Positions 1 through 64,000 of a stretch of DNA of 64,000 nucleotides are shown in pieces (within the stretch, counting starts at the first letter, position 1; the number at the start of each line of letters is the position of its first letter). The stretch is from Clavibacter sepedonicus (GTDB taxonomy: Bacteria > Actinomycetota > Actinomycetes > Actinomycetales > Microbacteriaceae): positions 868,001 through 932,000 of the forward strand of contig NC_010407.1 of the NCBI RefSeq assembly GCF_000069225.1. The letters run 5' to 3'. Below the pieces are notes generated by a model. The model did no database searches. It saw only the letters and a program-made list of their open reading frames with translations, and was not told where the DNA came from. A program made the position numbers and the translations under genes.

Positions 1-176
1 CGCGCCGGCTCTCCCGCCGCGAGCTCGTGCACCGGCTGACGGACGCCGGCTGGGATCTCGTCGCCCCGCGCGCGCTGCTCGACCTGCCGTCCGTGACGGG
101 CCGGCGCGCGGGCCGCGACCAGGTCGTGCTGCTCGCCGTCGCGGGCGACGACCTCGTGCTCGCGCCGGCGGTCTGA
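1..176 (+). CDS. C-terminal end of an unidentified protein (partial)
   Basis: The window opens inside a reading frame (codons from base 3) that runs 57 codons to a TGA at 174-176. The visible tail is Arg-, Leu- and Val-rich, with a stretch reading LTDAGWDLVAPRALLDLPSV followed by RAGRDQVVLLAVA. The codon pattern (G/C in nearly every third position) matches the neighbouring real genes, which is the main reason to call it coding. No family can be assigned from this fragment. The 5' part lies outside the window. Confidence 0.55.
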   Translation, partial: RRLSRRELVHRLTDAGWDLVAPRALLDLPSVTGRRAGRDQVVLLAVAGDDLVLAPAV

Positions 177-445
177 CGCGCGTCCGGGCCCCGCCCGACC
201 GTGCGCGGCCACCCCAGACCGGGGGCCGCAGCGGCGAGTCACCCCCGCAACTCCGGGGATCACGAGTCACACGCGTCACACTCCCCGAAAGATTTCCCCA
301 GGTGGGTAGCGGGAACTTCTACAGTCGGCGGTGGGGAGCAGATCCTCCCCGACGCGTCCTCGAGACCCGGGAGCGCGTCCCCTCCACCGCACGATCGCGG
401 CACAGCAATGGCGCGCACGGGCGGTCCTGCACCCCTGGAGCTGTC

Positions 446-1714
446 ATGACCCGTCCCACCCCCGCCGCCGGTCGCGGCAGGTCGTTCCGCCGCGCCGCCG
501 CTGGCGCCTGCCTCTCGGCGTCGCTCGTGATCCTGCCCCTCGCGATGGCGCCCGCCGCGCACGCCGAGACCGTCCCGGTCGACTCCGCGCCCGCCGCCGT
601 CGAGGCGCCCGCCGCCACGCCGACGCCCGCCGTCGAGACCCCGGCCCCCGACGCGACGCCGACGCCCGCGCCCACCGAGACGGCCGACGAGACGGCCCCC
701 GTCGCCGACGCCCCCGTCGAGACCACGCCGACCCCGGCCGTCCCGACCACCCCCGGCACCCCCTCGACCGGCCTCCCGTCGCTCGAGCCGACCGCGCCCG
801 TCGTCGAGCTGCCCTTCACCTGGACCACGCCCGACCGCGGCGTCGCCCTCCCGATCAACGAGGCCGTGCCGTTCGCCGGCACCGGCACCGCGGGCAGCAT
901 CGTCACGGCCAGCTACTTCAACGCCGTGGGCGTCAAGTCGATCGCCGGCATCGGCATCGTCGGCGCGGACGGCACGTACGCGTTCCCCGCGAGCTTCACC
1001 GAGCTGCTGCAGGACTCGAAGACCGCGAGCGTCACGCTGACGCAGGTCGGCCTCGACCTCACCGTCAAGGGCGAGATCCGCGGCCTGGTGCGCTTCGCGG
1101 AGGCACCCGTCGGCCCGTTCGTGCGCGCCGAGGCGTCGTTCTCGACGATCTCGCCGATCTCTGTCGCCCAGGCCACCAGCATCCTCGGCGGCGTCAAGGT
1201 CAACGCGACCGGCTACCTCCGCTACGAGGCCGTCGAGGTCATGGTCACCGCGCCCGACGGCCGCGTGATCCAGATCAGCGACGAGAACGGCGGCGTGGGC
1301 GTCGGCACCCGCTCGCTCAAGGACCTGGTGCGCGCCGACGTCGACGGCACCTTCGCGCAGCCGATCATCCTGTTCGGCGACGTGCAGCCGGGCACGTACA
1401 AGGTGTCCGTCGCGGGCCTCGAGTCGGGCCTCACGCAGGGCGGCACCGTCGAGCTGACCGCGGCCGACGCGGGCGGACCGGTCATCCCGGGCCTGCCGGG
1501 CGTCCCCACCCCGACGCCGACCACGCCGTCGATCGACCCCGCGGGCACGCCGGCGAAGCCGATCACGAAGCCGGCCGCGCACCATGACGACACCCTGCCC
1601 GTCACGGGCACCGACGGCGCCGCGGCCCTCGGCCTCGGCGGCCTCGGCGCGCTGATGGCCCTGGCCGGCGCGGGCACGCTCGTCGCCCGCCGCCGCCTGC
1701 GCTCCGCGGAGTAG
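446..1714 (+). CDS. LPXTG-type sortase-anchored surface protein
   Basis: A 422-residue exported protein expected to be covalently attached to the cell wall by a sortase. The start ATG at 446 follows GGAG at 437-440; a longer in-frame start at 302 lacks such a site. Residues 1-40 form a signal peptide (Arg-rich start, hydrophobic core, cleavage after AHA). Residues 41-115 are a Pro/Thr/Ala-rich stalk with TPAP-like repeats. A folded beta-rich part of about 220 residues follows, then a second Pro/Thr linker, the sortase motif LPVTG at 384-388, a hydrophobic helix and a basic tail. No sortase gene lies in the window. The ligand or function of the folded domain is not recognisable. Confidence 0.85.
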   Translation: MTRPTPAAGRGRSFRRAAAGACLSASLVILPLAMAPAAHAETVPVDSAPAAVEAPAATPTPAVETPAPDATPTPAPTETADETAPVADAPVETTPTPAVPTTPGTPSTGLPSLEPTAPVVELPFTWTTPDRGVALPINEAVPFAGTGTAGSIVTASYFNAVGVKSIAGIGIVGADGTYAFPASFTELLQDSKTASVTLTQVGLDLTVKGEIRGLVRFAEAPVGPFVRAEASFSTISPISVAQATSILGGVKVNATGYLRYEAVEVMVTAPDGRVIQISDENGGVGVGTRSLKDLVRADVDGTFAQPIILFGDVQPGTYKVSVAGLESGLTQGGTVELTAADAGGPVIPGLPGVPTPTPTTPSIDPAGTPAKPITKPAAHHDDTLPVTGTDGAAALGLGGLGALMALAGAGTLVARRRLRSAE

Positions 1715-1740
1715 CGGCACCGCACCACCCGCACCACGCA

Positions 1741-1780
1741 CGACGACGGCCGGATCCCCGCGGGGGTCCGGCCGTCGTCG
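1741..1780. terminator. Hairpin terminator after the surface-protein gene
   Basis: An inverted repeat with a perfect 14-bp outer stem (CGACGACGGCCGGA with its complement), 27 bases after the stop codon at 1714. There is no T tract, which is usual for hairpin terminators in high-GC actinobacteria. Confidence 0.7.
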
Positions 1781-1795
1781 CGTGCGGGCGCCGCC

Positions 1796-1825
1796 TTGTC
1801 CCGCCCCACGGCCTCCCCGTACATT
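1796..1825 (+). promoter_or_regulatory. Candidate promoter of the Gfo/Idh/MocA gene
   Basis: TTGTCC (1796-1801) and TACATT (1820-1825) are separated by 18 bases and lie just past the preceding terminator, about 65 bases upstream of the start at 1890. Spacing and sequence fit a vegetative sigma promoter; this is pattern matching only. Confidence 0.45.
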
Positions 1826-1889
1826 TGACGTGACCCGCAACGAATCACCCGCACGCGGATCCGCACCCCGTATGAGACGAAGGAGTCCC

Positions 1890-3104
1890 ATGTCCGACAC
1901 GCAGCCCAGCGCCCCCGCGACCACGACCGGAGGCGCCCTCGGCGTCGCGATGATCGGCCACGGGTTCATGGGCGCCGCCCACTCGCAGGCCTGGCGCGTC
2001 GCGCCGGCGTTCTTCGATCTGCCGCTCGCGCCGCGCATGGTCTCCGTCGTCGGACGAGACCAGGCCCGCACGCAGGAGTCCGCGGACCGCTGGGGCTGGG
2101 ATCGCGCGGAGACCGACTGGCGCGCCGCCATCGAGCGCGACGACATCGACGTGGTCGACATCTGCTCGCCCGGCAGCACCCACGTGGAGATCGCGGTCGC
2201 GGCGCTCGAGGCCGGCAAGCACGTGCTGTGCGAGAAGCCGCTCGCGAACACGGTCGAGGAGGCCGAGATCATGGCCGCGGCCGCGGAGAAGGCCGCCGTG
2301 AAGGGGATCCGCGCGATGGTCGGCTTCAGCTACCGCCGCGTGCCCGCCATCACCTTCGCGCGCGACCTCGTCGCCCAGGGCGCGATCGGCGAGCTCCGCC
2401 AGGTGCGCGCGCTCTACCTGCAGGACTGGCTGACCGACGCCGAGGGCCCGATGACGTGGCGCCTCGACAAGGAGGCGGCGGGATCCGGCGCGCTGGGCGA
2501 CATCGGCGCGCACATCGTCGACGCCGTGCAGTTCATCACGGGCGAGAAGCTCGACGCGGTCAGCGGCCTGCTCCGCACGTTCGTCGAGGAGCGCCCGCTG
2601 CTCGCGGAGACGCGCGGCCTCGGCGGCGTGGCGTCGAGCGAGCGCGGCCAGGTCACCGTCGACGACGCGGCCTACTTCACCGGCAAGCTCGCGGGCGGCG
2701 CGCTCGCCAGCTTCGAGGCGACCCGCATGGCCACCGGCCGCAAGAACGCGCTGCGCCTGGAGTTCAGCGGATCCGACGGCGCCATCTCCTTCGACCTCGA
2801 GCGCCTCAACGAGATCGAGCTGTACGACGCGACCGCGCCCGCAGACCGGCTGGGCTTCCGCCGGATCCTCGTCACCGAGCCCGAGCACCCGTACACCGCC
2901 GCGTGGTGGCCCACCGGTCACGGCCTCGGCTACGAGCACGCGTTCACCCACCAGGTGCGCGACCTCGTGCACGACATCGCCGCGGGCCGCGAGCCGCAGC
3001 CGTCCTTCGCCGACGGCCTGCGGGTGCAGCGCGTGCTCGACGCCGTCGAGCGCAGCTCCGCCGACGGCAGCGCGTGGAAGACGGTGGATCCCGCCGCGAG
3101 CTGA
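1890..3104 (+). CDS. Gfo/Idh/MocA family NAD(P)-dependent oxidoreductase
   Basis: A 404-residue cytoplasmic sugar-type dehydrogenase. The start ATG at 1890 is preceded by AAGGAG with good spacing. The N-terminal Rossmann domain has the glycine-rich nucleotide loop (GHGFMGAAHS, about residues 20-29), then the family motif EKPLANT near residue 120. The C-terminal alpha/beta domain carries GDIGAHIVDAVQF, whose Asp and His are the usual catalytic pair. The gene stands alone between a hairpin and the copper-type operon, so its substrate cannot be read from context. A second member of this family lies in the sugar operon at 18.9 kb; the two are not close copies. Confidence 0.88.
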   Translation: MSDTQPSAPATTTGGALGVAMIGHGFMGAAHSQAWRVAPAFFDLPLAPRMVSVVGRDQARTQESADRWGWDRAETDWRAAIERDDIDVVDICSPGSTHVEIAVAALEAGKHVLCEKPLANTVEEAEIMAAAAEKAAVKGIRAMVGFSYRRVPAITFARDLVAQGAIGELRQVRALYLQDWLTDAEGPMTWRLDKEAAGSGALGDIGAHIVDAVQFITGEKLDAVSGLLRTFVEERPLLAETRGLGGVASSERGQVTVDDAAYFTGKLAGGALASFEATRMATGRKNALRLEFSGSDGAISFDLERLNEIELYDATAPADRLGFRRILVTEPEHPYTAAWWPTGHGLGYEHAFTHQVRDLVHDIAAGREPQPSFADGLRVQRVLDAVERSSADGSAWKTVDPAAS

Positions 3105-3154
3105 CGCCCGCGGGCGCTCGCGTACCCTGGACCGGACGACCGGGAGGCGGACGG

Positions 3155-3877
3155 GTGCAGGCACGGCAGGAGCGCACGCTGCGCGCCGCGCTCTCCGCGT
3201 CCGTCTGCACGCTCGTCACGGCGACGCTGCACGCGGCGGCCGGCGGCGGGATCCCGCATCCGCTCGTCCTGGCGCTCGCTCTCGTGCTCGGCGTCGTCAT
3301 CTGCTTCGTGCTCGGCGGGCGCCGGGTCGCGCTCGCGCACCTCGTGCTCGCGATCGGCGCGACACAGGGCGTGCTGCACGCGGCCTTCACGTTCGGCGGA
3401 TCCGCGACCGGGCCCGACACCGCATCCGCAGCGGGCATGGACATGGGCGGCGCGGCCTCCGGTGCCGCCGTCGCAGCCGCCACCGCCGGGCACTCCCACG
3501 CGCACGCCGCGGCCGACGCCGCGCGCGCCCTCGCCGGCCCATCCGCGATGGCGGGGATGCCCGCCGACCACGACGGTGCGATGCTGCTCGCCCACGTGAT
3601 CGCCGGGATCGTCAGCGTGTGCTCGCTGCGCGCGGGCGCCGGCGCGCTCCGCCGGGTCGTGCGCGCGCTCGCCCTGCGGGTCGGCGCGGCCGTGGGCGGT
3701 GCGGTGGGCGCGCTCGTCGGGGCAGCGGTCGCGCTGGCCGCCGCGCTCGCCGAACCCGCCACCGCACCCCGACCGCGCCGGCTCGCGACCGACCTCCGTC
3801 CCGCGCGGCTCGAGTCGCTGCTCGTCGCGCGGATCCGCGGACGCCGCGGCCCGCCGCTGGGTGCGCTCGCCGCCTGA
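3155..3877 (+). CDS. Met/His-rich multi-pass membrane protein, copper-operon type
   Basis: A 240-residue protein starting at a GTG (3155) after GGGAGG. It shows about four to five hydrophobic segments: two near the N-terminus, one around GATQGVLHAAFTFGG, one in the second half and a long Ala/Gly/Val helix near the C-terminus. Between segments three and four is a loop rich in Met and His (AAGMDMGG, GHSHAHA, MAGMPADHD), the kind of loop that binds copper. It lies upstream of YcnI and a PepSY membrane protein on the same strand, so a role in copper handling at the membrane is inferred. No named family was recognised. A gap of 172 bases separates it from ycnI, so it may have its own transcript. 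Confidence 0.7.
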   Translation: MQARQERTLRAALSASVCTLVTATLHAAAGGGIPHPLVLALALVLGVVICFVLGGRRVALAHLVLAIGATQGVLHAAFTFGGSATGPDTASAAGMDMGGAASGAAVAAATAGHSHAHAAADAARALAGPSAMAGMPADHDGAMLLAHVIAGIVSVCSLRAGAGALRRVVRALALRVGAAVGGAVGALVGAAVALAAALAEPATAPRPRRLATDLRPARLESLLVARIRGRRGPPLGALAA

Positions 3878-4049
3878 TCCGCGCCCGCCGCGTCCCTCGA
3901 GGAGCCCGGCGCGGTCCCGCCCGGCCGCCACGCCGCCCGTCGTCCGCCCGCGCCCTCTGCGCGGCCGGACCGGTCGTCGTCGCGCCGCCGCGCGCCTCCC
4001 GTACGCCCGGACCACGCACGGAGACCCGTGCCCCCACCGAAGGACAGTC

Positions 4050-4742
4050 ATGCCCTCCCGCACCCCATCCACCTCGCGCCGCGTCATCGCGGGCGCCGCC
4101 GTCGGCCTCGCGCTCGCCCTCTCGGCGCCGCTCGCCGCGTCCGCGCACGTCGAGCTCGACGCCTCGTCCACCGCCCCGGCCTCCCTCAGCGTCCTGACCT
4201 TCGCGGTCGGCCACGGCTGCGAGGGATCCGCCACCACATCGCTCGCGATCCGCTTCCCCGCCGACGTGCAGGCCGTGAAGCCGACCCTCGCGCCCGGCTG
4301 GTCCGTCGCCGAGCAGGAGTCGGCCGACGGCACGACCGTCACCTACACGGCCGACACCCCGCTGCCCGACTCCCTCCGCGCGACCGTCCAGGTCGAGGCG
4401 CTGCTCCCCGTCGACGGCGCGGCCGGGGACGTCGTCGCGTTCCCGACGCTGCAGACCTGCGTCGCCGGATCCACCGACTGGGCCGAGACGCCCGCCGCGG
4501 GCACCGAGCCCGACCACCCGGCGCCGGCGATCACGCTGACCGACGCCGCGACCACGACCGGGAGCGGCGCGACCGCCTCCGGCACCGGCTCGGCGACGGG
4601 CGCGGAGGCCGCCGTCGCCACCGCCGCGCCCGCCGACCCCGTCGCCCGTCTCCTCGGCCTCGGCGCCCTCGTCGTGGGCGTGGTGGCCGTGATGCTCCTC
4701 ACCATCGGCATGCGCCGCCCGCAGCAGGGCGGCCGCCGATGA
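4050..4742 (+). CDS. ycnI: YcnI-family (DUF1775) copper-binding exported protein
   Basis: A 230-residue exported, membrane-anchored protein. The start ATG at 4050 follows AAGGA. The signal peptide ends at ASAHVELD; in this family the mature N-terminal His (from AHVE) is a copper ligand, and that His is present here. The DUF1775 beta-sandwich occupies about residues 32-155, with the typical NTFAVGHGCEG-like segment (here TFAVGHGCEG). A Thr/Ala/Gly-rich linker leads to a single C-terminal transmembrane helix and a basic tail. Its stop codon overlaps the start of the next gene (ATGA at 4739-4742), showing translational coupling to the PepSY protein. Confidence 0.88.
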   Translation: MPSRTPSTSRRVIAGAAVGLALALSAPLAASAHVELDASSTAPASLSVLTFAVGHGCEGSATTSLAIRFPADVQAVKPTLAPGWSVAEQESADGTTVTYTADTPLPDSLRATVQVEALLPVDGAAGDVVAFPTLQTCVAGSTDWAETPAAGTEPDHPAPAITLTDAATTTGSGATASGTGSATGAEAAVATAAPADPVARLLGLGALVVGVVAVMLLTIGMRRPQQGGRR

Positions 4743-6190
4743 CCGCCGTGGACGACCGCGCGGGCGAGGCGACGACACCGGCCGTGCCCGCCCCCGCCAT
4801 CACCCGCCCGCAGCGCGGCTGGTTCCTCCCGCTGCTGCTCCGCCTGCACTTCCTGGCGGGGATCCTCGTGGGCCCGTTCATCCTCACCGCCGCCCTGAGC
4901 GGCGCGGCCTACGCGCTCGCGCCGACCGCCGAGCAGGTTGTGTACGCCCACGAGCTGCACGCGCCCGCAACGGGATCCACCGTGCCGCTCGCCCAGCAGG
5001 TCGAGGCCGCGGAGGCCGTGGTCGGCGGATCCGGCACGCTCGTCGCCGTGCGCCCAGCACCCGCGCCCGGCGACACGACGCGCGTCATGTTCACGGGCGA
5101 CGGCCTCATCCCGGGCCAGACGCGCGCGATCTTCGTCGACCCGGCCGACGCGTCCATCCGCGGCGACCTGCCCGTCTACGGCACGAGCGGCGCCCTGCCG
5201 CTGCGCACCGCGATCAGCCACTTCCACCGCACGCTCGGCCTCGGCGACCCAGGCCGGATCTACAGCGAGCTCGCCGCGAGCTGGCTCGGCATCGTGACCC
5301 TCGCGGGCCTCGGCCTGTGGATCGCGCGCTGGCGCCGGTCGCCGCGCCGCCGCGACCTCGTGCGGCCGGACGGGAAGGCCACGGGCTACCGACGGATCCT
5401 GTCCTGGCACGCCTCGACGGGCGTCTGGCTGGTCGCGGGCGCACTCTTCCTCTCGGCGACGGGCATCACGTGGTCGCAGTACGGCGGGCAGAACGTCACC
5501 GACCTGCGCGCCGCGCTCAGCTGGCAGACGCCGACGCTCACGACGGCGCTGCCGGGCACAGGAGCGGGAGCCGCGTCGGCGGTGGATCCGCACGCCGGCC
5601 ACCACGCGTCCGCGGCCCCCACGACGACGCCCGCCGTGGATCCCGCGACCTTCGACGAGGTCCTCCGCGTCGCGCAGGGAGTCAACGTGGACACGGGCCT
5701 GGTGGAGATCACGCCGCCGAAGGACGCGAGCACGGCGTGGACCGTGAGCGAGATCCAGCGCAGCTTCCCGACCGAGGTCGACCAGGTGGCCGTCGACGGC
5801 AGCACGCTGCAGGTCGTGGGCCGCACCGACTTCGCCGACTACCCGCTGCCCGCGAAGCTCGCGCGCTGGGGGATCGACACGCACCAGGGATCCATGTTCG
5901 GGCTCCCGAACCAGCTGCTCCTCGCGGCGACCGCGCTCGGCATCGCCGCGATGGTCGTGTTCGGGTACCTGATGTGGTGGAAGCGCCGGCCGGGCGTCGC
6001 GCGCCCCGGCCGTCCCGCCCCGGCGGGCGCGCTGGTGCGGGCGCCGTGGTGGGGGATCGCGGCGGTCGTCGCCGTCGGCGTCGGCGTGGGCCTGTTCCTG
6101 CCGCTCGTCGGGATCCCGCTGGTCGGCTTCGTGCTGCTCGACGCGCTGATCACCGCCGCGCGCGTGCACCGGGCGGGCGCCGCCGCCTGA
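4739..6190 (+). CDS. PepSY-associated transmembrane (PepSY_TM) protein
   Basis: A 483-residue integral membrane protein of the PepSY_TM type found with iron- and copper-handling genes. The first helix is RLHFLAGILVGPFILTAALS (about residues 30-50), followed by a long extracytoplasmic domain. The conserved ISHFHRTLGLG segment precedes the second helix, and WHASTGVWL marks the third. A His-rich insertion (DPHAGHHAS) sits in the second extracytoplasmic domain. At the C-terminus are two more helices around the LMWWKRRPG loop. The ATG overlaps the ycnI stop by four bases, so both are made together. A metal-reductase or transport role is inferred from the family, not shown. Confidence 0.85.
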   Translation: MTAVDDRAGEATTPAVPAPAITRPQRGWFLPLLLRLHFLAGILVGPFILTAALSGAAYALAPTAEQVVYAHELHAPATGSTVPLAQQVEAAEAVVGGSGTLVAVRPAPAPGDTTRVMFTGDGLIPGQTRAIFVDPADASIRGDLPVYGTSGALPLRTAISHFHRTLGLGDPGRIYSELAASWLGIVTLAGLGLWIARWRRSPRRRDLVRPDGKATGYRRILSWHASTGVWLVAGALFLSATGITWSQYGGQNVTDLRAALSWQTPTLTTALPGTGAGAASAVDPHAGHHASAAPTTTPAVDPATFDEVLRVAQGVNVDTGLVEITPPKDASTAWTVSEIQRSFPTEVDQVAVDGSTLQVVGRTDFADYPLPAKLARWGIDTHQGSMFGLPNQLLLAATALGIAAMVVFGYLMWWKRRPGVARPGRPAPAGALVRAPWWGIAAVVAVGVGVGLFLPLVGIPLVGFVLLDALITAARVHRAGAAA

Positions 6191-6227
6191 GCCGGAGCGT
6201 CGGCCGCCCGGCCCGGTCTCCCGCGGA

Positions 6228-7241
6228 TCAGCGGGCGGCCGGCGCCGGCCCGGTCGACGCCGCCTCGTGCAGCCGGCACGGCAGCAGCGCGTGCGGCAGC
6301 TCCGTCGCCGTGCCGTCGAGCCGCGCCAGCAGCATCTCCACCGCGAGGCGGCCGAGCTCGGGTCCGGGCGCGTCCATGGTGCTGAGGGCCGGCTCGACGA
6401 GCGCGCCCATCTCGGTGGACGACGCGAGCGACAGGAGCGAGACGTCCTCCGGCACGCGCCGCCCCGCGTGGTCGAGCCCCGAGATGAGGCCGCGCGCCGC
6501 CGGGTCGTTGAGGAGCATGACCGCCGTGATCCCCGGATCCGCCGCCAGCAGCTCGCCCGCCGCCGCGCGTCCCCCCACCGGCGTCGGTGCGCACCGGGCG
6601 ACCGCGCCGCCGATCCCGCGGGCCGCCGTCTCCCGGAGGAACGCCCGCTCGGTGCGCGTCGTCGGGCCGTACCCGCGCAGCGGCCCGCCCTCCAGGTCCT
6701 CCACCATGAGCCCGAACCGCCGATGCCCGAGGCCCTGCAGGTGGTCGAGGCCGTCGGCGACCGTGCGCTCGAAGTCCATGTCGACGAAGGGCAGGTCGTG
6801 CGTGTCGGCCGTGCGCCCGATGGAGACGTACGGCACGTCGAGCGCCGCCAGCTCCCGGATGCGCGAGTCGTCCATGCGCACCTCCATCACGATGACGCCG
6901 TCGACGAGCCGGCCGCTCACCAGGTCGGACACGTCGTCCGGCGACGTGCCCGTGGGCCAGAGCACGAGGTGGTACCCGAGCTCGGACGCGCGCGTGGCCG
7001 CGCTCATGAAGATCTCGAGGGCGATGCGGCTGAGGCGCTGCACGTCGGCCGGGAACAGCAGCGCGACGATCCGGGTGCGCTTGCTCGCGAGCGCGCGGGC
7101 CACGACGTTGTTGCGGTAGCCGAGCTCTTGCATCGCCTCGGTGACGGCCCGCCGGGTCGGCTCGGAGACGGCCTTGGTGCCGTTGACGACGAAGGAGACC
7201 GTGGCGATCGAGACCCCCGCGCGCGCGGCGACCTCTCGCAT
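6228..7241 (-). CDS. LacI-family transcriptional regulator
   Basis: A 337-residue repressor with an N-terminal helix-turn-helix (EVAARAGVSIATVSFVVNG, residues 3-21), the hinge-helix region (NVVARALAS) and a periplasmic-binding-protein-like sugar-sensing domain. The assigned ATG at 7241 gives an unusually short N-terminus. The AGGAG at about 7256-7260 is 14 bases from it, but only 5 bases from an in-frame ATC at 7250, which would add IPT, the residues normally preceding MREVA in this family. A candidate -10 box (TACACT) lies at 7306-7311 on this strand. The target is unknown: no sugar gene is adjacent. Confidence 0.9.
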   Translation of the reverse strand: MREVAARAGVSIATVSFVVNGTKAVSEPTRRAVTEAMQELGYRNNVVARALASKRTRIVALLFPADVQRLSRIALEIFMSAATRASELGYHLVLWPTGTSPDDVSDLVSGRLVDGVIVMEVRMDDSRIRELAALDVPYVSIGRTADTHDLPFVDMDFERTVADGLDHLQGLGHRRFGLMVEDLEGGPLRGYGPTTRTERAFLRETAARGIGGAVARCAPTPVGGRAAAGELLAADPGITAVMLLNDPAARGLISGLDHAGRRVPEDVSLLSLASSTEMGALVEPALSTMDAPGPELGRLAVEMLLARLDGTATELPHALLPCRLHEAASTGPAPAAR

Positions 7242-7303
7242 GGTCGGGATGGCGGCTCCTCGCGGTCGGGCGGCGCCGGGCGGGGCATCGGGTCGGCGCG
7301 TGC

Positions 7304-8026
7304 TCAGTGTATGGCGGGGGCCCCGGCGCGATGCGGGTCAGTCGGGGCGCGGAACCGCGAGACGAGGACGAGCGCGCCCGTGATCGCGCAGACCGCGAGC
7401 GTGAGGCCGACCACGTACGCGGCGACCGTGCCGTACCCGCCGGGCGACGAGTCCGGGTTCAGGAACCCGTACGGGTAGTAGGTGGCGGTCCGGAAGACCT
7501 CGTCGCCGGTGAACGGGCCGCGGGCGAGCGTGACGGCGATCCACGCGAGGGGGAACGCGATGACGCGGCCGATGGCGCCCGCGCGGAGCGGTCGGCGGTC
7601 GGGCGCGAGTATCCAGTCGAGCAGCATGATCAGGGGCACGGCCACGTGCACGATCTGGTCGGCCCAGTCGAGCTTCAGCGGTTCCGGCTGGGGCTGGCCG
7701 CGGAGCAGCAGGTTCCAGACGATGCCGGTGATGACGAGGTACACGGTGGACGCGAGCCGCAGCGTGACCCAGCCGACCCCCGGATCCGTCACGCGGCCCC
7801 GCGCGAGCCGGACGCCGCCGACGACCAGCACGACCGCGCCGAGCAGGTTCGCGTCGACGGTGAAGAAGAGGGCGAAGTCGAGCGACTTGCCGGCGAAGCC
7901 GGTGATGCCGAGGTCCTGCCAGTACGCGTAGTTCACGTGGTACTGGGCGATGACGCCGATGACGGCGGCGATCGCGGTGGCGATGCGGACGACGGAGAAG
8001 AGGATGCGCACGGATGAGGTTCCCAC
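7304..8026 (-). CDS. Pr6Pr family membrane protein
   Basis: About 240 residues with six predicted membrane helices; the segments around TYYPYGFLNPD and HVAVPLIMLLDWIL are typical of the Pr6Pr (FAR-17a/AIG1-like) membrane family, whose biochemical role is not defined. The GTG start at 8026 was preferred over an in-frame start at 8122, because the longer form would overlap the end of the glycosyltransferase gene by 46 bases with a Gly/Arg-rich, non-membrane extension. It probably follows the glycosyltransferase in one transcript. Confidence 0.75.
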   Translation of the reverse strand: MGTSSVRILFSVVRIATAIAAVIGVIAQYHVNYAYWQDLGITGFAGKSLDFALFFTVDANLLGAVVLVVGGVRLARGRVTDPGVGWVTLRLASTVYLVITGIVWNLLLRGQPQPEPLKLDWADQIVHVAVPLIMLLDWILAPDRRPLRAGAIGRVIAFPLAWIAVTLARGPFTGDEVFRTATYYPYGFLNPDSSPGGYGTVAAYVVGLTLAVCAITGALVLVSRFRAPTDPHRAGAPAIH

Positions 8027-8076
8027 GTTCTCGCCCCCGCCGGCGCCGGGCGTCCCGGGTCGCGTGTCCGGGCGGC

Positions 8077-9276
8077 TCACGCCGAGGCCGATCCGCGTCG
8101 GGCGCCTACCACGCGACGGCACGCCTCCTCGACGCTCCGGGCGTGCGCGGCGGGGGCGACCTCGGACGCGAGGCTCCTGGCATCGCGGGCGTGCGCGTCG
8201 AGGAGGCGCCGGTCGGCGGCCAGCCGGAGGATCACCGTCGCCAGCCCCTCCGCGTCCGTGCCGTCCGCCAGCACCGCCGCCCCGCCGAACTCCGCGGCGA
8301 GGACGGGGTCGCTGACGAGCGCCGGGCGCCCTTCCGCGAAGGCCTCCATGGCGATCATCGGCTGGTTGTCGAAGCCGAGCGACGTGATCACCGCCGCGTG
8401 CGCCCCGCGGAGGAGCGCGGTCACGGTGGCGGTCGACACACGGCCATGCGCGGTGACGCCGGGCGGGACGGCGGCGCGCGGCCGTCCGCCCGCGAGGTCG
8501 AGGTGCACGGCATCCGGTCCGCTCCGCTCGGCGACCAGCGCCATCGCCTCGAGCATCACGTCGAGGCGCTTCTCGGGCGCGAACCGGGCCGCCCAGACGA
8601 GCCGCAGCGCGCCGCTCGCGGGGAGCTCGGCGGACGCTCCGCGCGCGGTGCAGCTCGTGTTGGAGATCACCTCGACGGCGGGCAGGCCCGCGCGCCGGAG
8701 GGCGACGGCCTGGTGCTCGGAGGGGGAGAGCACGAGGTCGGCCGCGCGGCAGGCAGCGAGGGTCGTGCCGCGGAGGGCGCTGTCGAGGCGGCGCGGGGCC
8801 AGCCGCACGCGCGGATCCGGCAGCCCGGTCATCGCGCGGTGCACGGCAGTGACCGCGGGCGCGAGGAACCCGCCCCAGGCCGGGCCGCGCAGGAAGAAGG
8901 TGTGCACGGTGTGCAGGGTCGGGATCCCCCGCTCGCGCCCGAGCCGGAGCGCCGTCGCCGCCAGCCCGTGCTCGGAGTGCGTGACGACGAGGTCGGTGCC
9001 GGCCTCGTCCATCAGCGCGCCGAGGTCGCGTCGGGTGGCGGCGTCGGCGCGGATGAGCGGCAGGCCGAGGAGCGGGACGGGGAAGGTGGGCGCGATGTCG
9101 TGCAGGGCGACGCCCGTGCCGTGCAGCTCGCGCACGGAGGTCGCGTCGGGTGCCGCGACGGTGACCGCGTGGCCCGCGCGCGCGAGCGCGAGCGCCTGCT
9201 GGACGACGGCCGTCTGGGCCCCACCGAGGTAGGAGAAGGCGTAGTCCATGACGAGGAGGGGGCGGAGCGTGTTCAT
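8077..9276 (-). CDS. Glycosyltransferase family 4 (GT-B fold)
   Basis: A 399-residue cytoplasmic enzyme that transfers a sugar from a nucleotide-sugar donor. The acceptor-binding N-terminal half starts DYAFSYLGGAQTAVVQQALAL, with the GG loop of GT4 enzymes. The donor-binding half contains RLVWAARFAPEKRLDVMLEA and, near residue 320, a MEAFAEGRPAL segment equivalent to the conserved E-x7-E region. ATG at 9276 is preceded on this strand by TAGCGT with an 8-base spacer, so it may be leaderless. The neighbours give no hint of which glycan or glycolipid is made. Confidence 0.85.
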   Translation of the reverse strand: MNTLRPLLVMDYAFSYLGGAQTAVVQQALALARAGHAVTVAAPDATSVRELHGTGVALHDIAPTFPVPLLGLPLIRADAATRRDLGALMDEAGTDLVVTHSEHGLAATALRLGRERGIPTLHTVHTFFLRGPAWGGFLAPAVTAVHRAMTGLPDPRVRLAPRRLDSALRGTTLAACRAADLVLSPSEHQAVALRRAGLPAVEVISNTSCTARGASAELPASGALRLVWAARFAPEKRLDVMLEAMALVAERSGPDAVHLDLAGGRPRAAVPPGVTAHGRVSTATVTALLRGAHAAVITSLGFDNQPMIAMEAFAEGRPALVSDPVLAAEFGGAAVLADGTDAEGLATVILRLAADRRLLDAHARDARSLASEVAPAAHARSVEEACRRVVGARRGSASA

Positions 9277-9415
9277 TGCGGCTGACGCTAACCCGCCGCG
9301 AGGAGAAGCGGAGGCCGCCTGGGGAGACGCGACCGGTTCGGGATGATCCGCGCGCGCGGGCGGTGGATCCGGTAGGGCGGCGTGCTGCGCGTCGGCCGGC
9401 GTCGCCGGGCCGGGC

Positions 9416-10027
9416 TCAGGCGGAGCGCACCCGCCGCAGCAGCGCGACGGCGATGGCGAGCGGCTTCATCCACGTCATCTCGCCGAAGCGGTAGTCGTCG
9501 GCGCTCGCGAGCCGGTCGGCGAGGTCGGGGCGCGCGGCGCGCAGGTAGCCGCGCGCCTCCTCCGCGTGCACGGGGTCGGAGACGATGCGGATCGTGTCGG
9601 CGTCCTCGATCAGCGGGATCGCGTTCGCGACGTTCTCGCGCGTGCTCGTGCTCGCCTCCTCGAGGACGACCGGGCCCGCGTAGCCGAGCTCGTCGCGGGC
9701 GAAGCGGGCGAGGATCCGGGCCTCGGGCTCGTCGCCCATCACGGATCCGCCGCAGAGCACGAGCGCGGTCGACGCGGCCCGCGGGTCGATCGAGCGCAGG
9801 GCCGCGCGCACCCGGTAGCGGTTGATCCGGTTGGCGCGCGGGCTGGCGTTGCCTAAGCCGAGGACGACGACGACCTCCCGGCCCACGGTGCCGTCGGGAC
9901 GGCCCGGCGCGCGACCGAGGCCGCGCGTGCTGGCGAGCCGGTGGATCCCCTCGCTCGCGAGGACCGCGGCGCCGACCGCGGCGAGGAGCGCGACCCCGGT
10001 GGCGACGAGGGTCCGGCGGGTGCGCAT
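9416..10027 (-). CDS. YdcF/SanA-type DUF218 membrane-anchored protein
   Basis: A 203-residue protein with an N-terminal signal anchor (residues 5-25), followed by a DUF218 domain: VVVVLGLGNASPRANRINRY, then LVLCGGSV, then EEASTSTRENVANA, the family's signature Ser/Thr-x-x-E-N segment. Members of this family act in envelope processes, but no reaction is firmly established. Translation probably begins on a leaderless mRNA: TAACCT lies at 10034-10039 on this strand, exactly six bases from the ATG. Confidence 0.85.
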   Translation of the reverse strand: MRTRRTLVATGVALLAAVGAAVLASEGIHRLASTRGLGRAPGRPDGTVGREVVVVLGLGNASPRANRINRYRVRAALRSIDPRAASTALVLCGGSVMGDEPEARILARFARDELGYAGPVVLEEASTSTRENVANAIPLIEDADTIRIVSDPVHAEEARGYLRAARPDLADRLASADDYRFGEMTWMKPLAIAVALLRRVRSA

Positions 10028-10033
10028 GCGCCC

Positions 10034-10039
10034 AGGTTA
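10034..10039 (-). promoter_or_regulatory. -10 box for the DUF218 gene (leaderless)
   Basis: TAACCT, then six bases, then ATG at 10027. The TAA of the box is also the stop codon of the small gene just upstream. Confidence 0.5.
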
Positions 10040-10177
10040 CGGGCGCGCGATGCGGGACGGGCGGGCCCGTCCTCGGACGGAGCGCGCCGCCTTCACGAAC
10101 GCGACGACCGCATCGGCGTGCCCGTGCCCGAGGCCGTGCTCCACCTTCAGCCACGCGACGATGCCGTGCGCGTCCAT
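10037..10177 (-). CDS. Small DUF4287-like protein (46 aa)
   Basis: A 46-residue reading frame that resembles the C-terminal half of DUF4287 proteins: HGIVAWLKVEHGLGHGHADA corresponds to the family's IARWL..EHGL.HGWAQAV segment. Family members are usually longer, so this is either a short variant or the remnant of a longer gene. The codon bias is normal for the genome. Its stop TAA at 10037-10039 doubles as the -10 element of the downstream gene. Confidence 0.5.
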   Translation of the reverse strand: MDAHGIVAWLKVEHGLGHGHADAVVAFVKAARSVRGRARPSRIARP

Positions 10178-10363
10178 GCGGCGACGCCGCCGGCGGCGCG
10201 GCCGTGACCAGGGCGGGCCGTGGTTCAATGGTCCGGCCTCCGTGAGGAGGGGCCTCCCGCGGGAGGCACGGCGGTGGGGCTCGCCGTACCCGAACCTCGA
10301 CATCCTCGTCGACGACAGTCCCTGTCTCACGGCACCGCCATGCCATCCGAGATGGGAGACCCC

Positions 10364-10903
10364 ATGACCGATCACCCGCAGCCCGACCCCGGCGCGCCCC
10401 TCAGCGGCGTGCCCTTCGACGGCGCGCCCCTCGACAGCGACGTCGAGGTGGACGACGATCCGGGCCGCCCGGTCCACCTGCGCTGGTCGTCCCTCGGGCT
10501 CGTCGCGCTCGGCGGCGCCGTCGGCACGGGGATCCGCGAGGCGCTCGCCCTCACCTGGCCCGCGCCAGCAGGGGGCATCCCGGTGACGATCCTCCTCATC
10601 AACGTGGTCGGCGCCTTCGTCCTCGGCGCGCTGCTGGAGGCGCTCGCCCGCCGCGGGCCCGACGAGGGCCGGCGCCGCGCGATCCGGCTGCTCGTGGGCA
10701 CGGGCGTGCTCGGCGGCTTCACCACCTACAGCTCGCTCGCGACCGACGCGTCGTCGCTCACCGGATCCGCGCTCGGCACGGCGCTCGCCTACGCGGGGAT
10801 CACGCTCGTGGCGGGCGCCGCGGCATCCGTCGCCGGGATCGCCGCGGGTGCCGCGATCCACCGCCGGTCGGCCGCCGGCCGCGCGACGGGGGCAGCGTCG
10901 TGA
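10364..10903 (+). CDS. crcB: Fluoride channel subunit FluC/CrcB (first copy)
   Basis: A 179-residue four-helix membrane protein, one half of a dual-topology fluoride exporter. A hydrophilic N-terminal tail of about 45 residues precedes helix 1 (LGLVALGGAVGTGIREAL). Helix 2 contains the conserved Asn and Gly (LLINVVGAFVLGALLE), and helix 3 carries the fluoride-coordinating GVLGGFTTYSS segment (usual consensus GF.GG.TTFS). The start ATG at 10364 follows GGGAG; a longer in-frame start at 10220 lacks homology. The stop overlaps the second copy by four bases. No fluoride riboswitch consensus was recognised upstream. Confidence 0.9.
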   Translation: MTDHPQPDPGAPLSGVPFDGAPLDSDVEVDDDPGRPVHLRWSSLGLVALGGAVGTGIREALALTWPAPAGGIPVTILLINVVGAFVLGALLEALARRGPDEGRRRAIRLLVGTGVLGGFTTYSSLATDASSLTGSALGTALAYAGITLVAGAAASVAGIAAGAAIHRRSAAGRATGAAS

Positions 10904-11280
10904 CCGGCCCGTTCGTGTTCGCGCTGATCTGCGTGGCCGGCGGCGTCGGAGCCGCCCTCCGCCTGCTGCTCGACGGCGTCATCCGCGGCCGCCTCGGCGC
11001 GGCGTACCCGTGGGGCACCACCGTCATCAACGTCACCGGCTCGTTCGGGCTCGGCCTGCTCACGGGCGCCGCCGCGCAGGCGGGCCTCCCGCACGCGGTG
11101 CTGCTCATCCTCGGCGGCGGCCTCATGGGCGGCTACACGACCTTCAGCACCGCCAGCCTCGAGACCGTGCGGCTCGCGCAGGCCGGCCGGGTCGGTGCGG
11201 CGGTCGCGAACGGCGTCGGGATGCTCGTCGTCTGCATCGCGGCGGCGGGCCTCGGGATCGCGCTGGGCCAGGCGCTGTGA
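10900..11280 (+). CDS. crcB: Fluoride channel subunit FluC/CrcB (second copy)
   Basis: A 126-residue partner of the preceding gene; in Gram-positive bacteria two divergent copies form an antiparallel heterodimer. It has all family motifs: GGVGAALRLLLDG in helix 1, NVTGSFGLGLL in helix 2 and GGLMGGYTTFSTAS in helix 3. It starts at a GTG (10900) overlapping the first copy's stop (GTGA), and its own stop overlaps the GTG of the next gene in the same way. Three consecutive GTGA-type overlaps imply tightly coupled translation. Confidence 0.9.
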   Translation: MTGPFVFALICVAGGVGAALRLLLDGVIRGRLGAAYPWGTTVINVTGSFGLGLLTGAAAQAGLPHAVLLILGGGLMGGYTTFSTASLETVRLAQAGRVGAAVANGVGMLVVCIAAAGLGIALGQAL

Positions 11281-11756
11281 CGGCCCTGTCGCCCGTCGCC
11301 TCCGCCGCGGACGTCGAGGCGCTGCACGCCTTCCTCGCGGCGGCGGACCTCACCGTCACGGGGCTCGACGACCCGGGCGTGCGGCTCTGGATCCAGCGCG
11401 ACGCGGCCGGCCGCATCACCGGCAGCACGGGCTTCGAGCTCAGCGCGGACGGGCGGCACGCGCTGATCCGCAGCGTCGCGGTCGCGCCCTCCCTGCGGTC
11501 CGGGGGCCTCGGCTCGACGCTCGCCCGGCACGCGCTCGCCGAGGCGACCGCGGCCGGTGCCGAGCGCGCGTGGCTGTTCTCGCGGAGATCCGGTCCGTTC
11601 TGGCAGGGCCTCGGCTTCGCGGAGGCGGACCGCGACGCGCTGGCCGCCGCGCTGCCGGGCGCCCGCCAGGTCGTCGCGTTCCGCGCGAGCGGCCAGCTGG
11701 CGCGCGAGGTCGCGTGGTCACGGGCGCTGGGGGCGACCGCGTCGGGCGCGGCCTAG
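11277..11756 (+). CDS. GNAT N-acetyltransferase, ArsN2-like
   Basis: A 159-residue acetyl-CoA-dependent acetyltransferase. Motif A, the acetyl-CoA loop, reads IRSVAVAPSLRSGGLGSTLA (about residues 62-81). The late WLFSRRSGPFWQGLGFAEADR segment resembles that of arsenic-resistance acetyltransferases of the ArsN2 group; that subgroup is a resemblance, not a proof. The GTG start overlaps the stop of the second fluoride-channel gene. No arsenic gene (arsB, arsC, arsR) is nearby, so the substrate is unknown. The stop codon TAG at 11754-11756 forms the start of the next gene's -10 box. Confidence 0.8.
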   Translation: MTALSPVASAADVEALHAFLAAADLTVTGLDDPGVRLWIQRDAAGRITGSTGFELSADGRHALIRSVAVAPSLRSGGLGSTLARHALAEATAAGAERAWLFSRRSGPFWQGLGFAEADRDALAAALPGARQVVAFRASGQLAREVAWSRALGATASGAA

Positions 11757-11759
11757 GCT
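11754..11759 (+). promoter_or_regulatory. -10 box for the Nudix gene (leaderless)
   Basis: TAGGCT followed by six bases and ATG at 11766. The box begins with the TAG stop of the upstream gene. Confidence 0.5.
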
Positions 11760-11765
11760 CGCGGG

Positions 11766-12359
11766 ATGAGCAGCGCGGACGCCCAGCCCGAACCCGAGCG
11801 CACCTGGACCACGACCGGCCGCCGCGACCTGCACCGCGGACGCGTCGTCCTGGTCGAGCACGACGTGCAGCTGCCCGACGGATCCGCGTCGCGCTACGAA
11901 GTCGACGAGAGCGTGCCGTTCGCGGTCGCCACGCTCGTGATCGACGGCGACGCCGTGATCCTGTCGCGCCAGTACCGGCACCCGCTCGGCCGGTGGATCC
12001 TCGACCTCCCCGGCGGTGCGGGCGACGCCTCCGAGCAGCCCGCCGACGCCGCCCGCCGCGAGCTCGAGGAGGAGCTCGGCCTCGTCGCGCCCGACCTCGT
12101 GCCGCTGCGCACCTACGCCGTGAACCCCGGCCGCGCGTCCTGGCTCGTGCACGTCTTCGCCTGCACGACGCCGACCACCGCGGGCGTCGCCGACCGCTCC
12201 GACCCGTCCGAGCAGGTGCGCCTCGTCCGCATGCCCGTCGCGGAGCTCGACGCGCTCATCGCCGCGGGCCGCATCGAGGACCCGACCCTGCTGATCGCCC
12301 GCGCGGCCGCCGCCGAGCAGGGGCTGCTGCCGCCGGTCGGGCAGGTCGCGTCGCGCTGA
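11766..12359 (+). CDS. Nudix hydrolase, ADP-ribose pyrophosphatase type
   Basis: A 197-residue cytoplasmic enzyme that cleaves nucleoside diphosphate derivatives. A complete Nudix box spans residues 84-106: Gly84, five residues, Glu90, seven residues, then RELEEELGL with the metal-binding glutamates. The preceding beta-strand region (FAVATLVIDGDAVILSRQYR) and the LDLPGG lead-in are typical of ADP-ribose pyrophosphatases. The gene is ten bases downstream of the GNAT gene but has its own leaderless promoter. Confidence 0.9.
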   Translation: MSSADAQPEPERTWTTTGRRDLHRGRVVLVEHDVQLPDGSASRYEVDESVPFAVATLVIDGDAVILSRQYRHPLGRWILDLPGGAGDASEQPADAARRELEEELGLVAPDLVPLRTYAVNPGRASWLVHVFACTTPTTAGVADRSDPSEQVRLVRMPVAELDALIAAGRIEDPTLLIARAAAAEQGLLPPVGQVASR

Positions 12360-12372
12360 CCGCCCCGCGTCG

Positions 12373-13392
<1,020 letters not shown>

Positions 13393-13464
13393 TCGGCGGG
13401 GCGCCCGCGCCCGGCGGCGGACCCGCGGCCGGCACGCCCCTGCGCCATCCGTCGCTCTCTTCAC

Positions 13465-13478
13465 CAGACGTTCGTCTG
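13465..13478. promoter_or_regulatory. Palindrome CAGACG-TT-CGTCTG in the ddl/secreted-protein spacer
   Basis: Six-base perfect arms with a two-base centre, 83 bases upstream of the start at 13561 and 85 bases from the ddl start. Its position suits an operator for either divergent gene; the regulator is unknown. Confidence 0.35.
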
Positions 13479-13560
13479 CCGGAGGGATCCGGGCACGGCT
13501 CTGCCCCTACCGTCGTCCCGCGGGTCGCCGCCCGCATCCCCCACCCGATCGGAAGACCCC

Positions 13561-14085
13561 GTGCACGTCCGCACCACCGCTTCCCGTCCGCGCCGCACCC
13601 GCGTGGCGCTCGCCGCCCTCGCCATCGCGGGATCCGCCCTCGCCGGCGTCGGCACCGCGCCCGCTGCGCAGGCGTCCGCGGCCCCCGTCGCCGCCCCGGC
13701 GGGCGCCGCCACGACCGCCACGGTCGCCCCCGCCGGCGACCCGGTCGCCGCATCCGACCGCTACGTGCGACGCCAGACCGTGCACTTCTCCGCGCACATG
13801 CAGCGGTACGGCGACGTCGTCGTGTCGATCCTCATCCAGGGGCCGAACCCCGGCAACGGCGTGCCCGGCTGGTCGCGCTGCGTCGACCTGCCCCAGTCCG
13901 GCCTGCCCATCTGGACCGACATCGGCGTCGACCTGCTCGCGAACTCGCGCTACACGGTCTCCTCGTACAGCGACTTCGCCTGCTCGCGCGGCGCGAACTA
14001 CCGCTGGACGACGGGCACGGTCGACACCCGCTGGACGCACTGGATCGTGTACCCGATCCGCTCCCCGCACGTGACCCTGCGCTAG
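13561..14085 (+). CDS. Secreted protein of unknown function
   Basis: A 174-residue exported protein starting at GTG 13561 after GGAAG. Residues 1-39 form a signal peptide ending at AAQASA. An Ala/Thr/Pro-rich linker of about 25 residues follows, then a compact domain starting RRQTVHFSAHMQRYGDVVVS. That domain has two cysteines (WSRCVDL and FACSRG) that could form a disulphide, plus many aromatic residues. It has no recognised family. A strong hairpin follows the stop, so it is transcribed alone. Confidence 0.7.
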   Translation: MHVRTTASRPRRTRVALAALAIAGSALAGVGTAPAAQASAAPVAAPAGAATTATVAPAGDPVAASDRYVRRQTVHFSAHMQRYGDVVVSILIQGPNPGNGVPGWSRCVDLPQSGLPIWTDIGVDLLANSRYTVSSYSDFACSRGANYRWTTGTVDTRWTHWIVYPIRSPHVTLR

Positions 14086-14115
14086 GTCGCCCACCGCATC
14101 CCCGCATCCCCGCCT

Positions 14116-14145
14116 CGACGCCCCCGGCACGCGCCGGGGGCGTCG
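14116..14145. terminator. Hairpin terminator between convergent genes
   Basis: A perfect 13-bp stem (CGACGCCCCCGGC and its complement) with a four-base loop. It sits between the secreted-protein gene and the opposing DHFR-like gene and can serve both. Confidence 0.8.
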
Positions 14146-14179
14146 TCGCGTCCACCGACCGCCGGGCGTCCCGCGCGGC

Positions 14180-14731
14180 TCAGTCGCCGGTGCGCCGCGC
14201 GTAGGTGAGCACCGCGTTGCCCGCGCTCGTGATCTCGGAGCGCCGCAGCTCGAGCCGCGTGGTCGGGTCGTCGGGCTCGAACAGGCGGCGCCCGGCGCCC
14301 GCGACGACCGGGTGGATCATGAGGGTCAGCTCGTCGAGCAGCCCCGCGAACAGCAGCGCGCGCGTGAGCGAGATGCTCGACAGCACGGCGATCTCGCCGC
14401 CCTCCGTCTCCTTCAGCCGGGCGATCGCCGCGAGCGCGTCGCCCTCGATGCGCGTGGCGTTCCACCCCAGGTCGCCCGTGAGGGTGCGCGTGGCGACCAG
14501 CTTCTCGAGCGGGTTGACGAACGCGGCGAACGGGTCGTCGGCGGGCGCGGCCGGCCAGTGCGCCGACCAGTCCTCGTAGCCGCGGCGGCCCATCACGGCG
14601 GTGGTGACCGACGAGATCATGCGGCCGAGGCCGGCGCCGAGCTCGGGGTCGAACGAGTCGTACTGGAACAGGTGCGGCGACTCCACCACGCCGTCGACGG
14701 ACGTGAACAGGCCTGCGGTGAGTCGTCGCAC
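14180..14731 (-). CDS. Dihydrofolate reductase family (RibD C-terminal-like) protein
   Basis: A 183-residue protein of the dihydrofolate-reductase-like superfamily, probably an NADPH-dependent reductase. The GTG start at 14731 was chosen because AGGAGG lies five bases upstream and the resulting N-terminus (VRRLTAGLFTSVDGVVESP) matches the usual start of the family; an in-frame ATG at 14764 lacks both. The middle contains VMGRRGYEDW and the NADPH-side IAVLSSISLTRALL, then LTLMIHPVVAGAGRRLF. Its substrate is unknown. It is divergent from the sugar-import operon. Confidence 0.82.
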   Translation of the reverse strand: MRRLTAGLFTSVDGVVESPHLFQYDSFDPELGAGLGRMISSVTTAVMGRRGYEDWSAHWPAAPADDPFAAFVNPLEKLVATRTLTGDLGWNATRIEGDALAAIARLKETEGGEIAVLSSISLTRALLFAGLLDELTLMIHPVVAGAGRRLFEPDDPTTRLELRRSEITSAGNAVLTYARRTGD

Positions 14732-14827
14732 GTGCTCCTCCTCGAGTTCGGGTGTGGTCGCCATGATCCGCCCCGCCGCTGGCGGCGTCCACCCGGAGGG
14801 GCTCGGGAGCGCGGGAACTTTCTGGTT

Positions 14828-14863
14828 AACCGCTTTACACGAGTCCCGAAGCGGTGTTAGCGT
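14828..14863 (+). promoter_or_regulatory. Promoter and operator-like inverted repeat of the sugar operon
   Basis: TTTACA (14834-14839) and TAGCGT (14858-14863) are 18 bases apart. Over the spacer lies an inverted repeat: ACCGCTT (14829-14835), 13 bases, AAGCGGT (14849-14855). A repressor bound there would block RNA polymerase. The ROK protein encoded in the operon is the obvious candidate; this is inference. Confidence 0.5.
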
Positions 14864-14969
14864 CGCCGCCATCGGGATAGCGACGATGCCACCCGGATGC
14901 GTGCGAGCTGGCGGATCACGGCGTCGTCGAGCCCCGGATCCACCGCCACCTCAAGGAAGAGACCACGCG

Positions 14970-16208
14970 ATGTCCCCTCGATCCACCGCCCGCCGCCGCC
15001 TCGTCGGCGCCGCCGCCCTCGCGGCCACCGTCCCCCTCGTGCTCGCCGGCTGCTCCGGCGGCGGGGGAGGCGGATCCTCGTCCGGCGGGGATCCGAAGAC
15101 GATCACCGTCACCGACTACTACAACGAGGGCAACGACGACACCGTCATCGGCGACACCCTCCAGAAGTGCGGCGAGTCCCTCGGCGTCACCATCGAGCGC
15201 ACGTCGATCCCCGGCTCGAGCCTCATCCAGAAGGTGCTGCAGCAGGCGTCGTCGCGCACCCTGCCGGACGTGCTCATGCTCGACAACCCCGACCTCCAGC
15301 AGATCGCCGCGACCGGCGCGCTCGCCCCGCTCGAGGACTTCGGCATCTCCACCGACGGCTACGCGAAGGGCGTCGTCGACGCCGGCACCTACGAGGGCAA
15401 GACGTACGGCCTCGCGCCCACCGTCAACACGATCGCGCTCTTCTACAACACGCAGATGCTGGCCGACGCGGGGATCCAGCCGCCCACCACGTGGGACGAG
15501 CTGAAGACCGCGGCCGCCGCGCTCAAGGACGGCGACCGCTACGGCATCGCGATGGACGCCAACGCCACCTACGAGGGCACCTGGCAGTTCCTGCCCTTCA
15601 TGTGGTCGAACGGCGGTGACGAGAAGGACATCGCGACCCCTGAGACCGCGGAGGCGCTGCAGCTCTGGACCGACCTCGTGAAGGACGGCTCGGCGTCCCA
15701 GAGCGTCGTCAACTGGACCCAGTCCGACGTCAACGACCAGTTCATGGCCGGCAAGACGGCGATGATGATCAACGGCCCGTGGCAGATCCCGGCGCTCACC
15801 GAGTCGGGCGTCGACTACGGCATCGCGAAGCTCCCGGCGCCCGAGGCCGGCGGCACCGCCGTCGCCCCGCTCGGCGGCGAGGTGTGGACCGTGCCGCAGA
15901 CGGGCGACAAGGCGAAGCAGCAGACGGCCGCGAAGGTCGTCGAGTGCCTCAACTCCGACGAGAACCAGCTCGAGATGGCGACCAAGCGCTTCACCATCCC
16001 GTCGAAGACCGCCGTCGCCACCGAGTTCGGCCAGCAGGTGCCGGAGGAGCAGGTGTTCGTCGACCTCGTCGCCGACGCCCGCGCCCGCACCGGCGAGCTC
16101 GGCGCGGAGTGGCCGAAGGCCGCCACGAAGATCTACACGGCCGTGCAGTCGGCGCTCACCGGCCAGTCGTCGCCGGAGGACGCGCTGGAGAACGCCGAGC
16201 AGGGCTGA
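14970..16208 (+). CDS. ABC sugar transporter, lipoprotein substrate-binding protein
   Basis: A 412-residue extracellular binding protein of a CUT1-type sugar importer. The start ATG at 14970 follows AAGGAAG. The lipobox LAGC places the lipid-anchored Cys at residue 28, followed by a Gly/Ser linker. The mature protein has the family-1 solute-binding layout: ITVTDYYNEGNDD at the start, PDVLMLDNPDLQQIAATGAL, LFYNTQMLADAGIQPPTTWDE and FMAGKTAMMINGPWQIPAL. It is the first gene of a seven-gene unit. The bound sugar is not evident; ThuA and Gfo/Idh/MocA genes downstream suggest a disaccharide or keto-sugar route. Confidence 0.9.
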   Translation: MSPRSTARRRLVGAAALAATVPLVLAGCSGGGGGGSSSGGDPKTITVTDYYNEGNDDTVIGDTLQKCGESLGVTIERTSIPGSSLIQKVLQQASSRTLPDVLMLDNPDLQQIAATGALAPLEDFGISTDGYAKGVVDAGTYEGKTYGLAPTVNTIALFYNTQMLADAGIQPPTTWDELKTAAAALKDGDRYGIAMDANATYEGTWQFLPFMWSNGGDEKDIATPETAEALQLWTDLVKDGSASQSVVNWTQSDVNDQFMAGKTAMMINGPWQIPALTESGVDYGIAKLPAPEAGGTAVAPLGGEVWTVPQTGDKAKQQTAAKVVECLNSDENQLEMATKRFTIPSKTAVATEFGQQVPEEQVFVDLVADARARTGELGAEWPKAATKIYTAVQSALTGQSSPEDALENAEQG

Positions 16209-17197
16209 TGGCGACGACCGTCGTCCCCGCCCGCCCGACCGCGCAGGCCGCCGGGCGGGCCCGGGGCGCCGTGGATCCGGCCGTGGCGCGCGGCCCCGTG
16301 CGCCGTCGACCCCGCTTCCGGGGGGAGCGCTTCTTCCAGGCGATGTTCCTGGTGCCGGCGATCGCCTACCTCGTGCTCTTCTTCGGGTTCCCGGTCGTAA
16401 AGAACATCGTCATGAGCTTCCAGGAGTACACGACGACGACCTTCTACACGGGCGAGGCGCCGTGGGTCGGCTTCGCGAACTACGCGTCGGTGCTCTCGTC
16501 GGGGATCTTCTCCACGGCGCTGCTCAACACGTTCCTGTTCACGGCCGGGTCGATCGCCGGCCAGTTCGTCATCGGGCTCGTGCTGGCGCTGTTCTTCCGC
16601 CGGTCCTTCCCGCTCAACGGCCTGCTGCGGGCGCTGCTGCTCCTGCCGTGGCTGCTGCCCCTCATCGTCTCGAGCGCGGTGTGGAAGTGGATCCTCGACC
16701 AGGACTCGGGCGTGCTCAACCAGGCGCTCCTCGGCTCGGGGCTCGTGCAGGACCCGGTTCCATGGCTCACCAGCCCGGCCTTCGCGCTCATCACGGTGAT
16801 CGCCGTGAACGTGTGGATCGGGATCCCGTTCAACACGACGATCCTCTACGGCGGCCTGCAGGACATCCCGCCGGAGCTGTACGAGGCCGGGTCCCTCGAC
16901 GGGGCCACCGGCTGGAAGGGCTTCCGCCACATCACCTGGCCGCTGCTGCGACCCGTGGTGGGCGTGGTGCTCGTGCTCGGCGTCGTCTACACGATCAAGG
17001 TGCTCGACATCATCCTCGGCCTCACGAACGGCGGGCCCGCGAACTCGACGCAGACCATCGCGACGCAGTCGTACACGCTCTCGTTCCAGCAGTTCGACTT
17101 CGGGTCGGGCGCCGCCCTGAGCAACATCCTCATCGCCATCTCGGCGGTGTTCGCGGTGGTCTACCTCCGCGCCAACAGGAAGGCCGTCGATGACTGA
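16208..17197 (+). CDS. ABC sugar transporter permease (first)
   Basis: A 329-residue inner-membrane permease with six helices after a basic cytoplasmic N-terminus of about 40 residues. The MalF-type EAA loop that docks the ATPase is EAGSLDGATGWKGFRHITWP (about residues 222-241). Its ATG overlaps the stop of the binding-protein gene (TGATG), and its end overlaps the next permease by eight bases. Confidence 0.92.
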   Translation: MATTVVPARPTAQAAGRARGAVDPAVARGPVRRRPRFRGERFFQAMFLVPAIAYLVLFFGFPVVKNIVMSFQEYTTTTFYTGEAPWVGFANYASVLSSGIFSTALLNTFLFTAGSIAGQFVIGLVLALFFRRSFPLNGLLRALLLLPWLLPLIVSSAVWKWILDQDSGVLNQALLGSGLVQDPVPWLTSPAFALITVIAVNVWIGIPFNTTILYGGLQDIPPELYEAGSLDGATGWKGFRHITWPLLRPVVGVVLVLGVVYTIKVLDIILGLTNGGPANSTQTIATQSYTLSFQQFDFGSGAALSNILIAISAVFAVVYLRANRKAVDD

Positions 17198-18071
17198 CAC
17201 CGCCGCCCGTGCCGCCCGTGCCGCCCGTCCTGCCCTGCCGCGGCCCGTGGGCTCGCGGAAGCCGCGCGCGGACCGCAGCTGGGTCTCCACGGTGATCGGC
17301 GTCGTGATCCTCGCCGTGATGCTGTTCCCCGTCTACTGGATGGTCAACATCTCGCTGCAGCCCGCCGGCCCCGCCATCCAGGCGGCCTGGTTCCCGTTCG
17401 AGGCGCAGTTCCAGGGCTACGCGACCGCGCTCTCGGAGCAGGGGCGGGCGCTCGGCACGAGCCTGGTGATCGCGCTCGGCAGCGTGGTGCTGAGCCTCGC
17501 GATCGCGACCCCGGCGGCGTACGCGCTCGCGCAGTTCCGCTTCCGGTGGATCGACGTGGTGCTGTTCGGGATCCTCATCTCGCAGATGATCCCGGGCATC
17601 GTCGTCGCCAACGCGCTCTACGCGGCGTACAACGACCTGGGGCTGCTCAACTCGATCCCGGGCCTGATCCTCGCGGACTCCACCGCGGGCATCCCGTTCG
17701 CGATCCTCATCATGCGGGCGTTCATGGCGGGCATCCCGCCGTCGATCATCGAGGCCGCGAAGGTCGACGGCGCCGGGAACTTCCGGGCCTTCCGCTCGAT
17801 CGTCCTGCCCGTGAGCCTCAACGCCGTGATCACGGCCGGGCTCTTCACGTTCCTCTTCACCTGGAGCGACTTCCTGTTCGCGCTGACTCTCACGACGACC
17901 GACGACGTGCGCCCCATCACGCTCGGGATCTACCAGTACATCGGCACGTACACCGCCGACTGGAGCACGGTGATGGCGACGGCGGTGCTCGCCTCGCTGC
18001 CGGCGATCATCCTGCTCCTCGCGGCGCAGCGCTTCATCGCGGCAGGGGCGACGGGCGGCGCGGTCAAGTGA
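17190..18071 (+). CDS. ABC sugar transporter permease (second)
   Basis: A 293-residue MalG-type permease. The coupling loop is IIEAAKVDGAGNFRAFRSIV (about residues 187-206), with the following proline-rich turn. The N-terminus repeats ARAARAARPALP, encoded by a nine-base tandem repeat (GCCGCCCGT three times from 17201). No ATP-binding subunit is encoded in the operon, so the transporter must borrow one from elsewhere in the genome. Confidence 0.92.
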   Translation: MTDTAARAARAARPALPRPVGSRKPRADRSWVSTVIGVVILAVMLFPVYWMVNISLQPAGPAIQAAWFPFEAQFQGYATALSEQGRALGTSLVIALGSVVLSLAIATPAAYALAQFRFRWIDVVLFGILISQMIPGIVVANALYAAYNDLGLLNSIPGLILADSTAGIPFAILIMRAFMAGIPPSIIEAAKVDGAGNFRAFRSIVLPVSLNAVITAGLFTFLFTWSDFLFALTLTTTDDVRPITLGIYQYIGTYTADWSTVMATAVLASLPAIILLLAAQRFIAAGATGGAVK

Positions 18072-18150
18072 TCCGGCTCCCGCACGCCCGCGCCCCCGAC
18101 GGCCCTCCCGCCGCCTCCGACACCCGCACCACCCCATCAGAAGGAAGACC

Positions 18151-18921
18151 ATGACCGACCCGACCTCCCCGCTCCGCGTCACCGTCTGGGGCGAGAACCG
18201 CCACGAGCAGATCGAGCAGCACGTCCGCGACCGCTACCCGACCGGGATGCACGGCGCCGTCGCCGAGGGCGTGCAGGAGAACCTGCCCGACGCGCACGTC
18301 GAGATCGCGACCATGGACCAGCCCGAGCACGGCCTCACCGAGGAGCTGCTCGCCCGCACCGACGTCCTCACCTGGTGGGGCCACGCGGCCCACGCCGAGG
18401 TGGACGACCAGGTCGTCGAGCGGGTGCACCGCCACGTGCTCGACGGCATGGGCCTCATCGTGCTGCACTCCGGGCACTGGTCGAAGATCTTCACGAAGCT
18501 CATGGGCACGACCTGCACCCTCCGCTGGCGCAGCGAGCACGACCGCGAGCTGGTGTGGACCGTGAACCCGCAGCACCCCATCACCCGCGGCGTCCCCAAC
18601 CCCATCGTCATCGACGAGCAGGAGATGTACGGCGAGTACTTCGACGTTCCCACGCCCGACGAGCTCGTCTTCATTTCGGGCTTCACGGGCGGCGAGGTGT
18701 TCCGCAGCGGCATGACCTACCGCCGCGGCTTCGGCCGGATCTTCTTCTTCTCGCCCGGCGACCAGGACTTCCCCGTGTACCACCACCCGGACGTGCGCCG
18801 CGTGATCGCGAACGCCTGCGAGTGGGCGCGGCCCGACCGCCGCGAGACGCCCACGCTGCTGCGCTACGAGCTCGGCGAGTACTACGACGGCACCGACTAC
18901 GCCGGGGCGCTCGAGCGATGA
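18151..18921 (+). CDS. ThuA domain-containing protein (trehalose-utilization type)
   Basis: A 256-residue protein of the ThuA family, which has a glutamine-amidotransferase-like fold without the usual catalytic triad and acts in disaccharide metabolism. The start ATG at 18151 follows AAGGAAG. Recognisable segments are RVTVWGENRHEQ at the start, DVLTWWGHAAH (about residues 71-81), GLIVLHSGHWSK and the late FGRIFFFSPGDQDFPVYHHPDV. Its stop overlaps the following Gfo/Idh/MocA gene (ATGA), as in thuAB-type pairs where oxidised sugar is processed further. It is likely cytoplasmic: no signal peptide is present. Confidence 0.87.
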   Translation: MTDPTSPLRVTVWGENRHEQIEQHVRDRYPTGMHGAVAEGVQENLPDAHVEIATMDQPEHGLTEELLARTDVLTWWGHAAHAEVDDQVVERVHRHVLDGMGLIVLHSGHWSKIFTKLMGTTCTLRWRSEHDRELVWTVNPQHPITRGVPNPIVIDEQEMYGEYFDVPTPDELVFISGFTGGEVFRSGMTYRRGFGRIFFFSPGDQDFPVYHHPDVRRVIANACEWARPDRRETPTLLRYELGEYYDGTDYAGALER

Positions 18922-20138
18922 CGGCCGGTGACGCGCGCACGGGCCCGGCTCACCGGATCGTCGCGCCCGCCGACGGCGCGCGCCTGCGGGTCGTGCAGGT
19001 CGGCGCGGGCGGCATGGGGCAGGCGTGGCTGAAGACCATCGCGGAGGATCCCGACGTCGAGCTCGTGGGCGTCGTCGACCTCGACGAGCAGGCGGCCCGC
19101 GCGGGTGCCGCGGCGCACGGGGCATCCGCGGAGGCGTCCACCGACCTCGGTCAGCTGATCGCGCGGCTGCGGCCCGACGCGGTGATCGACGTCACCATCC
19201 CGCGCGCGCACCACCCCGTCACCACGCAGGCGCTGTTCGCCGGGATCCCGGTGCTCGGCGAGAAGCCCGTCGCGCTCACGGTCGCCGAGGGGCTGTCGCT
19301 CGCGGCGGCCGCGGAGATCACGGGCGAGCTGTTCATGGTCAGCCAGTCGCGCCGCTACAACGACCACCTCGTCGCCCTGAAGCGGCGGGCGGCCGACCTC
19401 GGCGGCGTCGGCATCGTCACGACGGAGTTCTTCAAGGCCCCGCACTTCGGCGGGTTCCGCGAGGAGATGGACGACGTGCTGCTGCTCGACATGGCGGTGC
19501 ACCAGTTCGACGCCGTGCGGTACCTGCTCGACGCGGATCCCGTGAGCGTCTACTGCGAGTCGTACAACCCCGCGTGGAGCTGGTACCGCGGCGACGCGGG
19601 CGCCACCGTGGTCTTCGCGTTCGAGGGCGGCGTGCGCTACGTCTACACGGGCAGCTGGTGCAGCCCGGGCGCGGAGACGTCGTGGAACGGATCCTGGCGG
19701 GTGAGCGGCGCCCACGGCACCGCGCTGTGGGACGGCGACCACGACCCGACGAGCGAGATCGCGGACGCGCCCGACGGCCCGCCCGCGGAGCCCGCGGCCG
19801 CCGGGTCGGTGGGGGTCGAGATCGCCGGATCGCTGCGCGCCTTCGTGCGCGCGCTGCGCACGGGGGAGCGGCCGCACGGCGAGGTGCACGGCAACGTGAT
19901 GAGCCTCGCGATGGTGGAGGCCGCGATCGAGTCGAAGGACACGGGCCGGCGGCTCGCGATCGACGACGTGCTCGAGCGCGCGTACGCGACCGCGCTCGCC
20001 GACGAGCGGCGCGACGACGTGCGCGCCCGGCTCGAGGCGTGGCGCGAGCGGGGCGTGCGGGAGACGCTCCAGGGGCCGCCGGCGTCCGCGGGTGCCGCGG
20101 GCGTCGCCGCCGTCGTCCGCCCGGCTGCCGCCGGGTAG
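18918..20138 (+). CDS. Gfo/Idh/MocA family oxidoreductase (ThuB-like position)
   Basis: A 406-residue NAD(P)-dependent sugar dehydrogenase. The nucleotide loop is VVQVGAGGMGQAWL (residues 24-37), followed by the family motif GEKPVALT. The C-terminal domain has DMAVHQFDAVRYLLD, with the catalytic-type Asp and His. It is translationally coupled to ThuA by a four-base overlap. Together they suggest oxidation of an imported glycoside or disaccharide, as in the ThuA/ThuB pathway; that assignment is from family and context only. Confidence 0.87.
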   Translation: MTAGDARTGPAHRIVAPADGARLRVVQVGAGGMGQAWLKTIAEDPDVELVGVVDLDEQAARAGAAAHGASAEASTDLGQLIARLRPDAVIDVTIPRAHHPVTTQALFAGIPVLGEKPVALTVAEGLSLAAAAEITGELFMVSQSRRYNDHLVALKRRAADLGGVGIVTTEFFKAPHFGGFREEMDDVLLLDMAVHQFDAVRYLLDADPVSVYCESYNPAWSWYRGDAGATVVFAFEGGVRYVYTGSWCSPGAETSWNGSWRVSGAHGTALWDGDHDPTSEIADAPDGPPAEPAAAGSVGVEIAGSLRAFVRALRTGERPHGEVHGNVMSLAMVEAAIESKDTGRRLAIDDVLERAYATALADERRDDVRARLEAWRERGVRETLQGPPASAGAAGVAAVVRPAAAG

Positions 20139-20158
20139 CCTCGTCGGGTGGGGATCCA

Positions 20159-21514
20159 GTGACCGGGCACGAGGCGGGCGACGCCGCGCGCGCGCCCGAG
20201 CCGCCAGCCCCGGTCCAGGACCCCGCCCGGCTGGCCCGCGCCGTGCCGCTCGCGCCGGATCCGCGCTCCCGCGAGATCCCGCCGACCGGCGACGCCCGCT
20301 CCCGCGGCACCACGCCCGACCACGTCCGCCGCTCCAACCTCGCGACCGTGCTCCAGATCGTGCACGAGACTGGCCCCGCGTCCCGCTCCGAGCTGACGCG
20401 CGAGACCGGCCTCAACCGCTCCACCATCGCCGCGCTCGTGGGGGAGCTGCAGGAGCTCGGGCTCGTGGTCGAGTCGGAGCCGCCCGGCACCAACCGGGTC
20501 GGGCGGCCGAGCCCCATCGTCTCGGCCGATCCGCGCGTGGTCGTCTTCGCGGTGAACCCCGAGATCGACGCCGTCACCGTGGGGCTCGTCGGCCTCGACG
20601 GCGTGGTACAGCAGCGGATCCGCCGCGACACCGCCGGGATCCCCACGGCCGCGCGGGCCGCCGAGCTCGCCGGCGCGATCATCGCCGAGCTGCGCGCGGA
20701 GCTCTGCGCGACGCGGCCCGACGCGCGCGTGCTCGGCATCGGCGTCGCGGTCCCGGGCCTCGTGCGCTTCGACGGCGGCATCGTGCGCCTCGCGCCGCAC
20801 CTCGGCTGGGTCGACGAGCCGTTCGCCGCGCTCCTCGCCGAGGCCACCGGGCTGCCCGCACTCGCCGCCAACGACGCGAGCCTCGCGGCCGTCGCCGAGG
20901 GGCGCTTCGGATCCGGCCGCGACGTCGACGACCTCGTCTACCTCAACGGCGGCGCGTCGGGCGTCGGCGGCGGCGTGCTCATCGGCCGGCGCCCGTTCGG
21001 CGGCGCGGAGGGCTACGGCGGCGAGCTCGGCCACACCCTCGTCGACTCGGGCGGCGAGCTCTGCCACTGCGGCGCGGTCGGCTGCCTCGAGACGACGGTC
21101 GGCCAGGACGCGCTGCTCGAGGTCACGGGCCTGCCGCGCGCCCGCGCCGACGAGCTGGGCGACGTGCTCGCGGCGGCGCTCGAGGCGGGCGATCCGGCCA
21201 TCACCGCCGAGGTCGAGCGGCAGATCGCCAACCTGGCCGTCGCGCTCCGCAACGTCGTCAACATCTTCAACCCGTCGCTCGTGGTGCTCGGCGGGTTCCT
21301 CGGGTCGCTGCACGCGGCGGATCCCGACCGCATCCTCGCCCGCGCGACCGCCCAGGCGCTCCCCGGCGCGCGCGAGGCGCTCCGCATCCGCCGCGCGGCC
21401 CTCGGCCCCGACCGGCTGATGATCGGCGCGGCCGAGCTCGCGTTCGCGCGCGTGCTCGTGGATCCGTCGGGCGTGATGCGCGCCGCCGCCGACGCCGAGC
21501 GCTCCACGGCGTGA
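20159..21514 (+). CDS. ROK-family transcriptional regulator
   Basis: A 451-residue repressor. A disordered N-terminal tail of about 55 residues precedes a winged helix-turn-helix (VLQIVHETGPASRSELTRET then LNRSTIAALVGELQELGLV). The ROK kinase-like domain follows, with GIGVAVPGLV, AANDASLAAVAEGRFG, the LNGGASGVGGGVLIG sugar loop and the zinc motif GHTLVDSGGELCHCGAVGCLE. The GTG start at 20159 is the best in-frame choice; its ribosome site is weak. It probably represses its own operon through the inverted repeat near 14829-14855. Its stop overlaps the following HAD gene (GTGA). Confidence 0.9.
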   Translation: MTGHEAGDAARAPEPPAPVQDPARLARAVPLAPDPRSREIPPTGDARSRGTTPDHVRRSNLATVLQIVHETGPASRSELTRETGLNRSTIAALVGELQELGLVVESEPPGTNRVGRPSPIVSADPRVVVFAVNPEIDAVTVGLVGLDGVVQQRIRRDTAGIPTAARAAELAGAIIAELRAELCATRPDARVLGIGVAVPGLVRFDGGIVRLAPHLGWVDEPFAALLAEATGLPALAANDASLAAVAEGRFGSGRDVDDLVYLNGGASGVGGGVLIGRRPFGGAEGYGGELGHTLVDSGGELCHCGAVGCLETTVGQDALLEVTGLPRARADELGDVLAAALEAGDPAITAEVERQIANLAVALRNVVNIFNPSLVVLGGFLGSLHAADPDRILARATAQALPGAREALRIRRAALGPDRLMIGAAELAFARVLVDPSGVMRAAADAERSTA

Positions 21515-22167
21515 GCGTCCCGGTCGACCTCGTGATCCTCGACTGCGACGGCGTGCTCGTCGACAGCGAGGTGCTCGCGGTGGAGGTCGACAAGCGCGTC
21601 CTCGCCGAGCTCGGCTGGGACATCACGACGGAGGAGATCGTCGAGCGCTTCGTCGGCAAGTCGCACGCGACCTCCACCGCCGAGGTCGCCGCGCACCGCG
21701 GCCGCGACCTCGCCGACGACTGGGATGCGCCCTACGCGCACTGGTACAGGGAGGCGTTCGAGGAGCACCTGCGGCCGGTCGACGGGATCGCGGAGGCGCT
21801 CGACGCGATCGCCCTGCCGACGTGCGTGGCGTCCAGCGGCGGCCACCCCAAGATCCGCGCGAACCTCGCGCGCACGGGTCTGCTCGCGCGCTTCGACGGC
21901 CGGATCTCGAGCGCCACCGAGGTCGCGCACGGCAAGCCCGCACCCGACCTCTTCCTCCTCGCGGCGTCGCGCATGGGCGTGGATCCGGAGCGCTGCGTCG
22001 TCGTCGAGGACAGCCCGTACGGCGTGCAGGGCGCGCTCGCCGCGGGCATGCGCGCGCTCGGCTACGCGGGCGGGCTGACGCCGGCCGACCGGCTGCGCGA
22101 TGCGGGTGCGACGGTCTTCGACGACATGCGCGACCTGCCGAGGCTGCTGCGGGAGCTCGCGGTCTGA
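21511..22167 (+). CDS. HAD-superfamily hydrolase (beta-phosphoglucomutase-like)
   Basis: A 218-residue phosphatase or phosphomutase. Motif I is LDCDGVLVDSE, with the nucleophile and acid/base aspartates; motif II is the VASSGG segment; motif III includes the KPAPD lysine; motif IV is VVEDSPYGVQGALAAGM. The alpha-helical cap between residues 20 and 80 fits the beta-phosphoglucomutase/phosphatase subgroup. GTG at 21511 overlaps the ROK stop, making it the last coupled gene of the sugar operon. It likely processes a sugar phosphate of the pathway. Confidence 0.88.
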   Translation: MSVPVDLVILDCDGVLVDSEVLAVEVDKRVLAELGWDITTEEIVERFVGKSHATSTAEVAAHRGRDLADDWDAPYAHWYREAFEEHLRPVDGIAEALDAIALPTCVASSGGHPKIRANLARTGLLARFDGRISSATEVAHGKPAPDLFLLAASRMGVDPERCVVVEDSPYGVQGALAAGMRALGYAGGLTPADRLRDAGATVFDDMRDLPRLLRELAV

Positions 22168-22204
22168 CACGCTGGTCCCGGATGCCCGGCCGGCGAGGAT
22201 CCGG

Positions 22205-23206
22205 TCACGCCGCGCTGACCACCCGCCGCCGCACCGCGTGCACGACGAGCGCGCCGAGGATCCCGACGACCACCGCGACCGCGAGCTGGCCGAGCACGCC
22301 GCCCTGACCGCGGAGCACGGCGCCGCCCACCATGCCGCTCGCGTCGAGGAGCTCGAGCGGGTAGCGGAGCATGCTGCGGTTGCCGAGGGCGTAGGTGACG
22401 CCCACCACGACGGCCGTGCCGACCCAGACCAGCAGCACCGCGACGACGGACCCGATCACGCGGCCGACCGTGCGCAGCACCGTGAGCGCGATGGCGACGC
22501 CGAGCACGACGGGCGGCACCCACGAGATCACCGGCAGCAGCGCGTACGCCGTCCCGCTCAGCGCCCCGGTCGGGCCGGGGGACACGAGCCCGCCCAGCCA
22601 CTCGCCGAGCAGGACGACGGGGAAGGCGGTCGCGACGACCGCGAGACCCGCGGGCGCCCGGGCCACGAGCGCGGCGACGAGGCCCGCGAGCAGCACCGTC
22701 GCCGCGGTGCCGCCGACGAACGCCACGAGGTAGACCTGCGCCTCGCTGATCGAGGCGCCCGTGCGGTCGCCCGCGCCCGAGACGTCGTCCACGCCCAGCC
22801 CGGCGGACGTGACCGCGGACGTCTGCACGAGCGCGACGACCTGCACGAGGAGCAGCCCCGCGACCACGAGCCAGGATCCGTGCCGGGGGAGCCGCGACCG
22901 CAGCCCGCGCGCGGCGGCGCCCGCGATGCCGCCGCCCACCACGATCACCGCGGCCAGCAGCCCCGCCGTGTACTGGTTGAAGGGCAGCAGCGCGATGGGC
23001 ATCTGCCCGGCGTCGGTCACGTCCTCGGCCCACAGGTTCTGCGGCGGCAGGCGGAGGCCCGAGAGGATCCACGGCAGCAGCCCGAGCACCGCGGCGGCGA
23101 CGCCCACCGCGAGGGCGAGGAGCGCGCCGCGGATCCCGGGGATCGTGCGCGGGGCCCGCGGGTCGGGGGTCGTGCCGGGCGCGGTCGCGGTGTCGGGCGT
23201 CGTCAT
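22205..23206 (-). CDS. Multi-pass membrane protein of unknown function
   Basis: A 333-residue protein with about eight hydrophobic helices and a short polar N-terminus. A segment after the first helix (LRLPPQNLWAEDV) is hydrophilic and probably outside. No family was recognised. ATG at 23206 lies six bases after TAGCGT (23213-23218 on this strand), so it is probably leaderless. It converges with the sugar operon. Confidence 0.7.
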   Translation of the reverse strand: MTTPDTATAPGTTPDPRAPRTIPGIRGALLALAVGVAAAVLGLLPWILSGLRLPPQNLWAEDVTDAGQMPIALLPFNQYTAGLLAAVIVVGGGIAGAAARGLRSRLPRHGSWLVVAGLLLVQVVALVQTSAVTSAGLGVDDVSGAGDRTGASISEAQVYLVAFVGGTAATVLLAGLVAALVARAPAGLAVVATAFPVVLLGEWLGGLVSPGPTGALSGTAYALLPVISWVPPVVLGVAIALTVLRTVGRVIGSVVAVLLVWVGTAVVVGVTYALGNRSMLRYPLELLDASGMVGGAVLRGQGGVLGQLAVAVVVGILGALVVHAVRRRVVSAA

Positions 23207-23212
23207 CCGCCC

Positions 23213-23218
23213 ACGCTA
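23213..23218 (-). promoter_or_regulatory. -10 box for the membrane-protein gene (leaderless)
   Basis: TAGCGT on the minus strand, six bases upstream of the ATG at 23206. Confidence 0.5.
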
Positions 23219-23380
23219 GCGATGCGCCGGCCGCGGGCACCTGCCCCCGATCGGGCCGACCTGTGGACTCCGGCGGTCGCCCGGGCGCGTCGTCTGCCTA
23301 AGCTCGCGGCACCCGACCTGCCCGACCCGACCTTCTCCGCCCGACCTCCCCACCGCCCGCTCCTGAAGAACGGATCCGCC

Positions 23381-23971
23381 ATGCCCCGCCGTGCCCTCGT
23401 CGCCACGTCCGCGTTCGCCGTCACCCTCGCCGCCGTCCTCGCCGCCGCCGCTCCCGCGCAGGCGTGCCCGCGCGACCCGGCGGAGCAGCAGGCGGTCACG
23501 GCCGTCGCGTCCGCCGCGCTCGACCGCCTCGAGATCGCCGACGACGTGGCCGCGTCGAAGTACCTGTCGGGCAAGGCCGTCGAGGATCCCGCGCGCGAGC
23601 AGGCCGTCGTCGACGCCACCATCGCCGCCGCGAAGGCCGACGGGGTCGACCCGGTCGCCGCCGAGCGCATCATCCGCGCGCAGATCACGGCGAGCAAGCA
23701 GGTGCAGAACGCGCTCATCGCCCGCTGGCGCGCGCACCCCGACGAGGCGCCCACCACCGCGCCCGACCTCACCACGAGCGTCCGCCCGCGCATCAACGCG
23801 GTGGACGCCCGGCTCGTCCCGGCCATCGGCGCCGCGGCCACCGCGCTCGACGACCAGGCGTGCGGCCACCTCGTCACGGACGCCCGCGGCCAGCTCGGCC
23901 AGGGCCTCGACGACGCCCACCGCAAGGCCTTCCGCACGGCCCTCGCGACCGTCTGCACGCCCGAGAGCTGA
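23381..23971 (+). CDS. Secreted chorismate mutase, AroQ-gamma type
   Basis: A 196-residue exported enzyme predicted to convert chorismate to prephenate outside the cell. Residues 1-28 are a signal peptide ending APAQA before CPRD. The helical chorismate-mutase core begins LDRLEIADDVAASKYLSGKA, with the active-site Lys in the SKYLSGKAVEDPAREQAV segment. It continues with AERIIRAQITASKQVQNALI, whose Gln/Lys pattern matches the AroQ-gamma active site. Two further cysteines near the C-terminus (DQACGHL, ATVCTP) could pair. No shikimate-pathway gene is adjacent and a hairpin follows, so it stands alone. Secreted chorismate mutases are known from plant and animal pathogens. Confidence 0.85.
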   Translation: MPRRALVATSAFAVTLAAVLAAAAPAQACPRDPAEQQAVTAVASAALDRLEIADDVAASKYLSGKAVEDPAREQAVVDATIAAAKADGVDPVAAERIIRAQITASKQVQNALIARWRAHPDEAPTTAPDLTTSVRPRINAVDARLVPAIGAAATALDDQACGHLVTDARGQLGQGLDDAHRKAFRTALATVCTPES

Positions 23972-24033
23972 GCCGGCCCACCGACCCGGTCGGGTCAGCT
24001 GCCCCGATGCGCTGGCCCGGCCGACCCACCGAT

Positions 24034-24069
24034 CCGCGCGCGTCCGTCCTCCGGGACGGGCGCGCGCGG
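24034..24069. terminator. Hairpin terminator after chorismate mutase
   Basis: A 16-bp stem with one G-T pair (CCGCGCGCGTCCGTCC against GGACGGGCGCGCGCGG) and a four-base loop, between convergent genes. Confidence 0.7.
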
Positions 24070-24136
24070 TCGCGTGTCGGCCGCGGTCGCGCGCGTAGCC
24101 CGGCGGTGTGCGAGGCCCGGCGCGGTGCGCGACGCG

Positions 24137-24475
24137 TCAGGCGCCCTGCCCGCGCGGGGCGGCCATGATCACGGCGACGCCCACCAGGCAGACGACGGCG
24201 CCGATCACGTCCCACCGGTCCGGCCGGTAGCCGTCCACGACGGTGCCCCACAGGAGCGATCCCGCGACGAACACGCCGCCGTACGCCGCGAGGATCCGCC
24301 CGAAGGATGCGTCTGCCTGCAGCGTCGCGATGAAGCCGTACGCGCCGAGCGCCATGACGCCGAGGCCGGCCCACCAGAACGGCCGGCCCTCGCGCACCGC
24401 CTGCCAGATGAGCCAGGCGCCGCCGATCTCGGCGACCGCGGCGAGGGCGAACAGGATCACGGTGCGCAGCAGCAT
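24137..24475 (-). CDS. YnfA family small membrane protein
   Basis: A 112-residue protein with four membrane helices. The family features [47 protein letters not shown] and [18 protein letters not shown] are in order and make the assignment clear. YnfA proteins resemble small multidrug-resistance exporters, but their substrates are not generally established. CATGCT lies six bases before the ATG on this strand, a possible weak leaderless promoter. Confidence 0.9.
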
Positions 24476-24533
24476 GCTCCGAGCATGGCGGAGCCGGACG
24501 GGCGGGTCAGCGGTTCAGCCCGGCAGGCCGCCG

Positions 24534-25025
24534 TCAGGCGGTCGACGCGATGTCGGACGCGAACGCCGCCACCCGGGTCCGCAGGTCGTCGATGAGCTGG
24601 GCCGTCGCCGCCTCGGGGTCGAAGCCGAGGTACGGGATCGGCCGGGGCTTCCGCACGTTGGCGCTGCACTCGAAGTCGGTGCAGACGAGCGTGCCGACGG
24701 TGTTGCCGTTGCGGCCCGCGGCGCCCGCCCGGCGCGCGGCATAGAACCCGACCGGGTTCGGCAGGCGCACGTCCTGGCACCACGTGCACTGGGCGCGGGA
24801 TCGCGGCGCGGTGGCGGACTGCTGCAGCAGCACGCCGATCAGCTCGTCGCCCACGGGGACGACGACGATCCCGCGCTGCGGGGCCTTCGGGTCGCGCCAG
24901 CCGAGGAAGTCGAGGCGGTCCCAGCGGAGCTCGGCGAAGCCGTCGGGGAGGTGGAGGTCGCGCTTCTCGCGCTGCGAGGCGTTGACGAGCGAGGCGCGGA
25001 TGTCGGATTCGGTCAGGGGGAGCAT
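24534..25025 (-). CDS. FBP-domain protein (elongation factor G-binding, treble-clef zinc finger)
   Basis: A 163-residue protein matching the actinobacterial FBP C-terminal treble-clef zinc-finger group, related to FusB-type elongation factor G-binding proteins. The zinc ligands are visible as CTWCQDVRLP and CTDFEC. A Lys/Arg-rich NVRKPRPIPYLGFDPEAATAQ segment follows. In relatives this fold binds EF-G and can release stalled complexes; no drug-resistance role is implied. ATG at 25025 follows a GGGCACCC stretch, a poor ribosome site. Confidence 0.75.
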   Translation of the reverse strand: MLPLTESDIRASLVNASQREKRDLHLPDGFAELRWDRLDFLGWRDPKAPQRGIVVVPVGDELIGVLLQQSATAPRSRAQCTWCQDVRLPNPVGFYAARRAGAAGRNGNTVGTLVCTDFECSANVRKPRPIPYLGFDPEAATAQLIDDLRTRVAAFASDIASTA

Positions 25026-25259
25026 GGGTGCCCTTCGTGCGGGGTCGCGGCGGCGCCGCGGGGACGGATGTCGGGAGGGCGGCCGGATCCTCGTGGATCG
25101 ACGGCACGCCGGGTGCGGCCGGCCCTCGCGGGGCGCGGCGACGGATCCGGTGACTACCTGGTGCCGACGGACGTGCCGCCGACGACCTCCCCACGCCCCG
25201 AGGGCGCCGCGCTGCTGAAGATGCTCACGGGGAAACGGTACCCCGGGTGAGGGAATGGC

Positions 25260-25709
25260 TCAGGCGCTCGCGCCCGGCCACACGTAGTCCAGGTCGTCCG
25301 GAACCCCCGGGAACGCCGGCCGGTACAGCTCCGGCGCCTTCGCCAGCAGCTTCGAGCGGTGGGAGAGGTGCAGCTCCGCGCGGCCCCACCACGGCGGCAG
25401 CTCGATGCGGCCTTCGGTGTAGGCGGCGAGGTCCTCCGACACCTCCGCGATGACCGCGAGGGTCTTCTCGAAGCACGTGTCCGCGAAGCCGCGGCGGGTC
25501 CACTCGGCGCACGTCGCCTCCTGGTACTCCATGAGCGCAGGCCGGTAGCCGCGCCACATGCGCGTGACGGGGTGGCTCTGCCAGCCGTAGCCCGCGACGG
25601 TCACGGCCTTCATCACCTGCAGCGTCTCGACGCGCTGCTTCCCGAGCCGCTTGTCGTCGAGCACGGCCATGCTCTCCGCGAGGTCCGGGTAGGGGAGGAA
25701 CGTCTGCAT
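25260..25709 (-). CDS. MSMEG_6728-family protein, pyrimidine-dimer glycosylase-like
   Basis: A 149-residue protein starting MQTFLPYPDLAESMAVLDDK, with KRLGKQRVETLQVMKA, the invariant SHPVTRMWRGY and PPWWGRAELHLSHRSKL. This combination marks the MSMEG_6728 group, distantly related to phage T4 pyrimidine-dimer DNA glycosylase. Many members are annotated as DNA repair enzymes without direct proof. ATG at 25709 was chosen because the family starts at exactly this point; longer in-frame starts add a low-complexity Arg/Gly tail. GGAG lies 12 bases upstream. Confidence 0.8.
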   Translation of the reverse strand: MQTFLPYPDLAESMAVLDDKRLGKQRVETLQVMKAVTVAGYGWQSHPVTRMWRGYRPALMEYQEATCAEWTRRGFADTCFEKTLAVIAEVSEDLAAYTEGRIELPPWWGRAELHLSHRSKLLAKAPELYRPAFPGVPDDLDYVWPGASA

Positions 25710-25801
25710 CCGGCCAGTCAACTCCGCGGGCGCGGGCGCGGGGCGGCGCGGAGCCGGTCCGCCGCCGGGAGCGGATCCCGCCACCACCGCGGCCGTCCCC
25801 C

Positions 25802-25807
25802 TAGGAT
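25802..25807 (+). promoter_or_regulatory. -10 box for the P-loop kinase gene (leaderless)
   Basis: TAGGAT, six bases, then ATG at 25814. Confidence 0.5.
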
Positions 25808-25813
25808 CGCGGG

Positions 25814-26422
25814 ATGCTCGGACCCGTCGACCGCCTCGATCCGCCCGCCCGGCGCATCCTCCTCGGCGCGCCGTCGGGAGCCGGCAAGACGACGCTGGCC
25901 CGACGCGTCCAGGAGCGCACGGGCATCCCGCACACGGAGATGGACGCCCTCTTCCACGGCCCCGCCTGGACCGAGCTGCCCACCTTCCGCGACGACGTCG
26001 AGGCGTTCTCCTCACGCGACGCCTGGGTCACCGAGTGGCAGTACACGACCCAGCTCGGGCAGCTGCTGCCGTCGCGCGCCGACACCCTCGTGTGGCTCGA
26101 CCTGCCCGTCGCCGTGCAGATGGGGCGTCTGATCCGCCGCACCGTCGTCCGTCGCTGGCGCCGGGAGCCGCTCTGGCACGGCAACGTCGAGCCGCCGATG
26201 CGCACCGTGCTCACCGATCCCAACCACATCGTCCGCTGGGGGTGGCGGGGGCGCGTGAAGGTGCGGAAGCGCGTGGTGCTCGCGGCCGTCGAGCACCCGC
26301 ACCTGCGGATCGTGCGGCTCCGGTCGACGCGCGAGGTCGACGTGTGGCTGCGCGGGCTGCCGGGCGCGGATCAGCCGACGCGACCGGGTCAGCCGCCGGT
26401 GCCGCCGGCCGCCTCCGGGTAG
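25814..26422 (+). CDS. P-loop nucleotide kinase-like protein (adenylate kinase/topology-modulation type)
   Basis: A 202-residue cytoplasmic protein. The Walker A motif is GAPSGAGKTT (residues 18-27), followed by the IPHTEMDALFHGPAW segment typical of FlaR/adenylate-kinase-like small kinases. The DTLVWLDLP Walker B-like strand and Arg-rich lid (RRTVVRRWRREPLWHGN) are as in that group. The C-terminal 20 residues are Pro/Gly-rich and overlap the opposing lipoprotein locus by 34 bases. The physiological substrate is unknown. Confidence 0.82.
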   Translation: MLGPVDRLDPPARRILLGAPSGAGKTTLARRVQERTGIPHTEMDALFHGPAWTELPTFRDDVEAFSSRDAWVTEWQYTTQLGQLLPSRADTLVWLDLPVAVQMGRLIRRTVVRRWRREPLWHGNVEPPMRTVLTDPNHIVRWGWRGRVKVRKRVVLAAVEHPHLRIVRLRSTREVDVWLRGLPGADQPTRPGQPPVPPAASG

Positions 26423-26924
26423 AGGTCGCTGCACCACAGGCCGGCCGGGTCGGGGCCGTCCATCGTCAGGGGCGGGAACGACTCGAGCAGCGGAGCAGCG
26501 GAGACCATGTCGGCCCCGTTCACGGCCGACCAGAGCGTGCCCGCGAAGTCCTCGCGCGTCGGATCCTGGTCCGTGGCCCACAGCGCGACGCGGCGGTCCG
26601 ACCACTCCTCGGGCTCCGGGTCCTCGCCCATGGGCCCGACCATGCCGGCGAGGGTCCAGACCTGCTGCTCCTCGTCCCACCGGGTCTCGAGACCGTCGAG
26701 CTGCAGCCCGGGATACGGCCCGTCGTGCGCGGCGATGCTCGCGTTGACGGCCTCGAGCGCGGCGGCGGACGCGTCGGCGTCGGCGTCGGGTCGGCCGTCG
26801 GCAGCACGACCGGCGGATCCTCCGCGGCGAGCCCGCCCTCGCCGAGCCCCGCGCACCCGCTCAGCGTCATGGCGGCGGCGGCGCAGAGCCCCGCCCAGGC
26901 GACGGTGATCCGCGGAGCGCTCAT
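26389..26924 (-). pseudogene. Lipoprotein gene with a frameshift
   Basis: Two overlapping minus-strand frames look like one gene. The upstream frame starts at ATG 26924 with a clear lipoprotein signal (LSGC, Cys at residue 24) and runs into low-complexity PTPTPTRPPP. The other frame, downstream, encodes a plausible folded domain (LEAVNASIAAHDGPYPGLQ, then QQVWTLAGMVGPMGED) ending at 26389. The switch falls in a tandem GACGCC repeat around 26775-26800, where slippage by one base is easy. The total length (536) is not a multiple of three. TAGGGT lies six bases before the ATG, so the gene was or is expressed. It may be a sequencing slip rather than a real mutation. Confidence 0.7.
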
Positions 26925-26930
26925 GTCCGG

Positions 26931-26936
26931 ACCCTA
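26931..26936 (-). promoter_or_regulatory. -10 box for the lipoprotein gene (leaderless)
   Basis: TAGGGT on the minus strand, six bases upstream of ATG 26924. Confidence 0.5.
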
Positions 26937-26941
26937 GGGCG

Positions 26942-27916
26942 TCACGCGGCCACCGCGGCGGGTTCGCGGTCATCCGCACCCGGACTGGGGTGGTCGGCGG
27001 GGGCGGGCGCCGCGGGCGCGCGCCGGGCCTCCGTCACCAGCACCGCCGCGACGCCCGCGCCGCACAGCACGAACCCGGCGAGCGTCACCGGCGTGATCCG
27101 CTCCCCGAGCAGGAGCGCGCCCGCCGCCGCGGTCGTCGGCGCGACCAGGAACAGCAGCGCGTTGAGCGCCGTGATCCCGACCCGCTCGAGCAGCCACCAG
27201 TACAGGCCGTAGGCGCCGAGGGTCGGGACGAGGGCGGCGGTGACGGTGGTGATCCAGAACGCCGGATCCGCGGGCGGCGCCAGGGTCCCGGTCGCGACCG
27301 CGGCGACGACGAGCGCCACGGTCGTGACGACGACGTGCACGGTCAACGTCACGAGCACGGGCGGTCGGCCGTGCGACCGGCGCTCGAGGAACGTCCCGGC
27401 GACGAGGCACGCCATCGCGGCCGCGGGCAGCAGGTACGCGACCGGATCCGCGTCCGCCGCCCCCGCCTGCGACCGCACCACGAGCACCACGCCGACGGCG
27501 CCGAGCGCGAGCCCCGCCCACTGCGCGCCGCGCACGCGCAGCCCGAGCAGCGGGCCGACGAGCGTCGCGACCACGAGCGGCTGCACCGCGTCGATGAGCG
27601 CCGTGGTGCCGGTCGCGATCCCGGCGCCGATCGCCGCGTACACGAACGCGCAGTAGCCGAGCTGCGCGAACGCGCCGATCAGCGCCTGCCGCCCGAGCAT
27701 CCGCAGCGGGATCCCGCGGGCCGCGCCCGTCGCGACGACGAGCCCCACGAGCACCAGCGCGAGCGGCGCGAACCGCCAGAGGAGCAGCGTCACCGCCGGC
27801 ACCTCGACCGTGCCGACGGCCGCGATGAGGAAGCCCGAGCTCCACGCGAGCACGAACCCCGCGGCGGCGGCGACGGTCACGAGCGGTCGAGGTAAACCGA
27901 TCTGTCTACTTGTCAT
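26942..27916 (-). CDS. EamA/DMT-superfamily transporter
   Basis: A 324-residue membrane protein with ten hydrophobic helices in two EamA repeats. Helix 1 contains AGFVLAWSSGFLIAAVG, the helix 4-5 turn ATGTTALIDAVQPLVVAT, and the second repeat ends LNALLFLVAPTTAAAGALLLGE with the EamA glutamate. Such proteins export metabolites or drugs. ATG at 27916 lies seven bases after TATAGT. The divergent TetR gene and shared palindrome indicate it is the regulated target. Confidence 0.9.
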   Translation of the reverse strand: MTSRQIGLPRPLVTVAAAAGFVLAWSSGFLIAAVGTVEVPAVTLLLWRFAPLALVLVGLVVATGAARGIPLRMLGRQALIGAFAQLGYCAFVYAAIGAGIATGTTALIDAVQPLVVATLVGPLLGLRVRGAQWAGLALGAVGVVLVVRSQAGAADADPVAYLLPAAAMACLVAGTFLERRSHGRPPVLVTLTVHVVVTTVALVVAAVATGTLAPPADPAFWITTVTAALVPTLGAYGLYWWLLERVGITALNALLFLVAPTTAAAGALLLGERITPVTLAGFVLCGAGVAAVLVTEARRAPAAPAPADHPSPGADDREPAAVAA

Positions 27917-27922
27917 AGGCTC

Positions 27923-27944
27923 GACTATACAGAACGGTATAGTC
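27923..27944. promoter_or_regulatory. TetR operator doubling as two face-to-face -10 boxes
   Basis: A perfect palindrome GACTATAC, six bases, GTATAGTC. Each arm contains TATAGT on opposite strands: 27938-27943 (plus) is six bases from the TetR GTG, and 27924-27929 (minus) is seven bases from the EamA ATG. A TetR dimer here would shut both leaderless promoters. Confidence 0.7.
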
Positions 27945-27949
27945 AACGT

Positions 27950-28564
27950 GTGAAGACCCCCGTCCCCGACCTCGCCCCGCTCACCCCTGGAGCCCGCCGC
28001 GTCCTCGACGCGGCGTCCGAGCTCTTCTACGCGCGGGGGATCCACGTGGTCGGCGTCGACGCGATCGCCTCGGCCGCGGGCGTCACCAAGAAGACGATCT
28101 ACGACCGCTTCGGCGCCAAGGAGCAGCTGGTGGTCGCGTACCTGCAGCACCGCGACGCCCGCTGGCGCGAGCACCTCGCGGCGCGGCTCGCCCGCACGCC
28201 CGAGCCCGGGACCGACCGGGTGCTCGCGGTGTTCGACGCGGCGATCACGTGGGCCGACGCGAACACGCCCAAGGGCTGCAGCGCGATCAACGCGCGCGCC
28301 GAGCTCGGCGCCGGCGACTTGGGCGACGAGGACGACGGGCACGACGTGCTCCCCGAGGTCATGCGGCAGAAGGCGTGGCTGCTCGAGCTGCTGCGCGAGC
28401 TGTGCCGCGAGGCCGGCATCGCGGATCCCGCGGCCACCGCGCGCACGCTGATGCTGGTCTACGAGGGCGGCCTCGTGACGCTCGGCATGGGGACCTTCGC
28501 TCACCCGATGGCGGTCGCGCGCGACGCGGCGCGGTCGCTGCTCGAGGCGTCCGCGCGACCCTGA
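27950..28564 (+). CDS. TetR/AcrR-family regulator
   Basis: A 204-residue repressor. The helix-turn-helix spans about residues 30-60 (IHVVGVDAIASAAGVTKKTI then YDRFGAKEQL). The ligand domain includes PKGCSAINARAELG and a late LVYEGGLVTLGMG segment typical of the YjdC-like C-terminal group. It starts at GTG 27950 with no ribosome site; TATAGT six bases upstream indicates a leaderless mRNA. It likely represses itself and the divergent EamA exporter. Confidence 0.9.
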   Translation: MKTPVPDLAPLTPGARRVLDAASELFYARGIHVVGVDAIASAAGVTKKTIYDRFGAKEQLVVAYLQHRDARWREHLAARLARTPEPGTDRVLAVFDAAITWADANTPKGCSAINARAELGAGDLGDEDDGHDVLPEVMRQKAWLLELLRELCREAGIADPAATARTLMLVYEGGLVTLGMGTFAHPMAVARDAARSLLEASARP

Positions 28565-28607
28565 CCCGGCGGCACGACCTCCCGGCTGTCCGTCCGCGCG
28601 CGGCCGC

Positions 28608-28613
28608 TAGCCT
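28608..28613 (+). promoter_or_regulatory. -10 box for the HIT gene (leaderless)
   Basis: TAGCCT, six bases, then ATG at 28620. Confidence 0.5.
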
Positions 28614-28619
28614 CGCCGC

Positions 28620-29069
28620 ATGCCCGACCCGAGCCCCTGCCCGTTCTGCGCGCTGCTCCGCGACGAGCCGCTGGTCGCGCCGCTGCGTCAGGACGTCGTC
28701 GCCGAGCGCGAGCGGGCGGTGGCCGTCATCGCGCCGCGCTGGTGGCCGCGCAACCGCGGGCACGCCCTGGTGATCCCGCGGGTCCACGTCCGCGACCTCT
28801 ACTCCGTCGCACCCGCCGACCTGCACGCCGTGATGGACCTCGTGCAGGAGGTCGCGGTCGCGATGCGCGCGTCATACGACTGCGCGGGCATCTCGATCCG
28901 CCAGCACGACGAGACCGCGGGCGGCCAGGACGTGTGGCACCTGCACGTGCACGTCTTCCCGCGCGCGGAGGGCGACGACCTGTACGGATCCGCGCCGCTG
29001 CCCGGATTCGCCACGCCCGAGGAGCGCCTGCCGTACGTGCGCCTGCTGCGCGACGCGCTCGCCGCCTGA
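28620..29069 (+). CDS. HIT-family nucleotide hydrolase/transferase
   Basis: A 149-residue cytoplasmic protein. The histidine triad is HLHVHV at residues 107-112; the N-terminal CPFCALL pair of cysteines and the GHALVIPRVHV strand fit the HIT/Hint group. Members hydrolyse phosphoramidates or dinucleotides such as AMP conjugates. The downstream PH-domain gene follows after 81 bases and may be separate. Confidence 0.92.
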   Translation: MPDPSPCPFCALLRDEPLVAPLRQDVVAERERAVAVIAPRWWPRNRGHALVIPRVHVRDLYSVAPADLHAVMDLVQEVAVAMRASYDCAGISIRQHDETAGGQDVWHLHVHVFPRAEGDDLYGSAPLPGFATPEERLPYVRLLRDALAA

Positions 29070-29150
29070 CCCGCGCACCGGCGTCCGCCGTCGACCGACG
29101 GCCCTGACGGGGGCCAGCCGTGGCGGGCGCCCAGCTGCCACGATCGTGGC

Positions 29151-29525
29151 ATGGAAGCCACCGCGCCCCTCGTGACCTGGACCCTCGCCGCCGAGATCCC
29201 CGTCCCCGCCGACGTGCACGAGCTGCTGGTGGAGGGCGAGCAGGCCGTCGCCTCGTTCCGCACCTTCCGGGACTCGGCCACCTTCACGACGAAGCGCCTC
29301 ATCGTGCGCGACGCCCAGGGGATCACGGGCAAGAAGGTGGAGCTGTACTCGCTGCCCTACAGCTCGATCAACATGTGGTCGACCGAGAACGCCGGGACCT
29401 TCGACCTCGACGCGGAGCTCGAGCTCTGGACGCGCGCCGGGCACATCAAGGTGAAGCTCGGCAAGGGCGCGGACATCCGCCGCATCGACGGTCTCATCGC
29501 GTGGGCCGTGCTGCACGCGCACTGA
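29151..29525 (+). CDS. PH-domain (bPH) protein
   Basis: A 124-residue protein matching small bacterial pleckstrin-homology-like proteins: ATFTTKRLIVRDAQGITGKK followed by YSLPYSSINMWSTENAGTFD and the LELWTRAGHIKVKLGKGAD strand pair. It has no membrane helix. The function of this family is not known. CACGAT lies six bases before the ATG, a weak leaderless-type box. A strong hairpin closes the unit. Confidence 0.85.
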   Translation: MEATAPLVTWTLAAEIPVPADVHELLVEGEQAVASFRTFRDSATFTTKRLIVRDAQGITGKKVELYSLPYSSINMWSTENAGTFDLDAELELWTRAGHIKVKLGKGADIRRIDGLIAWAVLHAH

Positions 29526-29591
29526 TCACGGACGACCCCTCGCGGCTCGCCGGGCCCGCCCGGCGTCCGGCCCGTACCCGGACATGCGGAA

Positions 29592-29628
29592 GGGGAGGAG
29601 GAGCGACCCGATTGCGCTCCTCCTCCCC
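29592..29628. terminator. Bidirectional hairpin terminator
   Basis: A perfect 14-bp stem (GGGGAGGAGGAGCG and its complement) with a nine-base loop, between the PH-domain gene and the opposing YceI gene. Confidence 0.85.
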
Positions 29629-29661
29629 TCGACCGGGGCGGCCCTGTGGGCCGGTCCGCGG

Positions 29662-30354
29662 CTACTTCGCGGGCGTGGCCTTCACCAGGAACTCGACGGT
29701 TCCCTGGGGCTGGACGCTGACGAAGCCGAGGCTCGGGGCCTCGACGCCGTAGTCGGAGAAGGTGACGGGGATGGATCCGCTCACCTGCACGCCGTCGTCC
29801 GTGAGCGCGGCCTGCAGCGGCACGGTGACGGTCTGCGTGACGCCGTGCATGGTGAGCTCGCCCGTCGCGTCGACCGTCGCGACCTGACCGCTCGCGGGCA
29901 CGGCCGCGTCGACGGGCTGGGTCAGCGTGAAGGTCGCGTCGGGGTACTTCGAGACCTCCATGGCGGTGCTGCGGAAGTACTCGTCGCGGGGTGCCGCGTC
30001 GGTGGCGATGCTCGCGACGTCGACCTTCACGGTCGCGGCCGAGAGGGTGGATCCGTCGACCGTGATGGATCCGGTCACGTCCTCGGTCTTGCCGACGACG
30101 GTGACGTCGGTGCCGTTGAGCACCTCGGCGACGCGGTAGCCGGCGGTGCTGCCGGTGCCGATCTGCCACTCGCCGGACAGGTTGCTCGTGTCGAGCGTGG
30201 AGTCGGCGGGGGCGGCCGAGACGGACGGGGCGGCCGCGGGGGCGCCGACGATCACGTCGCGGTAGAAGGCGGGGTCGAACGCGGCGGCGCTGACACCGAG
30301 CACGACCACCACGGCCGCGCTCGTGCCGACGATGATCTTGGTCTTCTTCTGCAT
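29662..30354 (-). CDS. YceI-family protein with N-terminal membrane anchor
   Basis: A 230-residue protein. Residues 7-26 form a single membrane-spanning or signal-anchor helix, followed by an Ala/Pro/Ser linker. The YceI lipocalin-like domain covers about residues 55-228, with VGKTEDVTGSITVDG, ATVKVDVASI, YFRSTAMEVSKYPDATFTLT and the ELTMHGVTQTVTVPL strand. YceI domains bind isoprenoid-type lipids. ATG at 30354 follows AGGAG. It lies downstream of, and on the same strand as, the WYL regulator but has its own start site. Confidence 0.9.
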   Translation of the reverse strand: MQKKTKIIVGTSAAVVVVLGVSAAAFDPAFYRDVIVGAPAAAPSVSAAPADSTLDTSNLSGEWQIGTGSTAGYRVAEVLNGTDVTVVGKTEDVTGSITVDGSTLSAATVKVDVASIATDAAPRDEYFRSTAMEVSKYPDATFTLTQPVDAAVPASGQVATVDATGELTMHGVTQTVTVPLQAALTDDGVQVSGSIPVTFSDYGVEAPSLGFVSVQPQGTVEFLVKATPAK

Positions 30355-30450
30355 GGGGGTCTCCTGATCCGGATGGTGCTCAACTGATCGCCGCTCGATG
30401 CTGCGCCGACATCAGGGACGACGGACCAGCCCCGGGAACGGTTCACGGGT

Positions 30451-31425
30451 TCAGGTTCCTGCCAGGTTCGCGGCCTCGGCGGCGACCGCGACGAACGCCG
30501 CGGCCAGCTCGGGAGGCCCGATGACGGTGAGCGGCCGGTCGAGCAGCAGGAGCCACCTGGCCATGGACCCGTGGCTGTCCGCACCGCCGGCGACCAGGCA
30601 CGAGTCGGGGCCCTCGGCCGTGACCGTGCCCCACGCCGGGGAGATCCAGTGGGCGATCTCCGACGCGGGCGCGTGCACGCGGACGACGCCGGTGACGCGC
30701 TGCATGCGGGAACGGATGCCATCGACCACGAGCGCGTCGAGGTCGTCGGCGGGATCGGCGCGGGGCCGGCTCGGCACGGTCGTCGCCGCCACGTCGCCCA
30801 TGCGGTCCACGCGGAGGGTCCGCCACGACTCCGCTCCCGTCACGTACGCCAGCAGGTACCAGCGGTCCATGGTCCGGACGAGGTGCCGCGGCTCCAGGAC
30901 CATCGGACCGCGGCGTCCGTCGCCCCGCTCGTAGTCGCAGGTGACCTGCCGACGGGTGCGGCAGGCGCGGGCGAGCACCTCGAGCGTCGTCGCCGATGCC
31001 GGCTCGTCCACCGGCCCGATCGCGTGCCCGATGTCCACGGCGGTCGAGTGGTGCGACATCGCCCCCACGGCGGCGCGCGCCTGCTCGGGGAGGACGCGGA
31101 CGACCTTGTCGAGTGCCCTCCGCGCGGCGGCGGAATGCTCCGCGTCGCCCGCGGCGGACGCGTCGCGGAGGGCGACGAACACGGCCACCGCCTCGACGGG
31201 ATCCAGCGTCAACGGCGGGAGCGACGCGCCCGCGGCCAGCTCGTACCCGCCGTCCACGCCGGTCGCGCTCGTGACGGGGTACCCGAGCGCGCGCAGTCGG
31301 CCGACGTCGCGTCGGATCGTGCGGTCGGTGACCCGGAGCTCGGCCGCGAGCTGCTCCGCGTTCCACGTGCGGTGACGCTGGAGCAGGGCGAGGAGCCGGA
31401 GGAGCCGTTCCGAAGCGTCGCGCAT
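30451..31425 (-). CDS. WYL-domain transcriptional regulator (YafY/DeoR type)
   Basis: A 324-residue regulator. An N-terminal winged helix (ERLLRLLALLQRHRTWNAEQ, then RVTDRTIRRDVGRLRALGYPV) is followed by the WYL domain, with the motif itself in DRWYLLAYV and the Arg-rich TLRVDRMGDV strand. A C-terminal WCX-like extension follows. It is divergent from a quinone-reductase-like gene and shares a 19-bp palindrome with it. CAGGGT lies six bases before the ATG on this strand. Confidence 0.92.
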   Translation of the reverse strand: MRDASERLLRLLALLQRHRTWNAEQLAAELRVTDRTIRRDVGRLRALGYPVTSATGVDGGYELAAGASLPPLTLDPVEAVAVFVALRDASAAGDAEHSAAARRALDKVVRVLPEQARAAVGAMSHHSTAVDIGHAIGPVDEPASATTLEVLARACRTRRQVTCDYERGDGRRGPMVLEPRHLVRTMDRWYLLAYVTGAESWRTLRVDRMGDVAATTVPSRPRADPADDLDALVVDGIRSRMQRVTGVVRVHAPASEIAHWISPAWGTVTAEGPDSCLVAGGADSHGSMARWLLLLDRPLTVIGPPELAAAFVAVAAEAANLAGT

Positions 31426-31446
31426 GGCACCACCCTGGGTCGCGTC

Positions 31447-31465
31447 CCGGACAGCTGCTGTCCGG
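31447..31465. promoter_or_regulatory. Palindromic operator between WYL regulator and oxidoreductase
   Basis: CCGGACAGC-T-GCTGTCCGG, a perfect 9+1+9 palindrome midway between the divergent genes. It contains GGACAG/CTGTCC half-sites. It is very probably the WYL regulator's binding site. Confidence 0.65.
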
Positions 31466-31526
31466 ATCCCTCCCTAGCGTCGCAGCATCCCGGCGGTTCG
31501 CCGGGTGCGACGACGAGGAGATCCGC

Positions 31527-32549
31527 ATGACGACGAACCATCCCCCGAGGACGACGACCGAGGTCGTGCTCGCCCGGCATCGGGGTGACCACCGAGAGGC
31601 GCCCTCCTCCTGCGTGGCGCTCCGGGAGGTCCCCGTCCTGCCGCTCCCGGACGGCGAGGTGCGCGTGCGCACCGACTCCATGCAGGTCACCGCCGTGATG
31701 GCGGATCTCATGAGCCCGGCGCCGGGCCTCCCCATGCCCGCCTACGAGCGGGACCGGCCGCTGTGGGGCGGGGCGACGGGGACGGTGGTCGAGTCCGCGT
31801 CCGACATGCCGGTCGGAACCGTGGTGACGCACATGAGCGGGTGGCGCGAGGAGGTCGTCGGGAGCGCCGGATCCTTCTGGCCGGTGCCGGTCGACCGGTT
31901 GCCGGGCGCGGAGCACGTGCTCAACCAGGGCGTCACCGCGTTCCACGGCATGGTCGACGTCGCCCGGGTCGGGGATGGCGACGTCGTGTTCGTGACCGGC
32001 GCGGCGGGCGGGGTCGGCTCCCTCGCGGGGCAGATCGCGCGGGCCCGCGGGGCGAGCACGGTGATCGGATCCACCGGGTCGGCCGCGAAGGCCGCCTGGC
32101 TGGTCGACGAGCTCGGCTTCGACGCGGCCATCGACCACCGCCGGGAGGACGTGCTCGCGCGGCTCCGCGAGCTGGCGCCCGACGGCATCGACGTGCTGTT
32201 CGACACGGTTGCCGGACCGCAGTTCGAGGCGGCGGTGCAGGCCGCGGCGCCGGGTGCGCGCTTCGCGCTCTGCGGTGCGCTGGCCGGGCAGATCGACGGA
32301 GGTCAGGGCGGTATGCCCCGGCTCGACGTGATGACGGCGATCGTGAAGCAGCTCGAGATCCGGCCGTTCTCGACGCACCACACCGCCGAGCAGATCCGGG
32401 CGTGGGACGAGCACTACGCGCGCTGGCTGTGGGAGGGCCGCATCGTCTTCCCGCACACGATCGTGGAGGGCGGGATCGCGGCGGCGCCCGGGGCGCTCGA
32501 CGGCCTGCTGCGCGGAGAATTCCGCGGGAACGTGATCGTGCGCATGTAG
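31527..32549 (+). CDS. NADPH-dependent MDR oxidoreductase (quinone reductase / PTGR-like)
   Basis: A 340-residue zinc-free medium-chain reductase. The start ATG at 31527 follows GAGGAG. The N-terminal half is the GroES-like domain (GATGTVVESA). The nucleotide-binding half has VFVTGAAGGVGSLAGQIARA (about residues 153-172) and GIDVLFDTVAGPQFEAAV. The C-terminal THHTAEQIRAWDEHYARWLW is typical of the leukotriene-B4 dehydrogenase/curcumin-reductase group. It probably reduces reactive enones or quinones and is likely controlled by the divergent WYL protein. Confidence 0.88.
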   Translation: MTTNHPPRTTTEVVLARHRGDHREAPSSCVALREVPVLPLPDGEVRVRTDSMQVTAVMADLMSPAPGLPMPAYERDRPLWGGATGTVVESASDMPVGTVVTHMSGWREEVVGSAGSFWPVPVDRLPGAEHVLNQGVTAFHGMVDVARVGDGDVVFVTGAAGGVGSLAGQIARARGASTVIGSTGSAAKAAWLVDELGFDAAIDHRREDVLARLRELAPDGIDVLFDTVAGPQFEAAVQAAAPGARFALCGALAGQIDGGQGGMPRLDVMTAIVKQLEIRPFSTHHTAEQIRAWDEHYARWLWEGRIVFPHTIVEGGIAAAPGALDGLLRGEFRGNVIVRM

Positions 32550-32677
32550 GGCGGGCGACCGCAGGCGACGGCGGTCGTCACCGGCCGGCCAGGGGTCGTC
32601 GAGGTGATCCCTGGGATGATTCCCCCGAGCGGTGAACCTTCCGGCCGTCCATCTCGTCGTGGAGGGAGGAGGCACGG

Positions 32678-33184
32678 ATGACCACGGAGAGCACGGCACG
32701 CATGCGGGCGCTGCACGACGCGCACGCACCCGCGCTGCAGCGGTACGCGCTGCGGCTGACGGGGGATCCGGCGCTCGCCGAGGACGTCGTGCAGGAGGCG
32801 CTGCTGCGGGCCTGGCGCTCGCCCGCGATCCTCGCGGAGGACGACGAGTCCGCCCGCCGCTGGCTCTTCACCGTGGTGCGCAACCTCGTGATCGACGACC
32901 GGCGCAGCGCCTGGCGCGGCCGCGAGACACCGACGGACACCCTCCCCGAGGATCCCGTCGCCGACGCCTCCGACGCCATCATCGACCGCCTGCTCGTCGC
33001 CGAGGCGCTCGCGTCGCTCTCCGCCGAGCACCGCCGCGCGGTCGTCAGCTGCTACCACCTGGGCCGGTCGGTCGCGGAGACCGCCGAACGCGAGGGCGTC
33101 CCGCCCGGCACTATCAAGTCCCGCCTCCACTACGCGCTCAAGGCGCTCCGGCTCGCCCTGCAGGAACGAGGAGTCACCCGATGA
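32678..33184 (+). CDS. ECF sigma factor (SigL/SigK-like)
   Basis: A 168-residue extracytoplasmic-function sigma factor. Region 2 includes LTGDPALAEDVVQEALLRAW (residues 28-47) and WLFTVVRNLVIDDRR, which contact the -10 element. Region 4 includes LSAEHRRAVVSCYHLGRSVAE then GVPPGTIKSRLHYALKALR, the -35-binding helix-turn-helix. It overlaps the following anti-sigma gene by four bases (ATGA), so the two are made in fixed ratio. Confidence 0.93.
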   Translation: MTTESTARMRALHDAHAPALQRYALRLTGDPALAEDVVQEALLRAWRSPAILAEDDESARRWLFTVVRNLVIDDRRSAWRGRETPTDTLPEDPVADASDAIIDRLLVAEALASLSAEHRRAVVSCYHLGRSVAETAEREGVPPGTIKSRLHYALKALRLALQERGVTR

Positions 33185-33978
33185 ACGACCGCGCCGACGA
33201 CATCCACGAGTGGGATGCCGCATACGTGCTCGGCAGCCTGAGCGCCACCGACCGCGCGCTCTTCGAGGCCCACCTCGAGGGCTGCGACGCGTGCATGCGC
33301 TCCCTCGCCGAGCTCTCCGGCCTGCCCGGCGTGCTGCGCATGCTTCCCGTCGACGAGGCGATCGCGCTCATGGACGAGCCCGAGGCGCCCGCCGTGCCGC
33401 AGCCCGCGCCCGAGCCGCGCGAGCGTCCGTCCGCCGCGGCCGGGCACCGCGTCCCCCGCCGGCGCCGCCGTCCCCTGTCCGCGCCCGCGCGCCTCCCGGT
33501 GTCGCGCCGCACGGGCGGGTGGATCCTCGTGGCCGCCGCCCTCGTGCTCCTCGTCGGCGGCGCGGGCCTCGGCTCCGCGCTCCGCGCCGGCGTGAGCGCG
33601 CCCGTCGCGGATCCCGCCCCGTCCGTCACGTCGCCGTCCGCGGACCCGTCCTCCTCGACCGGCCTCCCGGCCGACGCCGTGAGCATGCGCTCCGAGCTCG
33701 ACGAGGGCGTCACCGCGCAGCTCGCCGTGACGGCCAAGCCGTGGGGCACGCGCTTCGACTGGAGCTGCGCCTACGCGGGCGGCGGCGCGCGCAAGGGCGC
33801 CTACGACCTCGTGGCGATCGCCGACGACGGCACCCGCACGATCGTCGCCACGTGGGGCGCCGGCCAGGCCGAGGCGACCCAGCTCGCGGCCACCTCGAGC
33901 CTCCCCATCGAGCGCATCCGCGAGGTGCAGATCACGCCGTCCGACTCCGACGTGGTGCTGGCGAGCCGGGACCTCTGA
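33181..33978 (+). CDS. Anti-sigma factor with zinc finger (RskA-like)
   Basis: A 265-residue single-pass membrane protein. The cytoplasmic N-terminal anti-sigma domain starts WDAAYVLGSLSATDRALFEA and has the zinc-binding H-x3-C-x2-C motif in HLEGCDACM. A basic proline-rich linker leads to one membrane helix (WILVAAALVLLVGGAGLGSAL, about residues 115-135). The outer domain resembles the RskA C-terminal domain (LAVTAKPWGTRFDWSCAYAG). It should hold the sigma factor inactive until an envelope signal. Confidence 0.88.
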   Translation: MNDRADDIHEWDAAYVLGSLSATDRALFEAHLEGCDACMRSLAELSGLPGVLRMLPVDEAIALMDEPEAPAVPQPAPEPRERPSAAAGHRVPRRRRRPLSAPARLPVSRRTGGWILVAAALVLLVGGAGLGSALRAGVSAPVADPAPSVTSPSADPSSSTGLPADAVSMRSELDEGVTAQLAVTAKPWGTRFDWSCAYAGGGARKGAYDLVAIADDGTRTIVATWGAGQAEATQLAATSSLPIERIREVQITPSDSDVVLASRDL

Positions 33979-33988
33979 GGCGTCCCCT

Positions 33989-34006
33989 GATAGCATTGCT
34001 GGTATC
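33989..34006 (+). promoter_or_regulatory. Imperfect palindrome and promoter of the XRE/NTase pair
   Basis: GATAGCA-TT-GCTGGTATC forms an imperfect inverted repeat around GCATTGC. TAGCAT (33991-33996) is a candidate -10 box. A ribosome site (GAGGAGG) lies between it and the ATG at 34020. The arrangement suggests autorepression by the XRE protein. Confidence 0.4.
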
Positions 34007-34019
34007 GAGGAGGTGCATC

Positions 34020-34595
34020 ATGTCGATCGGTGAACTGGTCCATGCCGCACGACGGAGCCGCGGATACACGCAGCGCCAGTTGAGCGGTCGCTCCGGGGTT
34101 GCGCAGTCGACGCTGTCGGAACTGGAGTCCGGGCGGCGCAGCCCCAGTGCCGAGACCGTCGATCGGCTCCTGCTCGCGACCGGGCATCAGCTCATCTCGA
34201 TCCCGACCCGGCGGCAGACGGCAGCCAGCGCGACGGCGGAGATCGCCTCGCGACTGGCAGAAGGGGACAGGGAGCTCGCCGTCCGCCACTTCATCCAGCT
34301 CGCGGACGACCTGGCTGCTGTCCACCACGAGGTCCGCTTCGCGCTGACCATCGCGGAGCCGGCTCGAACGGGCGAGAAGCGCTGGGACGCGGCTGTCGCA
34401 GGCCTCGTGGAGCACCGGCTCGAGGAGGAGGGCCTCCCTCTCCCCTCCTGGGTCAGCTCGGACGAACGCCGGCTGCGGAGGAGCTGGATCTTCGGAGACG
34501 GCGTCTACGACCTGCCGGTGGACCCGGAGCGCGCGGTCCCGGCGTTCCGGCGTCATGGCGTGCTCCTGGATCCGGCCACCCTGGCGAGCGTCTGA
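34020..34595 (+). CDS. XRE-family regulator, candidate antitoxin
   Basis: A 191-residue protein. The N-terminal Cro/CI helix-turn-helix spans about residues 5-55 (RRSRGYTQRQLSGRSGVAQ then STLSELESGRRSPSAETV). The remaining 130 residues form a helical domain (DRELAVRHFIQLADDLAAVH, then GEKRWDAAVAGLVEHRLEEE) followed by a Trp-rich tail (LPSWVSSDERRLRRSWIFGD). ATG at 34020 follows GAGGAGG with ideal spacing. Its last base is shared with the start of the next gene (TGATG), so the two proteins are co-translated. Base composition is lower in GC than the flanking sigma-factor genes, hinting at transfer. Confidence 0.85.
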   Translation: MSIGELVHAARRSRGYTQRQLSGRSGVAQSTLSELESGRRSPSAETVDRLLLATGHQLISIPTRRQTAASATAEIASRLAEGDRELAVRHFIQLADDLAAVHHEVRFALTIAEPARTGEKRWDAAVAGLVEHRLEEEGLPLPSWVSSDERRLRRSWIFGDGVYDLPVDPERAVPAFRRHGVLLDPATLASV

Positions 34596-35161
34596 TGCAT
34601 GCACTCGACCGGAGCGCGTTGATGGCCGCGCTGTCCGAGCTCATCGCCGCGCTGCGGCTCCGTGGCGTCACCGGGCGCATGCAGATCTTCGGGGGCGCGG
34701 CACTCACGCTGTGCCACTTCGATCGCGGGACGACGGTCGACATCGACGCGCGCCTGAGGTTCGATGGCGACGTGCAGGAGTCCGTCACCCTCATCGCGGA
34801 GAGGCGCGGTTGGGGCTCGGACTGGCTGAACGACGACGGGGCGTTCTTCATCCCGGCGTACGGCCGCGACGTGGAGTGGATCGAGATCTTCGTGGGGGAG
34901 GGCTTGGTGGTCGAGATCGCATCGGCCGAGGCCCTGCTGGCGATGAAGCTTCACGCCGGGCGCCCAGGTCGCGACGGCCGGGACATCTCTCGCCTCATGG
35001 TCATATGCGGGCTCTCGTCCCTGTCCGAGTTGGAGGACCTGCATGAGGCCTACTACCCGGGAGACGACCTGTCGGCGCAGGCGGAGAAGCTCATCCTGAG
35101 GATCCTCGACGTCGGACTCCCTGAGCGCCCCGACACCCCGCCGCCGCCGGTGGTCGGCTGA
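34595..35161 (+). CDS. Nucleotidyltransferase-fold protein (DUF6036/AbiEii-like), candidate toxin
   Basis: A 188-residue protein with a minimal nucleotidyltransferase signature: GGAALTLCHFDRGTTVDIDA (about residues 33-52), where GG and the D-x-D pair are the metal- and nucleotide-binding features. EIASAEALLAMKLHAGRPGR corresponds to the helix that in AbiEii/MenT-like toxins carries the conserved Lys. It starts one base into the stop of the XRE gene. The pairing of a DNA-binding regulator with such an enzyme is the usual organisation of nucleotidyltransferase toxin-antitoxin modules. Assignment to a named toxin family is tentative. Confidence 0.75.
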   Translation: MHALDRSALMAALSELIAALRLRGVTGRMQIFGGAALTLCHFDRGTTVDIDARLRFDGDVQESVTLIAERRGWGSDWLNDDGAFFIPAYGRDVEWIEIFVGEGLVVEIASAEALLAMKLHAGRPGRDGRDISRLMVICGLSSLSELEDLHEAYYPGDDLSAQAEKLILRILDVGLPERPDTPPPPVVG

Positions 35162-35208
35162 CGGCGGATCACCCGCCCGACCCCTGGCGCGCCGCCCGCG
35201 CCGCCCCG

Positions 35209-35214
35209 TAATCT
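35209..35214 (+). promoter_or_regulatory. Candidate -10 box of the MFS gene
   Basis: TAATCT, 41 bases upstream of the ATG at 35256. A ribosome site (GGCGAGGA) precedes the ATG, so this mRNA would have a short leader. Confidence 0.4.
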
Positions 35215-35255
35215 GGCGATCCGTACCCGAGGAAACGCGAGCAGGCGAGGACCCG

Positions 35256-36623
35256 ATGAGCGACCCGGCAGCGCAGGCCGACGTGCCCGACGTGCCCGCG
35301 ATGAGCGACGCCGACGCGGCCGTGGTCGCCGCCCGCTGGAAGCGCAACGCGACCCTGTTCCTCAGCGGCCAGACCGTCTCGCTGTTCGGCTCGATGCTCG
35401 TCCAGTACGCGGTCATGTGGTACGTCACGTTCGAGACCCGCTCGGGCCTCGCGATCGCGCTCTACGCGGTCTGCGCGTTCCTCCCGCAGGGCATCGTCTC
35501 GATCTTCGGCGGCACGCTCGCCGACCGCATGAACCGCCGCGTGCTCGTGATCGTCTCCGACAGCACCATCGCGATCGTCACGGTCGCGCTCGCCCTGCTG
35601 ATGATGAACGGGGTCACCGACCTCTGGATCATCCTGCTCGCGGTGGCCGTGCGCTCCGTCGGCGCCGGGTTCCAGACGCCCGCGGTGCAGGCGATGATCC
35701 CGCAGATCGTGCCGCCGGAGCAGCTGCTGCGGATCAACGGCATCTTCGGCACCATCCAGTCGGCCATGGCCCTGCTCGCGCCGGCCGCCGCGGGCGCGGT
35801 CTACGCCGCCTACGGCCTCGTGCCGCTCTTCTTCGTCGACGCGATCACGGCCGCCATCGGCATCGCGTTCCTGCTCTCGGTCGCGGTGCCGACGCTCGCG
35901 TCCATCGCCGACAAGACGTCGACGTACCGCGAGGACCTCGTCGAGGGGATCCGCTACATCGGCGGCAACCCGGTCGTCCGCTGGCTGCTGGTTCTCTTCG
36001 CGATCATCTTCCTGCTCACGGTGGCACCGTCGTTCATCACGCCGCTGCTCGTCGCGCGCACCTACGGCACCGAGGTGTGGATGGTGACGGTGCTCGAGAT
36101 CGCCTTCAGCGTCGGCATGCTCGGGGGAGGCGCGCTCGTGTCGACGCTGTTCGCGAAGTCCGACCGCATGACGCTGATCCTCGTGAGCTGCTTCGGCTTC
36201 GCGATCTTCACCGCCGGCCTCGGCCTGAGCCCCAACCTCTGGGTGTTCTACGGCTTCATGTTCGCAATCGGCCTGTTCGTGCCGCTGTTCTCGGCGCCGT
36301 TCATGACGCTCGTGCAAGAGACCGTCGCGCCCGAGATGCACGGCCGCGTCTTCAGCTACGTCGGGATCGTCATGGCGCTCGCGACCCCGATCGGCGCGGT
36401 CGCCTTCGGCCCGCTCGCCGACGTCTTCAGCGTGCAGACGCTGCTGGTCGCGGCGGGGATCATCACGGTCGTCGTGATCACGGTCGCCATCTCCCTGCCG
36501 TCCGGCCGCGCCGCGATCCGGATCGCCCGGGAGAAGAAAGTGGAGGCGGATGCGGTGGAAACTGCGGTTTCCGATGCCTCGCCCACCGTAGAAGACCCTC
36601 CGCGTACGACCCCCGTTGCCTAG
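35256..36623 (+). CDS. MFS transporter, DHA3 (macrolide-efflux-like) type
   Basis: A 455-residue membrane protein with 12 helices after a 30-residue polar N-terminus. The signature loop between helices 2 and 3 reads GGTLADRMNRRVLVIVSD. Further DHA3-type features are GAGFQTPAVQAMIPQIVPPE and VQETVAPEMHGRVFSYVGI. The C-terminal 45 residues are charged and polar. Such carriers export drugs or siderophores; the substrate here is unknown. A strong hairpin lies 100 bases downstream. Confidence 0.9.
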   Translation: MSDPAAQADVPDVPAMSDADAAVVAARWKRNATLFLSGQTVSLFGSMLVQYAVMWYVTFETRSGLAIALYAVCAFLPQGIVSIFGGTLADRMNRRVLVIVSDSTIAIVTVALALLMMNGVTDLWIILLAVAVRSVGAGFQTPAVQAMIPQIVPPEQLLRINGIFGTIQSAMALLAPAAAGAVYAAYGLVPLFFVDAITAAIGIAFLLSVAVPTLASIADKTSTYREDLVEGIRYIGGNPVVRWLLVLFAIIFLLTVAPSFITPLLVARTYGTEVWMVTVLEIAFSVGMLGGGALVSTLFAKSDRMTLILVSCFGFAIFTAGLGLSPNLWVFYGFMFAIGLFVPLFSAPFMTLVQETVAPEMHGRVFSYVGIVMALATPIGAVAFGPLADVFSVQTLLVAAGIITVVVITVAISLPSGRAAIRIAREKKVEADAVETAVSDASPTVEDPPRTTPVA

Positions 36624-36722
36624 CCCTTCCCTTGCGCAGCTGGATCAGCCACCGGCGCTCGGCGAGCCGTGGATTCCGTTGCGCGCGACAGGCGAGCCGC
36701 ATCTGAGAGCGGATGCCGAGGA

Positions 36723-36755
36723 GGGGCGCAGCCACCGTGACGGTGGCTGCGCCCC
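36723..36755. terminator. Strong hairpin terminator between MFS and secreted-protein genes
   Basis: GGGGCGCAGCCACCGT and its exact complement, effectively a 14-bp stem with a five-base loop. The two flanking genes converge here. Confidence 0.85.
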
Positions 36756-36829
36756 CTGGTCGTCCAGCTAGGCGAGTCGAGACCAACTCAGATCGTGTCG
36801 AGGTCAGTCAGGCCTTCGATCGCGGACGA

Positions 36830-37720
36830 TCACTGCGTACCGGAGAGCGCGAGGGCATAGGTGTGGGGCTCACGTGCTTCTCCGACTTCGCTCGTCGTGA
36901 CGGCGCCTTCGGTGCCGAACGTGGTGATCTGATCTTCTGTGCGCTCGTCGGCCCTGGTGTCCACGAACAGGTCGTGGCCGATGTTGCGTAGGCCCTCGAC
37001 GGACGCGATATCCGCTTCATGGGCGTCGTCGGTGAGGACGAATTGATGAGTCTGAACGGCACCATCCGCTTCCGGGATGCTGTTCCGGACGGAGATCGCG
37101 CGCTGGGAGAAGCTGCTGTTCGACGCCCGGGCGGATGTGACGTAGTCATTCTCGGAGTCGCCGGTGGTGAACAAGAAGGTATCAGACGCGTTTGACGCCT
37201 TCCACAGCTGCACCCCCTCGAACTGACCGATCGCGACCAAGTCATCCTTCGAGAACCCGGACGCGGAGGCGACATGAGCCAAGGCGCGGTTCGGGACGGC
37301 AGATTCTTCGATGCGGCCCTCGGCGGCTGTGGAATCATTGAGGGCATCACTGCGGATCCGGCCGACATCCAAGGCCGTGGCTCTGGCGTTGAGGCTGGCA
37401 GTCTCCCCGGGCGACTTCCATCTGAACGCACCCTTCCGGTAGTTCCGGGTGTCGTAGATCGTGGCCTGGTAGCTCCACGCGTTCGTGGTGGCTGTGCCGA
37501 GCCAGACCTGTATGTTGGCCAACCCGGTTATCGTCTCCTCGGTGAATCCGGCCGTGATCCCTGTGCGACTCTGGTACACCGTCCCCTCTGTATAGATGAC
37601 GTCAGGAGCTGCGCTGCCGTCGAAGAAAGTCGCGGTCGCTGCATGCGCTGGCGTCGCCACGGTCATCGCCAGTGCGGCAGCGGATAGAAATGATGCTATA
37701 GCAATTCGATTTCGTTTCAT
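36830..37720 (-). CDS. Secreted protein of unknown function, AT-richer than its surroundings
   Basis: A 296-residue exported protein. The start ATG at 37720 was chosen because AAAGGAA lies upstream and the protein then opens with a clean signal peptide (MKRNRIAIASFL, hydrophobic core, cleavage after AHA near residue 27). The mature part has no cysteines and no recognised domain; it is rich in Thr, Ser, Ala and Asn (VYQSRTGITAGFTEETITG, QATIYDTRNYRKGAFRWKS). The 60 bases from 37681 are 42% GC by hand count, far below the genome. It was probably acquired. Confidence 0.75.
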   Translation of the reverse strand: MKRNRIAIASFLSAAALAMTVATPAHAATATFFDGSAAPDVIYTEGTVYQSRTGITAGFTEETITGLANIQVWLGTATTNAWSYQATIYDTRNYRKGAFRWKSPGETASLNARATALDVGRIRSDALNDSTAAEGRIEESAVPNRALAHVASASGFSKDDLVAIGQFEGVQLWKASNASDTFLFTTGDSENDYVTSARASNSSFSQRAISVRNSIPEADGAVQTHQFVLTDDAHEADIASVEGLRNIGHDLFVDTRADERTEDQITTFGTEGAVTTSEVGEAREPHTYALALSGTQ

Positions 37721-37977
37721 CAGATGGTTCCTTTCGTCGGTGTGCCTATGTTGGGAGTCAGTCTCCAAGCTCAACTCGCCGGAACCATTCCACATCCGAA
37801 GCGTGGCAAGGTAATAAATCGAAACACAGTGCCGTGACTGCGTCGCCGCTGGTGGTCAGCGAGAAGATGGCGGCCTGCGGTGCGCGGGCGATATCATCGC
37901 AAGATGAAATACCGAAGCGTCGCGTGCGCGTCATTTCTGTGCATGCGGAATCAGGCAGTGGATTGAGGAGCGATGAC

Positions 37978-38169
37978 ATGATGGGATTCAATGCACGGCT
38001 CACGGCCGCCCTGGCGGAAGCGCAGGCACGACGTCAGCGAGCGGAGAGCGACCGGGCCCCGGACCACAGCAGAGGTGATCGACCGGATGCCTTCGATGGG
38101 CACGCGACCCCGTTGCCGCCGTACGAGAAGGCCGCTCGCAGAAGGCGCTGGTGGCAGAGGCGACTCTGA
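37978..38169 (+). CDS. Small basic protein of unknown function (63 aa)
   Basis: GAGGAG at 37965-37970 is correctly spaced for ATG 37978 or the adjacent ATG 37981. The product (MMGFNARLTAALAEAQARRQ onward) has a short helical N-terminus, a polar middle and an Arg/Trp-rich end (KAARRRRWWQRRL). A longer reading from 37834 lacks a ribosome site. No homologous family was recognised. It sits in the AT-richer stretch next to the secreted orphan. Confidence 0.45.
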   Translation: MMGFNARLTAALAEAQARRQRAESDRAPDHSRGDRPDAFDGHATPLPPYEKAARRRRWWQRRL

Positions 38170-38213
38170 TCGTCCTCGGGCGATGAGGCCGCCTCTCGTG
38201 CCACGGTGGTCGC

Positions 38214-38970
38214 ATGCCGTCGTCCATCGCCGTCCTCTCCGACCTCCACGGCATGCTCGGGGCGCTCGACCGGGTGCTCCGGGAACCCGCGATCGAGCGG
38301 GCCGAGCTGATCGTCGTCACTGGGGACCACATGTGGGGACCGCAGCCGACGGAGGTGCTCGACCGTCTGCTCGCTCTCGGCGACAGGGCGATCCTGGTCC
38401 GTGGCAACGCCGACCGGGAGCTGCTGCGGATGTCGCAGGGCATCGACGTTGGTCTGTCCGACGATCCCCTGTCCGTGTGGGGCGCCGCCCAGCTGACACC
38501 CGTCCATCAGCAGCTCCTGGAGCGCATGCCCGAGCGGATCACCCTCGACGTGGACGGCTTCGGGCCGGTCCTCCTGTGCCATGCCACCCCGCGGGACGAC
38601 GAGGAGATCGTGCTCGTCGACAGCCGTCAGGAGCGCTGGGACGAGGTGCTGCGCGACGTGGATCCCGCCGTCCGCGCCGTCGTCTGCGGCCACACCCACA
38701 TGCCGTTCGTCCGGCTCGTCGACGGCCGGCTGGTGATCAACGCCGGGAGCGTCGGGCTCCCGTACGGGAGAGAGGGGGGCTCACTGGGCGGTGCTCGAGG
38801 CCGGGGCGGTCGTGATCGGGCGCACCCGCATCGACGCCAACGATCTCATCCGCGAGACGGCCGTATCATCGGCCTACCCGGACGTCGTCGCCTGGCTCCA
38901 GGAGGCGGTCCGCCGACCGTCGACCGACCGCGAGGCGTTGGCCGCGTTCGGACCGCGGGACGGCCGGTGA
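38214..38970 (+). pseudogene. Metallophosphoesterase with a one-base frameshift in a G6 tract
   Basis: A YfcE-type phosphodiesterase. The first 187 codons carry the motifs VLSDLHGM, VVTGDHMWGP, LVRGNADRE and VVCGHTHMPF, ending INAGSVGLPYGREG. At the run of six G (38774-38779) the frame then goes off into Arg-rich nonsense. Removing one G restores the expected C-terminus (REGAHWAVLEAGAVVIGRTR, then PDVVAWLQEAVRR) to a TGA at 38968-38970. The gene is therefore frameshifted or misread in the homopolymer. CACGGT lies six bases before the ATG. Confidence 0.8.
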
Positions 38971-38988
38971 CGCCGACAGCTCAGGTCG

Positions 38989-39483
38989 TCAGCCCTCCGC
39001 GTGATCGCGCACCGCGAGCTCGTCCGCGTACGCCGCGATGGCGCGTCCGTAGCCGGGAACGGTCGGCGCGAGCCGCCGCAGCGCGAGGGCCAGCGCCTCC
39101 GTCGGCCGCCCGGCGTCGTGCAGCGCGAGGGCGAGGAAGGCGTCGCGCCCGACCGCGTCGTCGTCGTCCGGCAGGGCCTCGAGCAGGGCGACGGCCTCCG
39201 CGGGCTCGCCGACGTTGCGCGGCGAGCTCGCGAGCTGGATCACCGCGAGCGGTCGGTGCTCGGGATCCAGCCCGCCGTCGAGCGCGGCTCGATACAGCGG
39301 CACGGCCTCCACCTCCTGGCCCACGTAGTCGTGCGCGCAGGCGAGCTCGAAGAGGCCGCGCGGATCTCCGTCGGGCCGCTCGGCGACCAGGGCGCGCATG
39401 CCGGCGACGGTCTCGTCCGCGCGCTCGTCGTCGGCGGCCGCCCAGAAGGCGGCGACCCGGGCGTCCCAGTCGTCGTGGTCCAT
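38989..39483 (-). CDS. Tetratricopeptide-repeat protein
   Basis: A 164-residue all-helical protein. It reads as about three TPR-like helical pairs: GLFELACAHDYVGQEVEAVPLY, LAVIQLASSPRNVGEPAEAVALL and AFLALALHDAGRPTEALALAL, matching small cytoplasmic tetratricopeptide proteins of actinobacteria. It probably mediates protein contacts; no partner is evident. CAGGCT lies six bases before the ATG on this strand. Confidence 0.8.
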   Translation of the reverse strand: MDHDDWDARVAAFWAAADDERADETVAGMRALVAERPDGDPRGLFELACAHDYVGQEVEAVPLYRAALDGGLDPEHRPLAVIQLASSPRNVGEPAEAVALLEALPDDDDAVGRDAFLALALHDAGRPTEALALALRRLAPTVPGYGRAIAAYADELAVRDHAEG

Positions 39484-39506
39484 CCCGCCAGCCTGGCAGC
39501 CGCCGG

Positions 39507-40517
39507 TCAGCGCGACCGCGCCGGCGGCGGCCCCGTCGTCGCCCGGCGCACCAGCCGCGTCGGCAGCTGCACGCGCATCGCGTCGGGCTCGGTGCCGGCC
39601 ATCAGCGACATGAGGAGGTCCACCGCGGTGGTGCCGAGGCGCTGCATGGGCTGGCGGATGGTGGTGAGCGAGGGCGTGATCTGCGAGGCCTCCGGGATGT
39701 CGTCGAAGCCGATGACGGAGAGGTCCTCCGGCACGCGGATCCCGAGCTCGGCCGCCACCTGGAGGATGGCGATGCCCGAGAGGTCGTTGGCGGCGAAGAT
39801 CGCGGTCGGCCGGTCCGACATCGAGAGGAGGGCGCGCGCCGGCTCCCGCGCGGGCGCCGTCAGGAAGAACCCAGAGCGCACGAGGGCCGGGTCGAACGCG
39901 ATGCCCGCCTCCTGCAGCGCGCGACGGTAGCCGGTCTCGCGGAGGGTCGCGGATCGGAGGTCGGGGCGGCCCGCGAGGAAGCCGATCCGCCGGTGCCCGA
40001 GCTCGAGGAGGTGCCGGGTCGCCTGGAGCGCGCCGCCGAGGCTGTCGGACTCGACGCTCGGGAGGTCGGCGGGCCCCGTGTGCGGGTCGATGGAGACGAC
40101 GGGGATCTCGGTCGACGCCGTCACGACCGTGGGCGTCACCATGATCGCGCCGTCGATGAGGGTGCCGCTCAGCCGGCTGAGCGACCGGCGCTCCCAGCCC
40201 GTGTTGTCCACCTGCCGGGATCCGCTGTAGGCCAGCAGGTCGTACGGCGACGCCCGGAGCGCCGCGCCCACGCCCTTCAGGATCTCGGCGCTGAACGGCT
40301 CGAAGCCCGCCACCAGCACGCCGATCACGCCTGTGCGGTGGGAGCGCATGCTGCTCGCGACGAGGCTCGACTCGTAGCCGAGGCGCTCGACGACCTCCAT
40401 CACGCGGCGCGACGTCTCGGCCGATATGCCGTACCGCCCGTTCACCGCCTTGGACACGGTCGACACCGAGACGCCGGCGGCAGCGGCGACGTCGTGGATG
40501 GTGGGGCGGCGGGACAT
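39507..40517 (-). CDS. LacI-family repressor of the glycoside operon
   Basis: A 336-residue repressor. The helix-turn-helix is TIHDVAAAAGVSVSTVSKAV, with the hinge segment SLVASSMRS. The sensor domain has VIGVLVAGFEPFSAEILKG and FAANDLSGIAILQVAAELG. ATG 40517 was preferred over an in-frame GTG at 40526 because TAGGGT (40525-40530) lies seven bases upstream, as for other leaderless genes here. It is divergent from the transporter operon, and a CG-centred LacI-type operator overlaps that operon's promoter. Confidence 0.92.
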   Translation of the reverse strand: MSRRPTIHDVAAAAGVSVSTVSKAVNGRYGISAETSRRVMEVVERLGYESSLVASSMRSHRTGVIGVLVAGFEPFSAEILKGVGAALRASPYDLLAYSGSRQVDNTGWERRSLSRLSGTLIDGAIMVTPTVVTASTEIPVVSIDPHTGPADLPSVESDSLGGALQATRHLLELGHRRIGFLAGRPDLRSATLRETGYRRALQEAGIAFDPALVRSGFFLTAPAREPARALLSMSDRPTAIFAANDLSGIAILQVAAELGIRVPEDLSVIGFDDIPEASQITPSLTTIRQPMQRLGTTAVDLLMSLMAGTEPDAMRVQLPTRLVRRATTGPPPARSR

Positions 40518-40548
40518 GGACCGCACCCTACGCCTGGAGAAAAGGATT

Positions 40549-40587
40549 TCGAAAACGTTTGACGAAGATCGGTGCGCGACCGAGACT
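40549..40587 (+). promoter_or_regulatory. LacI-type operator and promoter of the glycoside operon
   Basis: TCGAAAACGTTTGACG (40549-40564) contains the CG-centred AAACGTTT core typical of LacI-family operators. It overlaps a candidate -35 box TTGACG (40559-40564), 17 bases from GAGACT (40582-40587). Binding would block transcription of the operon beginning at 40741. Confidence 0.6.
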
Positions 40588-40740
40588 TGCCCGGCCGGCC
40601 CCCGTCACGACGACGCGACGACGCGACCGCGACACGGGACCGGATCGAGTCGCACCCCACAGCACCAGGCACGCGGCTCGTGCACGCCCACCCCCCGACA
40701 CCCGCCAGGGTGCGCTCAATGAAGAGACAGGTAGAACGAC

Positions 40741-42033
40741 ATGAAGGCACGGAAGATCCTCACGGGATCCGCGGCCCTGCTCGTGGGGGCCCTCGCCCTC
40801 ACCGGCTGCAGCGGCAGCGGTTCCGGCAGCGGCGACGACGGCGGCCCCGTCGAGATGACGCTGTGGCAGAACTCCACCACCGGCCCGGGCAAGGCGTTCT
40901 GGGAGAAGGTCACGGCCGACTTCAACGCCGCGAACCCCGGCGTCACCGTGACGGCCACCTCGATCCAGAACGAGGACCTCGACGGCAAGCTCCAGACCGC
41001 CCTGAACTCCGGCGACGCGCCCGACATCTTCCTGCAGCGCGGCGGCGGCAAGCTCGCCGCCACGGTCGCGGCAGGGCAGATCATGGACATCACCGACGGC
41101 ATCTCCGCCGACGTAAAGGGCCAGATCTCGCAGGGCGCGTTCGACGCGAACTCGATCGACGGCAAGGCGTACGCCATGCCGGTCGCCGTGCTCCCCAGCG
41201 GCATCTTCTACAGCCAGGACCTCTTCACCGCGGCCGGCATCACGGAGACGCCGAAGACGATGGACGAGCTGGACGCGGCCGTCGACAAGCTCAAGGCCAC
41301 GGGCGTCGCCCCCATCGCGCTCGGCGCGAAGGACGCCTGGCCCGCCGCGCACTGGTACTTCAACTTCGCGCTCCGCGAGTGCAGCTCCGCCACGCTCGAG
41401 AAGGCCGCCACGGACAAGGACTTCAGCGACGACTGCTGGATCAAGGCGGGCCAGGACGTCGAGGACCTCGTGGGCACGAACCCCTTCAACGACGGCTTCC
41501 TCACCACCGCCGCGCAGCAGGGCGCCGGCTCCTCGGCCGGCCTCATCGCCAACAAGAAGGCCGCCATGGAGCTCATGGGCGCCTGGGACCCGGGAGTCAT
41601 CGCGGGCCTGACCCCCGACCAGAAGCCGCTGGCCGACCTGTCCTGGTTCCCCTTCCCCGAGATCTCCGGCGGCAAGGGCGAGCCCGGCTCCATCATGGGC
41701 GGCATCGACGGGTACTCCTGCTCCGCGCAGGCCCCGAAGCAGTGCGTCGACTTCCTCAACTACATCGGCACCGCCGACGTGCAGAAGGAGTACTACGCGG
41801 CCTTCAACGCCCCGCCCGTGAACACCGAGGCGCAGACCGCGGTGACCGAGCCGTACCTGAAGGAGATCCTCGCGGCGTACAACGACGCGCCCTACGTCTC
41901 CCAGTGGCTCGACACGGTCTACGGCCTGAACGTCGGCAACGCGATGAACGTCGGCGTGGTCGACCTCATGGCCGGCGATGGCAGCCCGGAGAAGCTCATC
42001 CAGACCGTCGGCGACGCGGCCAAGAAGGCCTAG
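40741..42033 (+). CDS. ABC sugar transporter, lipoprotein substrate-binding protein
   Basis: A 430-residue lipid-anchored binding protein: lipobox LTGC with Cys at residue 23, then a Gly/Ser linker. Family-1 solute-binding features are VEMTLWQNSTTGPGKAFWE, GDAPDIFLQRGGGKLA, GIFYSQDLFTAAGITETPKT and MGGIDGYSCSAQAPKQCVD. Three to four cysteines in the mature domain are unusual for the group. ATG at 40741 follows a GAGACAGG stretch. It heads a four-gene unit with two permeases and a GH3 enzyme, so the ligand is likely a plant-derived oligosaccharide. Confidence 0.92.
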   Translation: MKARKILTGSAALLVGALALTGCSGSGSGSGDDGGPVEMTLWQNSTTGPGKAFWEKVTADFNAANPGVTVTATSIQNEDLDGKLQTALNSGDAPDIFLQRGGGKLAATVAAGQIMDITDGISADVKGQISQGAFDANSIDGKAYAMPVAVLPSGIFYSQDLFTAAGITETPKTMDELDAAVDKLKATGVAPIALGAKDAWPAAHWYFNFALRECSSATLEKAATDKDFSDDCWIKAGQDVEDLVGTNPFNDGFLTTAAQQGAGSSAGLIANKKAAMELMGAWDPGVIAGLTPDQKPLADLSWFPFPEISGGKGEPGSIMGGIDGYSCSAQAPKQCVDFLNYIGTADVQKEYYAAFNAPPVNTEAQTAVTEPYLKEILAAYNDAPYVSQWLDTVYGLNVGNAMNVGVVDLMAGDGSPEKLIQTVGDAAKKA

Positions 42034-42042
42034 GCGCTCGAC

Positions 42043-43035
42043 ATGGCTATCCGCGAGAGCTCGCTCGACGAGCAGCGTCCCGCGGCTGATCCTGCACACC
42101 CCGAGGGCGGCGTCGCGACGACGCCGCCCTCGGCGGTTCGTGCGCGACGCCGCGGCCTCGGCTGGTCCGGTCGCCTCGAGGTCCTGATCCTCGTCGGCCC
42201 GGCCCTCCTCTTCTTCGTGGGCTTCGTCATCTACCCCGTGGTGATGGCGGCCTACTACGGCTTCTTCAGCTGGCAGGGCTTCGGCCCGCCCACCGTGTTC
42301 GTGGGCTTCCGGAACTACATCACGATCCTCCAGGACCCCACGTTCCACGAGGCGCTGATGCACAACGCCGTCATCGCGATCCTCGTGGCGCTCCTGCTCA
42401 ACCGGAAGCTGCGCGGCCAGTCGATCATCCGCGTGCTGATCTTCGTGCCGTACGTGATCTCCGAGGTCGTCGTCGGCACCGGCTGGAGCCTCATGCTCCA
42501 GGGCTCCGGCGCGCTCAACGGCTTCCTCGCGAACATCGGCCTGGCCGACCTCCAGCAGGACTGGCTCGCCAACCCCGACATCGCGATCTGGTCGCTCATG
42601 ACGATCATCACGTGGAAGTACATCGGCTTCGCGGTGATCCTCTTCCTCGCCGGCCTCCAGGGCATCCCCGAGGAGCTCTCCGAGGCGGCCGCCATCGACG
42701 GCGCGTCCTACTGGCAGATCCAGCGGCGCATCACGCTGCCGCTGCTCGCGCCGACGCTGCGCATCTGGGCGTTCCTGTCGATCATCGGCTCGCTGCAGCT
42801 GTTCGACCTCGTCTACATCATCTGGGGCCAGTACATCTCGGCCACCGCGGGCACCTCGACCATGGCCACGTACCTCGTGGCGAACGGGCGCGGATCCGGC
42901 AACTACGGGTACGGCAACGCCGTCGCCGTGGTGCTGTTCCTCATCTCCCTGGTCGTCGCGCTCATCTACCAGCGGTTCGTGCTCAACCGCGACACCGCCG
43001 GCGCCCTCACGGGTGCGGAAAGGAAGAAGAAGTGA
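42043..43035 (+). CDS. ABC sugar transporter permease (first)
   Basis: A 330-residue MalF-type permease. A basic N-terminal tail of about 45 residues precedes six helices. The coupling loop is SEAAAIDGASYWQIQRRITL (about residues 213-232). It begins nine bases after the binding-protein stop and ends with a four-base overlap (GTGA) with the next permease. Confidence 0.92.
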   Translation: MAIRESSLDEQRPAADPAHPEGGVATTPPSAVRARRRGLGWSGRLEVLILVGPALLFFVGFVIYPVVMAAYYGFFSWQGFGPPTVFVGFRNYITILQDPTFHEALMHNAVIAILVALLLNRKLRGQSIIRVLIFVPYVISEVVVGTGWSLMLQGSGALNGFLANIGLADLQQDWLANPDIAIWSLMTIITWKYIGFAVILFLAGLQGIPEELSEAAAIDGASYWQIQRRITLPLLAPTLRIWAFLSIIGSLQLFDLVYIIWGQYISATAGTSTMATYLVANGRGSGNYGYGNAVAVVLFLISLVVALIYQRFVLNRDTAGALTGAERKKK

Positions 43036-43937
43036 GCATCGTCACCGCGGCTCCGCGCAACGCGGACCTGGATCCCACCTACTCGACGAAGACGCCGAAG
43101 CCGAAGCGCGCCAAGGTGCCCGGGCAGGGCGGCAACCCCATCCCGTACCTCGTCGCGGTCGTGCTGATCGCCCTGATGCTGACGCCGGTGGCGTACATCA
43201 TCCTGGGCGGGTTCCGCACGAACGCGCAGATCACGACCGACCCGGCGGGCTTCCCGTCGCCGTTCCAGATCCAGAACTACCTCGACGTGCTCGGGGGCTC
43301 GATGTTCTGGAGGCAGGTGGGCAACTCGCTCATCGCCGCGATCGGCACCACGGTCGGCGCGGTCGTGCTCGGCCTCATGGCGAGCTACGTGCTGGCGCGC
43401 TACACGTTCTTCGGCCGGGGAGCGCTCTACGCGCTGTTCGCGTCGGGGCTCATGTTCCCGATCACCGTGGCGATCACGCCGCTCTACATCGTGATCCGCT
43501 CGCTCGGCCTCACGAACTCGCTGCCGGGGATCATCCTCCCGCAGATCGCGTTCGCGCTCCCGACGACGATCATCATCCTGGTGCCGTTCCTGCGGGCCAT
43601 CCCGGACGAGATCCAGGAGGCCGCGTTCATCGACGGGTGCAGCCGCATCGGGTTCTTCTTCCGCATGGTCGTGCGGCTGTCGATGCCGGGCGTCATCACG
43701 GTCGGGATCCTCGCGTTCATCGGCAGCTGGAACAGCTACCTGCTGCCGCTGTTCCTGCTGAGCGACGCGTCGATCTACACGCTGCCGCTCGGCGTGCAGT
43801 CGTTCTCGTCGCAGTACTCGGTGGACACGGCCAAGGTGCTCGCGTTCACGTCGCTGTCGATGATCCCGGCGCTGATCTTCTTCTCGATCTTCGAGCGCCG
43901 CATCGTCGGCGGCCTGACCGGCGCGGTGAAGGGGTGA
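43032..43937 (+). CDS. ABC sugar transporter permease (second)
   Basis: A 301-residue MalG-type permease starting at GTG 43032 after GGAAGAAGAA. The coupling loop is IQEAAFIDGCSRIGFFFRMV (about residues 195-214). The stop overlaps the GH3 gene's GTG, so transport and hydrolysis genes are translationally linked. No ATP-binding subunit is encoded nearby. Confidence 0.92.
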   Translation: MSIVTAAPRNADLDPTYSTKTPKPKRAKVPGQGGNPIPYLVAVVLIALMLTPVAYIILGGFRTNAQITTDPAGFPSPFQIQNYLDVLGGSMFWRQVGNSLIAAIGTTVGAVVLGLMASYVLARYTFFGRGALYALFASGLMFPITVAITPLYIVIRSLGLTNSLPGIILPQIAFALPTTIIILVPFLRAIPDEIQEAAFIDGCSRIGFFFRMVVRLSMPGVITVGILAFIGSWNSYLLPLFLLSDASIYTLPLGVQSFSSQYSVDTAKVLAFTSLSMIPALIFFSIFERRIVGGLTGAVKG

Positions 43938-46294
43938 CCGGGGCGGAGTCCTCGCAGCCCGTCGTCGTCGCGCTCCCCGAGGTGTCGGAGCGCGTGCGCG
44001 AGCTGCACGCGCGCATGACCCTCGAGGAGAAGCTGGCGCAGATCGTCGGCTACTGGGTCGACCAGGGCGGCGAGGTCGTCGCGCCCATGCAGGGCGAGAT
44101 GGCCACGACCGGCCGCTACGAGGAGGCGACCGAGCACGGCCTCGGGCACCTCACCCGCGTGTACGGCACCCGGCCCGTGGATCCGGTCGAGCGCGCGTCC
44201 TGGCTGTGGGCCGAGCAGCGCCGCCTCCAGAAGGAGACGCGGCTCGGGATCCCGGCGCTCGTGCACGAGGAGTGCCTCACCGGGCTCGCCGCGTGGCAGG
44301 CCGCGACCTTCCCCACGCCGCTCGCGTGGGGCGCCTCCTTCGACCCGGGCCTCGTGGAGGAGATGGCGGCGCTCATCGGCGGGTCCATGCGCGAGCTCGG
44401 CGTGCACCAGGGCCTCGCGCCCGTGCTCGACGTGATCCGCGACGCCCGCTGGGGCCGCGTCGACGAGTGCATCGCCGAGGACCCGTACGTGGTCGGCACC
44501 ATCGGGACGGCGTACGCGAAGGGGCTGCAGTCGGCCGGGATCCACGCCACGCTCAAGCACTTCGTCGGCTACTCGGTCTCGCAGTCGGGGCGCAACCACG
44601 CGCCCGCGCATGTGGGCCGGCGCTTCGTGGAGGACGTGCTGCTGCCGCCCTTCGAGATGGCGGTGCTCGACGGCGGGGTGCGCTCGGTCATGAACTCGTA
44701 CGCGGAGATCGACGGCGCGCCCGTCGGCGCCACGACGGAGTACCTCACCGACGTGCTCCGCGGGCGCTGGGGCTTCGACGGCGTCGTGGTCTCCGACTAC
44801 TTCTCCGTCGCGTTCCTCCAGGTGATGCACGCCGTCGCGGGCGACCGCGGCGAGGCGGCGGCGCTGGCCCTCGAGGCAGGGATCGACGTGGAGCTGCCGA
44901 CGGGTGACGCGTACCTCGCGCCGCTGGCGGAGCGGATCCGCGCCGGGCTCGCCGACGAGTCCCTCGTCGACCGGGCGGTGCTCCGCGTGCTCGACGAGAA
45001 GGAGGAGCTGGGGCTGCTCGACGCGACGTTCGAGGATCCGCCCATGGAGATCGACCTCGACACCCCGGCCCACCGGGACGTCGCGCGCCGCCTCGCGGAG
45101 GAGTCGATCGTGCTGCTGGCGAACGACGGCACGCTGCCGCTCGCGGGCGGCGACCGCGCGGCTCCCGGACGCATCGCGCTCATCGGCCCCAGCGCCGACA
45201 GCGCCGAGGCGCTCATGGGCTGCTACTCGTTCGCGAACCACGTGCTCGCGCACCACCCGGGCACACCGCTCGGATTCGCGATCCCGACCGTGGCCGAGGC
45301 GCTCCGCGCGGAGCTACCCGACGCGGAGGTCGTGTTCGCGCACGGCGCCGACGTCGAGGGCGACGACCGCTCCGGCTTCGACGCCGCGGTCGAGGCGGCA
45401 CGCGGATCCGACCTCGCGGTCGTGGTCGTCGGCGACCGGGCGGGCCTGTTCGGCCGCGGCACGGTCGGCGAGGGCAACGACGTCGAGAGCCTCGAGCTCC
45501 CCGGCGTCCAGCGCGAGCTGGTCGAGGCCGTGCGCGCCACCGGGACCCCCGTGGTCGTGGTGCTGCTCACCGGCCGACCGTACGCGGTGGCCTGGGCGCT
45601 CGAGGGCGATGCGGCTCCGGCCGCCGTGCTGCAGGCGTTCTTCCCGGGCGAGGAGGGCGGATCCGCGATCGCGGGCGTCCTCTCCGGCCGGGTGTCGCCG
45701 TCGGGCCGGCTGCCCGTGTCGCTCCCGCGCTCCGCGGGCGCGCAGCCGTTCTCGTACCTTCACCCGGTCCTCGGCGGGCCTTCGGAGGTGACGAGCGCGG
45801 ATCCCACGCCCGTCCTCCCGTTCGGGCACGGGCTCTCGTACACGACGTTCGAGCGCTCGGACCTGCGGGTCGATGTCGCGGAGGTGGCCGCGGGGGAGTC
45901 GTTCACGGCCACCGTCGACGTGCGCAACACGGGCGACCGGGACGGCACCGACGTCGTGCAGCTCTACGCGCGTGACGTGCAGGGCAGCGTCACCCGGCCC
46001 GTCGCGCAGCTGCTCGGCTACCTGCGTCTGGACCTGGCCGCGGGCGAGTCCGCGCGCGTCACGTTCCGCGTGCCCACCACCCGGCTCGCCCTCACCGACC
46101 TGCGGTACCGCCGCGTCGTCGAGCCGGGCGCGGTCGAGCTGTGGGTCGGGCCGTCGAGCGCCGTGAAGGAGACGGAATCCGCGATCGCGGTCGTCGGATC
46201 CGTGCACCATGTCACGATCGCGGACGAGCGGTACGTGGGCACGTCGGTGGAGCGCGTCCTTGCCGACGGCGAGCCGCACCGCGAGGTGCGCTGA
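43934..46294 (+). CDS. Glycoside hydrolase family 3 enzyme (beta-glucosidase/beta-xylosidase)
   Basis: A 786-residue cytoplasmic glycosidase without a signal peptide, so it acts on imported oligosaccharides. The N-terminal catalytic domain starts RMTLEEKLAQIVGYW and holds ATLKHFVGYS and the nucleophile region GFDGVVVSDYFS, with Asp288 as nucleophile. The second domain includes SIVLLANDGTLPLAG and VEGDDRSGFDAAVEAA, ending GFPFGHGLSYTTFE-like (PVLPFGHGLSYTTF). A fibronectin-III-like C-terminal domain follows (VDVRNTGDRDGTDVVQLYA). It is the last gene of the LacI-controlled operon. Confidence 0.93.
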   Translation: MTGAESSQPVVVALPEVSERVRELHARMTLEEKLAQIVGYWVDQGGEVVAPMQGEMATTGRYEEATEHGLGHLTRVYGTRPVDPVERASWLWAEQRRLQKETRLGIPALVHEECLTGLAAWQAATFPTPLAWGASFDPGLVEEMAALIGGSMRELGVHQGLAPVLDVIRDARWGRVDECIAEDPYVVGTIGTAYAKGLQSAGIHATLKHFVGYSVSQSGRNHAPAHVGRRFVEDVLLPPFEMAVLDGGVRSVMNSYAEIDGAPVGATTEYLTDVLRGRWGFDGVVVSDYFSVAFLQVMHAVAGDRGEAAALALEAGIDVELPTGDAYLAPLAERIRAGLADESLVDRAVLRVLDEKEELGLLDATFEDPPMEIDLDTPAHRDVARRLAEESIVLLANDGTLPLAGGDRAAPGRIALIGPSADSAEALMGCYSFANHVLAHHPGTPLGFAIPTVAEALRAELPDAEVVFAHGADVEGDDRSGFDAAVEAARGSDLAVVVVGDRAGLFGRGTVGEGNDVESLELPGVQRELVEAVRATGTPVVVVLLTGRPYAVAWALEGDAAPAAVLQAFFPGEEGGSAIAGVLSGRVSPSGRLPVSLPRSAGAQPFSYLHPVLGGPSEVTSADPTPVLPFGHGLSYTTFERSDLRVDVAEVAAGESFTATVDVRNTGDRDGTDVVQLYARDVQGSVTRPVAQLLGYLRLDLAAGESARVTFRVPTTRLALTDLRYRRVVEPGAVELWVGPSSAVKETESAIAVVGSVHHVTIADERYVGTSVERVLADGEPHREVR

Positions 46295-46426
46295 CTTTAT
46301 TCAATCGTCGGATTTCGCAAGTCATCGCAAATTTCTCCCCGGGCTCGCGCGAATGCTTCGTGAGCTCGGGATGAGTTATGCGCCGTGATCGCCTCTGAGT
46401 GGGAGGAAAGGCTCGGGCGTGCGAGG

Positions 46427-46438
46427 CGTAACGTTACG
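46427..46438. promoter_or_regulatory. 12-bp perfect palindrome CGTAACGTTACG
   Basis: It lies in the low-GC spacer 110 bases upstream of the orphan gene at 46537. It may be an operator or part of an integration boundary; nothing further supports either. Confidence 0.3.
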
Positions 46439-46524
46439 GCGCTGTTGCCCCCCTGCCATCGGCACTCCTCGAGGCCCTATAACGGGGGGGCTAAAGGCAC
46501 GCGAACTGCAGGCAGTCATTCCAA

Positions 46525-46530
46525 TAGGCT
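46525..46530 (+). promoter_or_regulatory. -10 box for the orphan membrane-protein gene (leaderless)
   Basis: TAGGCT, six bases, then GTG at 46537; no ribosome site is present. Confidence 0.45.
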
Positions 46531-46536
46531 TGGGAT

Positions 46537-47325
46537 GTGAGCACGGAAAAAGTACGCCCTGAGGGGCTCGACGTCAAATTCGAGAGCGACGAGGACAAGC
46601 GAAGCCCGAGTGGCCTACTTGCGCTTGCTTTTTATATATTGTCGATTGCACTTCTCGCCTTGGCTATCTTCACTTTTACCATCGACTCTCCATCTAATTT
46701 GTGGAATGGGGTCGGGTTGCTCAGTTTCAGTGTTACGAGCTTAGGCGTGGCAATAGCGCTCTCGATCTACCGCCGTCAAGGTGTCGAAGGGCGGAGGCAA
46801 GTCGCCGAAAATCGGCGCCAAGGGGCCGCCGATGCTCGTCTTCTCGAGAAAATTGATGGGAACTCCACTTCCGCCGCTACGCATGCGGCCTCCACGTATG
46901 ACATCGTGAAGGAAATGGGTAACGTCAGGGATATCGCCGATGCAGCGTTGTCTGCAGAACCGGGCGTGGGCGATGCGGGAATCGAATCTGAAGAGTCGAC
47001 GGAAGAATTCGAAGCCGAGGAGTCGACCGAAGAGGTCGAGGCTGATATCGTCCGCGTAGGCGGTGATGGTGAATACCGTAAACCGGCCGCGGTTCCTCTT
47101 TCTGTGCTGGCTGATTTGGTACAGGCCTGGGACCACCCAAGGCATCCTCGTGATCGGTGGACGGTCGGCAACCTGGTGGGTTCCTATCGCAAGATGAATG
47201 CCAATGGGAAGTTGACTAGCGCGCCTTGGATCGTCACTTTCAGGCGCTCAGGTGGCGAACAGGTCAATTACCGAGTGGCCTACGCGGGAACTCGAGGGCG
47301 CGGACCCGTCATCAGCGAAGTGTGA
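46537..47325 (+). CDS. Orphan two-helix membrane protein in a low-GC island
   Basis: A 262-residue protein of no recognised family. A charged N-terminus (about 26 residues) leads to two close membrane helices (residues about 27-49 and 55-80). Next comes an Arg/Gln-rich, probably coiled segment (RRQGVEGRRQVAENRRQGAA). A duplicated acidic repeat, EESTEEFEA then EESTEEVEA, spans about residues 151-170. The C-terminal 90 residues are globular (LADLVQAWDHPRHPRDRWTV, then SAPWIVTFRRSGGEQVNYRV). The 60 bases from 46621 are 42% GC by hand count, so it was probably acquired. Membrane helices plus a cytoplasmic domain recall effector proteins, but no function can be claimed. Confidence 0.75.
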   Translation: MSTEKVRPEGLDVKFESDEDKRSPSGLLALAFYILSIALLALAIFTFTIDSPSNLWNGVGLLSFSVTSLGVAIALSIYRRQGVEGRRQVAENRRQGAADARLLEKIDGNSTSAATHAASTYDIVKEMGNVRDIADAALSAEPGVGDAGIESEESTEEFEAEESTEEVEADIVRVGGDGEYRKPAAVPLSVLADLVQAWDHPRHPRDRWTVGNLVGSYRKMNANGKLTSAPWIVTFRRSGGEQVNYRVAYAGTRGRGPVISEV

Positions 47326-47384
47326 CCTGCGAGGCGACGCGTTACTTCGTTGAGGGACGTCGTGAGGTGCGCAAGCTCCGCGGA

Positions 47385-48242
47385 TCAGGTGCCCGCCGCC
47401 TCCACGGGCGCCGTCGTCATCGCCTGCAGCCCCGTGACCCGCAGCAGATCGAGCCGCGCCTCGTCCGTGCTGCCGGGCTCCGCCGTGTAGACGACGATGC
47501 GGAGGTCGCTGCCAGGCACCGAGAGGGTGTCGCAGTCGATGGTGATGGGGCCGACCGGCGTGCTCGTGACGGTCTTGCGGCTCGACCGGTGCTCGGCGAC
47601 GCGCGCCTCGCTCCAGCGCCGTTCGAACTCGGGCACCTCGGCACGCAGCCGGGCCACGAGCCGGGCGAGCGAACGGTCCGCCGGGTAGCGACCGACGGCG
47701 GTGCGGAGATCCGCGGCGAGGTCGCGCGCGAACTCCTCCTCGTGCGCGGCGTCGAAGTCGGTGCCCGCGTGCCCCTGGGTGAAGTAGGTCCAGACGAGGT
47801 TGCGATCCCAGCCGGTGCGGGTCGACGGATCCCCGTTGAGCGCGGCCCACAGCGGATTCCAGAGGAGCATGTCGTGCGTCGCCGTGAAGACCGCCATGGG
47901 CACGTCCCCCAGCCGGTCGATGATGCGGTGCACGCCCGGCGGGATGTGCCGCGGCACCTCGCCGCGTCCGGGCGGGGCGACGCCCGCCACCCGGTGCAGG
48001 TGGTCGCGCTCGTCCTCGCTGAGGCGCAGCGCGCGGGCGAGCGCGCCGAGCATCTGCGGCGACGGGTTCACCGAGCGGCCCTGCTCGAGCCGCACGACGT
48101 AGTCGACGCTCACGCCCGCCAGCGCGGCGAGCTCCTCGCGGCGGAGGCCCGCGGTGCGGCGGTGGGATCCCTGGGGCAGGCCCACGTCCGCCGGCTGCAC
48201 GCGCTCGCGCCAGGAGCGGAGGATGCTCGCGAATTCGGTCAT
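47385..48242 (-). CDS. XRE regulator with MmyB-like ligand-binding domain
   Basis: A 285-residue regulator. The N-terminal helix-turn-helix domain has the hallmark sequence HRRTAGLRREELAALAGVSV then YVVRLEQGRSVNPSPQMLGA. The C-terminal MmyB-like PAS-type domain begins near VPMAVFTATHDMLLWNPLW and ends with PGSDLRIVVYTAEPGS. These proteins bind lipid-like ligands and usually control a divergent oxidoreductase gene; here the divergent gene is an SDR. CAGGAT lies six bases before the ATG. Confidence 0.92.
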   Translation of the reverse strand: MTEFASILRSWRERVQPADVGLPQGSHRRTAGLRREELAALAGVSVDYVVRLEQGRSVNPSPQMLGALARALRLSEDERDHLHRVAGVAPPGRGEVPRHIPPGVHRIIDRLGDVPMAVFTATHDMLLWNPLWAALNGDPSTRTGWDRNLVWTYFTQGHAGTDFDAAHEEEFARDLAADLRTAVGRYPADRSLARLVARLRAEVPEFERRWSEARVAEHRSSRKTVTSTPVGPITIDCDTLSVPGSDLRIVVYTAEPGSTDEARLDLLRVTGLQAMTTAPVEAAGT

Positions 48243-48343
48243 GCCCCCATCCTGCGCGGGGGGAGGCGGATCAGCCTGGTACCGCCGGTCCTCCCGTCGA
48301 CCGGTGCCTGGGCGATGCGGCGGGCGGGGCGCAGGCTCGACCC

Positions 48344-49024
48344 ATGACCACCACGCTGATCACCGGATCCAACCGCAGCCTCGGCCTCGAGACCGCGCGC
48401 CGCCTCATCGAGGCCGGCCACACCGTCTACGCCGGCATGCGCGACACGGCCGACGGCGACGCCGCCCGCGCCCTCGGCGCCCACCCCGTGCAGCTCGACG
48501 TCGACGACCAGGCCTCCGTCGACCGCGCGCTCGCCTCGCTCCCGGCGCTCGACGTGCTCGTCAACAACGCCGGCATCCTCGGCGACTCGCAGGGCGTCGA
48601 CGACCTCACCCCGGAGGCGATGCTGGCCGTGCTGCAGACGAACGTCGTCGCCGTGGTGCGCGTGACGCAGGCCGCGCTGCCGCTGCTCCGGGAGTCCGCC
48701 GCCCCCGTGATCGTGAACGTCTCCTCGGGCGTCGGCTGGCCGCGCGCCCTGGCTGGCTACGGCACCGACGAGAGCCACGTGATGACGATCCCGTACGCGA
48801 CGTCGAAGGCCGCCCTCATCACCGCGACCGTGCAGTACGCGAAGAACCTGCCCGGCTTCCGGGTCAACGCCACCGACCCCGGCTACACGGCCACCGACTT
48901 CAACGGGAACACCGGCCACCAGACCGTGACCGAGGGCACCGACGCGACCGTCGCGATGGCGCTCGTGGGACCGGACGGGCCGACCGGCGAGTTCCACAGC
49001 CGGCACGGGCGCATCGAGTACTGA
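48344..49024 (+). CDS. Short-chain dehydrogenase/reductase
   Basis: A 226-residue NAD(P)-dependent enzyme. The cofactor loop is TLITGSNRSLGLETAR (residues 4-19), followed by the NNAG motif in DVLVNNAGILGDS, the catalytic serine region IVNVSSGVGW and the catalytic YATSK. CAGGCT lies six bases before ATG 48344, mirroring the divergent MmyB-type regulator, which is its likely controller. Confidence 0.92.
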   Translation: MTTTLITGSNRSLGLETARRLIEAGHTVYAGMRDTADGDAARALGAHPVQLDVDDQASVDRALASLPALDVLVNNAGILGDSQGVDDLTPEAMLAVLQTNVVAVVRVTQAALPLLRESAAPVIVNVSSGVGWPRALAGYGTDESHVMTIPYATSKAALITATVQYAKNLPGFRVNATDPGYTATDFNGNTGHQTVTEGTDATVAMALVGPDGPTGEFHSRHGRIEY

Positions 49025-49072
49025 GGTCGGTCGCGCGCTGCGTCCGACGCCGCGATCGCGGCCGCTGCCGGG

Positions 49073-49078
49073 TAGCGT
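49073..49078 (+). promoter_or_regulatory. -10 box for the SRPBCC-like gene (leaderless)
   Basis: TAGCGT, six bases, then GTG at 49085. Confidence 0.5.
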
Positions 49079-49084
49079 CGGAGC

Positions 49085-49483
49085 GTGACCTGGCCCGCGC
49101 TGCACATCACCCGATCCGTCGACGCGGACGTGGCGTCCGTCGTGGCCGTAGCGGGCGACCCCGCGCGGCTGCCGGAGTGGGCGGCGGGCGTCAGCTCGGG
49201 GATCCGGCTCGAGGGCGGGCGCTGGCTGTCGGACTCACCGATGGGCACTGTCGAGATCGCGTTCGCGGGCCCGCGCGAGCTCGGGATCCTCGACCACGAC
49301 GTGACGCTCCCCGACGGCACCGTCGTGCGCAACCCGCTGCGCGTCCTCCCGAACGTCGACGGCAGCGAGGTCGTGTTCACGCTCTTCCGCCGGCCGGGCA
49401 TGACCGACGTCGCCCTCGCGGAGGACGCGGCGCTCGTCGCGGAGGACCTCGATCGGCTCGCGGCGTTGGTCGCCCGCGGCTGA
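49085..49483 (+). CDS. SRPBCC/START-like small protein
   Basis: A 132-residue protein starting at GTG. It opens with a polyketide-cyclase-like pattern (LHITRSVDADVASVVAVAGD, then PARLPEWAAGV) and continues with GPRELGILDHDVTLPDGTVV and EVVFTLFRRPGMTDVALAED, which fit a START/SRPBCC hydrophobic-ligand fold. The assignment is from pattern only. It may have separate transcription from the following GNAT gene, which carries its own -10 box. Confidence 0.7.
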   Translation: MTWPALHITRSVDADVASVVAVAGDPARLPEWAAGVSSGIRLEGGRWLSDSPMGTVEIAFAGPRELGILDHDVTLPDGTVVRNPLRVLPNVDGSEVVFTLFRRPGMTDVALAEDAALVAEDLDRLAALVARG

Positions 49484-49504
49484 TCCGCTCACCCGCCTGC
49501 CCGC

Positions 49505-49510
49505 TACCGT
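49505..49510 (+). promoter_or_regulatory. -10 box for the GNAT gene (leaderless)
   Basis: TACCGT, six bases, then ATG at 49517. Confidence 0.5.
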
Positions 49511-49516
49511 CGTCGC

Positions 49517-50083
49517 ATGCCGTCCGCCCGCCTCGCCGCCCCCGAGGACCGCACCGCCCGGCTCGACCTCCACCGGCCGACGGTCGCCGACGCCGCCGAG
49601 GTGCACGCGATCCTCTCCGACCCCGCCGTCTGGACCCACTACCCGTCGCTGCGCGTGACCGACCCCGCGCAGACCGACCGCTTCCTCCGCGCGCGGGTCG
49701 AGGGCTGGGAGCGCGACGGCCTCGGCACCTGGACCGTGCGGGAACGCGACGCCCGCGCGGTCGTCGGATTCGGCGGCTGCAGCATCGCGCACGACGCCTT
49801 CTGGAACCTCGGCTACCGCTTCTCGCCGACCGTGCACGGCCGCGGCTACGCGACCGAGATGGCGACGCGGGCGATCGAGCGGGCGTGGATCCACCGCCCA
49901 GAGCTGCCCGTGGTCGCGTACCTCGTGGCGCACAACCACGCGTCGGCGGCCGTGGCCGAGAGGGCGGGCCTCACGCTCTCGCACCGCGGGCCGGATCCGG
50001 GCAACCCCGATCCCGCCGTCATGCGCCTCGTCTACGCCGACCGGGCGCTCACCGACGAGGAGCGGGACGCGACGATGCGCTGA
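49517..50083 (+). CDS. GNAT acetyltransferase (RimJ/RimL-like)
   Basis: A 188-residue acetyltransferase of the RimJ/RimL subgroup: LDLHRPTVADAAEVHAILSD at the start, VVGFGGCSIAHDAFWNLGYR, then the acetyl-CoA loop FSPTVHGRGYATEMATRAIE (about residues 102-121) and VAHNHASAAVAERAGLTLSH. The substrate may be a ribosomal protein N-terminus or a small molecule. The last 35 bases overlap the opposing membrane-protein gene. Confidence 0.88.
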   Translation: MPSARLAAPEDRTARLDLHRPTVADAAEVHAILSDPAVWTHYPSLRVTDPAQTDRFLRARVEGWERDGLGTWTVRERDARAVVGFGGCSIAHDAFWNLGYRFSPTVHGRGYATEMATRAIERAWIHRPELPVVAYLVAHNHASAAVAERAGLTLSHRGPDPGNPDPAVMRLVYADRALTDEERDATMR

Positions 50084-50348
50084 TCCTGGCTGCGACCGGC
50101 TCCGCGCGCCGCCTGCGCCAGGCCCCGACCTCGGCCACGAGGATCCGCGTCCCCGCCAGCAGTACGAGCGCGACCGCCGTCACGACGATCAGCGGCGGCA
50201 TCAGGAAGCCGAGCCCGATCAGCGGGTGCTCCATCCCGAGAGCGGGCCAGCCCATGTCCACCCATCGGTCGGCGAGGAGCAGCAGCGCCGCCATGACGAC
50301 GAGCTCCCCCGACAGCACCCCGATCGTGATCCGCGTCCCGAGTCGCAT
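50049..50348 (-). CDS. Small membrane protein of unknown function
   Basis: A 99-residue protein with two hydrophobic helices (residues about 8-27 and 44-69) and a basic C-terminal tail (VGAWRRRRAEPVAARIS). No family was recognised. It overlaps the end of the GNAT gene tail-to-tail. Confidence 0.55.
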   Translation of the reverse strand: MRLGTRITIGVLSGELVVMAALLLLADRWVDMGWPALGMEHPLIGLGFLMPPLIVVTAVALVLLAGTRILVAEVGAWRRRRAEPVAARISASSRPAPRR

Positions 50349-50461
50349 GCCGCCCCCTGCCGCCCTCGTCCGTCGACTCCCTGCCGAGCCGCCACCCTCG
50401 CACGGTTCCCCCGCCCGCGGAAGGCGCGCGCCCCCGCCCGGCCCCGCGCCACACTGGATCC

Positions 50462-51355
50462 ATGAGCACCGCCGCCGACGCCCTCGCCCGCCTCGTCGAA
50501 GGCATCGACCGCGAGCGGCTGGGCGCGTACGGCGTCGTCGTGCGGGTCGGCGCCGACGAGGTCGCGCACCGCTGGCGGAGCGACGACCGCGAGAACCTCT
50601 ACTCCGTGTCGAAGGGCGTGTGCGCGCTGGCCATCGGCATCGCGGTGGATGAGGGGATCCTCGCGCCCGACACCCGCGTCCCCGAGCTGCTGCCGGCCCT
50701 CGACCTCGGCGCCGGCGTCGATCAGGTCACCGTCGAGCACCTCCTCACCATGACCAGCGGCATCGACTTCGCCTGGTTCGGCGACGAGCCCGTGCCCGGC
50801 CCCGACCTCGCGCAGGCGATGCTCAGCGGGCCGAGCCGCGGCCGCGTATTCCAGTACAGCGATGCCAGCCCCTACGTCGCGATGCGGATGCTCGCCGCCG
50901 CGGTCGGCGACGTGCGCGACTGGCTCCTCCCGCGCCTCTTCGAGTCGCTCGGCATCGACAACCCGCAGTGGCACCGCTGCCCGCTCGGCTTCATCGTGGG
51001 CGGCAGCGGCCTGGAGCTCCGCACGGGCGAGCTCGCGCGCATCGGCCGGCTGCTGCGCGACCGCGGCGCGTGGGAGGGCCGGCAGCTCGTGAGCCAGGAA
51101 TGGGTCGACCGGATGCACGGATCCTGGGTCGCCACCGGCGCCGATCCCGCCGCTCCCTTCGCCCGATACGGCCTCGCGACCTGGGACGGCCCCGGCGACG
51201 CCTGGCGCCTCGACGGCCGCTACGGGCAGTACGTGCTGGTCGACGGATCCCGCGACGCTGTCGTCACCATCACGGCCCACGAGGAGGAGCGGGACCATCT
51301 GCTCGCCGAGCTGGCGGCGGCGGCCGTCGCGGACGCGGCGCCCGTCGTCGGCTGA
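50462..51355 (+). CDS. Serine hydrolase, beta-lactamase class C / DD-peptidase fold
   Basis: A 297-residue hydrolase with the S-x-x-K motif at residues 48-51 (YSVSKG) and the second catalytic Tyr in VFQYSDASPYVAMRM (a Y-S-D version of the usual Y-x-N). The third motif is replaced by the RYGQYVLVDGSRD region. There is no signal peptide, so it is probably a cytoplasmic esterase or amidase rather than a secreted beta-lactamase. The start codon follows CACACT by six bases. Confidence 0.85.
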   Translation: MSTAADALARLVEGIDRERLGAYGVVVRVGADEVAHRWRSDDRENLYSVSKGVCALAIGIAVDEGILAPDTRVPELLPALDLGAGVDQVTVEHLLTMTSGIDFAWFGDEPVPGPDLAQAMLSGPSRGRVFQYSDASPYVAMRMLAAAVGDVRDWLLPRLFESLGIDNPQWHRCPLGFIVGGSGLELRTGELARIGRLLRDRGAWEGRQLVSQEWVDRMHGSWVATGADPAAPFARYGLATWDGPGDAWRLDGRYGQYVLVDGSRDAVVTITAHEEERDHLLAELAAAAVADAAPVVG

Positions 51356-51384
51356 GCGGCCGGAACCCGGTCGATTCACGGGAC

Positions 51385-51425
51385 TGGTAACATTACCAAG
51401 ATGTCCGGCGCTTGGTAACATTACC
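51385..51425 (+). promoter_or_regulatory. Twin palindromic repeats upstream of the AAA ATPase
   Basis: TGGTAACATTACC occurs at 51385-51397 and again at 51413-51425, 28 bases apart; each is a near-palindrome (GGTAA-CA-TTACC). The second contains TAACAT (51416-51421), seven bases before the ATG at 51429, so it is both promoter and probable operator. Confidence 0.65.
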
Positions 51426-51428
51426 GAC

Positions 51429-52670
51429 ATGCGTGACGCGACCGACAACCCCTTCAGCCCCGGCTCGGACACCGTCCCGGAAATCTGGGCCGGCCGCATC
51501 GAGCAGCTCGGCGATTGGCGCGACGTGGTCCGCCCCCGGCTCCTCCGGGGCCTCCCCGAGCGAGGCCGTACCGTGCTCGGCGAGCCCGGGCTCGGCAAGT
51601 CCGCCCTCGTGCGCCGCATCGCGTGGTCTGCCGACCGCGACGGGGACTGGGTCACGCCGCAGCTGCGCATCCCCCTCGGCACGGATCCCCTCAAGCCGGT
51701 CGCGGCGGCCGTGCTGGAGCTCGCGCAGGCTGCGGGCCTCTCCTCCCTGCGCGAGAAGCGCATCAAGGAGGCCATCGCCCGCGTCGAGTCGGTCGCGGCG
51801 GCGGGGCTGTCGCTCACCATGCGCGGGGGATCCGACCAGGACGGCCCCGAGCCGCACGCGGCGCTGACCGCGCTCCTCGTCGAGGTGGGTCGCGCGGCGA
51901 TGCGGCACGAGAAGGTCGCCCTGGTCCACGTCGACGAGGTGCAGAACATCAGGGACGAGCGGACGCTCTCCCAGCTCCTCATCGCGCTCGGCGACGCCAT
52001 CACGCACGAGGAGGAAGTCCCGATACCGGGCGGTGCCCGAGTCCGCCGGTCCCTGCCGATCGCTGTGTACCTCACCGGCCTACCGGACTTCGAGGACCGG
52101 GCTGGCGCGCACAAGGGGGCGACCTTCGCTCGGCGCTTCCGCACGACCATCCTGACGGCCATCGACGACGAGGACATCCGTGCCGCGCTGCAGGACTTCG
52201 TCATGCCCGGTTGGGAGGTCGCGGACGACTCCGGGCGCACCCGCCTCATCCGCATGGACCAGGATGCCGCCGCCGCGATCGTCGATCTGTGCCGCGGGGA
52301 GCCGTTCCTCTTCCAACTGGCCGGGGAGCGCGCCTGGTACGCCGGATCCGGGACGACCATCACCCGGGCCGAGGTCCACGCGGGCTGGCGGGGTGCGGAG
52401 CGCGAGGCGACCGCGCATGTCGAACGCATCCTCGAGCGGCTTTCGCCGCGGGAGCGCGCCTTCGTGGAAGCGATGGCCGCGCTGCCCGCCGAGGAGCGCA
52501 CGCTCACCCGCATCGCGAAGGAGATGGGCCGATCGAGGGCCGCGGAGGTCGGCACCACGGCGCAGCGCTTGGATACCGTGCGCGGGATCATCGACCGGGG
52601 CACGTCGTACGGCTTCCGGCACCGCGCCATCGAGGCCCACCTCACGAGCGACTGGCCGCGTGTCGGCTGA
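51429..52670 (+). CDS. AAA/STAND-type ATP-binding protein with C-terminal winged helix
   Basis: A 413-residue ATPase. Walker A is GEPGLGKS (residues 51-58) and Walker B is LVHVDEVQ (165-172); PIAVYLTGLPDF is the sensor-1 strand and ATFARRFRTTIL holds the Arg finger region. The C-terminal 100 residues contain a winged-helix-like LSPRERAFVEAMAALPAEER plus RTLTRIAKEMGRSRAAEVGT, as in ORC/Cdc6-like or TniB-like ATPases. There is no ribosome site, and TAACAT seven bases upstream suggests a leaderless mRNA. No partner nuclease or transposase gene is adjacent on the same strand. Function unknown. Confidence 0.82.
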   Translation: MRDATDNPFSPGSDTVPEIWAGRIEQLGDWRDVVRPRLLRGLPERGRTVLGEPGLGKSALVRRIAWSADRDGDWVTPQLRIPLGTDPLKPVAAAVLELAQAAGLSSLREKRIKEAIARVESVAAAGLSLTMRGGSDQDGPEPHAALTALLVEVGRAAMRHEKVALVHVDEVQNIRDERTLSQLLIALGDAITHEEEVPIPGGARVRRSLPIAVYLTGLPDFEDRAGAHKGATFARRFRTTILTAIDDEDIRAALQDFVMPGWEVADDSGRTRLIRMDQDAAAAIVDLCRGEPFLFQLAGERAWYAGSGTTITRAEVHAGWRGAEREATAHVERILERLSPRERAFVEAMAALPAEERTLTRIAKEMGRSRAAEVGTTAQRLDTVRGIIDRGTSYGFRHRAIEAHLTSDWPRVG

Positions 52671-52694
52671 GGCGGCCGGCTCGCCTCTGCGCCA

Positions 52695-53227
52695 TCACGC
52701 GGGCCACCACCCGCTGAGCGCCACCACCTCCGCCGCGATCTCCGCGACCGTCCGCCCGTCGGTCGCCACGCGGTGCACCGCGTCCGACGCGCCTGCCTCC
52801 AGCCGCGGCGCCGCCGTCGCGCTCCGCTCGATCGCCTCCGCCAGCCCCGACCCGATCTCGCGCCCGGCCAGCCGCGCGGCCGCCGTCGCGTCGTCGGCCG
52901 TGAGCAGCACGCCGACCGCCTCGACCTCGCCGCCGAGCGCCGCCGTGAGCCCGGCAGCTCGAGCACGCTGACGGTGTTCGTGTAGATCACGCGCGTCCAG
53001 CCGGCGTCGCGGTAGTTGCGCCACACGGCCGCGAGGTTCCGCTCGGCCAGCGGGATCCCCTGCCGCCACGGCTCTGGGTGGGCCTGGTCGAGCGCATCGC
53101 CCTCGATGAGCGCGTGCGCGATGTCGGCCGACGCGAGGATCCGCGACACCTCCGCCGCCACCGTCGTCTTGCCGACGCCCGAGCGCCCGCCGAGGAAGAG
53201 CGCCTGCGTGCGGGATCCGGAGTCCAT
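52695..53227 (-). pseudogene. P-loop kinase-like gene with a one-base frameshift
   Basis: Two minus-strand frames make one protein. The first, from ATG 53227, has FLGGRSGVGKTTVAAEVSRI (Walker A near residues 13-20) and continues to TRVIYTNTVSVLEL. Near 52950-52952, in a CCGGG run, the frame must gain one base to continue LTAALGGEVEAVGVLLTADD, ATAAARLAGREIGSGLAEAI and a C-terminus VALSGWWPA at 52695. The whole would be a 177-residue small-molecule kinase or shuttling ATPase. It is a true frameshift or a one-base sequencing loss. Confidence 0.75.
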
Positions 53228-53317
53228 CCGGACAGGGTCGCACGGGCGTGCGCGGACGCGCCGCGACCGGCGTTGACACGTCGCCCGCGGCCCCGGGACA
53301 ATGGGCGGACGTTGTTC

Positions 53318-53331
53318 TTACAACGTTGTAA
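53318..53331 (+). promoter_or_regulatory. CG-centred operator TTACAACGTTGTAA upstream of arabinofuranosidase
   Basis: A perfect 14-bp palindrome with the CG centre typical of LacI-family operators, 69 bases before the ATG at 53400. No LacI gene is adjacent; a trans-acting repressor is implied. Confidence 0.6.
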
Positions 53332-53399
53332 CGGCTCGGATCCACCCGGCACGACCGGCGTCGATCGGCCCCGCTCCCGATGATGTGAAGGACCACCCC

Positions 53400-54941
53400 A
53401 TGACCGACGCCCGCCCCACGGCCGACGCCCGCACCGCACCCGACGCCCGGATCGCCATCGACCGCACCGCCGTCGTCGCCCCCGTCAACCGACGCACCTT
53501 CGGCTCGTTCGTCGAGCACCTCGGCCGCTGCGTCTACGACGGCATCTACGAGCCCGGCCACCCCACCGCGACCGCCGACGGCTTCCGCGGCGACGTCGTC
53601 GACCTCGTCAAGGAGCTCGGCACCGGCGCCATCCGCTACCCCGGCGGCAACTTCGTCTCCGGCTACCGCTGGGAGGACGGCGTCGGCCCGCGCGAGGACC
53701 GCCCCAAGCGCCTCGACCTCGCCTGGCACTCGCTCGAGACCAACGAGGTCGGCCTCGACGAGTTCGCACGCTGGTGCGAGCTCACCGGTAGCGAGCTGAT
53801 GATGGCCGTCAACCTCGGCACGCGCGGCGTGCTCGAGGCCCTCGACATCCTCGAGTACTCGAACCACCCGGGCGGCACCGCGCTCTCCGACCAGCGCATC
53901 GCCAACGGGTCGCCCGAGCCGCACAACGTGAAGATGTGGTGCCTCGGCAACGAGATGGACGGCCCGTGGCAGGTCGGCCACATGACCGCCGACGACTACG
54001 GCAAGCTCGCGAACCGCACCGCCGGCGCCATGAAGATGGTCGACCCCACGCTCGAGCTCGTCGCGTGCGGCAGCAGCGGATCCGGCATGCCGACCTTCGG
54101 CGAGTGGGAGCGCACCGTGCTCGAGCACGCGTACGACAACGTCGACTTCATCTCCGCGCACGCCTACTACCAGGAGCGCAAGGGCGACCTCGGCAGCTTC
54201 CTCGCCTCCTCGCTCGACATGGAGTACTTCATCCGCACGGTCGTCGCGTCGGCCGACCAGGTCAAGTACCGCCGCAAGAGCGACAAGACCATCAACATCT
54301 CGTTCGACGAGTGGAACGTCTGGTACCTCGACGAGCACCAGGAGTCCGGCGTCATCACCGAGGGCTGGCCCTACGCGCCGCACCTGCTCGAGGACGTCTA
54401 CTCGGTCGCGGACGCGGTCGTGCTCGGCAACCTCATGATCACGCTGCTGAAGCACAGCGACCGGGTCACGTCGGCCAGCCTCGCGCAGCTCGTGAACGTG
54501 ATCGCGCCGATCATGACGGAGAAGGGCGGCGACGCCTGGCGCCAGACCACGTTCTTCCCGTTCTCGGTGACGAGCCGGCTCGCGCAGGGCGAGGTGCTGC
54601 GCCCCCGGATCGACGTGGGCACGTACGAGACCGAGGTGCACGGCACCGCGCCGCTCGTCGACTCGGTCGCGACCTTCGACGAGACCACCGGCCGCGCCGC
54701 GGTCTTCCTCGTGAACCGCAGCCTGGCGGAGGCCCTCACCATCGAGGTCGACGTCGCCGGCCTCGCCGTCTCCGAGGTGCTCGAGGCCGTGGGGATCCAC
54801 GACGAGGACGTCTACGCGAAGAACACCTTCGAGGACCGCGAGCGCGTGGGCCTCACGCCGAACGCCTCGGCGACGCTCGCCGACGGCACCCTCACGATCA
54901 CGCTGCCGCCCGTGTCGTGGACGGCCGTGTCGCTCGGCTGA
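53400..54941 (+). CDS. abfA: Alpha-L-arabinofuranosidase, GH51
   Basis: A 513-residue intracellular enzyme releasing arabinose from arabino-oligosaccharides. ATG at 53400 follows AAGGA. The catalytic barrel carries the acid/base Glu185 in CLGNEMDGPWQ and the nucleophile Glu304 in SFDEWNVWY. Other family hallmarks are FGSFVEHLGRCVYDGIYEPG, YPGGNFVSGYRWEDGVGP and DFISAHAYY. The C-terminal beta-domain spans about residues 400-513. It has no signal peptide, so it works on imported substrates. Control probably runs through the palindrome at 53318-53331. Confidence 0.95.
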   Translation: MTDARPTADARTAPDARIAIDRTAVVAPVNRRTFGSFVEHLGRCVYDGIYEPGHPTATADGFRGDVVDLVKELGTGAIRYPGGNFVSGYRWEDGVGPREDRPKRLDLAWHSLETNEVGLDEFARWCELTGSELMMAVNLGTRGVLEALDILEYSNHPGGTALSDQRIANGSPEPHNVKMWCLGNEMDGPWQVGHMTADDYGKLANRTAGAMKMVDPTLELVACGSSGSGMPTFGEWERTVLEHAYDNVDFISAHAYYQERKGDLGSFLASSLDMEYFIRTVVASADQVKYRRKSDKTINISFDEWNVWYLDEHQESGVITEGWPYAPHLLEDVYSVADAVVLGNLMITLLKHSDRVTSASLAQLVNVIAPIMTEKGGDAWRQTTFFPFSVTSRLAQGEVLRPRIDVGTYETEVHGTAPLVDSVATFDETTGRAAVFLVNRSLAEALTIEVDVAGLAVSEVLEAVGIHDEDVYAKNTFEDRERVGLTPNASATLADGTLTITLPPVSWTAVSLG

Positions 54942-55008
54942 TCCGCGCCCGCTCGACCACGCGCCCGTCGCGCCGCCTCCGCGGCCGGCGGGCGTCGTGC
55001 ACTCCGGG

Positions 55009-55383
55009 TCAGCGCCCGTCCCGGCCCCGGTACAGCGTCATGAGCGTCGCCGAGATGCGGCCGCCCGGGCCGAGCTTGTGGCCGTTCGCCTCGAGCCAGG
55101 CGCGGGCAGCGGCGCGCTCGCCGGTCGGGGCGGTGCCGGCGGTGACGCCTGCGGCTCGCGCGGGCTCGTCGTGGATCGGCGTGATCGTCACCGTGGTGTG
55201 CCGCCCGGCCGCGACGTACGGCGCGAGCGCGGCGTGCAGGGCGCGGGCGTCGGCGGGAGCGAGGTCGATCTCGTGCACGACGCCGTCGAGGCCGAAGCGC
55301 ACCGTCTCGGTCGCGTCGGGTGTCGCGCCGCCCGCCGCGCCGCCGCGCTCGTCGTCATCGCGCGGATCCACGTCGTCGGTCAT
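55009..55383 (-). CDS. lsr2: Lsr2-like nucleoid-associated protein
   Basis: A 124-residue relative of Lsr2, the actinobacterial xenogeneic silencer. The N-terminal dimerisation region reads ETVRFGLDGVVHEIDLAPAD, followed by LHAALAPYVAAGRHTTVT. The C-terminal DNA-binding region is RAWLEANGHKLGPGGRISAT. Canonical Lsr2 has an RGR loop there that enters the AT-rich minor groove; this copy has GGR. The N-terminal 25 residues are extra and acidic. GAGGAG precedes ATG 55383. It may be one of two Lsr2 paralogues in the genome. Confidence 0.85.
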   Translation of the reverse strand: MTDDVDPRDDDERGGAAGGATPDATETVRFGLDGVVHEIDLAPADARALHAALAPYVAAGRHTTVTITPIHDEPARAAGVTAGTAPTGERAAARAWLEANGHKLGPGGRISATLMTLYRGRDGR

Positions 55384-55453
55384 GCCTTCTCCTCGAGCTC
55401 TCGATCCCCTCCGGCAGCCTAGGTCGCCGCGGCGACAGCGCCTGCGGCGCACA

Positions 55454-55476
55454 TGAGAACGATTCTCTTCTAGGCT
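55454..55476 (+). promoter_or_regulatory. Zur/Fur-like box and -10 box of the COG0523 gene
   Basis: TGAGAACGATTCTCT (55454-55468) has arms GAGAA and TTCTC around CGA, resembling zinc-uptake-regulator boxes. TAGGCT (55471-55476) lies three bases downstream and six bases before the ATG at 55483. Zinc-bound Zur would therefore block initiation. Confidence 0.6.
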
Positions 55477-55482
55477 GAGCGG

Positions 55483-56556
55483 ATGGATCCCCACCGCGAT
55501 GCCCGCCCGTCCGTCGTCCGCGGCGGGCTGGCCGTCACCCTCGTCTCGGCGAGCGATCTCGGTGCCGCGTCGCGCGTCGCCGCGGCCGCCGTCGGCGCAC
55601 CCGCATCCGCGCCGCCCGCGGTCGTCGAGGCGCCGGGCGGCGACAGTGGCGACCTCGGCGCCGGCCTCGCCGAGGGCCTCATCGCGGACGCCGACGACGG
55701 TCGCCGCGGGCTCGCGGTCGTCGCGCTCGAGCCCGCCGCGGATCCGCTCGAGGTCGCGCTCGTGCTCGAGCACGTCGTCGAGGCGCGGCACCCCGGGGCC
55801 ACTCCCATCGGCATCCTCGACGTGGTCGCGGTCTCCTCCGTCGCCGAGATCCGCGACCTGCTGCTCGACCCGGGCGACGCCGACGCGACACCGTTCGACG
55901 CGGCCGAGCGGTTGGCCGGGCGGCTCGAGTGCGCGAGCGTCGTGGTGCTCGACGACCTGGATCCCGACCGCCCCACCGCCGATGCCCGGCGAGCCGTCGC
56001 CCTGCTCGCGCACCTCGCCCCGGACGCCCGCGTCGTCGCCACGGCCGACCGGGACTCGCTCGCGCCGGCACCCCTGCGCATCGGTCGCGGGCGCGCCCGA
56101 GGGCTCGCCGCGGGCACGGGCTGGCAGGTCGCGCTTGCGGGCGAGGCCGCGGCGACCTCGGCCGGCGGGATGGGCGTGCACGTCTTCCGCGACCCGCGCC
56201 CGTTCCACCCCGGCCGCCTGCACGCGGCCGTCGCGCACGACCTCGTCCCGGGCCCCGTCGGCCGGATCGTCCGCTCGCGCGGGCTCGTGCGCCTCGCGAC
56301 CCGGCCCGCGACGGTCGGCTCGTGGGCGACCGCGGGCGACGTGCTGAGCCTCGACCCGACCGCCATGCGCAGCTGGGACGCCGACTCGCCGGCCGGGCAG
56401 GAGATCGCGTTCGTGGGCGAGCACCTCGACGGCGCCCTGCTCGACGGGATCCTCGGCGCGTGCCTCCTCGCGCCCGCCGAGCTCGTGGCCGGGCCCGATG
56501 CCTGGCACGGGTACGCGGATCCGTTCCCCGTCTGGGACACCGAGCACCGGCACTGA
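55483..56556 (+). CDS. COG0523 (CobW-like) zinc-responsive protein lacking the GTPase motifs
   Basis: A 357-residue protein. The CobW C-terminal domain is clear (DPRPFHPGRLHAAVAHDLV, then RIVRSRGLVRLATRPATVGS and IAFVGEHLDGALLDGILGAC). The N-terminal half keeps the shape of the G domain but not its active site: where CobW has G-x-x-G-x-GKT this protein has VSASDLGAASRVAAAA, the CxCC metal motif is absent, and the NKxD region is VVVLDDLDP. A Zur-like box overlaps the leaderless promoter, so it should be made under zinc starvation. It may be a non-hydrolysing zinc chaperone. It is divergent from lsr2. Confidence 0.85.
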   Translation: MDPHRDARPSVVRGGLAVTLVSASDLGAASRVAAAAVGAPASAPPAVVEAPGGDSGDLGAGLAEGLIADADDGRRGLAVVALEPAADPLEVALVLEHVVEARHPGATPIGILDVVAVSSVAEIRDLLLDPGDADATPFDAAERLAGRLECASVVVLDDLDPDRPTADARRAVALLAHLAPDARVVATADRDSLAPAPLRIGRGRARGLAAGTGWQVALAGEAAATSAGGMGVHVFRDPRPFHPGRLHAAVAHDLVPGPVGRIVRSRGLVRLATRPATVGSWATAGDVLSLDPTAMRSWDADSPAGQEIAFVGEHLDGALLDGILGACLLAPAELVAGPDAWHGYADPFPVWDTEHRH

Positions 56557-56608
56557 CGCGGGCCGTGCGGGCGTCCGTCACGACGGACCCCTCGGGATCG
56601 CGCGCTCA

Positions 56609-56649
56609 CGCGACGGCGCCGCCTCCGCGGGGGAGGCGGCGCCGTCGCG
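56609..56649. terminator. Strong hairpin terminator after the COG0523 gene
   Basis: A perfect 18-bp stem (CGCGACGGCGCCGCCTCC and its complement) with loop GCGGG, between convergent genes. Confidence 0.85.
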
Positions 56650-56694
56650 CGGGCTCACGCGGTGAGCCGATCCGGGTGATCCGGGTGTCGCCGA

Positions 56695-56919
56695 TCACGC
56701 ACCCGGAGCGCAGTGCGGGTCCTGGCCGGGGATCGGGTAGTCGGGCGCGATGCAGCCGTGGAAGTACCCGGCGCCCGACGCGGCGGCCGTGGTGTCGACG
56801 CCGGTGGCGGCGTGCGCGGCCATCGGGCTGAGCACGAGCGCCGCGCTGAGCGCGCCGAGCGCGAGGGCAGAGCGCGCGGCGGTCGAGGGGCGGCGCGAGG
56901 CGGTCCCGGTCGTGGTCAT
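56695..56919 (-). CDS. Small secreted protein (74 aa)
   Basis: ATG 56919 follows AAGGAG with nine bases spacing; longer in-frame starts add an Arg/Pro tail without a ribosome site. The product has a signal peptide (residues 1-38, ending MAAHA), leaving a mature peptide of about 36 residues with two cysteines (YFHGCIAPDYP and DPHCAPGA) that probably pair. Such small Cys-containing exported peptides are unassigned. Nothing adjacent suggests a maturation system. Confidence 0.65.
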   Translation of the reverse strand: MTTTGTASRRPSTAARSALALGALSAALVLSPMAAHAATGVDTTAAASGAGYFHGCIAPDYPIPGQDPHCAPGA

Positions 56920-57133
56920 GGTGCATCTCCTTGTTCTCGTGGGGGGCGGAGCGCGCCGCTGCGGACGTGCACGAGCGGCGGGCGACGACACGAGGGTGGG
57001 AGCCCGCGGTCGGCCCGGATCGGCGCGCGCGTCATCTGTGGAGGGCTCCCGCGTGATCCCGCTGCACCGCAGGGCCCTTGCCGATCCCGCAAGGAGTCAT
57101 GCGCGCCGCGATTGGACGCGACAGCCTCGAGCC

Positions 57134-58135
57134 ATGGACATCACGCAGCGCATCGAAGGTCAGCAGAAGTGGGACGCGGTCGTCATCGGCGGCGGAGTGG
57201 CGGGATCGAGCGCGGCGCTCATGCTCGCGCGGGCCCGCCGCAGCGTGCTCGTCGTGGACGCCGGCCAGCCCCGCAACGCGGTCGCCGCGCACATGCACGG
57301 AGTGCTCGGGCACGACGGCAAGCCACCTCGGCAGCTGATCGCCGAGGGGCGGCGCGAGATCGAGGGCTACGGCGGCGTCGTGGTCGACGGGCGGGTGGAG
57401 CGGGTCGCGGCCCTCGAGGATCCGGCCGGCCCGCGCTTCCGCGTGACGCTCGACGGCGGCGCCGAGGTCACGGCCCGCCGCGTGATCCTCGCGGCCGGCC
57501 TCGCCGACGTCCTGCCCGAGGTCCCCGGCCTCGCCGCGCACTGGGGCGCGGGCGTCGTCGTCTGCCCCTACTGCGACGGATACGAGGTGCGCGACCGCCG
57601 CATCGGGGTGCTCGCGACCGGGCCGGGCAGCCTCCACCACGTGCAGATGCTGCGGCAGTGGTCGGCCGACATCACGTTCCTCGTCGCGGGCGGCACGGCC
57701 GACGGCGCACCGCTGGAGATCGACGCCGCGACCCGCGCGGGCATCGACGCCCGTGGCATCCGCGTGGAGGAGGCCGCGGCCGTCCGCGTGCTCGGCGAGC
57801 GCGGCGCGCTGGAGGGCGTGGAGCTCGCCGACGGCCGGATCCTCGAGCTCGACTCGCTGTTCGCCATGCCGGGCGTCGCGCCCCGTGACGGGTTCGCCCG
57901 CGCGCTCGGCGCCGCGACCGAGGAGACGCCCTGGGGTCCGTTCGTCGCGGCGGATCCGACGGGCCAGACGAGCGTGCCCGGTCTCCTCATCGCGGGCAAC
58001 GCGTCGAGCGGATCCGCGAACGTGCCCGTGGCCATGGCGGCCGGCACCATGGCGGGCGCGATGGCGAACGCGGGGATGGTCACGGAGGACGTGGCGATCG
58101 CCGTGGCGGCGGCGCCAGCGGCCGTCGCCCGGTAG
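57134..58135 (+). CDS. FAD/NAD(P)-dependent oxidoreductase, thioredoxin-reductase-like
   Basis: A 333-residue flavoprotein. The FAD loop is VVIGGGVAGSSAALMLARA (about residues 17-35). VVVCPYCDGYEVRD carries a C-x-x-C pair at the position of the thioredoxin-reductase disulphide (here CPYC). The C-terminal GLLIAGNASSGSANVPVAM closes the FAD site. The usual second glycine-rich NADPH loop is degenerate (VLATGPGSLHHVQM). Start ATG 57134 lies six bases after CAGCCT and has no ribosome site. Confidence 0.88.
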   Translation: MDITQRIEGQQKWDAVVIGGGVAGSSAALMLARARRSVLVVDAGQPRNAVAAHMHGVLGHDGKPPRQLIAEGRREIEGYGGVVVDGRVERVAALEDPAGPRFRVTLDGGAEVTARRVILAAGLADVLPEVPGLAAHWGAGVVVCPYCDGYEVRDRRIGVLATGPGSLHHVQMLRQWSADITFLVAGGTADGAPLEIDAATRAGIDARGIRVEEAAAVRVLGERGALEGVELADGRILELDSLFAMPGVAPRDGFARALGAATEETPWGPFVAADPTGQTSVPGLLIAGNASSGSANVPVAMAAGTMAGAMANAGMVTEDVAIAVAAAPAAVAR

Positions 58136-58159
58136 CGCTGGGTCGGATCCCGAAGTAAA

Positions 58160-58180
58160 CTTGAGTCCGCACGACTCAAG
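58160..58180 (+). promoter_or_regulatory. HAIR element (HspR operator) upstream of clpB
   Basis: CTTGAGT, seven bases, ACTCAAG: an exact match to the actinobacterial HspR-associated inverted repeat. It lies 20 bases before the clpB GTG. The hspR gene is not in the window. Confidence 0.9.
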
Positions 58181-58200
58181 TAATACCGAAGGGGAACGCA

Positions 58201-60393
58201 GTGGCCAACATGCAGGGCGCACCCGCCACCGACGAGAACGCGAAGACCGCGCTCGAGCAGTACGGGGTGAACCTGACCGAGATCGCGAAGAGCGGCAAGC
58301 TCGACCCGGTCATCGGACGCGACGCGGAGATCCGGCGCATCAGCCAGGTGCTCACGCGGCGCACCAAGAACAACCCGGTGCTCATCGGCGAGCCCGGCGT
58401 CGGCAAGACCGCCGTCGTCGAGGGCCTCGCGCAGCGCATCGTCGCGGGCGACGTGGCCGACTCGCTCAAGGGCAAGCAGCTGGTGTCGCTGGACCTCGCG
58501 GCGCTCGTCGCCGGAGCCAAGTACCGCGGGGAGTTCGAGGAGCGGCTGAAGGCGGTGCTGAAGGAGATCGACGACGCCGACGGCGAGATCATCACGTTCG
58601 TCGACGAGCTGCACACGCTCATGGGGGCGGGCGGCGGCGAGGGATCCGTGGCCGCGTCGAACATGCTGAAGCCCATGCTCGCGCGCGGCGAGCTGCGCCT
58701 CATCGGCGCGACCACGCTCGACGAGTACCGCCAGTACATCGAGAAGGATGCCGCCCTCGAGCGCCGGTTCCAGCAGGTGTACGTGGGGGAGCCCTCCGTC
58801 GAGGACACCATCGCGATCCTCCGTGGGCTCAAGGGCCGGTACGAGGCGCACCACCAGGTGCCCATCACGGATGCGGCGCTCGTCGCGGCCGCGTCCCTCT
58901 CGAATCGCTACATCCCCGCCCGCCAGCTGCCCGACAAGGCCATCGACCTCATCGACGAAGCCGCGTCGCGGCTGCGGATGGAGATCGACTCGTCGCCCGT
59001 GGAGATCGACGAGCTGCGGCGCGCGGTCGACCGGATGCGGCTCGAGGAGCTCGCGCTCAAGCGCGAGAAGGACGAGGCGTCGAAGGCGCGGCTCGCGAAG
59101 CTGCGCGAGGACGTCGCGGCGCGCGAGCAGACGCTCGGCGAGCTGCAGCGCCGCTGGGAGGCGGAGCGGGCCAGCGTCAACCGCGTCGGCAAGCTGAAGG
59201 ACGAGCTCAACGAGCTGCGGATCCGCGCCGAGCGGGCCCAGCGCGAGGGCAACCTGGAGAAGGCGTCGCGCCTGCTCTACGGCGAGATCCCCGTGATCGA
59301 GCGCGAGGTCGCGCAGGCGGAGGCCGCCGAGTCGGTGCCGTCGGCCGAGGACCGCATGGTGAACGAGCAGGTGACGGCCGAGGATGTGGCGGCGGTCGTC
59401 GCGGCGTGGACGGGGATCCCCGTCGGCCGGCTGCTCCAGGGCGAGACCGAGAAGCTGCTGCACCTCGAGCAGGAGCTGGGCAAGCGGCTCATCGGGCAGA
59501 AGCAGGCCGTGCGGGCCGTCGCGGACGCGGTGCGGCGCACGCGGGCCGGCATCTCGGATCCCGACCGGCCCACCGGGTCCTTCCTCTTCCTCGGGCCCAC
59601 GGGCGTCGGGAAGACGGAGCTCGCGAAGGCGCTCGCCGAGTTCCTGTTCGACGACGAGAAGGCGATGGTGCGCATCGACATGAGCGAGTACGGCGAGAAG
59701 TTCGCCGTGTCGCGGCTCGTCGGAGCGCCTCCCGGGTACGTCGGCTACGAGCAGGGCGGCCAGCTCACCGAGGCCGTGCGGCGGCGCCCGTACTCGGTGG
59801 TGCTGCTCGACGAGGTCGAGAAGGCGCACCCCGAGGTGTTCGACGTGCTGCTGCAGGTGCTCGACGACGGCCGGCTCACCGACGGCCAGGGCCGCACGGT
59901 CGACTTCCGCAACGTGATCCTGGTGCTCACCAGCAACCTCGGCTCGCAGTTCATCAGCGACGCCACGCTGCCGCTCGACCAGCGCGAGCAGGCCGTGCAG
60001 CAGCTCGTGCGCCAGACGTTCAAGCCGGAGTTCGTGAACCGGCTCGACGACATCGTGGTGTTCCAGACGCTGTCGATGGACGACCTCGCGCAGATCGTGG
60101 AGCTCTACATCGACCGGCTCGGCGTGCGCCTCTCGGACCGCCGGCTCGCGCTCGGCGTCACGCCCGACGCGCGCCGCTGGCTCGCCGAGCGCGGCCACGA
60201 TCCGCTGTACGGCGCGCGCCCGCTGCGCCGCCTCATGCAGCGCGAGATCGACGACCGCCTCGCGCGCGAGCTGCTCGCGGGCGACATCCGAGACGGCGAC
60301 GCGGTGCGGGTCGACCTCGCACCCGACGGCGACGGCCTCACGGTCGCGCGCGCGTGGAGCGACGAGCCGGAGGATGCGGCGCCCGGCGCCTGA
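58201..60393 (+). CDS. clpB: ClpB-type AAA+ disaggregase lacking the N-domain
   Basis: A 730-residue two-ring ATPase. GTG 58201 follows GAAGGGG. It begins where the linker after the ClpB N-domain normally lies ([19 protein letters not shown]), so the substrate-binding N-domain of about 150 residues is missing. NBD1 has Walker A GEPGVGKT at 63-70. The coiled-coil M-domain that defines ClpB is present ([20 protein letters not shown] onward, about 300-390). NBD2 has Walker A GPTGVGKT at 465-472, pore loop GYVGYEQGG and LTSNLGSQ. No ClpP-binding loop was seen. Control by HspR is shown by the HAIR element. Confidence 0.93.
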
Positions 60394-60416
60394 CGCCCGG
60401 CGTCCGATCTCGATGC

Positions 60417-60455
60417 GGCCCGCCGCGCTCGTCCGTCAGTGGCGCGCGGCGGGCC
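60417..60455. terminator. Hairpin between clpB and the ABC ATPase gene
   Basis: A perfect 12-bp stem (GGCCCGCCGCGC and its complement) with a 15-base loop; it extends into the last codons of the opposing ABC gene. A plausible bidirectional terminator. Confidence 0.55.
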
Positions 60456-61080
60456 GGATCCGACCGCCGGAGATCTCCAGCACCTCGTCGCTGAGGGCAT
60501 CGATGTGCTCGCGTTCGTGGCTGGTGAAGAGGATCGTCGTGCCGATCGCATTCTGCCGGTGCAGCTCCTCGGTCAGACGCTCGACGCTCTCGGCATCCAG
60601 CGCGTTGTAGGGCTCGTCGAGCAGTAGCACCTCGGGCCGTTCCATGAGCGCCTGCGCGAGCGACAGCTTCTGCTTCATCCCGATCGAGTAGCTGCGGACG
60701 CGGGTGCGGGAGTCCGGGTCGAGCCCCATCGCCCGCATCGCGTCGCGCACCTCGTCGACGGTGATCCGCTTCCGGATCGCGGCTAGCTCGGTCAAGTTCT
60801 GCAGCCCCGTGCGATGGGCCAGGTACGCCGGCCCGTCGATGATCGCGCCGAAGCGGTCGGGGAATGTGCGGCCCGGCGACAGGAGAGCGGGATCGATGTC
60901 GATGACGCCGGCGTCCGGCCGCAGGAACCCGCAGATCAGCTTGAACAGCACGGACTTGCCGCAGCCGTTGGGGCCGACGAGGCCGTAGGTGCGGCCGCGT
61001 TCCAGCGCGAGGTCGACCCCCTCGAAGAGGGTGACGCCGCGGAAGCCCTTCGTGACGCCGGTGAGGGTGATGATCGCCAT
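60436..61080 (-). CDS. ABC transporter ATP-binding protein
   Basis: A 214-residue ATPase of the bacitracin/lantibiotic-type exporter class. Walker A is GPNGCGKS (residues 36-43), the signature is YSIGMKQKLSLAQALMERPE and Walker B is VLLLDEPYNALD. The switch His is in LFTSHEREHIDAL. It is the last gene of a locus encoding three membrane proteins and a small exported protein, all on this strand. Confidence 0.93.
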   Translation of the reverse strand: MAIITLTGVTKGFRGVTLFEGVDLALERGRTYGLVGPNGCGKSVLFKLICGFLRPDAGVIDIDPALLSPGRTFPDRFGAIIDGPAYLAHRTGLQNLTELAAIRKRITVDEVRDAMRAMGLDPDSRTRVRSYSIGMKQKLSLAQALMERPEVLLLDEPYNALDAESVERLTEELHRQNAIGTTILFTSHEREHIDALSDEVLEISGGRIRPAARH

Positions 61081-61098
61081 GGTTCTCCTTGTCGAGAT

Positions 61099-61791
61099 CT
61101 ACGCGTGCGGGACGGTGCGGACGAGCGCGGACAGCGCGAGGCGGAGAAGGGCAGCTGCGAGTGCCAGCGTCAGGGTGGCCTGCCCGACTGCGTCCCACCC
61201 GCCTCGGGTCACGGCCATGTCGGCGAGCTGTACGGGCAGCCACGTGCTCGTTCGGAGCTGGAGGGCCCCGCCGGCGACGATCACCGCGATCGTGATCAGC
61301 CCCGCCGCGGCACCGCGCGCGAGCCAGGCGACGACGAGCGTGCCCGTCGAGTAGGCGGAGAGCTGCAGCATGCCGCCGACGGCGAAATGGCAGGCGAGGA
61401 GAGCGAGGCGGTCGGCATCGGGGAGCAGCGCGGCGGATCCGGTGGACATCGCGACGGCGAGACCTGCCGCGGCGATCGTCGCCAGGTACGCCGCCGCGGC
61501 ACGCACGTGGTGAGCGGTCCGCGAACGCGCCCAGCGAGCCGGCGATCCGTGGCGGAGCAGCCGCTGGTACGCCACCCCGCCTGACTCCTCGGACTCGCGC
61601 AGCTGGACGACGAACGCGAAGCCCCCGTAGACGATCAGACCGCCCAGGCACCGCAGGATCGTCCCGTCGCCGGAGAGGGCGTCGGCGAGCCGGTCCGCGG
61701 CGGACGAGCCGAGCGAGGGGTCGGCCGGCAGCAGCATCAGCCCCGTGAGGGCGCCGATCGCGGCGACCGCGAGCACGATCCATGCCCTCAC
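61099..61791 (-). CDS. ABC transporter membrane protein (third of the locus)
   Basis: A 230-residue protein with about six helices. GTG 61791 overlaps the stop of the upstream permease gene (GTGA). Its first two helices flank a polar loop. The cytoplasmic segment YQRLLRHGSPARWARS parallels AQRLIRHGSYMRAVGA of the neighbouring gene, so the two are diverged paralogues, probably forming a heterodimeric permease. The ATPase gene follows after 18 bases. Confidence 0.8.
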   Translation of the reverse strand: MRAWIVLAVAAIGALTGLMLLPADPSLGSSAADRLADALSGDGTILRCLGGLIVYGGFAFVVQLRESEESGGVAYQRLLRHGSPARWARSRTAHHVRAAAAYLATIAAAGLAVAMSTGSAALLPDADRLALLACHFAVGGMLQLSAYSTGTLVVAWLARGAAAGLITIAVIVAGGALQLRTSTWLPVQLADMAVTRGGWDAVGQATLTLALAAALLRLALSALVRTVPHA

Positions 61792-62456
61792 GGCCGTCGC
61801 CGGCCGATGAGAGCGGGCAGGGAACGGCGCCGGCGATCCATGCCCCGCAGGACGACGACGCACACGGCGCATGCGGCGAGCGTGATCGCCCAGCTGACGG
61901 CGGCGGCGCCGGGAGCGGCCACGATCGAGAGGACGGTCGTGAGCTGTCCCAGGTTGAGCGGTGAGCCCGCGTCGACGAATCCAGCGGCCGACAGCAGCGC
62001 GATCACCGCGACCGCGACCGCGAAGGCGACGTCGATGCCGCGGACGGGTGACACCAGGTGCAGCGTGAGCGAGATGAGCTGAAGGACGAGGAGCAGGCTG
62101 ATGGCCAGGACGACCGTCGCGACGAGCGCCGCGAGCCACGGCCAGCCCGGACTCTGCAGCTCCACCGGATAGCTGTCGATCCCGTGGCTGCCGTCGTCCG
62201 CCGCGGGCAGGCCGAGAGTCGTGACGTACATCGCGGCCAGCACCACGGGCACGACGGCGAGCGCCCACAGGAGACCGTCCCGGCAGGCGGCGCCGACGGC
62301 CCTCATGTAGCTCCCGTGACGGATCAACCTCTGGGCTCCGGTGTCGGCAGGCGCGCGCACGACGAGGGCGACGAGCCACACGGTGAGCACCACGTTCGCG
62401 AGGAAGCGGGTGTCGGTGACGTCGTCGAGCATGGCCTTGGTCTGCGTGAGGTGCAC
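61788..62456 (-). CDS. ABC transporter membrane protein (second of the locus), N-terminus uncertain
   Basis: From GTG 62456 it encodes 222 residues with about five helices (FLANVVLTVWLVALVV, LWALAVVPVVLAAMYVTT and others). In the same frame, just upstream of this GTG, the DNA continues to read as coding: VPSLVIAVLAVASGSYARAF, a helix exactly where its paralogue has its first helix. No ATG, GTG or TTG occurs in frame across that stretch up to and into the end of the upstream gene. Either a non-standard start is used, a base is missing, or the shorter form is real. Confidence 0.7.
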   Translation of the reverse strand: MHLTQTKAMLDDVTDTRFLANVVLTVWLVALVVRAPADTGAQRLIRHGSYMRAVGAACRDGLLWALAVVPVVLAAMYVTTLGLPAADDGSHGIDSYPVELQSPGWPWLAALVATVVLAISLLLVLQLISLTLHLVSPVRGIDVAFAVAVAVIALLSAAGFVDAGSPLNLGQLTTVLSIVAAPGAAAVSWAITLAACAVCVVVLRGMDRRRRSLPALIGRRRP

Positions 62457-62560
62457 GGCTCGACCGGACGTCTCCTCGAAGGCGCGCGCGTAGGAGCCCG
62501 ATGCGACGGCGAGGACGGCGATGACGAGCGATGGGACGCTCGCGGACCGGTCGAAGAGGG

Positions 62561-63358
62561 TTACGACAGGCGGCCGCTGTGCGGGGCTCGGCGGATGACG
62601 ACGGCGGCGATCGCCGAGACCACGAGCGCGAGGACGAGTGTCGGGAGCATCATCTGCAGGTCGGAGTCGTAGGACAGGCCGTACGCGCTCGCCGAGTAGT
62701 AGAGAGCGAGTCGCGGCATGCCCACGACGGCGGCGGCGAAGGTCTGTCCGAAGACCAGGAGCATGGGCGCGGCGAGCGCGAGGAGACGATTGCGGATGAG
62801 GAGCAGGGCGGTGATGCCCATCACCGCGTAGACGGCTCCGCAGAACCCGGTCCAGGTCGAGAAGACCAGGCCGAAGGGGATGTCGCCGAGCCGCAGCACG
62901 GCGCCGAAGCCCGTCTGGTGGCGGCTGTACTCGGCGGCCGCTGCTGCATCCATGTAGGACATCGACGGATCGATGCCGGGGTTCCCGATGAGAGGCAGGA
63001 CGTGGAAGGCCAGGAGATAGGGGACGAAGGACATCAGGAACGCGAGAGCGAAGCCGACCGCGCCGGCCTGTCCCAGGCGCGCCAGGATGAGCGCCCGCAC
63101 CGGGCGACGGAGCCGCTGAGCGCCGATAAAGCGGTGGGCGAGGTCAGAGGAGAAGCGCGTGCACGTCACGACCACGATGGCGAGCGGCAGGAGGATGAGC
63201 CAGGGCGTGAGCATCGCGGATCCGAACGCCTGAAAGTGATCTCGCGAGATGGAGTGCGCGACGACCTTGTTCAAAGACGGGACGGTCGTCGAACAGAGAG
63301 CCACGGCCCCGATGATCTGCACGGCCCCGACCGTCCTGCGTCGATTGGTAATGGTCAT
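62561..63358 (-). CDS. ABC-type multi-pass membrane protein (first of the locus)
   Basis: A 265-residue protein with about seven helices; ATG 63358 lies after a GAAGGAG stretch with a long spacer. Distinctive segments are SRDHFQAFGSAMLTPWLILL near the start, ALILARLGQAGAVGFALAFL, and a polar outer loop (GNPGIDPSMSYMDAAAAAEY). The C-terminus reads LVLALVVSAIAAVVIRRAPH. It resembles permeases found with peptide or bacteriocin exporters, but no specific family was recognised. It shares the strand with two further permeases and the ATPase. Confidence 0.75.
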   Translation of the reverse strand: MTITNRRRTVGAVQIIGAVALCSTTVPSLNKVVAHSISRDHFQAFGSAMLTPWLILLPLAIVVVTCTRFSSDLAHRFIGAQRLRRPVRALILARLGQAGAVGFALAFLMSFVPYLLAFHVLPLIGNPGIDPSMSYMDAAAAAEYSRHQTGFGAVLRLGDIPFGLVFSTWTGFCGAVYAVMGITALLLIRNRLLALAAPMLLVFGQTFAAAVVGMPRLALYYSASAYGLSYDSDLQMMLPTLVLALVVSAIAAVVIRRAPHSGRLS

Positions 63359-63428
63359 GGTGGGGTCTTCTTCTCCTTCACGCGTACTCGGATGGAGGGC
63401 GCGGGCCCCGTGGGGCCCGCGCCTCCGA

Positions 63429-63824
63429 TCAGTTGCTGTGCCAGGACCCGATGGCCTCGACTCGGACGAGGGCGTATTCGCTCGTGTGGAGCTGGAGATG
63501 GACGGTGGTCCCGCCGATGAACGGGGCGTCCAGGGGCGCCGATTCGCCGTCTCCGATGGTGTTCGTATCCGCCCCGCAGGTGCCATTCCCCTGATTTCAG
63601 ATGCGCGCGTTCATGTGGTAATCCGAGCCCACCGAATCGAGGTGGACCGCCGCTGAGGTGCTCGTGAACACCTTGTTCTGCGCTGCGGAGTTCCAGGGCT
63701 GCTGGAGGTTCGGCACGATGGCGTCGAAGTGCGAGTCGCCGGTTCCGGCGTAGGCGGCGCTTCCGGCCCCGACGATGAGGCAGACGAGAGCGGTGGTGGA
63801 GAGGGTTTTCGTGGTGATGCGCAT
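63429..63824 (-). pseudogene. Small exported protein (DUF2712-like) interrupted by an in-frame TGA
   Basis: ATG 63824 starts a signal peptide (MRITTKTLSTTALVCLIVGA, cleavage after AYA) and a short mature part (LQQPWNSAAQNKVFTSTSAA, then DSVGSDYHMNARI). The frame stops at TGA (63597-63599), but the same frame then continues without interruption for 55 codons: NQGNGTCGADTNTIGDGESA, GGTTVHLQLHTSEYALVRVE and GSWHSN before a TGA at 63429-63431. The full 131-residue layout resembles small exported proteins found beside ABC exporters (DUF2712-like). A nonsense mutation is the simplest reading; the short form may still be made. Confidence 0.7.
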
Positions 63825-64000
63825 GAGGATCCGTTTCTGCGATGAGGTGCGTGGCGGCGTTTCATGGCGACCACGAGGTCATCGGCAGCGTCATCGCGTG
63901 CGTGGATCATGCAGCAGTTCTGGTGTCGAGGGAGGCCTCGAGGTTCGTCATCGGCGCGTCAGGAGCGCCGACGAGGGCGACTCTAGAAGTGCGGCCGCGA
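63825..64000. other. Upstream region of the ABC exporter locus, no gene seen
   Basis: The last 176 bases hold no convincing reading frame. A 7-bp inverted repeat (TCGGCGC, 63951-63957, with GCGCCGA, 63965-63971) could be a terminator of a gene outside the window or an operator. CGGATCCTC just before ATG 63824 includes a weak ribosome site. Confidence 0.4.

What the first reader, a model, noticed from the sequence alone, without database searches (positions are those of the whole stretch)
33989..35161. XRE / nucleotidyltransferase pair: candidate toxin-antitoxin or phage-defence module
A helix-turn-helix protein with a large extra domain overlaps by one base a protein with a minimal nucleotidyltransferase core (GG ... 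DID). Upstream lies an imperfect palindrome at the promoter. AbiEi/AbiEii and MenA/MenT modules pair regulators with such enzymes, but the C-terminal part of this XRE protein is not one I recognise. The locus is less GC-rich than its neighbours.
Basis: partly seen in the sequence, partly recalled or inferred. Interest (0 to 1): 0.7.

Follow-up and report, generated by a model that had tools for sequence, protein, structure and literature searches.

The report
Nucleotidyltransferase toxin with new antitoxin domain
This Clavibacter chromosome carries a two-gene unit in which a protein with a predicted nucleotidyltransferase fold is likely a growth-halting toxin, and the second half of the partner protein, which matched no family catalogue searched here, is predicted to keep it in check; the same pairing recurs in many actinobacteria.

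Summary
Confirmed: XRE gene 34020-34595 (191 aa) and nucleotidyltransferase (NTase) gene 34595-35161 (188 aa) overlap by one base, behind an imperfect palindrome (33988-34007). Best reading: a toxin-antitoxin module, NTase = toxin, XRE C-terminal domain (CTD) = antitoxin, HTH = autorepressor. (1) GG, T47, K118, R123 and D130 are kept in 120 of 120 distinct paired NTases; the AlphaFold model aligns with ANT(2'')-Ia and MenT toxins. (2) Of 171 non-redundant sites, 33 keep a complete CTD with the NTase broken or gone; the reverse occurs once, in an open frame that only scores in part. (3) The CTD, without Pfam, NCBIfam or PADLOC family, lies just upstream of the NTase in 30 of 30 fetched class-level loci, sometimes HTH-less, and is fused to it on mycobacterial plasmids. 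(4) Upstream palindromes recur (39% of 82 regions, 2% of shuffles). In Clavibacter one fixed site is intact in 6 of 18 genomes, reduced in 7, empty in 5. It is not AbiE by membership, and nothing found points to phage defence. Toxicity, tRNA target and neutralisation are inferred. New variant of a known kind.

The parts
33988..34007 (.). Predicted operator: imperfect palindrome TGATAGC-N6-(degenerate)GCTATCA, 12 bp before the XRE start codon
   Evidence: Only site in the window with at most 2 mismatches to the genus palindrome; right half GCTATC in 6 of 8 Clavibacter copies; other palindromes at a similar place in other genera. DNA binding untested.
34020..34595 (+). XRE-family protein, 191 aa: predicted antitoxin and autorepressor
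   Evidence: ORF; HTH_3 E 1.1e-12; AlphaFold mean pLDDT 90.8
34020..34199 (+). HTH domain, residues 1-60
34200..34592 (+). CTD, residues 61-191: predicted antitoxin domain without a catalogued family
   Evidence: No Pfam, NCBIfam or PADLOC match above a cut-off; W144 in 120, P114 in 119, R89 in 118, D123 in 117 and P142 in 114 of 120 distinct paired loci
34595..35161 (+). NTase, 188 aa: predicted toxin, AbiEii/DUF6036-related
   Evidence: DUF6036 E 2.7e-4, 21.2 bits (cut-off 23.6); AbiEii 14.9 bits (cut-off 22.5); AlphaFold mean pLDDT 94.8; structure matches
34691..34696 (+). NTase motif I, G33-G34
   Evidence: 120 of 120
34733..34747 (+). NTase motif II, T47-x-D49-x-D51; T47 sits two residues before the first Asp, like MenT1 T39 and MenT3 S78
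   Evidence: T47 120 of 120, D49 and D51 119 of 120; MenT residues from passages of PMC10435456
34946..34984 (+). NTase motifs III/IV, K118...R123...D127..D130
   Evidence: K118, R123 and D130 120 of 120, D127 118 of 120
33181..33978 (+). Anti-sigma-like gene, left flank of the insertion site (not part of the module)
   Evidence: Adjacent to the site in all 18 Clavibacter genomes, partly cut by a contig end in one; function name inferred from sequence, not searched
35256..36623 (+). MFS-type transporter, right flank (not part of the module)
   Evidence: Present in 18 of 18 Clavibacter genomes; 5 of them have it about 90 bp after the anti-sigma gene with no module between; name read from sequence

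Best explanation
The pair is most likely a toxin-antitoxin module in which the NTase is the predicted toxin, the C-terminal domain of the XRE protein is the predicted antitoxin that would bind and silence it, and the HTH likely represses the operon from the palindrome at 33988-34007. Shown by sequence: the operon layout, the conserved catalytic residues, the constant pairing of the C-terminal domain with the NTase, one-sided loss of the NTase, and recurring upstream palindromes. Inferred: the NTase would stop growth by adding nucleotides to tRNA 3' ends, as MenT toxins do. Neutralisation would work by direct binding, possibly helped by phosphorylation of T47, the residue placed like MenT1 T39. 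The antitoxin gene comes first and the two overlap (TGATG), so translation is likely coupled. When antitoxin falls, the NTase would be freed and repression lifted. A module whose NTase has decayed would be harmless, which explains why the XRE partner outlives it.
Confidence: 0.74

Rival explanations
1. The roles are reversed, as in HEPN-MNT modules: the CTD-bearing protein is the toxin and the NTase silences it by nucleotidylation.
For: NTases that silence a partner are known (HEPN-MNT, recalled; passages of PMC2701414 list MNT-HEPN pairs with MNT as possible toxin). The CTD model is mostly helical.
Against: A complete CTD persists without an intact NTase at 33 of 171 non-redundant sites and as CTD-only ORFs under purifying selection, while intact NTases always had a CTD frame upstream; a toxin would not be expected to survive loss of its antidote. 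No HEPN family matched, and no histidine is among the CTD residues kept in 90% or more.
Confidence: 0.08
2. It is a drug-modifying NTase operon (ANT/Lnu-like) with its regulator, linked to the neighbouring MFS pump.
For: Best structural row is ANT(2'')-Ia; an MFS-type gene starts 94 bp downstream.
Against: The MFS gene is present in 18 of 18 Clavibacter genomes whether or not the module is there; it was not found in 77 loci of other genera; K118...R123...D130 follows the AbiEii/MenT pattern (passages of PMC3985639 and PMC10435456); fusion to the regulator is unexpected for a resistance enzyme.
Confidence: 0.07
3. It is a dedicated anti-phage abortive-infection system, the CTD (especially when fused) being a phage sensor.
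For: Related NTase modules (AbiE) give phage resistance (abstract passage of PMC3985639); the fused layout resembles fused sensor-toxins such as CapRel (recalled); alleles at the Clavibacter site diverge to 56-66% identity.
Against: Neighbours are mostly metabolic; PADLOC gave nine models, one ORF each, among 114 ORFs, without a control set; no phage or confirmed viral-contig relatives; no PADLOC match for the NTase.
Confidence: 0.2
4. A harmless, domesticated regulator-enzyme pair with a housekeeping RNA- or protein-modification role.
For: Purifying selection on all parts.
Against: Patchy presence, repeated NTase decay, empty sites and plasmid copies.
Confidence: 0.1

Closest known systems
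AbiE (AbiEi/AbiEii, type IV toxin-antitoxin)
   Same: Operon order antitoxin then toxin; NTase with GG...DxD, later Lys/Arg and Asp motifs; two-domain antitoxin with DNA-binding N-terminus and a CTD; inverted repeats in the promoter region (passages of PMC3985639)
   Different: Antitoxin has an XRE-type HTH and no AbiEi match; NTase scores 14.9 against the AbiEii cut-off of 22.5; AbiEii-family (PF08843) genes occur separately in 6 of 18 Clavibacter genomes and not in this one
MenAT toxin-antitoxin systems
   Same: NTase fold; Ser/Thr two residues before the first catalytic Asp, Lys and Asp later (passages of PMC10435456 and PMC11375011)
   Different: Different antitoxin; too distant for a PDB sequence match; tRNA activity unknown
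Xre-MNT domain pair (Xress-MNTss of Streptococcus suis)
   Same: Xre antitoxin and NTase toxin in one autoregulated operon with promoter palindromes (passages of PMC8406773)
   Different: Homology not tested; that report saw toxicity only when the toxin was sent to the periplasm; no CTD described in the passages I saw
DUF6036 NTases (PF19502)
   Same: NCBI names relatives P0004 and P0009 'DUF6036 family nucleotidyltransferase'
   Different: Window protein is just below the curated cut-off (21.2 against 23.6 bits); most DUF6036 loci fetched elsewhere in the phylum lack the CTD (2 of 27 with it)
ANT(2'')-Ia aminoglycoside nucleotidyltransferase
   Different: Gene context and paired regulator differ; a shared fold shows no function

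Membership tests
AbiE type IV toxin-antitoxin | NTase above the AbiEii (PF08843) cut-off | tested here: not met
   14.9 against 22.5 bits; some distant relatives carry precomputed PF08843 (P0022-P0024, P0026, P0029)
AbiE type IV toxin-antitoxin | NTase motifs I-IV (hG[G/S]..DhD with Arg, then Lys/Arg, then Asp) | tested here: met
   GG-x14-DID, K118, R123, D130 against the motif description in passages of PMC3985639; spacing 14 rather than 15, and the motif II Arg (R44) is kept in only 94 of 116
AbiE type IV toxin-antitoxin | AbiEi (COG5340) antitoxin upstream | tested here: not met
   XRE protein passes the cut-off for HTH_3, HTH_31 and HTH_19 only; no AbiEi family listed
AbiE type IV toxin-antitoxin | Toxin and antitoxin do not bind each other | not testable with these tools
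   Needs co-purification; the natural fusion leans against it
MenAT | Catalytic S/T-x-D, Lys and Asp of the MenT NTase core | tested here: met
   T47-x-D49, K118, D130 in 119-120 of 120; pattern comparison, not a residue-level superposition
MenAT | tRNA 3'-end nucleotide addition and growth arrest | not testable with these tools
   No assay possible
MenAT | Known MenA antitoxin family | tested here: inconclusive
   Structure searches of the XRE model were filled by the HTH; CTD not folded alone
Xre-MNT toxin-antitoxin | Xre HTH antitoxin and NTase toxin in one operon | tested here: met
   Layout and domains only
Xre-MNT toxin-antitoxin | Antitoxin neutralises toxin and binds its own promoter | not testable with these tools
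   Palindromes only
DUF6036 (PF19502) | Score above curated cut-off | tested here: not met
   21.2 against 23.6 bits; relatives P0010-P0013, P0015, P0016, P0018 and P0026 carry PF19502 precomputed
HEPN-MNT | HEPN-domain partner | tested here: not met
   No HEPN family at E <= 1 for the XRE protein, two CTD-only and several HTH-less or diverged partners
Known PADLOC defence systems | PADLOC protein model match | tested here: not met
   NTase none at E <= 1; XRE matches lie in the HTH part

The most novel reading that the evidence does not exclude
The CTD is an undescribed antitoxin domain that defines a separate, actinobacteria-wide class of NTase toxin-antitoxin. It is the constant partner; DNA-binding heads are swapped on or dropped, and in plasmid forms HTH, antitoxin and toxin are one self-latched protein. 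It silences the toxin through the invariant active-site threonine, which would make antitoxin-driven phosphorylation a rule across unrelated NTase antitoxins rather than a mycobacterial peculiarity.
Probability: 0.33. Interest if true: 0.72.

Novelty: new variant of a known kind. Interest (0 to 1): 0.5.

Why it matters
NTase toxins are controlled by several unrelated antitoxins, and whether one switch underlies them is open (passages of PMC11375011, argue for antitoxin-induced auto-phosphorylation). This family supplies a large, independent test set: a constant CTD, HTH-less and fused natural variants, orphan antitoxin domains, and an NTase whose phospho-acceptor position is a threonine in 120 of 120 distinct members. 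It would also give a working name to a gene pair annotated as 'helix-turn-helix protein' and 'DUF6036/hypothetical protein'.

Tried and rejected
Rejected or unresolved. (1) Sequence comparison of the NTase with the PDB gave nothing at E <= 1. (2) Foldseek gave no match at E <= 0.001 and unrelated Hsp70 rows scored in the same range, so I rely on the second alignment. (4) The Pfam DUF6036 model as a tracer across the phylum missed the window's own gene at E 1e-5, and only 2 of 27 loci had a CTD, so an alignment of relatives (A3) was used instead. (5) Link to the MFS pump, considered and rejected. (6) Defence-island context: of 35 chosen among 80 loci, 34 yielded 123 neighbouring ORFs; I scanned 114, leaving out nine when typing the list (six long ones, three others); no control set. 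(7) Promoter and terminator consensus scan empty. (8) NCBIfam lists two weak stretches in the CTD region (E 0.022 and 0.11, far below their cut-offs), taken as chance. (9) DUF6036 appears in 0 papers of the held library; other literature searches. None of the listings or passages I saw describes this CTD; subscription papers are not covered.

Recount. On checking I found that my first sets overlap: the 132 pairs hold duplicates (120 exact-distinct, 116 at 95% identity), and one search's 79 rows hold one locus twice. therefore pooled 202 rows into 171 non-redundant sites, with a looser definition of intact (NTase positions 25-140 and CTD positions 25-115 in one frame), because a few diverged NTases had failed the strict one. 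Each group takes the class of its first member, so some broken copies grouped with intact kin are not counted. Before three of 80 loci were dropped as repeats of Clavibacter sites. One broken NTase lies at a contig end (L190).

Full report
Where it is. The window lies in the genus Clavibacter: the closest named relatives of the NTase are Clavibacter proteins, and genome G001, placed in the same genus, has a 399,716-base contig carrying the module, the same length as Clavibacter sp. VKM Ac-2873 contig NZ_JADKRS010000003.1. The species is not given. The XRE gene runs 34020-34595 (191 aa) and the NTase gene 34595-35161 (188 aa), overlapping as TGATG.

The XRE protein. Residues 1-60 are an ordinary HTH. 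Residues 61-191, the CTD, match no Pfam, NCBIfam or PADLOC family above a cut-off, nor do the CTD-only and HTH-less relatives tried. The whole-protein model is good (pLDDT 90.8), but structure searches were filled by the HTH, so the CTD fold is open.

The pair is constant. A genome scan with the XRE alignment gave 101 related loci, 80 of them kept; 67 of the 80 have an NTase match in the locus, directly downstream in nearly all. Starting from the NTase instead, a family sample gave 60 of 249 genomes (E <= 1e-8) and a class sample 44 of 296 (E <= 1e-10). Of the 30 class-level loci fetched, the window's among them, 30 have a CTD gene 9-109 nt upstream. In 9 of those 30 the CTD frame is at most 146 codons stop to stop, which leaves no room for an HTH. 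Other partners carry a different HTH or a longer N-terminus. On Mycolicibacterium sp. TY66 and Mycobacterium kansasii plasmids the annotated gene is one protein of HTH-like start, CTD and NTase; the HTH-like label for its start is my reading. An Arthrobacter sp. FB24 conjugative plasmid has the two-gene form. In all, 31 plasmid records carry NTase relatives at E 1e-3, while the XRE query found none at E 1e-12. CTD and NTase distances correlate (r 0.92, 116 pairs), which genome ancestry alone would also produce to some degree.

The NTase is the part that dies first. In a first, strict count of 95 sites (77 loci outside Clavibacter and 18 Clavibacter sites) five are empty; of the other 90, 62 have both genes intact, 21 have XRE intact with the NTase broken (15) or undetected (6), 7 have both broken or gone, and none has the reverse. 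Those loci were found through the XRE gene, which could bias the count. From the NTase side (79 rows, 78 loci) the strict count was 51 both intact, 12 XRE intact with NTase broken, 7 intact NTase with a partner covered in part by the XRE model, and the rest with NTase broken. The 7 partial partners are complete ORFs and carry the CTD: six by profile, the seventh (L169) by its match and by reading. The two sets overlap, so I pooled them with the class-level loci, removed repeats and scored the CTD itself: of 171 sites, 128 have CTD and NTase complete, 33 have CTD complete with NTase broken (22) or undetected (11), 1 the reverse, 1 both partial, 2 a broken NTase without CTD, 6 neither. The single reverse case, L235, is an open 204-codon frame whose first CTD positions do not score. 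That is the direction expected if the NTase is the toxin. Caveats: sites share ancestry, many records are drafts or MAGs, the CTD profile was widened with diverged partners, and being first in an operon may protect a gene.

The Clavibacter site. All 18 genomes have the anti-sigma-like gene on the left and the MFS gene on the right (in L051 the contig starts within the anti-sigma gene). Between them: both genes intact in 6 (the window as L034, then L035, L036, L037, L042, L045), XRE intact with a broken NTase in 2 (L043, L048), XRE remnants without NTase in 5 (L038, L044, L049, L050, L051), and about 90 bp with nothing in 5 (L039, L040, L041, L046, L047). L036, L037 and L048 are a second allele group, 56-66% identical to the window's proteins. 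In L038, L044 and L051 the HTH and operator are gone and a CTD-only ORF starts six bases after the anti-sigma stop codon; these ORFs show dN/dS 0.22-0.25. The closer copies show 0.02-0.28 for the HTH, 0.09-0.17 for the CTD and 0.13-0.22 for the NTase. None of 77 loci outside Clavibacter shows the same flanking genes at E 1e-10 in the stored flanks of up to 5 kb. No integrase was sought at the site itself.

The operator. Eight Clavibacter XRE genes share a GATAGC left half upstream; six have GCTATC as right half and the window copy has two mismatches to GCTATCA. In other genera different palindromes, such as AATATGACT...AGTCATATT, lie about 45 to 20 bases before the start, in some sequences abutting a TATAAT-like hexamer (read). 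Over 82 regions 39% reach the score threshold against 2.2% of mononucleotide shuffles. The loci are related, so the figure is indicative. This fits autorepression but shows no binding.

What it is. By anatomy and evolution this works like an NTase toxin-antitoxin, in the layout called Xre-MNT; a tested example is Xress-MNTss of S. suis (passages of PMC8406773). It is not AbiE by membership: no AbiEi partner and below the AbiEii cut-off. A survey reported AbiE in 48 of 114 Clavibacter genomes (passages of PMC11856565); AbiEii-family genes are found in 6 of 18 genomes here, none in the window's genome, so this is a different gene. What appears new is the CTD and its modular use. Results against or beside my reading: DUF6036 genes elsewhere mostly lack the CTD; no promoter consensus; neighbouring genes give little defence signal; and no assay data for this family were seen in the listings and passages I looked at.

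Noticed in passing
L038 4799-5479 (-), L044 4577-5221 (-), L050 4575-5390 (-): A convergent ORF sits beside the CTD-only gene or its remnant in three Clavibacter genomes. From its sequence it recalled a GIY-YIG protein to me, but a Pfam scan of part of it (L038) found nothing.
   Followed up: partly
L196 2928-4013, L197 1931-3007: Plasmid-borne single proteins joining HTH-like start, CTD and NTase in Mycolicibacterium and Mycobacterium kansasii.
   Followed up: partly
L125 1019-2933: After an XRE gene that matches only from residue 35 on, two adjacent ORFs (364 and 275 aa) look like a second regulator/NTase-type pair; not identified.
   Followed up: no
L086, after position 5555: An NTase remnant start is followed within the same frame by an unrelated-looking minimal-nucleotidyltransferase-type sequence.
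   Followed up: no
window 36830-37795 (-): ORF with a signal-peptide-like stretch in and beside the GC-poorest 500 bases seen between 24 and 46 kb (57% GC at 37500-37999).
   Followed up: no
L049 (Clavibacter genome G015): Only about the first 36 HTH residues survive, with an upstream palindrome-like stretch: a third stage of decay at the same site.
   Followed up: partly
neighbours of 34 loci: Sigma-70 family ORFs were the most frequent neighbour class (5 of 114); no control.
   Followed up: no
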